24,601 nucleotides of DNA. It comes from a virus. The stretch is taken from IMG/VR virus record IMGVR_UViG_3300020182_001136, positions 1 to 24,601 of that record. The stretch is one strand, 5' to 3'. The notes under the pieces are model-generated. The model saw only the letters and a program-made list of their open reading frames with translations, was not told the origin of the DNA and ran no database searches. Within the stretch, counting starts at the first letter, position 1, and each line of letters starts with the position of its first letter. Both the position numbers and the translations under genes were made by a program. This document shows positions 1-24,601 of the stretch, piece after piece.

Positions 1-65
1 TGACGGTTGCCTGAACTCTTACCACCTGGATTTTTTCGTCTGTCGATAATAGTATTATTTGGCAT
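1..65 (-). CDS. YeaH/DUF444-like protein, N-terminal fragment
   Basis: Only the first 21 codons are inside the window; the gene runs off the low-coordinate edge. The peptide begins MPNNTIIDRRKNPGGKSSGN, which resembles the start of E. coli YeaH (DUF444), where an early IDRR is followed by a basic, Asn/Ser-rich stretch. It begins 10 nt after the PrkA-like gene, with AAAGGA 7 nt before the ATG, so it is probably co-translated with it. In bacteria yeaG (PrkA) and yeaH are adjacent in the same order, which supports the call. YeaH is a VWA-type protein thought to act with PrkA in stress and starvation responses. The identification rests on a short peptide plus synteny; the family signature beyond residue 21 cannot be seen. 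Confidence 0.65.
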   Translation of the reverse strand, partial: MPNNTIIDRRKNPGGKSSGNR

Positions 66-75
66 TATATGTCCT

Positions 76-2010
76 TTAGTTAGACTTCTGGACTCGCATA
101 TACCATTCTACTAGTCGTTTAACTTGACGTTCTGTGTAACCCTTTTCAGTCATACGTGAAACGAAATCATCGTGCTTCCCTTGGTCGTCTTTTGATTTCT
201 TGCTACCGAATGAGATTACTGGAAGTAGTTCTTCTGTTCCTGCGAACATTTTGTTTTCAATAACTTCTTTCATCTTTTCGTATGCTGTCCAAGGTGGGTT
301 GCTACCTTCGTACTTCGATCTTGCACGTAGAACCCAATTCACTACTTCGTTTCTAAAGTCTTTCGGATTTGCGATACCAGCTGGCTTTTCAATCTTTTCT
401 AGTTCATCATTAAGAATAGAACGGTCAAATAGATTACCAGTGTCCGGATCTTTATAATCAATATTTTGAATCCAATGGTCTGCATAATCAATATAACGGT
501 CAAACAAGTTCTGTCCGTATTCGTTATAGCTTTCTAAGTATGCTTTCTGAATTTCATTGCCGACATCTTCTGCGTACTTCGGAGCAAGATAATCTTTGAT
601 ATAGCCAATCAAACGTTCTTCTGTTTCTTCTGGGAACTGTTCACGCTTAATAGCATTCTCTAGAACATACATAAGGTGTACAGGATCTGCTGCCACTTCA
701 TTGGCATCATGGTTAAATGCTTGAGACAAAATCTTAAATGCGAAACGTGTTGACATACCCGACATACCTTCATCTACGCCTGCTACATCACGATACTCTT
801 GCATAGTCTTTGCTTTGGGATCAACGTCATGTAGGTTCTCACCGTTATATACACGCATCTTTGCAGGAAGATTACTATTGGTGTGTGTCTTTAGACGTGA
901 TAAGATAGAGAACTGTGCAAGCATATCTAGTGTATGTGGCGCACAACGACTATCATCAAGACCAGACGATTTAAGCATCTTATCGTAGATAGATGTTTCT
1001 TCTGTAACACGTAGGCAGTAAGGGACTTTAACGATGTATACACGATCCAAGAACGCTTCGTTGTTCTTGTTGTTTCTGAATGCTTCCCATTCGCTTTCGT
1101 TAGAGTGTGCAACTACCACGCCGTTAAATGGGATTGCCGAGATACCCTCAGTACCCATATAGTTACCTTCTTGTGTTGCTGTCAGTAGTGGGTGCAGAAC
1201 TTTAATTGGAGCTTTAAACATCTCCACGAATTCCATCATACCTTGGTTACCACGACATAGACCACCTGAGAACGCATATGAGTCTGGGTCATTTTGTGAG
1301 AAGTATTCCAGTTTACGAATATCGGTCTTACCTACTAGTGATGAAATGTCTTGGTTGTTATCGTCACCTGGTTCTGTTTTCATAATACCGATTTGTTTCA
1401 GTTTAGATGGATACATTTTTACAACTGAGAATTTTGAGATGTCGCCTTCAAATTCATCTAACCTCTTAACTGCCCACGGCGAAAGAAGACCAGACAAGTA
1501 ACGCTTTGGGATGCCATATTCGCTTTCCATGTCATCGCCAAATTCTTTTGGGTCAAATAGTCCCAATGGTGTCTCAAATACTGGTGAAACTTCATCACCA
1601 GCTTTTAGGACGTACATTGGATGTTGTTCCATTAACTCTTTTAGTCGTTCTGCAAGAGAAGACTTACCGCCACCAACTGGGCCAAGAAGATAAAGAACTT
1701 GCTTTCTTTCTTCAAGTCCCTGTGCTGAATGTCGGAAGTATGCTACTAGACGTTCTACTGCTTCTTCCATTCCAAAGAAATCTTTAAACGCTGGATATAC
1801 TTTAATTGTTCTGTTTAGGAAGATACGACTTAGACGTTGGTCTGCACTTGTATCTACTGTTTCTGGCTCGCCGATTGCATCAAGCATTCTTTCTGGAGCA
1901 GTTGCATATGCTAGTTTATCTTTTTTGCACAACTTCAGATAGTCTTCTAATGACATTTCATCTTGTTGCCTACTAGCATATACTTTACTGAATTTTTTTA
2001 ATACGCCCAT
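76..2010 (-). CDS. prkA: PrkA-family serine protein kinase (YeaG-like)
   Basis: 644 aa, the same length as E. coli YeaG. PrkA proteins join an N-terminal AAA+ ATPase domain to a C-terminal kinase-like domain and are linked to nitrogen starvation and stationary-phase responses. Visible here: Walker A GPVGGGKS at residues 110-117, a family-typical NQGMMEFVEMFK segment near 255-266 followed by LLTATQEGNY, and VVVAHSNESEW near 298-308. The C-terminal domain (about 390-640) is complete, with no frameshift or truncation. ATG start; AGAGGA lies about 12 nt upstream. It follows the glycosyltransferase gene by 50 nt and precedes a YeaH-like gene by 10 nt. The gap before it holds only a weak late-like motif, so it is probably also read from the sigma70-type promoter before the glycosyltransferase. 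The substrate in the infected cell is unknown. Confidence 0.93.
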   Translation of the reverse strand: MGVLKKFSKVYASRQQDEMSLEDYLKLCKKDKLAYATAPERMLDAIGEPETVDTSADQRLSRIFLNRTIKVYPAFKDFFGMEEAVERLVAYFRHSAQGLEERKQVLYLLGPVGGGKSSLAERLKELMEQHPMYVLKAGDEVSPVFETPLGLFDPKEFGDDMESEYGIPKRYLSGLLSPWAVKRLDEFEGDISKFSVVKMYPSKLKQIGIMKTEPGDDNNQDISSLVGKTDIRKLEYFSQNDPDSYAFSGGLCRGNQGMMEFVEMFKAPIKVLHPLLTATQEGNYMGTEGISAIPFNGVVVAHSNESEWEAFRNNKNNEAFLDRVYIVKVPYCLRVTEETSIYDKMLKSSGLDDSRCAPHTLDMLAQFSILSRLKTHTNSNLPAKMRVYNGENLHDVDPKAKTMQEYRDVAGVDEGMSGMSTRFAFKILSQAFNHDANEVAADPVHLMYVLENAIKREQFPEETEERLIGYIKDYLAPKYAEDVGNEIQKAYLESYNEYGQNLFDRYIDYADHWIQNIDYKDPDTGNLFDRSILNDELEKIEKPAGIANPKDFRNEVVNWVLRARSKYEGSNPPWTAYEKMKEVIENKMFAGTEELLPVISFGSKKSKDDQGKHDDFVSRMTEKGYTERQVKRLVEWYMRVQKSN

Positions 2011-2060
2011 ATTAATTACTGTCCTCTTTTATTATATTCATGTATAACTATACTTATCAT

Positions 2061-2903
2061 TTACGTTGAAGTGAAAATATTACCAACACTGCCACTAAAT
2101 GTGAAGTGACCGATATGGTCTAAATTAATGCATGGATCTAACCATACCTCGCCGCCTATAGCTTGCCATCTACGACAAAATGCATAATCTTCTGATAGAT
2201 AACGTTTTGTATCCGGTTCGTGCATACAATCAAAGAATAGATATGTCCATTTAGCAAATTCTTCATCTAACAGCAAATCATTATTGAAGTATAACTCAGG
2301 ATATGCCGCAATCATTTTCATAATGACTTCACGTTTGATTAGCATGAACCCTGTTGCTGCATCTTTTAGTTTTACAAGACCATCTTCTGTACGGATTGTT
2401 CCTTGTTCAGACTTATCAAAGTTCCATTCAAAATTAAGCGCATAGTTCGATGCAAGACGTTGTAGGTCATTCGCGGTAACAGAATCATTATTAGATGCTG
2501 CTCTTGTCATCTTATCCCAATTCAAATCTTTCTTTGGATAGGCACCAGCAATAATATCTTTATCATGTTGCAACATATGAAGAATGTCAACTGGATCAAA
2601 GTTAATATCAGCATCGATAAACATTAGATGTGTTGCTTGTGGGTTAGCCATCATGTAAGCAACCATGTGACAACGTGCCCGTGAGATAAGAGACTCGTTT
2701 GCACTTGTTGTTACTGAATAGGGAATTTCATGCTTCGTATAAAGCATGTGTGCTTTAGACCATGAACGGAAGAATGGTTCTGTTACTTGCCCACCGTAGC
2801 ATGGTGTACAATAATGCACGTGTGTTTTTTTAATAAATTCTAAGTCGATGTCTTTACGGTGTTTCCGAAGACTTTCAATTATATCGCTCAACTGTGTGTC
2901 CAC
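2061..2903 (-). CDS. Glycosyltransferase, GT-A type
   Basis: 280 aa. GT-A enzymes transfer sugar from a nucleotide-sugar donor using a metal-binding DXD motif. Visible: MFIDADINF with DAD at residues 97-99, a family-typical DAATGFMLIKREV at 181-193, SEDYAFCRRW at 237-246 and an acceptor-side LDHIGHFTFSG at 261-271. There is no signal peptide or membrane segment, so it probably acts in the cytoplasm. The start is GTG, since no ATG occurs in frame before residue 53; the promoter just upstream would give a leader of about 12 nt. The acceptor (DNA base, lipopolysaccharide precursor or virion protein) cannot be told from sequence. It stands between the zeta-like kinase and the PrkA-like gene, among other possible host-takeover genes. 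Confidence 0.82.
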   Translation of the reverse strand: MDTQLSDIIESLRKHRKDIDLEFIKKTHVHYCTPCYGGQVTEPFFRSWSKAHMLYTKHEIPYSVTTSANESLISRARCHMVAYMMANPQATHLMFIDADINFDPVDILHMLQHDKDIIAGAYPKKDLNWDKMTRAASNNDSVTANDLQRLASNYALNFEWNFDKSEQGTIRTEDGLVKLKDAATGFMLIKREVIMKMIAAYPELYFNNDLLLDEEFAKWTYLFFDCMHEPDTKRYLSEDYAFCRRWQAIGGEVWLDPCINLDHIGHFTFSGSVGNIFTST

Positions 2904-2921
2904 TTCTTGTTACTTAGATTC

Positions 2922-2950
2922 ATAATACTATAATTACTTACCCAAGTCAA
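2922..2950 (-). promoter_or_regulatory. Sigma70-type promoter before glycosyltransferase
   Basis: Minus strand: TTGACT (2950-2945), 17 nt, TATTAT (2927-2922). The expected start of transcription is near 2915, about 12 nt before the GTG codon. No late-promoter motif is present in this gap. It probably drives the glycosyltransferase, PrkA-like and YeaH-like genes early in infection with the host polymerase. Confidence 0.7.
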
Positions 2951-2954
2951 GGAT

Positions 2955-3638
2955 TTATTTTGAAGATTTTTGGTCTGCTATCCATTTTTTAGCTCTGCGG
3001 TCGCTTGGTGCAGACATTAAGAATTTATCAATAGCTCTATCAACTTCTAAGAAGTTTGCTTTACGATCCGGATCTTCAAGTCCGCCGCTGTTATCTACAA
3101 TATGAAAATTACCGGCGCCGAATAGCTGTTGAAACTTCATAAGATTTTGTTGAACTGCTTGCCACATCTTAGTTACTTGCTCTTTAGGAAGACTTCTAGC
3201 TCTTTGCACATTGCGCTCCTGTGCTACATCTTCACTTGTGTTGACGAATAGCATCATAGTTTCATAACCCAATGATTTTAGTTGTTCATTTGCCTTTTGC
3301 ACCTTTGCTACGTCTTTGCCGGTACCATCAATAACAAGCCCTAGACGACCTTCAATGTGTGATGCTTCTTTATTCTTTGTAATCTGTTTTGCACGATTAC
3401 GAATTTCTTGCCCTTCATCCGAATAGATATCGTCAGGGGTTAATTCTTTGCCTGCCTTTGTCATCATATATTCATAAATATCATCTGAATTTACTGTACG
3501 TAGTCCTGTACCACTTAGCATCTTATTAGAAACAAAAGATTTGCCACTACCTGGACCACCAGCTAGAAATACTGCTTTAAAAATATGAGGGTCATTCACC
3601 CCTTCTTCTACTGGCTTGATGATTTCATTAACGTACAT
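2955..3638 (-). CDS. Zeta-toxin-like P-loop kinase
   Basis: 227 aa. Walker A GGPGSGKS at residues 27-34 is followed by SNKM and NSDDIYEYM near 50-58, the arrangement seen in zeta toxins and related small-molecule kinases, and by LVIDGTGKDV near 101-110. Bacterial zeta toxins phosphorylate UDP-GlcNAc; phage relatives may act on other nucleotides or polynucleotides, and the substrate here is not evident. No epsilon-type antitoxin gene is adjacent, which argues against a classical toxin-antitoxin pair. ATG start with TTGGAG 8 nt upstream. A late promoter and an inverted repeat that pairs with this Shine-Dalgarno lie just upstream, so expression is probably limited to late infection. Confidence 0.75.
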   Translation of the reverse strand: MYVNEIIKPVEEGVNDPHIFKAVFLAGGPGSGKSFVSNKMLSGTGLRTVNSDDIYEYMMTKAGKELTPDDIYSDEGQEIRNRAKQITKNKEASHIEGRLGLVIDGTGKDVAKVQKANEQLKSLGYETMMLFVNTSEDVAQERNVQRARSLPKEQVTKMWQAVQQNLMKFQQLFGAGNFHIVDNSGGLEDPDRKANFLEVDRAIDKFLMSAPSDRRAKKWIADQKSSK

Positions 3639-3647
3639 TTATATTTA

Positions 3648-3681
3648 CTCCAAGAATTTATTATATGTATTTATCTTGGAG
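3648..3681 (-). promoter_or_regulatory. RBS-sequestering inverted repeat around late promoter
   Basis: Minus-strand RNA can pair CUCCAAGA (3681-3674) with UCUUGGAG (3655-3648), 8 bp with an 18-nt loop. The 3' arm contains the GGAG Shine-Dalgarno of the zeta-like kinase. The 5' arm overlaps the start of GATAAATAC, so RNA begun at the late promoter (about 3662) lacks it. Folding is inferred; the complementarity is seen directly. Confidence 0.65.
3667..3675 (-). promoter_or_regulatory. Late promoter motif GATAAATAC
   Basis: Minus-strand GATAAATAC, one base from T4 late TATAAATA, 28 nt before the zeta-like kinase ATG. Aligned to T4 late promoters, the start of transcription is expected near 3662. 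The same 9-mer recurs before other genes in this window. Confidence 0.75.
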
Positions 3682-5422
3682 CGTTATAAATTATTTGAGA
3701 CCTAATTGAATTCCATCTACTCTCTACTGTACTAGTGTCTCGTTTTGCACGTTCTACTAATGTCGCGGTCCGAGTTGAATAGATGTTGTTATACTTCGTT
3801 AATGCCTCTTGTTCTTCAAAATTATCACGCTTACCAGTTTCACTTGTATATGATAAGTTACTTTGTGCTGTAGTTACATGTGATTTAATCTTACTAGATG
3901 TTTTAGACGCATCACTTGCAATAGATTTTGCTTCAACTTTAAGTGCAGAATTTGGGAAGTATGCGCCGCCGTCAAGTGCTGATTTAATATCATTACGTAT
4001 TCTATCTGACTTAGTTCGTGTTAGCATTAAGTCATTTAGGAATCTAGACTTCCAAGTAACAAATGCATTCGATTCGAATTCTCTCGTAGCATTTGATGTT
4101 GATATTTCTTTATCACTTGTGTTACTAGTTGATCCAGTCTCAGGCAGCTTAGAAACTATACTGCCACCACCGGAAGTAGGGTTAGTTACAAATGCATCAT
4201 CTGTTCCGAATATACTTGCAAAACTTTCTTCTATATCATGTAAGTATGAATCGAAAGGTGAATATAGTTTTGCACTTGCTATCATAGGAGACTGTGGTAC
4301 ACCAGGGGCTACTGATGCCGCTTCTCTAGCAGATTGTATAGCAGTATTAACATCATCTGCATTTGCTCTAGGATCTAATTCAGTTGCAATATTAGGAACT
4401 ACATTAGTTACTGGAGATATCATACTCTGTGCCGCTGATTTAAGTTCAGGAGAACCGGTGTTTAGAAGTACTGCTAGTTTACATGGATCTAACGTTGCAG
4501 CCGCTAGTGCAAGTGCCGCTAACTTTGCAGCGATACTGGCTGCCATACTTGTTAAGTTTGCTATTTCACTTGTTATTTGATTGGCTAATGCTGCGATACC
4601 ATTCATCATTGACTTTGCGACATTTCCGATCTCATTGAATATATCTTTGATACTTTGTGGAATCATGTCTGATATTGCATCAACAATTGCAGAGACCCCA
4701 CCTGAAATTGCACTGATGATACCTGCTGTAATATCAGTTATTACGCCAATCACTGGACCTAATAACTCTATAATTTTATCTAGTCCAGCATCCATAAAGT
4801 CCATTAAACCATCAAATGCACCTGACATAATGCCCATTAGTTCATTGAATAAACTACAACTGTCTGTTTGTTCGCCGAACTGCTGATTCATATCAGCTAA
4901 TGAACTCGCTTGTTCTAATGTCTGTGGTAGATTAGTAATCTGAGAATTTGTATGATTTTGTAAACTACCATACATAGGTATCGCTGCGCCAGATATCCCT
5001 GCTATAAGTATCATATTGCCAAAATCAACACCCAATGCGGATGATAATCCTGCTAGTAACAATGCTGTTTCAGTTGAAGATAATCCTGCATCTGAAAATG
5101 CACTTGATAGCGCCACCATTGCTAATGCACTCGGACTTGTTGCAAAATTTGTAAACGCATTTATGCTTGCTGTAGAACGTGCATCATATGGATTAGTGAA
5201 ATTGTTTGCACTAATCTCACTGCTAAAAACTTGTAGTGCTTGCGTTCTATTATAATGTACCTGCCGTGCTTGCAATTCTGCAAGCTGATCCGGAGTTAAA
5301 TCTGTAGAACTTATACCATCATAATATTCAACAGGAGTATTAGTTCCTGTAAATGTTACAGCGCCGCCGCCATTGTTAACCCATTCTTGGTATAATCTTT
5401 CAAATTCTGCTTCACTTGACAT
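3671..5422 (-). CDS. Large tail-associated protein with hydrophobic core, unknown function
   Basis: 583 aa, not recognised as a named family. Residues about 85-150 are Ala/Ser/Leu-rich with glycine-containing hydrophobic stretches. Residues about 205-330 form a long hydrophobic, helical, Ala/Ile-rich region rich in small residues. The C-terminal third (about 440-583) is polar and helical. Cysteines are rare. It starts 4 nt after the PAAR protein gene, in the same late transcript as the PAAR and Sm-like genes, which points to the tail tip or baseplate. The hydrophobic middle would suit a protein carried in the tail that meets the host envelope, but that is inference. Antisense open frames here are a by-product of its composition. 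Confidence 0.7.
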   Translation of the reverse strand: MSSEAEFERLYQEWVNNGGGAVTFTGTNTPVEYYDGISSTDLTPDQLAELQARQVHYNRTQALQVFSSEISANNFTNPYDARSTASINAFTNFATSPSALAMVALSSAFSDAGLSSTETALLLAGLSSALGVDFGNMILIAGISGAAIPMYGSLQNHTNSQITNLPQTLEQASSLADMNQQFGEQTDSCSLFNELMGIMSGAFDGLMDFMDAGLDKIIELLGPVIGVITDITAGIISAISGGVSAIVDAISDMIPQSIKDIFNEIGNVAKSMMNGIAALANQITSEIANLTSMAASIAAKLAALALAAATLDPCKLAVLLNTGSPELKSAAQSMISPVTNVVPNIATELDPRANADDVNTAIQSAREAASVAPGVPQSPMIASAKLYSPFDSYLHDIEESFASIFGTDDAFVTNPTSGGGSIVSKLPETGSTSNTSDKEISTSNATREFESNAFVTWKSRFLNDLMLTRTKSDRIRNDIKSALDGGAYFPNSALKVEAKSIASDASKTSSKIKSHVTTAQSNLSYTSETGKRDNFEEQEALTKYNNIYSTRTATLVERAKRDTSTVESRWNSIRSQIIYNAPR

Positions 5423-5426
5423 GTTC

Positions 5427-5732
5427 TTACCCGTTCACTATCACATTGCCACTACCAGATGCTACTCTAATACCACAAGAAAACGCATCACCTACTCTAC
5501 CAAGTGGTTTTCCATTAACCAATACATTAGAAGAACCTTGACGTAGTGGTGTAACATGCGGCACACAAGATGGTGGTGAACCTCGCGGAACACCATGTGG
5601 GGTATCACTGTCTCCAACTCTGAATGCTTGCAGTCCATTAATGATTACATTGCTTGAGCCGCTGGAACATTTACCCGGACCACATGGTGGGTGATTAGTT
5701 GTACTATCTGTTGTTCTAGCAGCGCTTGGCAT
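5427..5732 (-). CDS. PAAR-domain tail-tip protein
   Basis: 101 aa. PAAR proteins cap the membrane-piercing spike of contractile tails (T4 gp5.4) and type VI secretion systems; the fold is a small zinc-bound cone of short beta hairpins. Visible: an N-terminal MPSAARTTDSTTNHPPCGPG, then repeated SSNVIINGLQAFRVGD, SSNVLVNGKPLGRVGD and SGNVIVNG units, with Cys/His residues (HPPCGPGKC, CVPH, FSC) that can bind metal. It ends shortly after the third repeat. The ATG overlaps the stop of the upstream gene as TAATG, so translation is probably coupled. It is directly followed by the 583-aa protein, a candidate partner or cargo. Confidence 0.93.
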   Translation of the reverse strand: MPSAARTTDSTTNHPPCGPGKCSSGSSNVIINGLQAFRVGDSDTPHGVPRGSPPSCVPHVTPLRQGSSNVLVNGKPLGRVGDAFSCGIRVASGSGNVIVNG

Positions 5733-6043
5733 TATGTGATTAATCCTGATTTTTCTGGGACGACAAGACCAGATGTTGCTGCACGATATGCTTCAGTTGT
5801 TTCTTTATTAGTCTGTAAAATAGATACTACTTTATCTAGTCTAAATCCTACTGCGCCCTCACTATCTCCTGTGATAGTAAACGGCTGAAATGTAGCACCT
5901 TGTTGACCAAAGGCGATAGTTAATGGTCGTTGTAGTACGATCACATCATCATCTTCGCTTACAAACTTACCAAGAGCTTCTTGTCCGCTCATTAGTGCAA
6001 TTGTAATAATATCATTTACTTTATATTTGTTTTCTATTAACAT
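5732..6043 (-). CDS. Small beta-rich protein, possibly Sm-like
   Basis: 103 aa. The first half (residues 5-50) reads as alternating beta strands with the order of an Sm/Lsm-type barrel: a lead-in YKVNDIITIALMSG, a strand with EALGKFVSED and a strand DDVIVLQRPLTI. Proteins of this look are common in marine T4-like phages; their role is not known to me. ATG start with GAGGAT 4 nt upstream. It is the first gene of a late operon with the PAAR protein and the 583-aa protein. The fold is inferred from pattern only; a structural tail or neck role is equally possible. Confidence 0.7.
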   Translation of the reverse strand: MLIENKYKVNDIITIALMSGQEALGKFVSEDDDVIVLQRPLTIAFGQQGATFQPFTITGDSEGAVGFRLDKVVSILQTNKETTEAYRAATSGLVVPEKSGLIT

Positions 6044-6065
6044 ATTATCCTCGTTCTGCTATGTT
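6039..6065 (-). promoter_or_regulatory. Inverted repeat over start codon
   Basis: Minus-strand AACATA (6065-6060) can pair with TATGTT (6044-6039), 6 bp with a 15-nt loop. The 3' arm contains the ATG of the Sm-like gene and the loop contains its GAGGAT. RNA begun at the late promoter (about 6061) would lose almost all of the 5' arm. Six AT-rich pairs alone are weak evidence; it is listed because the same layout recurs at other late promoters. Confidence 0.4.
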
Positions 6066-6074
6066 GTATTTATC
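6066..6074 (-). promoter_or_regulatory. Late promoter motif GATAAATAC
   Basis: Minus-strand GATAAATAC 22 nt before the ATG of the Sm-like gene; expected start of transcription near 6061. It lies in the 53-bp gap after the radical SAM gene's stop is reached on the next transcript and probably drives the Sm-like, PAAR and 583-aa genes. Confidence 0.75.
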
Positions 6075-6096
6075 GTTATTATTAAGTATGTATATT

Positions 6097-7410
6097 TTAC
6101 ATACCACTGCTTTTAAGAATATCCCACCATTTTGGTGCTACACGTTCAAAACTTATATCTCTATATGGATTAACAAAATTATGAGCTTTGTCTTTATTTT
6201 GAATCATCTCTGTAAATTTTAAATTTGTTGTAGGAGCATCTTGTATTCTGTCTGCAATACATTTTAATTTATCTCGGTTATCACTATTATATATTTCATC
6301 ATCGATAATTGATTGTACATGTTTTAATGCATATTCTTTTGCTTCACCTTTAAGATTTGCAACATCCATCCAATCAGGGCCATAAACAATGTTTGTTGAT
6401 AACTGTATATACTTAATACCTGAATCTGACATTCTAGCATTTAATGTATTAACAAAGTTCAATAGGGGTCTTATATTGTGTATATTTAAAATACTTACTG
6501 TTATCGCAACACCCATTTGAGAAAATAAATTATTTTTATTTCGTCTTTTCATATATTCTACAAAACTGATAGCATTTTTGACTTGTTCACTCCATATTGA
6601 ACCTGTTCGCACGTATTCACCTAAGTCTTCAGTGCCATCTAAACTAAAATCAACTGTTAGGGATGAGAATTTATCCCATAGTTTTTCTTTGTAATCATCA
6701 ACTCCTATTGTCCCATTTGTTATGTATTGTATTTTAGGGTCGATATTATTTTCTGCTAACCATTCCAGATATTCATAATGCTGTGGTATTATTAAAGGTT
6801 CACCGCCAGTAAATTGAATGTATTCTAAGTCTTTAGATGCTTTTTTAATATGATCCCAAGTAACATCATCATTAATCCAGGAACTAAGTGCAGTCATTTT
6901 TTTAATATATTTTTTGTTTATGGCACCTTCATTGATATACGAATCTTCTCTTAATAATTTGTTAGAAACAGGGCCTGAGCATGTTCTACATTCAAGATTG
7001 CATTTTGCTCCTAATTTTAATTCTATACTTTTTAATTTAGTTTCTTTGTCAGCCGTAGGAAATTCACTATTTGCCCAAATTCTTCTACTACCTGACCCAG
7101 ACTTTTCAGTACGGTAACAATCATGGCAACCAGTTGCAGGTATATTTTTTACTGATTGCTTTCTAAGATTTGTCCAATCTTTAGAATTTAATATAGGTTC
7201 TAATCCTGCATCTTGTATCCAATGAAATTCTGGAACCTTTTGCCAAGAGAATGTTTCTTTTACTGCATTATGATATGGAGTATTTTTAATTGTATGTTCG
7301 CGATCTGCTTTTTTCCAGTCATAATTACAACAAGGTAATACTGCACCTCGACCTGTAATATTCAGGTGTGAAAATGGCATAATACATCTATATTTCTTAT
7401 CATCATCCAT
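6097..7410 (-). CDS. Radical SAM enzyme, twitch/SPASM-like
   Basis: 437 aa from the chosen start. Radical SAM enzymes bind a [4Fe-4S] cluster through CX3CX2C and cleave S-adenosylmethionine. Visible: C137-X3-C141-X2-C144 in KLGAKCNLECRTCSG, and GGEP at 202-205 for SAM binding. An N-terminal LPCCNYDW (C27, C28) and GCHDCY (C95, C98) supply four cysteines that could bind an auxiliary cluster. The substrate is unknown. I chose the ATG at 7410 (MDDDKKYRC), 10 nt after AAGGAT; upstream ATG 7434 and TTG 7437 lie in frame but extend further into the preceding gene. It overlaps that gene by 8 nt and belongs to the late operon beginning at 8642. Confidence 0.85.
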   Translation of the reverse strand: MDDDKKYRCIMPFSHLNITGRGAVLPCCNYDWKKADREHTIKNTPYHNAVKETFSWQKVPEFHWIQDAGLEPILNSKDWTNLRKQSVKNIPATGCHDCYRTEKSGSGSRRIWANSEFPTADKETKLKSIELKLGAKCNLECRTCSGPVSNKLLREDSYINEGAINKKYIKKMTALSSWINDDVTWDHIKKASKDLEYIQFTGGEPLIIPQHYEYLEWLAENNIDPKIQYITNGTIGVDDYKEKLWDKFSSLTVDFSLDGTEDLGEYVRTGSIWSEQVKNAISFVEYMKRRNKNNLFSQMGVAITVSILNIHNIRPLLNFVNTLNARMSDSGIKYIQLSTNIVYGPDWMDVANLKGEAKEYALKHVQSIIDDEIYNSDNRDKLKCIADRIQDAPTTNLKFTEMIQNKDKAHNFVNPYRDISFERVAPKWWDILKSSGM

Positions 7411-7852
7411 TAGCGTTTCTATCCTTAACTGCATCAATTATTGTGCTTGCGGTATATTTCTTTAGGATATCTAAATCATTTTGCACACGTTCAAATTTAT
7501 CCACTTTTCCATGTAATCTATTCAGGACATACCCGTCCACATAACAAACCAGATACATATCTCCCAATGATAAATCATGTACTAACCATACTTCCGGATT
7601 TAAATCCGGACGAGCATGATACACCGAATAGAAACAACCTACGCCATTTCCACTGTTAGTATAAAATTCTTCTGAAATATATTCCCAAACATCTGGCCAT
7701 ACCTGCGGACGATCATAATCAAACCCATGTCTACTATAATCTAATGATTTCCAAAAATCTATAGCTAATTGTAAATTCTTTTCTGAGAAATCTTCTTTTA
7801 GATTTAGTCGTGTTTGGCGCCATTCAAATAACCGAGTAGCTGTATCTTTCAT
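7403..7852 (-). CDS. Unknown 149-aa protein
   Basis: Not recognised. 149 aa, rich in Trp, Tyr and Phe (for example QVWPDVWEYISEEFY near 50-64), with a predicted beta-rich middle and a helical C-terminus. No signal peptide, membrane segment or known motif. It sits 1 nt after the fibre-like protein gene and overlaps the radical SAM gene by 8 nt, so the three are probably translated from one late mRNA. The tight overlap with the radical SAM enzyme makes it a possible partner or substrate, though nothing in the peptide shows this. Confidence 0.7.
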   Translation of the reverse strand: MKDTATRLFEWRQTRLNLKEDFSEKNLQLAIDFWKSLDYSRHGFDYDRPQVWPDVWEYISEEFYTNSGNGVGCFYSVYHARPDLNPEVWLVHDLSLGDMYLVCYVDGYVLNRLHGKVDKFERVQNDLDILKKYTASTIIDAVKDRNANG

Positions 7853-7853
7853 A

Positions 7854-8642
7854 TTACATAGACCAACGTTTAACTGTATAACTTACCTCTGTTGTGAAGT
7901 TTTCATTCTGGGTGAAGTTGATTTCTAAATTGTCACCATTGATACTGGCAGAGAATTCGATGTTTGAGAATTCATCAACTTCTGCAATACCGTCACTGTC
8001 GTCTTGCCAAATTTCAGTATTATCATCTGTTAACTTAGCTGGAGTTGTTGTAATACCCAATGGATATCCATTAATTACTTTAATTTGTCCAACACGAACA
8101 TAAGTTACGTTACCATCATATTGTTTTAAAGAATAATCAACAAAGAATGATGTACAGATATCACGATGGTATTTTAAAAATACGCCATTTGTATCTGTAA
8201 ATGTTTTTCTGAATAGACTCGGACGTAAACCAGTTACTACGTCTAATGAACTTAGGTGTTGATCTGCAAATAGCTGGTTGAATGAGTTTTCAGTAACTAC
8301 TTCAACTTGTTTTCTTGGACGACCATACTCTGCTACGTTGAATGATGCAGTGTTATTCATTGCAGTAAGCAATGCTTCTACATCTACTACGTGACGGATC
8401 ACAAGGTCTTCGTCAATTACTAGTCCTGGTTCTGGGTTATCCACACTATCCAACCATGACTGTATTACAGCATGTGCGTTTGCGAATGGATCAAACTGTA
8501 TCTCATTAATTGCGTCATCAATACCAACAAACAGTTGATTGGTGTCTGTAGTAAACCCCATTTCGCCTGTTTCAAGTGTAGCAGATGTGATTTCATCGCG
8601 GAAACCGCGTCTTAATAAAATTTTTACGTTTTCTGTAGACAT
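7854..8642 (-). CDS. Fibre/receptor-binding-like virion protein
   Basis: 262 aa. The N-terminus (residues 6-42) reads VKILLRRGFRDEIT, then TGEMGFTTDTNQLFVG. This RRG-to-GE-GF-TDT-LF-G pattern is found at the N-termini of many phage fibre, tropism-determinant and virion-attached proteins. The rest is beta-rich with no enzyme motif and ends in EVSYTVKRWSM. Its short length suggests a fibre component or adaptor rather than a full fibre. ATG start with AGGAG 9 nt upstream. It is first in a late operon and is followed by the 149-aa and radical SAM genes. Confidence 0.7.
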   Translation of the reverse strand: MSTENVKILLRRGFRDEITSATLETGEMGFTTDTNQLFVGIDDAINEIQFDPFANAHAVIQSWLDSVDNPEPGLVIDEDLVIRHVVDVEALLTAMNNTASFNVAEYGRPRKQVEVVTENSFNQLFADQHLSSLDVVTGLRPSLFRKTFTDTNGVFLKYHRDICTSFFVDYSLKQYDGNVTYVRVGQIKVINGYPLGITTTPAKLTDDNTEIWQDDSDGIAEVDEFSNIEFSASINGDNLEINFTQNENFTTEVSYTVKRWSM

Positions 8643-8643
8643 T

Positions 8644-8665
8644 ATGTAACTCCTAGTCGTTACAT
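8644..8665 (-). promoter_or_regulatory. Inverted repeat with RBS in loop
   Basis: Minus-strand ATGTAAC (8665-8659) pairs with GTTACAT (8650-8644): 7 bp and an 8-nt loop that holds the AGGA of the fibre-like gene. The arm begins directly after the late motif, and RNA started near 8661 would keep only three bases of it. Read-through RNA from the nuclease gene would carry the whole hairpin. Confidence 0.55.
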
Positions 8666-9349
8666 GTATTTATCAAAATACTCTTGAACCTTCTGTGCCC
8701 ACTCTAACGAATACTTCTCAAACTCTGCACCTTCAACTACAAACTCTTGATAATTGCCCAAGTTGTCTGCTTCTGCATCCCAACCAATCATCATAATAAC
8801 AATTGTTTTGATGTCAGTACCATACAACTCATTGTGGGCTGCAGCATACGCCGCACCTTGCAAGAAGTAATCATCAATCCACTCACGCTTCTTAGGCTTA
8901 CGAGTAGTTTTGAAATCGACCATTGCAGGTTTACCATTCCATACACCAATACAATCTGCCGTTCCAGCGTAAAGACCTGGGTAGTATAGTGGTACTTCTG
9001 TCCCCCAACATTCATCTAGATTGCTGAGTCCTTTGTCAATTACAATGTCTGATAGTTCTTTAGCCATCTGATGAATAAGATTCGATCCTGATGGACGATC
9101 TTCTTCTAGAATAAATCGCTCTAAGTGTAGATGCACTTGAGTTCCGATACCAGTAGCGAGACGCATAATACGATCCGCTTCCTCGTTGCCGACACGTCGG
9201 CGCCATTCATGTAAGGCTGTTTTATCTTTAAGCGCACTCAATACAGTAGTGACACTCGGTAATGGTTGTCCTCCAGGCGTTTGATAATGACGGGATCCGT
9301 TCACATTCACTCGCTCTAGAGGACTATATGTATATGTTTCTTTTAGCAT
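8660..9349 (-). CDS. PD-(D/E)XK nuclease, RecB/MGME1-like
   Basis: 229 aa. It fits the RecB-type single-strand exonuclease superfamily that includes MGME1 and Cas4-like enzymes. Motifs in order: GT-QVHLHLE (H73, E77), E118, GTADCIG with D132, VDFKTT with D145 and K147, and QGAAY (Q164, Y168). All catalytic positions appear present, so it is probably active in DNA processing, recombination or host DNA degradation. Start ATG at 9349. No good Shine-Dalgarno can precede it because the -10 element ends 6 nt upstream, which predicts a leaderless mRNA. Unlike its neighbours it has a sigma70-type rather than late promoter, so it is an early gene inside a late region. Confidence 0.87.
   Translation of the reverse strand: MLKETYTYSPLERVNVNGSRHYQTPGGQPLPSVTTVLSALKDKTALHEWRRRVGNEEADRIMRLATGIGTQVHLHLERFILEEDRPSGSNLIHQMAKELSDIVIDKGLSNLDECWGTEVPLYYPGLYAGTADCIGVWNGKPAMVDFKTTRKPKKREWIDDYFLQGAAYAAAHNELYGTDIKTIVIMMIGWDAEADNLGNYQEFVVEGAEFEKYSLEWAQKVQEYFDKYM
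8666..8674 (-). promoter_or_regulatory. Late promoter motif GATAAATAC
   Basis: Minus-strand GATAAATAC 23 nt before the fibre-like gene's ATG, inside the last codons of the nuclease gene. Expected start of transcription near 8661. Probably drives the fibre-like, 149-aa and radical SAM genes. Confidence 0.75.
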
Positions 9350-9355
9350 ACAAGT

Positions 9356-9384
9356 AGTATACTATGATTCGTAATGAATTACAA
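9356..9384 (-). promoter_or_regulatory. Sigma70-type promoter before nuclease, leaderless layout
   Basis: Minus strand: TTGTAA (9384-9379), 17 nt, TATACT (9361-9356), 6 nt, then ATG at 9349. The -35 hexamer is exactly the last codon and stop (TTG TAA) of the upstream gene. The expected +1 falls on or within a base or two of the A of ATG. Confidence 0.65.
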
Positions 9385-9846
9385 GTTCTTTTTTACAATT
9401 TCTATCATATCCGCTTTCTTTTTTCTGCGGTCAAGTGTTAGACCAAGTGCTTCTTCTGCCCATTCATCTAACTCTTTTTTAGTCATTGCTTCAAAATCTG
9501 GTGTTTCTACTTTCACATCCTCAACTGGACTTACTTTTACTACATCATTATGCTTAATAATGATTGGGTCTGGACCAGTGTCTACTACAAGTTCGTTTGT
9601 AACTTCCACATCTGCTTCACGCAATTTACGCATCGCTTCTTCTTCTGTACGAGCTACCTTTGCCATAAACTCTCTGTGTCGCTTTGCATCAAGAATTTCA
9701 CGTCTACGTTCCGCTACTTCTGGTGGAAGTTTAGAAAGTGCTAGTTCTTCTGCATTTAACTTGTCACGTTCCGCATGTATTTTTTCGTTCATTTCTTTTT
9801 TAGAAATAATTTTTAATTCTTTATCACCTTTAATAATTAATGGCAT
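9379..9846 (-). CDS. Unknown helical protein with C-terminal HeH/SAP-like motif
   Basis: 155 aa. Residues 15-85 are highly charged and helical (many E, K, R), consistent with a coiled coil. Residues about 120-155, beginning MTKKELDEWAEEALGL and ending ADMIEIVKKNL, resemble the helix-extended-loop-helix (HeH/LEM/SAP-like) motif that binds nucleic acids or partner proteins and is common at the C-termini of phage proteins. The function is unknown. The start overlaps the stop of the 106-aa gene as TAATG, so translation is probably coupled. Confidence 0.72.
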   Translation of the reverse strand: MPLIIKGDKELKIISKKEMNEKIHAERDKLNAEELALSKLPPEVAERRREILDAKRHREFMAKVARTEEEAMRKLREADVEVTNELVVDTGPDPIIIKHNDVVKVSPVEDVKVETPDFEAMTKKELDEWAEEALGLTLDRRKKKADMIEIVKKNL

Positions 9847-10166
9847 TATCCAATCCTCTTATCAGTTGCTTTGTTAGCAAGTTTTTTAACTGTTTCTCTA
9901 TCACTGTTTTCCTCACCTTGAGTTGGGGCTCCGACGAGTGTGATAGCATCTACTGTTACCTTACTAGTATACTTGCTATTGCGCATTAAGTCAACAATTG
10001 ATTCAGGTGTCACTGTGTGACCCATATCATTTAACTCTCTAGCTAAAATATCCGTACCGATAGTGAAAATTGAATTCGCCTTTAAACGAACTAGATACGC
10101 ATTAATATCATTAATCAATTGCGCATGTGAATTTGCATCTTCGTTTAAAAGTGTTGAAATTTTCAT
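9846..10166 (-). CDS. Unknown 106-aa protein
   Basis: Not recognised. The peptide begins MKISTLLNE, and residues 15-75 read as a compact alpha/beta unit like a small winged-helix (helices around LINDINAYLVRLKAN and TDILARELNDMGHTVTPESIVDLMRN). The tail is polar and Lys-rich. It starts 3 nt after the stop of the 392-aa gene and overlaps the next gene, so it belongs to the same late operon. A role in assembly or regulation is possible but not shown. Confidence 0.68.
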   Translation of the reverse strand: MKISTLLNEDANSHAQLINDINAYLVRLKANSIFTIGTDILARELNDMGHTVTPESIVDLMRNSKYTSKVTVDAITLVGAPTQGEENSDRETVKKLANKATDKRIG

Positions 10167-10169
10167 CTA

Positions 10170-11348
10170 TTATCTCTTTGCACGACCTAATGGTTCATCT
10201 TCTGGGCCTGACATTGATTCGTCACCGCCTGAAAGTTCCATATCCATTGAGATATCATCTTCCATATCTGCGCCCATGTCGCCACCAAGTTCTGCACCTG
10301 TTGCCGCCATGTCTGATGCTGGTTGCTGACCAGTTAGTACTAGTACTGCATCGTTAACTGCATCTTTAGTTGAACGTGCTTGTCCTAGTAGACTTGCAAT
10401 TGCTGAGTCTGTAGCTTCTTTGAATGATGCTGATTGTTCTGGACCATGTGAATATGCCATTTCATCTGCAAGTGGGCCTAGTTGGTCATTTTGAATTTTA
10501 CCTAGCTTTTCGATCATGTCTTGTAGTTCGTCTACAATACCACGAGCCGCCATTGTGATTTCTGCGTCTGCTGCATCTGCTTCAAGTAGAGCATTAAGTT
10601 GTGCCATCAGACCTTCTTCTAGCTTTTCTTTTTTCATTTTGTATTCCTTTGGTGCTTCGTAAGTATTGCTATACTTTGTCATTGTGTCAAATTTTGGTGT
10701 TTCGCCCTCATTTGCTTTTTCTGCTTTTGCAGCATGTACTGCTTTACGCTGCGCATCTGACTTATACTTACCTTCATTGATTGATTCGTAGTACTCATTT
10801 GCCATTTCTTTGCCGTACTTTTTAGCGAATTCTTCTTTTGTCAATGTTTCTGAATCATCAATAATCATATCACTCATGCGACCTTCAACAAATACTTCTA
10901 CCATGTCATCGCCATTGCGCAATGCGCCTTTTTTAACCTTGACATTTGATTTGCCGTATTCTTTTTCAGCTTCTGCCGCAGACATTGAAGTTTGCTTCCA
11001 ACGCTTTTCTGCTTCATTTACCTTTTCTTCTTTGGTATCTTTAGCATCATCTTTTTTCTTGCCATTTTTCTTATCTTGATACGCTTGTAATGCTGGCGGC
11101 AGTTTACCTTCTGCTACATGCGCCTTAAGTAATGACTTGATTGTTTCTAGCATAAGCATGTTTTCAACGTATGCACGGTTTTGATGATCCGCTCTCATCT
11201 CACGTTTCTGTGCTTCTAATGCTACTTTAGCTTCTCTTAGTGATTCTAAATCGCTTTCGACCTCATAGCCGAAGTTAGATTTCATATACTCATTTAGTCG
11301 AGTAGAAATCGCTACTGGATCTGTGTTATAAAAAATTGTTTTTTTCAT
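10170..11348 (-). CDS. Probable virion or assembly protein, 392 aa
   Basis: 392 aa, not a named family. Residues 1-70 and about 245-340 are helical. The middle (about 85-240) is Lys/Glu-rich and looks extended, and the C-terminus (about 345-385) is a Met/Gly/Asp-rich acidic tail ending in DEPLGRAKR. High charge, low Cys and an acidic flexible tail suit a scaffold-like or head-associated protein, but this is inference. I chose ATG at 11348 (MKKTIFYNTD), preceded by GGGG 9 nt upstream, over an in-frame TTG at 11363. It leads a late operon with the 106-aa and 155-aa genes. Confidence 0.75.
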   Translation of the reverse strand: MKKTIFYNTDPVAISTRLNEYMKSNFGYEVESDLESLREAKVALEAQKREMRADHQNRAYVENMLMLETIKSLLKAHVAEGKLPPALQAYQDKKNGKKKDDAKDTKEEKVNEAEKRWKQTSMSAAEAEKEYGKSNVKVKKGALRNGDDMVEVFVEGRMSDMIIDDSETLTKEEFAKKYGKEMANEYYESINEGKYKSDAQRKAVHAAKAEKANEGETPKFDTMTKYSNTYEAPKEYKMKKEKLEEGLMAQLNALLEADAADAEITMAARGIVDELQDMIEKLGKIQNDQLGPLADEMAYSHGPEQSASFKEATDSAIASLLGQARSTKDAVNDAVLVLTGQQPASDMAATGAELGGDMGADMEDDISMDMELSGGDESMSGPEDEPLGRAKR

Positions 11349-11361
11349 GGTAATGTACCCC

Positions 11362-11384
11362 AATACATAGTTATATTATGTATT
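11362..11384 (-). promoter_or_regulatory. Inverted repeat from late promoter to RBS
   Basis: Minus-strand AATACATA (11384-11377) pairs with TATGTATT (11369-11362), 8 bp with a 7-nt loop. The 5' arm overlaps the AATAC of GATAAATAC and the 3' arm abuts the GGGG Shine-Dalgarno. RNA begun near 11375 would lack the 5' arm. Confidence 0.6.
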
Positions 11385-11388
11385 TATC
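11380..11388 (-). promoter_or_regulatory. Late promoter motif GATAAATAC
   Basis: Minus-strand GATAAATAC 31 nt before the ATG of the 392-aa protein; expected start of transcription near 11375. Probably serves the 392-, 106- and 155-aa genes. Confidence 0.75.
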
Positions 11389-11421
11389 ATTTAAGATCAT
11401 ATTTAATTTTTAAGGAAGTAT

Positions 11422-12051
11422 TTACTTGTTGAATGACTCATAAATGGACTTAATTTTTTTCTTTGCTTGATTAGCATCGCCTTTTGCTCTTGAAAAACGT
11501 GCTTCTGCAATATCCATCTTATTGGTATCATTTCGCTTCTTTGCTACTTTAAACGAATTCTTATGTACAAGTGCATCTTCATAACTCTGTTCAAAAAGTG
11601 CATTTGCTGCCATTACTCTAGTAATTTCTGTTGAGTTTACTTTTTTACCTTCATTCAGATGCTTTGAGATAACAAATGCAGTTTCGTAAATATATAGGCC
11701 TTCAAATAGCGTATCGTGTGTACGATTATCACGTATGTCGTAGTATCCATCGTCATTTTTCTCCACTGAGTAAAGTCCGATATCAACGCCAGTTGTTGTT
11801 TTCTTTGCTTCATTGATAGTAGTTGCTACTTTCTTTGAAACATTAGTTGATGCATTATGAAAGCCTTTAAGGATATTTTCCATAGCTTTAATATCTGCTG
11901 TTTTCACACCAGGTGCAGTATCAATGATGCCATCAGCTTCACGTGCTTGTGCTTCTTGTTGTGCTTGTTGTTTAACCCCACTCTTATCACCGTTAAGTGC
12001 TTTCATAAGATTACTCATTGCGTCTACATCTTTTTTTGTTGGTGCTGTCAT
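11422..12051 (-). CDS. Unknown 209-aa protein
   Basis: Not recognised. Residues 1-85 are polar, Ala/Gln/Lys-rich and probably helical or disordered. A compact middle unit (about 92-140) reads GVDIGLYSVEKNDDGYYDIR, then a Thr/Phe/Tyr-rich strand and a helix TAFVISKHLNEGK. The C-terminal third is a Lys/Arg-rich helix (about 160-205). No signal peptide or enzyme motif. ATG start with GAGG about 7 nt upstream. It closes the late operon that begins at 13320, next to other small charged proteins, which suggests a virion or assembly role. Confidence 0.7.
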   Translation of the reverse strand: MTAPTKKDVDAMSNLMKALNGDKSGVKQQAQQEAQAREADGIIDTAPGVKTADIKAMENILKGFHNASTNVSKKVATTINEAKKTTTGVDIGLYSVEKNDDGYYDIRDNRTHDTLFEGLYIYETAFVISKHLNEGKKVNSTEITRVMAANALFEQSYEDALVHKNSFKVAKKRNDTNKMDIAEARFSRAKGDANQAKKKIKSIYESFNK

Positions 12052-12066
12052 TTTTGCCTCTTTCTA

Positions 12067-12261
12067 TTATACAGTTCTATAACCACGTAGTGTTGGTACC
12101 AACACACCTTTGTGTGTTAGTTTATCAGCTATCAATCCTTCACGGTCTGATAGCTGTGATTCATTAACATATTCATTCTCTGTGAAGAATTTCATGATTA
12201 AATCATTTTCTTCTTCTGTGATCATTACATATAGACCACCTAGAACTTCTGTAAGTCTCAT
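12067..12261 (-). CDS. Unknown 64-aa protein, winged-helix-like
   Basis: 64 aa. EENDLIMKFFTENEYVNESQ, then DREGLIADKLTHKGVLVPTLRGYR, resembles a small winged-helix or helix-turn-helix: two helices and a short beta hairpin. ATG start with GGAG 6 nt upstream. It lies between the 168-aa and 209-aa genes with gaps of 9 and 15 nt. Too short for a firm assignment; DNA binding is only a possibility. Confidence 0.65.
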   Translation of the reverse strand: MRLTEVLGGLYVMITEEENDLIMKFFTENEYVNESQLSDREGLIADKLTHKGVLVPTLRGYRTV

Positions 12262-12270
12262 AGAAACTCC

Positions 12271-12777
12271 TTACTTATTAATCTTATTCAAAAGATTTCT
12301 AAATTGTGTCGCTGTCCTTGGATCGCTTGCTAATTTTTCAACTGACGATGCTTGTGCCGCCATTGCTTTGCGCTGGATTGGAGATAATGTCTTACCTTGG
12401 CCCGCTTTATCTACCGCATCCGCCGCTTGCTGACCTGTTGCGCCACCTAAGTTCTTTTTGCCTAGACGTTGCATAGATTGTGCTTTCTGTGCTGATGGAG
12501 CTGATGTTTTGTTTGCTCTCATTTCACTTGGAGATACAGTGCCGCCACCTGAGTATGCTTCTCTCACAAGCCCCAATAATTCTTTAATCGCTTGCTCATC
12601 ACGGTCACGCAATGAACGCATTAGATTGACATAATCAGGAAAGTCAAGAGATTTCATACGCTCACGCACATCATCCTCTGATGCTCCAGCCATATCAGCG
12701 ATATTTGCTAGGCGTGTATTGTATGGTGTTGCTGTTTCGTTTAGCATTGCTTTTTCTATGTCTTTTCTTAATGTCAT
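12271..12777 (-). CDS. Unknown 168-aa protein
   Basis: Not recognised. Residues 1-80 are helical and charged (MTLRKDIEKAML, then ADMAGASEDDVRERMKSL and DEQAIKELLGLVREAY). After a Gly-rich break (SGGGTVSPSEM, about 77-87) the rest is Ala/Gln/Lys-rich and basic, ending in RTATQFRNLLNKINK. No Cys, signal peptide or membrane segment. ATG start with AGAGAG upstream. Its place in a late operon and its basic, flexible C-terminal half suggest a virion or DNA-associated protein. Confidence 0.68.
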   Translation of the reverse strand: MTLRKDIEKAMLNETATPYNTRLANIADMAGASEDDVRERMKSLDFPDYVNLMRSLRDRDEQAIKELLGLVREAYSGGGTVSPSEMRANKTSAPSAQKAQSMQRLGKKNLGGATGQQAADAVDKAGQGKTLSPIQRKAMAAQASSVEKLASDPRTATQFRNLLNKINK

Positions 12778-12784
12778 TTTCTCT

Positions 12785-13069
12785 CTACCTATTTAGTGAC
12801 TTCAATCTACGTGAAGCTGGGTTCATACGCTTTGTCATCTTTGACTTTCTAGCCATTCTAGAACCCATTTTAGCTTTAGTACGTGCTAACGTGAAACGCT
12901 TTTTAATATCTACTGGTTTGAAACACGATGTTGGGTTAGCGACTGTCTTGCCCTTTAGTCTGCCACTTGCACAACGATACTTACGAACAACTGATTTACC
13001 TTTTCGGGCATATACCAGCTTTGCTTCGTCTAGTGCTTCTTGTGTTCCAATAATTTCTTCAATGAGCAT
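12785..13069 (-). CDS. Very basic 94-aa protein
   Basis: 94 aa with an acidic start (MLIEEIIGTQEALDEAKL) and then a strongly Lys/Arg-rich body; residues about 55-94 are almost a run of basic residues with Met, Ser and Ala. Two cysteines (C33 and C49) lie about 15 residues apart. Nucleic-acid binding or DNA packaging in the head is a reasonable guess, with no family recognised. The ATG overlaps the stop of the 83-aa gene as TAATG, so translation is coupled. It resembles nothing else in the window. Confidence 0.68.
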   Translation of the reverse strand: MLIEEIIGTQEALDEAKLVYARKGKSVVRKYRCASGRLKGKTVANPTSCFKPVDIKKRFTLARTKAKMGSRMARKSKMTKRMNPASRRLKSLNR

Positions 13070-13320
13070 TAAAACGTTACCTTAAATACAGAAGTTAGTA
13101 GTGCGATTAACATAGTACCAAATAAGGTTGACACTGCCCATACTACTACTTTCTTTAGTTCACTGATGTCTTCTTTGATATCAGTATGATTTTTCTCAAT
13201 CTGTGTTTCGACTCGTGCTATTGACTGGTCGATGTTTTTAAATCTTTCGTGATTTGCAGCAACATGTACATCAAGTTTTTCTGCTTCGACACGTGCTAGT
13301 TTAGCTTCTATTTCAGACAT
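13069..13320 (-). CDS. Small coiled-coil membrane protein, XhlA-like
   Basis: 83 aa. Residues 1-57 form a heptad-like charged helix (many E, K, with I/V/L spacing), followed by one membrane segment, about 59-80 (VVVWAVSTLFGTMLIALLTSVF), and a short tail. This matches the layout of XhlA-type and related phage lysis accessory proteins, which tether a coiled coil to the inner membrane. No lysozyme or second holin is visible next to it, so a lysis role is not proven; it could also be a membrane anchor or superinfection protein. ATG with GGAG 7 nt upstream. First gene of a late operon. Confidence 0.72.
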   Translation of the reverse strand: MSEIEAKLARVEAEKLDVHVAANHERFKNIDQSIARVETQIEKNHTDIKEDISELKKVVVWAVSTLFGTMLIALLTSVFKVTF

Positions 13321-13330
13321 TGTAGGGCTC

Positions 13331-13362
13331 CAATGATTAATTGTTTCTTGTATTTATCATTG
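13331..13362 (-). promoter_or_regulatory. Inverted repeat from late promoter to RBS
   Basis: Minus-strand CAATGAT (13362-13356) pairs with ATCATTG (13337-13331), 7 bp with an 18-nt loop. The 5' arm overlaps the GAT of GATAAATAC and the 3' arm takes the first G of the GGAG Shine-Dalgarno. RNA begun near 13345 would lack the 5' arm. Confidence 0.55.
13350..13358 (-). promoter_or_regulatory. Late promoter motif GATAAATAC
   Basis: Minus-strand GATAAATAC 29 nt before the ATG of the 83-aa membrane protein, downstream of a terminator. Expected start of transcription near 13345. Probably drives the operon 13320-11422. Confidence 0.75.
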
Positions 13363-13371
13363 TAGCTTGTT

Positions 13372-13380
13372 TTATTTATC
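13372..13380 (-). promoter_or_regulatory. Second late-type motif GATAAATAA
   Basis: A second copy of the late core (GATAAATAA) lies 13 nt upstream of the motif at 13350-13358, between it and the terminator. Expected start of transcription near 13367. Tandem late promoters would place two starts before the same operon. Confidence 0.5.
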
Positions 13381-13387
13381 TACGAAC

Positions 13388-13418
13388 AAAAAACCCGACA
13401 CAATAAATGCATCGGGCT
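13388..13418 (-). terminator. Intrinsic terminator after 130-aa gene
   Basis: Minus-strand stem AGCCCGA (13418-13412) with UCGGGUU (13398-13392), 7 bp with one G-U pair and a 13-nt loop, followed by a run of U (13393-13388). It ends transcripts of the 130-aa gene about 115 nt after its stop codon and shields the next operon. Confidence 0.85.
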
Positions 13419-13531
13419 AACATCTCTTGCTTAATGTGTGTCCATATACTGTACGATACTGTAACTATGTACATGTGACCCCAATACCATCAGATGAGTG
13501 GGTGCGTACCAAAGAGAATTATTTAATAAAT
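13419..13531 (-). other. Untranslated 3' region of about 113 nt, no gene seen
   Basis: Between the stop of the 130-aa gene and its terminator. I see no supported ORF (the best is 19 codons without a Shine-Dalgarno) and no tRNA. A TATAAATT sequence overlaps the upstream stop (about 13525-13532) and is one base from the T4 late consensus. The stretch could be a plain long 3' UTR or a small RNA released with the terminator. Confidence 0.35.
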
Positions 13532-13924
13532 TTATAGTAGTTCTGACATTGCAAATTCAATATTTGCTGGTGATGATAGAGTAACGTTATTGATTGTCAC
13601 GCCTTCAAAAATTTCTTTAAGAATTGAAACTGTGTCACCATTTCTTTCGAAGACCGCACCGTGTTCAACTGCAAACTTAAAGATAAAGCCTGGACCTGTT
13701 AACGTTGGTGCTAGTACGTCTAATGTTACTGCTATAGGGTTATTCATAATGACTGGTTGTGCTACTAGATTGATTAAGTTGCATACGTCATCGAAGTTTT
13801 GTTGTGTTTGGTCAGTTACGTCACCTGTCGCTGTAATATCTAAACCTGAAACATATAATGTATAAAAGTTAATATTACCTGACAAATTCTCGCCTGCTGA
13901 TGCTGCGCCATGTATTCTCGCCAT
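13532..13924 (-). CDS. Small virion-type protein, monocistronic
   Basis: 130 aa, MARIHGAASAGENLSGNINF at the start, then a mixed beta-rich sequence without Cys, signal peptide or enzyme motif. It has its own late promoter, a strong GGAGA Shine-Dalgarno, and terminators on both sides. Such insulation is typical of phage genes needing high, separate expression, such as tail-tube, head-decoration or other abundant virion proteins. The exact structural role is not recognised. The start region also contains CATTG/CAATG, a 5-bp repeat across the Shine-Dalgarno and start codon, present in any transcript. Confidence 0.78.
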   Translation of the reverse strand: MARIHGAASAGENLSGNINFYTLYVSGLDITATGDVTDQTQQNFDDVCNLINLVAQPVIMNNPIAVTLDVLAPTLTGPGFIFKFAVEHGAVFERNGDTVSILKEIFEGVTINNVTLSSPANIEFAMSELL

Positions 13925-13951
13925 TGTTAATCTCCAATGTTAATTATAGTA

Positions 13952-13960
13952 GTATTTATC
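13952..13960 (-). promoter_or_regulatory. Late promoter motif GATAAATAC
   Basis: Minus-strand GATAAATAC 27 nt before the ATG of the 130-aa protein, just after a strong terminator. Expected start of transcription near 13947. No promoter-arm inverted repeat is seen here, in keeping with the absence of read-through to repress. Confidence 0.75.
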
Positions 13961-13971
13961 TTCTAGCCAAT

Positions 13972-14005
13972 AAAAAAGACCCAGTAAATTAATACTGAGT
14001 CTTTT
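13972..14005 (-). terminator. Intrinsic terminator after 82-aa gene
   Basis: Minus-strand stem AAGACUCAGUA (14003-13993) with UACUGGGUCUU (13986-13976), 11 bp with one G-U pair and a 6-nt loop, followed by a U run to about 13972. The A run on the other side (14004-14005) extends pairing. A strong rho-independent terminator 23 nt after the stop codon. Confidence 0.92.
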
Positions 14006-14028
14006 GTTTTAACCTGGGGGGTTTAAAC

Positions 14029-14277
14029 TTAGTAGTCGAAATCTGCTACTACGTAGTTGCCGCCTAGTGCTGCTTGTAGATCAGCCGCTGACCATGCGCC
14101 GTTGTTTTCAACTGCGATACGTGCTGCGCCTGCGCCTAGGATTACTACTGTTGCACGTGTTGATGCTGTTTCAACTACGTCTTTTGCAACGATGCCATCT
14201 ACGTTTGAGATGTCGAAGTGTACTAGTGAACCTGTTAGGAATTGACCTGCGTCATATGATTCGTGTGCTTTTGCCAT
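14029..14277 (-). CDS. Small Ala/Val-rich virion-type protein, monocistronic
   Basis: 82 aa, MAKAHESYDAGQFLTGSLVH at the start, then a beta-rich, Ala/Val/Gly-rich sequence ending in GGNYVVADFDY. No Cys, signal or membrane segment. It has its own late promoter, a GGAG Shine-Dalgarno 7 nt before the ATG, a 5' hairpin in its leader and a strong terminator. The Asp/Tyr-rich end and compact size suit a small head-decoration or tail protein, but the family is not recognised. High expression is inferred from its layout. Confidence 0.78.
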   Translation of the reverse strand: MAKAHESYDAGQFLTGSLVHFDISNVDGIVAKDVVETASTRATVVILGAGAARIAVENNGAWSAADLQAALGGNYVVADFDY

Positions 14278-14301
14278 TTTATTTCTCCATTAAATGTTTG
14301 C

Positions 14302-14316
14302 GAGACTATGTGTCTC
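14302..14316 (-). promoter_or_regulatory. 5' leader hairpin
   Basis: Minus-strand GAGAC (14316-14312), 5-nt loop, GTCTC (14306-14302). It starts about 3 nt from the expected late transcription start (14319), so it would cap the 5' end of the 82-aa gene's mRNA, a place where hairpins can slow decay. It does not touch the Shine-Dalgarno. Confidence 0.5.
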
Positions 14317-14323
14317 TATACTA

Positions 14324-14332
14324 TTATTTATC
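14324..14332 (-). promoter_or_regulatory. Late promoter motif GATAAATAA
   Basis: Minus-strand GATAAATAA 46 nt before the ATG of the 82-aa protein; expected start of transcription near 14319. The last base differs from the usual C. Confidence 0.68.
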
Positions 14333-14344
14333 TTTTTTGTTCAG

Positions 14345-15178
14345 TTATTTGTCCCTTGACTGAAACTTTCCGCCAAGTTTTCTACCTGTCTGATATGAGG
14401 TTTTACCTAGATATGAACCTAGCTTACCTGCACCATAGATTGCGCCTACTGCCGCAGCCGCTTTGACAATTGGCTTATCCCAAATCTTTTTCTTTTTATC
14501 TTTCTTATCATCAATAATGAAGTTGCCGCGCTTCTGAAACTTTAGAAGTGCTGGTGTAAGTTCACTGCGCATTGCTGATGAACGCATATACTGTGCCATA
14601 CGTGTTACTACTAGCGCACGTTGATTTTGATTTAGATTATCCCAATCACCTACCAGTCTGCGCATAGACTTTAACATACCATCTTGTACGTTCAACTGTC
14701 TTTCTAAACGCATTAGCATAGATTTCTCGAAACTAGCATTAGATTTGTTTGTACCGATATGATTTAGATAGCGCATTACATCTGCTTTCTTAACACTGAT
14801 ACGAGACATAGCAACTTTATCTTTATCGCTAGAATAGTCTTGGTCTTTGCCCATAAGTCTATTAAGAGCAATATATAAGTCTGTGCCGCTTGTTCTAAAG
14901 TAATCAAAACTCTTGAATGCTCCTGTACGACTAGCATATTCACTAGCTAGTGGTGCAAAGTCGTAATCTTTGTTGAATACGTTTAGCATCATTAACTGTA
15001 CGAAAGCTAGATTTGCCGCATCATCTATATTGACACTGCTTGCAATCTTCTTGTTTCTAAACAAACGACTTTCAGTAAGTTCATGTATGAGTTGTAGCTT
15101 ACTATCATTATTTTCTTCGAATGTGTGACCACCTTCAATCTGTGCCCACTCATTTGCTGTATATTTTTTCTTACTCAT
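14345..15178 (-). CDS. Unknown 277-aa protein
   Basis: Not recognised. Residues 1-205 are helical and charged, with an Arg/Met-rich stretch near 155-210. A Lys/Asp-rich hinge (DDKKDKKKKIWDK, about 223-235) precedes a small-residue segment AAAAVGAIYGAGKLGSYLG (about 240-258) that could be amphipathic or membrane-touching, then a basic tail. No enzyme motif. The ATG lies inside the end of the 69-aa membrane protein gene (8-nt overlap), so the two are translationally coupled. It closes the late operon begun at 17888. Confidence 0.7.
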   Translation of the reverse strand: MSKKKYTANEWAQIEGGHTFEENNDSKLQLIHELTESRLFRNKKIASSVNIDDAANLAFVQLMMLNVFNKDYDFAPLASEYASRTGAFKSFDYFRTSGTDLYIALNRLMGKDQDYSSDKDKVAMSRISVKKADVMRYLNHIGTNKSNASFEKSMLMRLERQLNVQDGMLKSMRRLVGDWDNLNQNQRALVVTRMAQYMRSSAMRSELTPALLKFQKRGNFIIDDKKDKKKKIWDKPIVKAAAAVGAIYGAGKLGSYLGKTSYQTGRKLGGKFQSRDK

Positions 15179-15380
15179 CGTTCATCTCTTTAAATCTATC
15201 AGCAAGTTCTTTAATCTTATCACTTGCATATGTTTTACAGCATCTAGGAATAAATGAGTGTAAAGTAATTGCAATCACTGCAATTTGAAGTTCTAGTGCG
15301 ATGCCCATTGCAAATTGTGCATGTTGTAGTGGACCCATCTGTGCTTCTTTTAAGTGTGCTTTGCATTCTTTACTAAACAT
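15171..15380 (-). CDS. DUF6356-like small membrane protein
   Basis: 69 aa. MFSKECKAHLKEAQMGPLQH at the start, then one membrane segment, about 23-44 (MGIALELQIAVIAITLHSFI), then PRCCKTYASDKI. The HLKEA, LQH, HSF-P and KTY-S positions look like the DUF6356 family of small membrane proteins. Its function is not known to me. ATG with GGAAAG 6 nt upstream; it starts 1 nt after the fusion gene stop and overlaps the 277-aa gene. A membrane or lysis-timing role is possible but unproven. Confidence 0.72.
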   Translation of the reverse strand: MFSKECKAHLKEAQMGPLQHAQFAMGIALELQIAVIAITLHSFIPRCCKTYASDKIKELADRFKEMNDE

Positions 15381-15381
15381 A

Positions 15382-17433
15382 TTATCTTTCCTTACTCATA
15401 TTTGCAGCACTGAAACCACTGCGATTTACTAATTTACTGTCACCTTGACCAATAACATAGCCCTCGCCGCCGCGTTCTCCAGCTGTATACGCTTCTACAT
15501 CTGCTTCTGCTGAGTCTAACTGTCCGATAATATCATTTTTTACAGCCATTAAACTTGTGATAACTGTGAATAGTGCTTTCATTCCGTCTGCATTATTGTT
15601 AACATGATTTGCCATACGTTCACGCATTGACTCTGACATTTTTTCATTCGCTAACCACTGACCCCAATCACTTACTAGATTGTCTAGCTTACGTGCTTTT
15701 GTCATGTTGTTAACGTACTTGTATAGTGCTTGCTTGAACGAACCTAGCTTATTAGATTTTAAGAATTCATCTTCTAGTAGGGAATCAATCTTTGATGCAT
15801 TTTGTCTTGCAAATGCTGTTACTTTGTCTAAGTTGTCTGCTTCTACTTTAGGCGCTTGTGTGACTGTTACAGGCGGCATGATAAGCAATCTACCAGCGTT
15901 TAGTTCTGATGCATCTACTTTAGATTTAGAACCGTCTAGTTCAATCTTAGCATGTAGTACTACACCTGACTGACTTTGCGAAATCTGTTTACCAATGTCA
16001 CTCTTTTGTTTAACACGATATGTAACAATGTTTGGAGTAAACTCATAATGACCATCATCAACACCTGGTGTTGTAAAGTATAGTAGATCACCGTGTACAT
16101 AGCCTCTAAATTTCTCTGGCGTAGCTTGCTCATAGATGTCCCAAATGTTTGTCATCTTTTTAACAAATGCTTTTCTATTAGCATCTGGAGCCTCTTTGCC
16201 TCTACGCAAGAACATAGATGACATTTCTTCTTTGCTTGTAACTTTCCCATCGTAGCCCTTTGCACCGAAACCTGATTTATCAGTTAGTACAAACTCTCCA
16301 TTTTCATTACGACCAAAGATAACTGCTGGAGAACCATCCCATTTAACTGTGATATTATCCGGTGATGTTTCTAAGTCTTTCAATGTTTTGATTGCTTTTC
16401 CAATACCCTGAGTACCGTGCCAGATAGCAAAATCTTCTACGTGTTGAATACGTGCATCTTCTCTTAGCGGTGCTTTAACTTCTACGCTTTCGCCTAGTTC
16501 GGTTGGTACACCTGCACCTTGAATACTTGGATTTGATTTGAAGTCTTTGAAAATCTTTTGTGCTAGTTCTTCTGGATAGTTTTTCTTAACTGCCGCATAC
16601 AATGATTCAAAACTGTACAAATCATCTGCGCTATCTAGCTTTAAGATTTTTGCCCAATCTTTTGGATCCTTAAATGGGCCTTTGATTGTTTCATTCTTAT
16701 TTGCTTTAGTATGACCTATTCCACTTTTCTTTTCAACTGGTCTGCGAATTACACGCACCATACCGTCAGTAGGAGAGAACATCCAACGTTCCATCTCTAG
16801 TGGTCTGCCGTCACTTGTAGTTTCTTTACTTGCCTTTACATCAATTGCGCCTGCAATTGAAGCAATCATAATATTACGATGAATGCCTTTATAGTTACTA
16901 CTTCTACCGTCTTGACTCATTTCTTTTGAGTGAGGGGAGTGGTAGTAGTTCTTCATAAAGTCTACATCACCAGGCATGAAGTCTACTTGTACTTTACCGG
17001 TACGTGTCTTGCCATCTAGTTGCTTATCTGGATCATAGTTAACAATATCAACTACGGTCATAAACACACTTGACTTTTTGATTTCTTGAATGCTTGGTGC
17101 TGCTTCTAGTCTTTCAGCAAAGTCTGCAATCTGATCTTTATCTAGCTTAACTGCAATATCAATATCGCCACTGAACTCTTTCTTACCAACAGAACCTAGT
17201 GCATTCTTAATTAGTGGAATACCCAATTCTTTTTCTAGCTTCAATAATGTAGGTTTAATTTCACTGTGATGAATAATACCCACACCTGGCATTGCGCCGC
17301 CTTCACTGATAGTTGTGCTATCCAGTAAACTAGCCATACGCTTGTGAAAGCCTTTTTGCTTTAAACGAGGTTTACGTGGACCTCTAAATCTACGTTCAAT
17401 ACCTTGACTTAAAATAATCTCACTAATCTTCAT
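15382..17433 (-). CDS. Fused Pol-beta-like nucleotidyltransferase and ligase-like protein
   Basis: 683 aa from the chosen start. The N-terminal domain (about 45-220) has the Pol-beta superfamily pattern: GS at 80-81, SGDIDIAV with D90 and D92, and a third acidic residue D151 in VQVDFMPGD. The C-terminal domain (about 330-683) resembles covalent nucleotidyltransferases (RNA/DNA ligases; phage DUF6267-like): motif I KWDG at 364-367 with R375, motif III-like YVHGDLLYF near 445-453, YEFTPNIVTYRV near 463-474, motif IV-like EGYV at 657-660 and motif V-like SKLVNR around K667. A helical insertion (about 530-645) separates IIIa from IV. ATG at 17433 is favoured by an ATGA overlap with the upstream stop and AAGAGA nearby; an in-frame ATG at 17487 lies deep in that gene. 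Predicted to add nucleotides to, and seal, an RNA or DNA end; the substrate is unknown. Confidence 0.85.
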   Translation of the reverse strand: MKISEIILSQGIERRFRGPRKPRLKQKGFHKRMASLLDSTTISEGGAMPGVGIIHHSEIKPTLLKLEKELGIPLIKNALGSVGKKEFSGDIDIAVKLDKDQIADFAERLEAAPSIQEIKKSSVFMTVVDIVNYDPDKQLDGKTRTGKVQVDFMPGDVDFMKNYYHSPHSKEMSQDGRSSNYKGIHRNIMIASIAGAIDVKASKETTSDGRPLEMERWMFSPTDGMVRVIRRPVEKKSGIGHTKANKNETIKGPFKDPKDWAKILKLDSADDLYSFESLYAAVKKNYPEELAQKIFKDFKSNPSIQGAGVPTELGESVEVKAPLREDARIQHVEDFAIWHGTQGIGKAIKTLKDLETSPDNITVKWDGSPAVIFGRNENGEFVLTDKSGFGAKGYDGKVTSKEEMSSMFLRRGKEAPDANRKAFVKKMTNIWDIYEQATPEKFRGYVHGDLLYFTTPGVDDGHYEFTPNIVTYRVKQKSDIGKQISQSQSGVVLHAKIELDGSKSKVDASELNAGRLLIMPPVTVTQAPKVEADNLDKVTAFARQNASKIDSLLEDEFLKSNKLGSFKQALYKYVNNMTKARKLDNLVSDWGQWLANEKMSESMRERMANHVNNNADGMKALFTVITSLMAVKNDIIGQLDSAEADVEAYTAGERGGEGYVIGQGDSKLVNRSGFSAANMSKER

Positions 17434-17651
17434 AATTGTCTCTTTCCGAATGGGCTTTCTCCAGTCAACTGAGGACGAGAAAACCATAATTTAAACCATT
17501 CAGGAGTGCCGGGCTGAATATCATTCTTACGTTGATATTCGCCTTTTTCCGTACCAGTATGAGAGATATTCTCCTGATGTTGTGACACATCATAAGGTTT
17601 ATATATCCCAGCAAGAACTTTTAATTGTTTTAGTTGTGTTTCTAAATCCAC
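17430..17651 (-). CDS. Unknown 73-aa protein
   Basis: 73 aa. It begins MDLETQLKQLKVLAGIYKPY and has a conserved-looking middle YQRKNDIQPGTPEWFKLWF and an end PFGKRQL. No membrane segment or Cys. Similar short proteins occur in marine T4-like phages; no function is known to me. It begins directly after the stop of the 78-aa gene and ends in an ATGA overlap with the fusion enzyme. The tight coupling suggests it may work with that enzyme, which is inference. Confidence 0.72.
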   Translation of the reverse strand: MDLETQLKQLKVLAGIYKPYDVSQHQENISHTGTEKGEYQRKNDIQPGTPEWFKLWFSRPQLTGESPFGKRQL

Positions 17652-17888
17652 TTACTTCTTCTTTGCACTAGTCATGCCTCTCTTAAACTTACGAGGGTCT
17701 TTGGCACGGATACTGTTGACTAAACGCTTAGTCAAGTCACTGGCAACATCTTCGTCAAAAGTACGTTCAATGTACTCCATAAGATTAATTGCGCCGACAA
17801 TAATGTGTTCACCCTTTTGTTCAACAAGGCGTTCTTTTTCTAGTGAAAGAGAATTAAGTTCTTCGAACAGGCTTTTGCGCTTAGTCAT
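17652..17888 (-). CDS. Unknown 78-aa protein
   Basis: 78 aa, helical and charged: MTKRKSLFEELNSLSLEKER, an Ile/Met-rich helix near 28-40 (HIIVGAINLMEYIERTF), then a Lys/Arg-rich C-terminus ending in MTSAKKK. Not recognised. ATG with CGGAGA 7 nt upstream. First gene of the late operon that includes the fusion enzyme. Its start codon overlaps an inverted repeat shared with the late promoter, so it probably is not translated from read-through helicase mRNA. Confidence 0.7.
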   Translation of the reverse strand: MTKRKSLFEELNSLSLEKERLVEQKGEHIIVGAINLMEYIERTFDEDVASDLTKRLVNSIRAKDPRKFKRGMTSAKKK

Positions 17889-17918
17889 GATAAAATCTCC
17901 GTTATAGTGTATTTATCA
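17888..17918 (-). promoter_or_regulatory. Inverted repeat joining late promoter to start codon
   Basis: Minus-strand TGATAAA (17918-17912) pairs with TTTATCA (17894-17888), 7 bp with a 17-nt loop. The 5' arm is the helicase stop codon plus the late motif; the 3' arm reaches the A of the ATG of the 78-aa gene and the loop holds CGGAGA. RNA begun near 17904 lacks the 5' arm. Confidence 0.5.
17909..17917 (-). promoter_or_regulatory. Late promoter motif GATAAATAC
   Basis: Minus-strand GATAAATAC 20 nt before the ATG of the 78-aa gene, overlapping the helicase stop codon. Expected start of transcription near 17904. It marks the change from the early replication block to the late block. Confidence 0.75.
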
Positions 17919-19325
17919 AGTTTCGTCAAAAGCGGAACGAGACTTAGTTTTGAGCATTGCTCTAAGAGATGATGCGGCTTGGCCTTTATCCATTACTGGA
18001 GTATCATCTTCTTCTTTAGTTACAGTTGTCTTTTTGCGTAGTTGATCCACTACACTTGACGTACCTGAACTAGTAATATTGTTGTCTGAATTTTCACTTG
18101 TATCATCTGAGATACGCAAACTATCTCTATCGAATACGAGATTTACCTTACTACCTACACCACTAGATGAACGAGTTTTTAGAAGCTGTAGTTGATACTG
18201 TCCACGTTCACGCATAGCGTTAGATGTAAAGATACCAATCACGTTATCTGCTGTTTGAATTTTAGAGATACCACCAGCGATGTGCGAGTGATCAAATTCA
18301 ATTTCTTCAACTGCACTACGGTTCAACTGTGATGCTGTTACTAACACAGAACCAGTCTCCATAGCGAAGTTACGCATTTCTTCTGTTACGTATTTGTCTT
18401 TAGTATAAGTATCACCTGCTTGTACTTTCATAGTCGCAGGAGTAAGAAGGTCGAGATAGTCAACGCACAAACAATCGACCTTCTTACCTGTCTGGATTTG
18501 TAACTCTTTCAGATATGACCTAATGTCATTAACGCTTGACCCTGATGGGAGATATTTGATTCTAAGCTGTCCGGACTGTTTACCTTTTGCTTTGACCATC
18601 AGTTCCACTTCGTCCAAACTTTTAAAGATGCCTTTTGTACTTCTGTCCGTCTGCATTGCATACATACGCATCGATGAAAGCGATTCCGAAAGTTCCAGAG
18701 TGATGTAGACACAATTAAGACCAGCCTCTGCCCAATTCAGGCTCATATTTTGCATGAATAGAGATTTGCCTGCGCCAGAGCCTCCTGCAAAAATCGTGAT
18801 CTCCCCACGATTAATGCCACCATATAGCTTATCATCAAGGGCTTTCCAGCCTGTAGTCATTTGACCGTTATCGTTTTTCAGTCCTTCCAATACACCTCTA
18901 GGGTCAGCAAAATAATCTGTACCCAATGAACGTGCCAGTCCGGTTTGAACTGCTTCCTTGATTCTAAGTTCTACTTCACCGTATTTGCCAGTCTCCAACA
19001 AATCAGCACTATCGATAATAGCCTTCTCAATAGCCTTATGTCGGCAGAATGTTTCAAATTCATCAACAAACCATTCGATATGCTGGTCGATGTTATCCAG
19101 TTTCTCTACAGTCACTCCCGTTTCTGCCTTAACCATTTCAAGACTTGGGATAGATGAATATTCATCACTGTGTGCGATTAACTGCTTTACCACAGGACGG
19201 ACGCTGCGGTCAAAGTATTCAGGCTTAATGATACTCCGAACTCTTGAATAAAGTTCTGGATCACTAAACATGAACTGTACGAACAGTTGTTGTAAATCGG
19301 GGCTATAATTTTTTACTTCTGACAT
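17916..19325 (-). CDS. DnaB-like replicative helicase (T4 gp41 type)
   Basis: 469 aa, close to T4 gp41 (475 aa). Hexameric 5'-3' helicase that unwinds the fork and works with the primase. The N-terminal helical domain (about 1-125) is followed by the RecA-like domain: TTGWKALDDKLYGG near 157-170, Walker A GGSGAGKS at 181-188, ITLELSES near 208-215, Walker B CVDYLDLL at 287-294, and a motif-3-like VTASQLNRS. The C-terminus (about 415-469) is polar and Thr/Ser/Asp-rich. ATG at 19325 lies 6 nt after a near-perfect -10 element, so the mRNA is predicted to be leaderless. No gp59-type loader is visible nearby. Confidence 0.93.
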   Translation of the reverse strand: MSEVKNYSPDLQQLFVQFMFSDPELYSRVRSIIKPEYFDRSVRPVVKQLIAHSDEYSSIPSLEMVKAETGVTVEKLDNIDQHIEWFVDEFETFCRHKAIEKAIIDSADLLETGKYGEVELRIKEAVQTGLARSLGTDYFADPRGVLEGLKNDNGQMTTGWKALDDKLYGGINRGEITIFAGGSGAGKSLFMQNMSLNWAEAGLNCVYITLELSESLSSMRMYAMQTDRSTKGIFKSLDEVELMVKAKGKQSGQLRIKYLPSGSSVNDIRSYLKELQIQTGKKVDCLCVDYLDLLTPATMKVQAGDTYTKDKYVTEEMRNFAMETGSVLVTASQLNRSAVEEIEFDHSHIAGGISKIQTADNVIGIFTSNAMRERGQYQLQLLKTRSSSGVGSKVNLVFDRDSLRISDDTSENSDNNITSSGTSSVVDQLRKKTTVTKEEDDTPVMDKGQAASSLRAMLKTKSRSAFDET

Positions 19326-19331
19326 TCTCTC

Positions 19332-19360
19332 ACTATATCAAAAAATGGTTACATTGTCAA
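19332..19360 (-). promoter_or_regulatory. Sigma70-type promoter before helicase, leaderless layout
   Basis: Minus strand: TTGACA (19360-19355), 17 nt, TATAGT (19337-19332), GAGAGA, then ATG at 19325. The expected +1 is the A of ATG. The GAGAGA spacer would lie upstream of +1 and could serve as Shine-Dalgarno only in read-through RNA. Confidence 0.78.
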
Positions 19361-19361
19361 G

Positions 19362-19580
19362 CTATTTCTTAATAGCAAATCGGTCTGCGGGTCTATAGAA
19401 AATCTTTTGATTATGGAATCGTCCAAGAAGTTCACGCAATTCGGACACTTCTTTTGCTAATTCGGCATCATAGTTTTCCATTAGTTTCATAGAACGCCTG
19501 GATACTTTGGCATTTAATGCGTTCTCAATAATTTCTAAGTCTCTGACAGATAATTTAAAGTTCTCATTAGGTTTTACCAT
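19362..19580 (-). CDS. Unknown 72-aa protein
   Basis: 72 aa, mainly helical: LSVRDLEIIENALNAKVSRR, then KLMENYDAELAKEVSELREL, a possible helical hairpin. Not recognised by function; similar small proteins accompany replication genes in marine T4-like phages. ATG with AGGG 4 nt upstream. It lies 4 nt after the 63-aa gene, and its stop is 1 nt from the -35 element of the helicase promoter. Confidence 0.7.
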   Translation of the reverse strand: MVKPNENFKLSVRDLEIIENALNAKVSRRSMKLMENYDAELAKEVSELRELLGRFHNQKIFYRPADRFAIKK

Positions 19581-19584
19581 AACC

Positions 19585-19776
19585 CTAATCCTCTTCCATT
19601 GTGCTTTTTAATGTAGCCAAGACGTTTTCAAGTTTGATCAACATATCAGTACGTACACAAACTATTTGAACTGGTCGATGCACTCTACCTTCGTCAGTTT
19701 CTTCAGTAGCGTCAAGAAGACTAAACAACTCCTTGACTGCTACATCATATTGGTCACATTTACTTTTTAGACTCAT
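19585..19776 (-). CDS. Unknown 63-aa protein
   Basis: 63 aa from ATG at 19776 (MSLKSKCDQYDVAVKEL). Helical ends flank RPVQIVCVRTDMLIKLENVL; no known motif. I prefer this ATG because it overlaps the stop of a 26-codon ORF as ATGA. An in-frame TTG at 19824 would give 79 aa but has no clear Shine-Dalgarno and runs through that ORF. It probably depends on translational coupling for expression. Confidence 0.6.
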   Translation of the reverse strand: MSLKSKCDQYDVAVKELFSLLDATEETDEGRVHRPVQIVCVRTDMLIKLENVLATLKSTMEED

Positions 19777-19853
19777 GATATCATCCAGCCTGTATCCTCT
19801 GGCATCCTTACAGTTCTTGCCCAAACTTTAAGCCACTTGCGTTGTCCGCTCAT
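19773..19853 (-). CDS. 26-aa micro-ORF, translationally coupled
   Basis: 26 codons from ATG at 19853, which overlaps the stop of the ClpP-like gene as TAATG. Its own stop overlaps the ATG of the 63-aa gene as ATGA. The peptide MSGQRKWLKVWARTVRMPED is basic and Trp-rich. Coupling at both ends supports real translation. It may be a functional micro-protein, a remnant of a longer protein starting RKWLKVWARTV, or mainly a device that delivers ribosomes to the next gene. Confidence 0.5.
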   Translation of the reverse strand: MSGQRKWLKVWARTVRMPEDTGWMIS

Positions 19854-20536
19854 TAGTAAGTCTCAATAATGTGATCTGCGATTCCATGCTTCAGTGTTTC
19901 CTCTGGGTTCAACCAACAGTCACTTTCTGGAAGTAACCATTTGCGAATATATGCTTCGTTCTTACCAGTACATTTCTTGTAATGATCCATCATGCGTTCG
20001 GTTGATAGTTCGAACTCTTTTACGATAGACATTAGTTCGTGTTCTTTACCACGTGATCCCCAAGAGTACTGGTGTGACATTACACTTGTATTTTGTGTGA
20101 TATAACGATGTCCTTTTTCGCCTGCCATCATTAGAAGCACACCACATGATGCAATCATTCCCATACCGTATGTGTATACTGGAATAGAACTTTGTTTAAT
20201 TACGTCAATTAGATGGAACGCACTGTTAACTGCGCCGCCCGGTGAATTAATATATAGATGAATTACTTCTGGGCGAGTATCTTCTGGCATCATATTGTAT
20301 TCCATAATCATTTTGACTAGTGGCATACAGTTCTCTTGATTGAACTCTTTGTCCATGAATAGAACGCCTGCATCGTACAGTAGTTCACCTGGTTTCTTTG
20401 GTTGTGCCGGTGGTTGTGGCATAGGCATCGGTGGCGCGGTTGGCGCTACCTTAGGTGTCGGGATTACTTTTGTCGTTTCCGCTGGTTTTTTAGCCGGAGC
20501 TTTTTTCGTTACTTTCTTCTTAGGTGCTTTAGCCAT
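19853..20536 (-). CDS. ClpP-like serine protease with basic N-terminal extension
   Basis: 227 aa. The ClpP-like domain spans about 52-227. LYINSPGGAVNSAFHLIDVI is followed by the nucleophile in MIASCG (S130), MSHQ (H155) and ESDCWL (D206), a complete Ser-His-Asp triad, so it should be active. The first 50 residues are a Lys/Ala/Pro-rich extension ending in QPPAQPKKPGEL, absent from bacterial ClpP apart from short propeptides; it may be cleaved or may bind a partner. ClpP barrels usually need an AAA+ unfoldase; none is encoded here, so it may use host ClpX/ClpA or act alone. It lies 9 nt after the primase gene and overlaps the micro-ORF. Confidence 0.92.
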   Translation of the reverse strand: MAKAPKKKVTKKAPAKKPAETTKVIPTPKVAPTAPPMPMPQPPAQPKKPGELLYDAGVLFMDKEFNQENCMPLVKMIMEYNMMPEDTRPEVIHLYINSPGGAVNSAFHLIDVIKQSSIPVYTYGMGMIASCGVLLMMAGEKGHRYITQNTSVMSHQYSWGSRGKEHELMSIVKEFELSTERMMDHYKKCTGKNEAYIRKWLLPESDCWLNPEETLKHGIADHIIETY

Positions 20537-20545
20537 TTTATTTCC

Positions 20546-21544
20546 TTATCCTAAACGCATCTTTACGTTAATCTTTGTACTATTACTTATACTACCGTCG
20601 ATAATACTTTTTAGAGTGTACAGTTTACCATATCTCTGTATAGCATCTCCCGCATCTTTTAAATCATCTTCCCATCTTGGGAAAGATACACTCCATCCAT
20701 TTTCGATAGCTTGTTTAATTAATTTCTCACCTGCTTTATCTCTGTCAGGACAGACAATCACTTCACCTTTGAATTGATTGATATAATCTATTTGTGTGTC
20801 GCTTGCTTCATTACTCATAATCGCTACTGCATCTAAACATGCCGCATCAATTGTCCCTTCTGTTACTATCAAGTACTTTCTATTTCGTTTGATAGCATCT
20901 ATATTATAGAGAAAGTCTTTGGGTGTCTTACTCATATACTTAGCTTCGTTCTTACCAGTAAAGTCTCTGCCACTATATCCAACTATCCTATCTCCTTGCA
21001 AGAAAGGAAATATAACACGCTGTCTGAATACAGGATGCGGAGACCAATATGTATCTACAAAATCGTATATGCCTCTATCTAATAGATATTTAGCGGCTGA
21101 TATAGCACGTTCATCTGGGCTGTCACTGCGTAGTATATCTTCTAGCAATTCAGAACCTTCTGGAAGTTCGCATTCTTTGAATGATGGTATACGTGTTACT
21201 TGTGTTTTGCTAATGAATAGTGTTGGGCCGTCTGCTAATTCTTTTTGTCTAATAGCGTCAAGTTGTAATCGTTTGATATCGCTTTCTGGCATACCAAGAT
21301 TACGCAATAGTACTAGCATCTTCTTATTAAGGACCCTACCGGACTTGTGTGACGCTGTAAACCCACAGTTAAAGCAATGATACGATACACTCTCATTGTC
21401 GCTTCTGATACCGCCACGTTGACGTGTATCATTACGTGCTTCACCATTGTCTACACAGCATGGACAATTAAAAGACAACCAACCGCCGGATGATTGTCTT
21501 CGCTGATGTGGAAGGTGTGAATATATTGCTTGTTGTAATTCCAT
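20546..21544 (-). CDS. DNA primase (T4 gp61 type)
   Basis: 332 aa, close to T4 gp61 (342 aa). It makes RNA primers for the lagging strand and works with the helicase encoded just downstream. N-terminal zinc ribbon: C27/C30 in NCPCC and C57/C60 in YHCFNCGF. The catalytic Toprim core includes VTEGTIDA (E229) and CPDRDKAGE (D267, D269), with FPFLQGDRIVGYSGRDF near 179-195. ATG at 21544 lies 6 nt after a TATAGT -10 element, so its mRNA is predicted to be leaderless, like that of the helicase. The promoter lies inside the end of the upstream gene. Confidence 0.92.
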   Translation of the reverse strand: MELQQAIYSHLPHQRRQSSGGWLSFNCPCCVDNGEARNDTRQRGGIRSDNESVSYHCFNCGFTASHKSGRVLNKKMLVLLRNLGMPESDIKRLQLDAIRQKELADGPTLFISKTQVTRIPSFKECELPEGSELLEDILRSDSPDERAISAAKYLLDRGIYDFVDTYWSPHPVFRQRVIFPFLQGDRIVGYSGRDFTGKNEAKYMSKTPKDFLYNIDAIKRNRKYLIVTEGTIDAACLDAVAIMSNEASDTQIDYINQFKGEVIVCPDRDKAGEKLIKQAIENGWSVSFPRWEDDLKDAGDAIQRYGKLYTLKSIIDGSISNSTKINVKMRLG

Positions 21545-21546
21545 AA

Positions 21547-22218
21547 CTATACTATAGCAGATTGTACCTTGCTTGTCAATGCATTATATAAGTCTTCTTG
21601 TGTATAGTCAAGTTCCATTTCTTGCAAAACATCATCTGTCAGATAGTTATAAAGCTGGGTAGCTTTTGTATGTGTATTCGAATTCTTAATATTGTCTCCA
21701 AGTAAGGTTGATTTAACGCTGTGCATAGCTTTGTCCAACGGAACAATAAACTCGTCTCCATAATCTTTATTACCTAGAATGTGGTCACAATCAAATACAC
21801 AACGCAATCCTCGTGCTGTATTATATGCTAGTTCTAAATCACCAGAATCAATCTGTTCTTGTAACGCAGGATAAAATACAGTATAAAGCCATTCCTTTGT
21901 ATATCTAGGCCATATTTTGATGTTCGCATTCATAGCATTCAACAATATCGAACTTCTATCCCAAAGTTCATAGTACTTTTTTAGTTTACCCCATTGTGTA
22001 GGTTTCGCCACTGCAAACACTTCTTCGTGGATTTCACATAATGAACGGTAGAGTTTATCACCCGTGTTGACATCCATTTCACCAGGAACAACCTTAGGTC
22101 TATGAGAGCATCCGGGGAAGCAACATGTTACTCCCCCATTGATGTGTGATGTAAGACTACCATTAGATTCATAGAGAACCTTATCATCTGCTACTGTATA
22201 TGAAGTGTTTAGTTTCAT
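21547..22218 (-). CDS. Unknown 223-aa protein with possible zinc site
   Basis: Not recognised. Near the N-terminus, CCFPGC (C32, C33, C37) with H39 and a later LCEIH (C61, H64) could form a zinc site. A second Cys/His cluster, CVFDCDHILG, lies near 140-149 and recalls HNH-type motifs, but the usual C-terminal partner is not clear. The rest is mixed alpha/beta. It starts 1 nt after the 539-aa gene and its last codons contain the primase promoter. Nuclease or nucleic-acid binding is possible. Confidence 0.7.
   Translation of the reverse strand: MKLNTSYTVADDKVLYESNGSLTSHINGGVTCCFPGCSHRPKVVPGEMDVNTGDKLYRSLCEIHEEVFAVAKPTQWGKLKKYYELWDRSSILLNAMNANIKIWPRYTKEWLYTVFYPALQEQIDSGDLELAYNTARGLRCVFDCDHILGNKDYGDEFIVPLDKAMHSVKSTLLGDNIKNSNTHTKATQLYNYLTDDVLQEMELDYTQEDLYNALTSKVQSAIV
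21551..21579 (-). promoter_or_regulatory. Sigma70-type promoter before primase, leaderless layout
   Basis: Minus strand: TTGACA (21579-21574), 17 nt, TATAGT (21556-21551), 6 nt, ATG at 21544. It lies wholly within the end of the 223-aa gene. The expected +1 falls on the A of ATG or next to it. Confidence 0.78.
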
Positions 22219-22219
22219 T

Positions 22220-23839
22220 TTATGCTACCGCTTCAAGTTGTGCTAAACGCTGTAGTAGTTCTTCTTTTTCTTTTGCAACAGCCTCTTGCTTTTTAACTTT
22301 GTCTACACCCTGAGGATTGACAAGTTTTGCAAGTTGTTGAATGGAAGAGATTGATTTTTTACCATCTTTAAAGAAATAAGACTTATTCTTATCGCCTGTA
22401 TAAAAGACAAGATTCTCTAGAGTATGCGCTGATACTTGATTGTCATTGTCTACTACTGTATATGTGCGCAATGCCTTAACGTTGATTTGACCGTTTGAGC
22501 TAAACAGATTATCCCAAGCCTGTGTGCCAAAACATGCAGAATGCAATTCTAGTAGTACGCGCGCCGCATATTCAAACTTCTTACCATCATCGTGCTTGAC
22601 GCCTTCTTGCAATTCACGATTAACATCAACCATGTTACCAAGAACTTGAAACGCGCCCGGCTTGGCATAGAAGCTGACAACCTGTTCAAACTCTTCTACT
22701 AGTGCTTTGAATTCTGCGGAGTTATGGTCAAACTTGAAGCCCATTGCTTTGTAGTCCCGCACTGCTGTTTGAAATACATTGTTCCAGACCATCAGATCCA
22801 TATCATTGAAGCCTACAACTTCGCCTCGTACAACTGACATACGACTTGCCATATACATACATGCATCTCCCCATCCCGGAGTGAAGTTCATGCCATTGTT
22901 CATCATTGTAGTCAGCAACTTTTCAAAGTCACCAGAAAACCCACCAAGTGAATCATTTGACAGGCCCGTTGTAGCACCTACGTTTACCATCATGTTCTTA
23001 ACTACATCACCGATTGCACGTTCATAAGAACCTTCTTGCATCTTGGTCAAGTGAACATTGTTGATATTGTTCGGGATCTCTGCCTTTTCGCCTTTGTTAT
23101 TCTTACGAAAGATTTCAATTACTCGGCGACGGACAGCATCTTTATCATCACATTGCAAAGGACATGTACCATCATGGTCAAGATAGACTTGAACAAATAC
23201 AGGATTATCTTGTAGCATACGTTCAATCATATCTGTTGACCGAGTAAAGTCTGCATCTTTTTTCAATACACCCTTTTCATCATCGAAGAATGTGTTAACC
23301 CAACTTTGAATAACTTCTGGCATCGTATTGATAACGGTTCCGTTACCACCATCAGCAATTACATACGCTTTGCCTTCTGCGTCTACGACTGACGAGTCGA
23401 TAGCAAGTCCGATAGCAGGTTGTACCATCTTAGGATCATAGTTTAAGAAGTGTTCTACTTGTTCATCTGGGTTAGCTAGGCGTTGTCCTGGAGCGTCCCA
23501 TGCGTTCTCACGCATCGGTTCTAACCAATAGCAGTCTAGTACATTTGCGATTGCAAAGCCGCCACATTTCGTCACACCTTCATTTTCTGCAATGCGTCCT
23601 TTTTCAACCATTAGTTTTCGTGACATCGAAAGTACATCTTTGGAACTCTCATACATTTTCATAAGTGCTTGCGGTTGATACTTTGCAAGATTAAAAAGCA
23701 AGACAGATACACAAGTAGCAGTGTTCGGAGATTCATTTTGAGAAATGAAACCAAGTGGGTTCATCGGCAATGCTTTTTGAATTTTGTTGCGTCTGTTCAT
23801 ACCAGACCTGATTAGTTTTTCTTGTTGTGGGGTCATCAT
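22220..23839 (-). CDS. Unknown 539-aa protein, possible ParB-like core
   Basis: Not recognised as a whole. Residues about 110-245 have the order of ParB/sulfiredoxin-like domains: a lead-in region with NPDEQVEHFLNYDP, then a strand AYVIADGGNGTVINTM in place of the usual DGQHR motif, and a later PVFVQVYLDHDG strand. The rest is largely helical, with a C-terminal Glu/Lys-rich coil (about 505-539). Cysteines are scattered. If the domain call holds, the protein could bind or modify DNA, or act like DndB-type regulators, but the key Arg/His of DGQHR is not evident. ATG at 23839 with GAGGA 8 nt upstream; a second ATG follows at once. It has its own sigma70-type promoter. Confidence 0.65.
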   Translation of the reverse strand: MMTPQQEKLIRSGMNRRNKIQKALPMNPLGFISQNESPNTATCVSVLLFNLAKYQPQALMKMYESSKDVLSMSRKLMVEKGRIAENEGVTKCGGFAIANVLDCYWLEPMRENAWDAPGQRLANPDEQVEHFLNYDPKMVQPAIGLAIDSSVVDAEGKAYVIADGGNGTVINTMPEVIQSWVNTFFDDEKGVLKKDADFTRSTDMIERMLQDNPVFVQVYLDHDGTCPLQCDDKDAVRRRVIEIFRKNNKGEKAEIPNNINNVHLTKMQEGSYERAIGDVVKNMMVNVGATTGLSNDSLGGFSGDFEKLLTTMMNNGMNFTPGWGDACMYMASRMSVVRGEVVGFNDMDLMVWNNVFQTAVRDYKAMGFKFDHNSAEFKALVEEFEQVVSFYAKPGAFQVLGNMVDVNRELQEGVKHDDGKKFEYAARVLLELHSACFGTQAWDNLFSSNGQINVKALRTYTVVDNDNQVSAHTLENLVFYTGDKNKSYFFKDGKKSISSIQQLAKLVNPQGVDKVKKQEAVAKEKEELLQRLAQLEAVA

Positions 23840-23853
23840 ATGACTATTCCTCT

Positions 23854-23899
23854 TCTCTGATTACTTAATTAATATAACATGATTCGCAGATTTGTCAAG
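23854..23899. repeat. Promoter repeat, copy 1
   Basis: 46 bp, 44 identical to 24441-24486 (differences at 23877 and 23888). It covers the whole -35/-10 region and the leader start, and precedes the 539-aa gene. The two copies point to duplication of an early promoter cassette or strong selection for one sequence. Confidence 0.9.
23871..23898 (-). promoter_or_regulatory. Sigma70-type promoter before 539-aa gene
   Basis: Minus strand: TTGACA (23898-23893), 16 nt, TATATT (23876-23871), AT-rich discriminator. Expected start of transcription near 23864, giving a 25-nt leader with GAGGA. It is unlike the leaderless promoters in having a proper leader. Confidence 0.78.
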
Positions 23900-23904
23900 T
23901 TTTT

Positions 23905-24429
23905 TTATGCAACATCAAAAAAGCGCAATTCAAATTCGTTTACGGTTAGTGTTTTACGTGCTTGCAACACAGTCTCACGTGAGTACTTTGCTACAAGTTC
24001 GTTGATATCGTACTTGTTAAACAGTTCAGGAAACACTGAATCTGCTGTGCGTTCATCTGTCAGCACTTGGTACATCTTCTTGTAACGCTTGAACATGCGC
24101 TTGACAGACGAAGATTCGTGAAAACCTCCTGACATTGAGAGGTTTACGTTAGCGAGAGTGTAAGAAGATGCTACTAGTTTTGTCATTTCAGATGCTTTAA
24201 CTGCTTCTGCTTCTTCTTGTACATCGGTATCAACAGCAATCACTTCTTGCGTCAACTCACTATAGTTATCAGTGATGAATGAAGTCAGAGTGTTGTTCTC
24301 ATGACGCTTCTGTGTTGACAGGTACTTTGTTTTCAAGTACTCAAGTTCATTCAAAGACATTGACTTCTTGTTCGTGCGAACATAAGCAGTTTTTGTCTTT
24401 TCATTTTTCAAGATCATTACGTTATACAT
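23905..24429 (-). CDS. Unknown 174-aa protein
   Basis: Not recognised. Helical and charged through most of its length, for example KSMSLNELEYLKTKYLSTQ near 22-40 and SSVKRMFKRYKKMYQVLTDE near 107-126, with an acidic middle (DTDVQEEAEAVKASEMTK) and an end LTVNEFELRFFDVA. No membrane segment or motif. ATG with AGAGAGGT 6 nt upstream. It is a separate early transcription unit with a promoter nearly identical to that of the next gene. Confidence 0.68.
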   Translation of the reverse strand: MYNVMILKNEKTKTAYVRTNKKSMSLNELEYLKTKYLSTQKRHENNTLTSFITDNYSELTQEVIAVDTDVQEEAEAVKASEMTKLVASSYTLANVNLSMSGGFHESSSVKRMFKRYKKMYQVLTDERTADSVFPELFNKYDINELVAKYSRETVLQARKTLTVNEFELRFFDVA

Positions 24430-24440
24430 GATAGTACCTC

Positions 24441-24486
24441 TCTCTGATTACTTAATTAATATAGCATGATTCGCTGATTTGTCAAG
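24441..24486. repeat. Promoter repeat, copy 2
   Basis: 46-bp partner of 23854-23899, with two mismatches. It precedes the 174-aa gene and overlaps the stop of the partial gene at the window edge. Confidence 0.9.
24458..24485 (-). promoter_or_regulatory. Sigma70-type promoter before 174-aa gene
   Basis: Minus strand: TTGACA (24485-24480), 16 nt, TATATT (24463-24458). The -35 overlaps the TGA stop of the upstream gene. Expected start of transcription near 24451; the leader holds AGAGAGGT. Confidence 0.78.
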
Positions 24487-24601
24487 CTATCTTTTTTAAT
24501 TTTTCTAAGACTTCCCACATTTCTACCAATACAGGATGAGTTTTTCCTTCGAGACCTGGCATGTTATCGTAAACCAAGTCATGTACTTCGCCCAACTTTT
24601 C
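24482..24601 (-). CDS. C-terminal end of an unknown gene
   Basis: The last 39 codons of a gene that enters from the high-coordinate edge, ending in TGA at 24484-24482. The visible peptide starts EKLGEVHDLVYDNMPGLEGK and ends in a helical LVEMWEVLEKLKKIA. Frame, composition and direct overlap with the next promoter fit a real gene of the same operon direction. The family cannot be judged from this fragment. Confidence 0.6.
   Translation of the reverse strand, partial: EKLGEVHDLVYDNMPGLEGKTHPVLVEMWEVLEKLKKIA

Follow-up and report, generated by a model that had tools for sequence, protein, structure and literature searches.

A single minus-strand gene of the marine phage DNA analysed here (a stretch of 24,601 nt, referred to as the window) appears to code for two enzymes joined in a single chain, preceded by a head-targeting propeptide. 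The explanation that we favour, and hold with about even confidence, is that the product is a head-targeted, protease-released fill-and-seal pair that acts on the incoming genome, which as a substrate is likelier to be DNA than RNA. Domains, conserved residues, pairing, leader and sites, together with their statistics, were computed here, and the course of events that we infer, covering catalysis, DNA substrate, cleavage, packaging and injection, would run as follows. The 44-aa leader would take the chain into the prohead, and a T4 gp21-type prohead protease would cut after LxE at residues 44, 315 and 325. Cleavage would free the polymerase and the ligase, both of which would be retained in the head and delivered to the cell together with the phage DNA. 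Residues 45-315, a family-X-like domain of the Pol beta/lambda type, would add nucleotides at gaps or ends, and residues 326-683, an OB-less covalent nucleotidyltransferase ligase, would seal them via nucleotidyl-K364. The injected enzymes would in this way fill and seal gaps and nicks of the incoming genome.

Layout of the gene and its motifs

The gene begins with an ATG at 17433 and its stop ends at 15382, giving a product of 683 aa. The features of the gene and its neighbours, all on the minus strand, are listed below; a slash marks a proposed cleavage point.

15382..17433, minus: 683-aa gene; leader, family-X-like nucleotidyltransferase (NTase) and DUF6267 ligase-like domain
17302..17433, minus: N-terminal leader, residues 1-44, MKISEIILSQGIERRFRGPRKPRLKQ...TISE, ending ISE/GG; proposed capsid-targeting propeptide
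16489..17301, minus: family-X (Pol beta/lambda)-like palm-thumb NTase, residues 45-315 (AlphaFold, Foldseek)
17158..17166, minus: D90-I91-D92, predicted catalytic Asp pair, invariant
16981..16983, minus: D151, predicted third catalytic Asp, invariant
16489..16497, minus: L313-G-E315/S, first proposed cleavage site, at the C-terminal end of the NTase
16459..16467, minus: L323-R-E325/D, second proposed cleavage site, immediately ahead of the ligase core ARIQHVED
15385..16458, minus: DUF6267 ligase-like covalent nucleotidyltransferase, residues 326-683, with a helical insertion and without a C-terminal OB domain
16342..16344, minus: K364 of motif I KWDG, predicted nucleotidyl-lysine, invariant, codon checked
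15463..15465, minus: E657 of motif IV EGYV, conserved
15433..15435, minus: K667 of motif V KLVNR, conserved
17430..17651, minus: 73-aa ORF, translationally coupled (ATGA), almost limited to the window's clade
17652..17888, minus: 78-aa conserved neighbour, phrog_11854 (virion structural protein), E 1.7e-17
14345..15178, minus: 277-aa conserved downstream neighbour, with a homologue directly after the NTase in Phosso and Atu_ph07
17916..19325, minus: DnaB-like replicative helicase, conserved upstream gene

The start at MKIS is supported because the open frames of three relatives (L007, L010 and L013) begin one codon ahead of MKIS. An earlier note on this DNA had read the motifs of an NTase and of a ligase in one chain, and these were found in the same order: G80-S81-X8-D90-I-D92, D151, K364-W-D-G, H447-GDL, E657-GYV and S666-K667-LVNR. 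The ATGA overlap that it described is also real, the ATG at 17433 sharing bases with the TGA of the 73-aa ORF (17651-17430).

The C-terminal half is a DUF6267 ligase-like domain

In Pfam, residues 329-682 matched DUF6267 (PF19782) with an E-value of 4.2e-35 and 122.2 bits against a cut-off of 27. DUF6267 in Pfam and PHROG 455 (phrog_455) are both labelled as of unknown function, and a literature search on DUF6267 found no paper. Membership of the covalent nucleotidyltransferase superfamily is recognised by motifs I (KxDG), III, IV and V in order and conserved, and this was the pattern observed: K364, D366, G367, D449, E657, G658 and K667 show no variation, or are conserved at 90% or more, among ligase relatives that reach down to 21-22% identity. 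The AlphaFold model of this half (pLDDT 90.8), like that of the other half built from an alignment of 28-30 relatives, placed the motifs on or adjoining strands. A long helical insertion lies ahead of motif IV, and no OB domain follows, the chain stopping 12 residues past motif V.

Comparison of the ligase model with the PDB gave no confident fold match, the best sensible one being a fungal tRNA ligase (E 0.1). In a viral structure library, RNA/DNA ligases were matched below DUF6267 itself at weak E-values of ~0.08-0.3, and these matches included a 324-aa "RNA ligase" of Agrobacterium phage Atu_ph07 that, by its length and source, is apparently the Atu_ph07 partner gene described below. The Pfam search of this half gave weak matches to RNA_lig_T4_1 and PNKP_ligase and none to PF01068 or PF01653. 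Both the Pfam matches and the sensible structure matches to tRNA/RNA ligases favour a reading in which the module repairs RNA, the NTase restoring nucleotides lost from RNA ends (for example of tRNA that host defence has cleaved) and the ligase half resealing them. The weak match of the jumbo-phage partner genes to RNA_ligase points the same way, as do the pairs of an RlaP NTase and an RNA ligase that are predicted to repair RNA in jumbo phages (PMC7824862).

The N-terminal half resembles family X DNA polymerases

Of the two domains that the earlier note had proposed, the profile collections named the C-terminal half (DUF6267, as above); for the N-terminal half no Pfam or PHROG family scored above threshold and only a sub-threshold Polbeta match was returned. 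Neither half gave a useful match when its sequence was searched against the PDB. The AlphaFold model of the N-terminal half was confident (pLDDT 93.0), and the best 50 PDB matches obtained with Foldseek were all DNA polymerase beta or lambda, a count inflated by the abundance of Pol beta entries in the PDB. The best match had an E-value of 4.5e-5 and a probability of 1.00, with ~240 of 274 residues aligned. Since the TM-scores against Pol beta/lambda were only moderate (~0.4), we describe the NTase as a divergent palm-thumb. In both of the confident models, the motifs named by the earlier note lie on strands or adjoin them, where they would be expected.

The Pol beta palm (GS, DxD and third Asp) and the thumb by which family X is recognised are both present, as judged from fold and motifs. 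No variation was seen across 30 NTase relatives at the G, the S, the two Asp of DID or the third Asp, and none appeared when five jumbo-phage outgroups of 24-32% identity were included. Absent is the N-terminal 8-kDa/HhH domain of family X: the NTase begins at the palm, with only the leader ahead of it, and ASFV PolX also lacks this domain (PMC5537341). Sequence-level similarity is weak, both in Pfam scores among NTase members (Polbeta, at best 0.0018; DNA_pol_B_palm, 0.11) and in hhalign against PolX, where the match (probability 6.4, E 0.0058) is confined to the GS..GDID region. The sugar-gate region reads Y163-Y164-H-S-P instead of Y-F-T-G-S and is indecisive on DNA versus RNA. Membership of RlaP (PF10127) was rejected, with no match among the 30 NTase members at E-values up to 10.

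The alignments of NTase relatives and of ligase relatives show that the motif residues singled out by the earlier note are conserved in both halves and do not vary freely. It is highly probable that the two halves are an enzyme pair with predicted catalysis. If one or both halves were instead non-catalytic, DNA-binding virion proteins, the annotation of the NTase of Pseudomonas phage PA5oct as only a structural protein would be accounted for; the invariance of the active-site residues over deep divergence argues against this and makes it very improbable.

The NTase is essentially viral, because only one relative turned up among 84,980 bacterial and archaeal genomes scanned, on a Planctomycetota MAG contig that is itself probably viral. 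A viral scan with the PA5oct NTase as query gave no match.

NTase and ligase are paired across viral relatives

Scans of IMG/VR recovered at least 21 and then at least 80 loci, and the pair was seen across more than 100 viral relatives. In the majority of the IMG/VR loci listed, the NTase and the ligase either adjoin each other or form one gene. Outside the window's clade, most of these loci hold two separate adjoining genes that overlap slightly, with the NTase first. Fusion dominates the window's clade and reappears in L055 and L081, so it either arose more than once or was repeatedly lost. The suggestion of the earlier note that one protein rebuilds and then seals ends is therefore retained in part. 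Two conserved halves that belong together are consistent with an end-adding and then a sealing enzyme; a permanently fused enzyme is not favoured, since the halves are separate genes in most relatives and every fused linker has two LxE sites of the prohead-protease type.

In an annotated phage collection, several groups showed only one of the two halves: the ligase half in T4-like cyanophages, Pelagibacter phage HTVC008M and Methylophilales phages, and the NTase half in Pseudomonas jumbo phages (PA5oct group), Sinorhizobium phage Phosso, Atu_ph07, Flavobacterium phages and Lak phages. Three of the latter, PA5oct, Phosso and Atu_ph07, have a KxDG gene of its own 1-3 genes upstream of the NTase. 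These KxDG genes are mutually related, bear motifs I, IV and V, and aligned with DUF6267 in hhalign (probability 87, E 3.8e-6) from motif I to the PNxxxY segment. On this profile comparison they are distant homologues of DUF6267.

The common gene order is primase, helicase, 78-aa protein (phrog_11854), NTase, ligase and 277-aa protein. The 78-aa protein is syntenic in PA5oct, Phosso and Atu_ph07 too, and the 277-aa protein is homologous to the product of the gene that directly follows the NTase in Phosso and in Atu_ph07 (BLASTP E-values of 1e-17 and 2e-26). These two proteins are the conserved neighbours. The 73-aa protein, which the earlier note had proposed as a partner, was rejected in that role because it is found almost only in the window's clade, so its coupling is local and not general. 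NCBIfam and PADLOC searches gave nothing and thus did not point to a defence system. Immediately past the ligase, at 15171-15380 (minus), the window encodes a DUF6356 protein (E 2e-10) that is kept in many but not all relatives. A ClpP-like protease gene (PF00574; phrog_94, head maturation protease) lies between primase and helicase at 19853-20536 (minus) and was found mainly in the window's clade.

Other partners were seen beside either half. A single protein of Synechococcus phage S-PM2 (L031:4992-6767) joins DUF6267 to a C-terminal HIGH-type cytidyl/NMN adenylyltransferase-like domain, and the two are adjacent genes in other cyanophages. The NTase gene of a Flavobacterium phage (L028) is followed by a gene annotated NadR.

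LxE junctions before the two domains

The leader, which comprises the first 44 residues and had gone unnoticed in the earlier note, is basic and ends ISE/GG; it suggests packaging into the head. The motif [LIVF]xE precedes the [GS]G of the polymerase core in 96/96 leader-bearing frames and in 37 distinct contexts, with a variable middle residue; in the proteome, [LIVF]xE[GS] occurs at 0.0027 per position. Judged by its sequence, a leader ending [LIVF]xE/[GS]G is a site of the T4 gp21 prohead-protease type. The leaders before the NTase range from the 4-residue MLTE/GG to the long N-terminal extension in L081. Free-standing jumbo-phage NTases begin exactly at the junction, as MGG or MSG, and the junction E is therefore not needed by the fold. 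In another relative (L018), a leader 82% identical to the window's sits directly on a cyanophage-type ligase that is only 24.5% identical to the window's. Split ligases bear short leaders of their own (MKFRELITE/N, MKINEILME/K and MKIREIINE/S), which we take to be akin to the T4 capsid targeting sequence. Among cultured phages, Pelagibacter phage HTVC008M and Methylophilales phage Melnitz carry leader-bearing copies, the leader on the DUF6267 protein of Melnitz being a short one of the LxE type.

Two LxE sites occur in each of the 13 distinct fused linkers (13/13): the first coincides with the natural C-terminus of the NTase, and the second lies shortly ahead of the ligase core. Within the domains [LIVF]xE is depleted about two-fold relative to shuffles, with 36 occurrences against 76.7 expected in the NTase and 45 against 79.7 expected in the ligase, the z-scores being inflated by the relatedness of the sequences. 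The control motif [LIVF]xD showed no depletion in the NTase and ligase domains, and [LIVF]xE was not depleted in the helicase, primase and 277-aa protein of the same loci. Two relatives, L013 and L011, have identical leaders and ligases that are 98.3% identical, and differ in their NTases, that of L013 clustering with split NTases; the NTase module has thus been exchanged by recombination. Counted across whole genomes, LxE[GSA] in N-termini was little enriched in one relative (G001) and modestly enriched in another (G004), so the packaging argument rests on the orthologous junctions.

Two longer proteins were also observed. L059:4614-5834 carries the NTase at its C-terminal end, and L081:3579-6902 carries the NTase-ligase behind a ~480-aa extension; in both, LxE lies directly ahead of the NTase core.

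Protease genes and virion data bear on head targeting

Internal proteins of T4 are directed into the prohead by a short propeptide that is removed by gp21 (PMC3012670; PMC5694885), and a giant phage has longer propeptides and paralogues with identical N-termini (PMC5694885). A gp21-type protease is encoded by two relatives, G004 and G006, whose contigs also have leader-bearing copies; the major capsid protein of G004 bears the same kind of site, as does the G004 protease. G001 and G002 gave no gp21-type protease match; the G001 contig also lacks a major capsid protein and a portal, and is thus probably incomplete and not informative. In the window, which is too short a stretch to judge this by, no T4-type prohead protease was identified.

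Virion data were available for some relatives. The structural annotation of the PA5oct NTase comes from ESI-MS/MS, and this NTase is without an LxE leader. Genes of cyanophage S-SZBM1 were matched to its virion protein table by protein length and gene order. The cytidyltransferase after DUF6267, which begins MRFRQFIIE/A (362 aa, S-SZBM1_140), and the next protein (457 aa, S-SZBM1_139) are both in purified virions, and the leaderless DUF6267 protein itself (397 aa) is absent from the table (PMC9146016). NMNAT/cytidyltransferase-like proteins recur in cyanophage virion proteomes (PMC9602691, PMC10665884). Many cyanophage DUF6267 proteins are leaderless, so packaging is not universal. Collectively, the leader and the junctions suggest that the gene product is probably targeted to the head and cleaved.

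In a wider reading, many marine and freshwater T4-like phages would inject head-loaded pro-enzymes, a family X polymerase and a DUF6267 ligase, that mend the genome on entry; we rate this as somewhat short of evenly likely. Some lineages would add kinase- and NMNAT-like enzymes to the head-loaded kit, and sometimes the pair would be made as one polyprotein that the prohead protease splits into two enzymes.

The substrate is more likely DNA than RNA

The earlier note had put the repair of RNA, such as tRNA, first. This reading is displaced by the Pol beta/lambda fold of the NTase, which is that of family X DNA polymerases and not of RlaP, by the failure to match RlaP, and by the position of the module next to primase and helicase. 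True RlaP genes also lie elsewhere in Atu_ph07 and in a Lak phage, both of which bear the NTase as well. In view of the ligase matches described above, we regard RNA repair as unlikely, while giving it appreciable weight.

Canonical DNA ligases (PF01068 and PF01653) are missing in 9/9 DUF6267 phages examined, six of them Kyanoviridae, and one is present in 5/6 phages without DUF6267; most of the records compared are related and some are fragments. Strict mutual exclusion was rejected, because the contigs L052 and L053 carry a fused NTase-ligase together with a canonical ATP-dependent DNA ligase (PF01068), and what remains is a tendency. A DNA substrate is favoured by the family X fold, the replication neighbourhood and this tendency, and is in our judgement rather likely, DNA being distinctly preferred to RNA.

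The same ligase distribution fits an alternative in which the proteins are cytoplasmic enzymes of DNA replication and repair that are never in the head, DUF6267 replacing a gp30-type DNA ligase and the leader having another role. The lack of a leader on many cyanophage copies and the location of the genes in a replication cluster agree with this. However, two contigs hold both ligases, the records compared are related and partly fragmentary, and such an explanation leaves the 96/96 junctions, the two sites per linker and the in-domain depletion unaccounted for. We therefore consider cytoplasmic action improbable, and favour the head-targeted pair.

Relation to known systems

Bacterial LigD, which acts in NHEJ, has a polymerase and a ligase in one chain, as does the window protein; its polymerase is of the primase type and its ligase contains an OB domain, and we saw no homology between the two. 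PgVPolX of Phaeocystis globosa virus is a fusion of PolX and an NAD+ DNA ligase that performs gap filling and then sealing (PMC5537341), and so resembles what is proposed for the window protein, a PolX-type polymerase joined to a ligase for filling followed by sealing. PgVPolX belongs to a eukaryotic giant virus, has a 5'-dRP lyase and a full NAD+-type ligase, and has been shown to work as one fused enzyme, whereas the window protein has a minimal palm-thumb, an OB-less DUF6267 ligase and a cleavable-looking linker. The systems of RlaP and RNA ligase described by Burroughs and Aravind (PMC7824862) likewise pair a Pol-beta-superfamily NTase with an ATP-grasp ligase in phages. In contrast to RlaP, the window protein has no PF10127 match, a fold nearest to Pol beta/lambda, a replication neighbourhood and a proposed head-targeting leader.

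The internal proteins and Alt of T4 (PMC3012670, PMC5694885) share with the window protein a short N-terminal propeptide with a hydrophobic-x-E end, and those of T4 are injected. The T4 cargo is not known as polymerase/ligase pairs, and cleavage of the window protein would also divide one chain into two enzymes. The ligase half belongs to DUF6267 (PF19782) and phrog_455, to which the present analysis adds the ligase motifs, the pairing and the leader. The window protein thus joins known themes with a different polymerase subtype, a ligase family of unassigned function and a linker seemingly built for cutting; we assign it neither to RlaP nor to the canonical DNA ligases.

These results offer a testable function for DUF6267, which is widespread in T4-like cyanophages and pelagiphages, and recognise an unannotated family-X-like polymerase of phages. 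They also suggest that a prohead protease may free two injected enzymes from one precursor. If this is true, these phages would supply the host cell with a repair pathway that is ready for use ahead of any gene expression, and LxE leaders would be a practical predictor of injected proteins in environmental phages.

Other genes with candidate leaders

Several further genes were observed in the window and its relatives. At 2955-3638 (minus) the window encodes a P-loop protein resembling a small-molecule/polynucleotide kinase or zeta toxin, with the LxE-type leader MYVNEIIKPVEE/G; its HTVC008M homologue begins MIPFILKE/G and lies two genes past DUF6267. Genes that by eye look like PD-(D/E)XK nucleases (L027:4923-5981, L032:3881-4966 and L023:4647-5666) adjoin the ligase or lie near it in pelagi-, Methylophilales and PA5oct phages and have no useful Pfam match; two of them start with LxE leaders, MLSFTGYSNLSE/A and MQGFKTFLSE/A. 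Small proteins encoded in the window at 9846-10166, 12271-12777 and 12785-13069 (minus) have possible LxE leaders (MKISTLLNE/D and MTLRKDIEKAMLNE/T) or are very basic (94 aa), and are possibly further head proteins. By eye, the products of 6097-7437 and 5427-5732 (minus) are a radical-SAM-like CxxxCxxC protein and a PAAR-like tail-tip protein.
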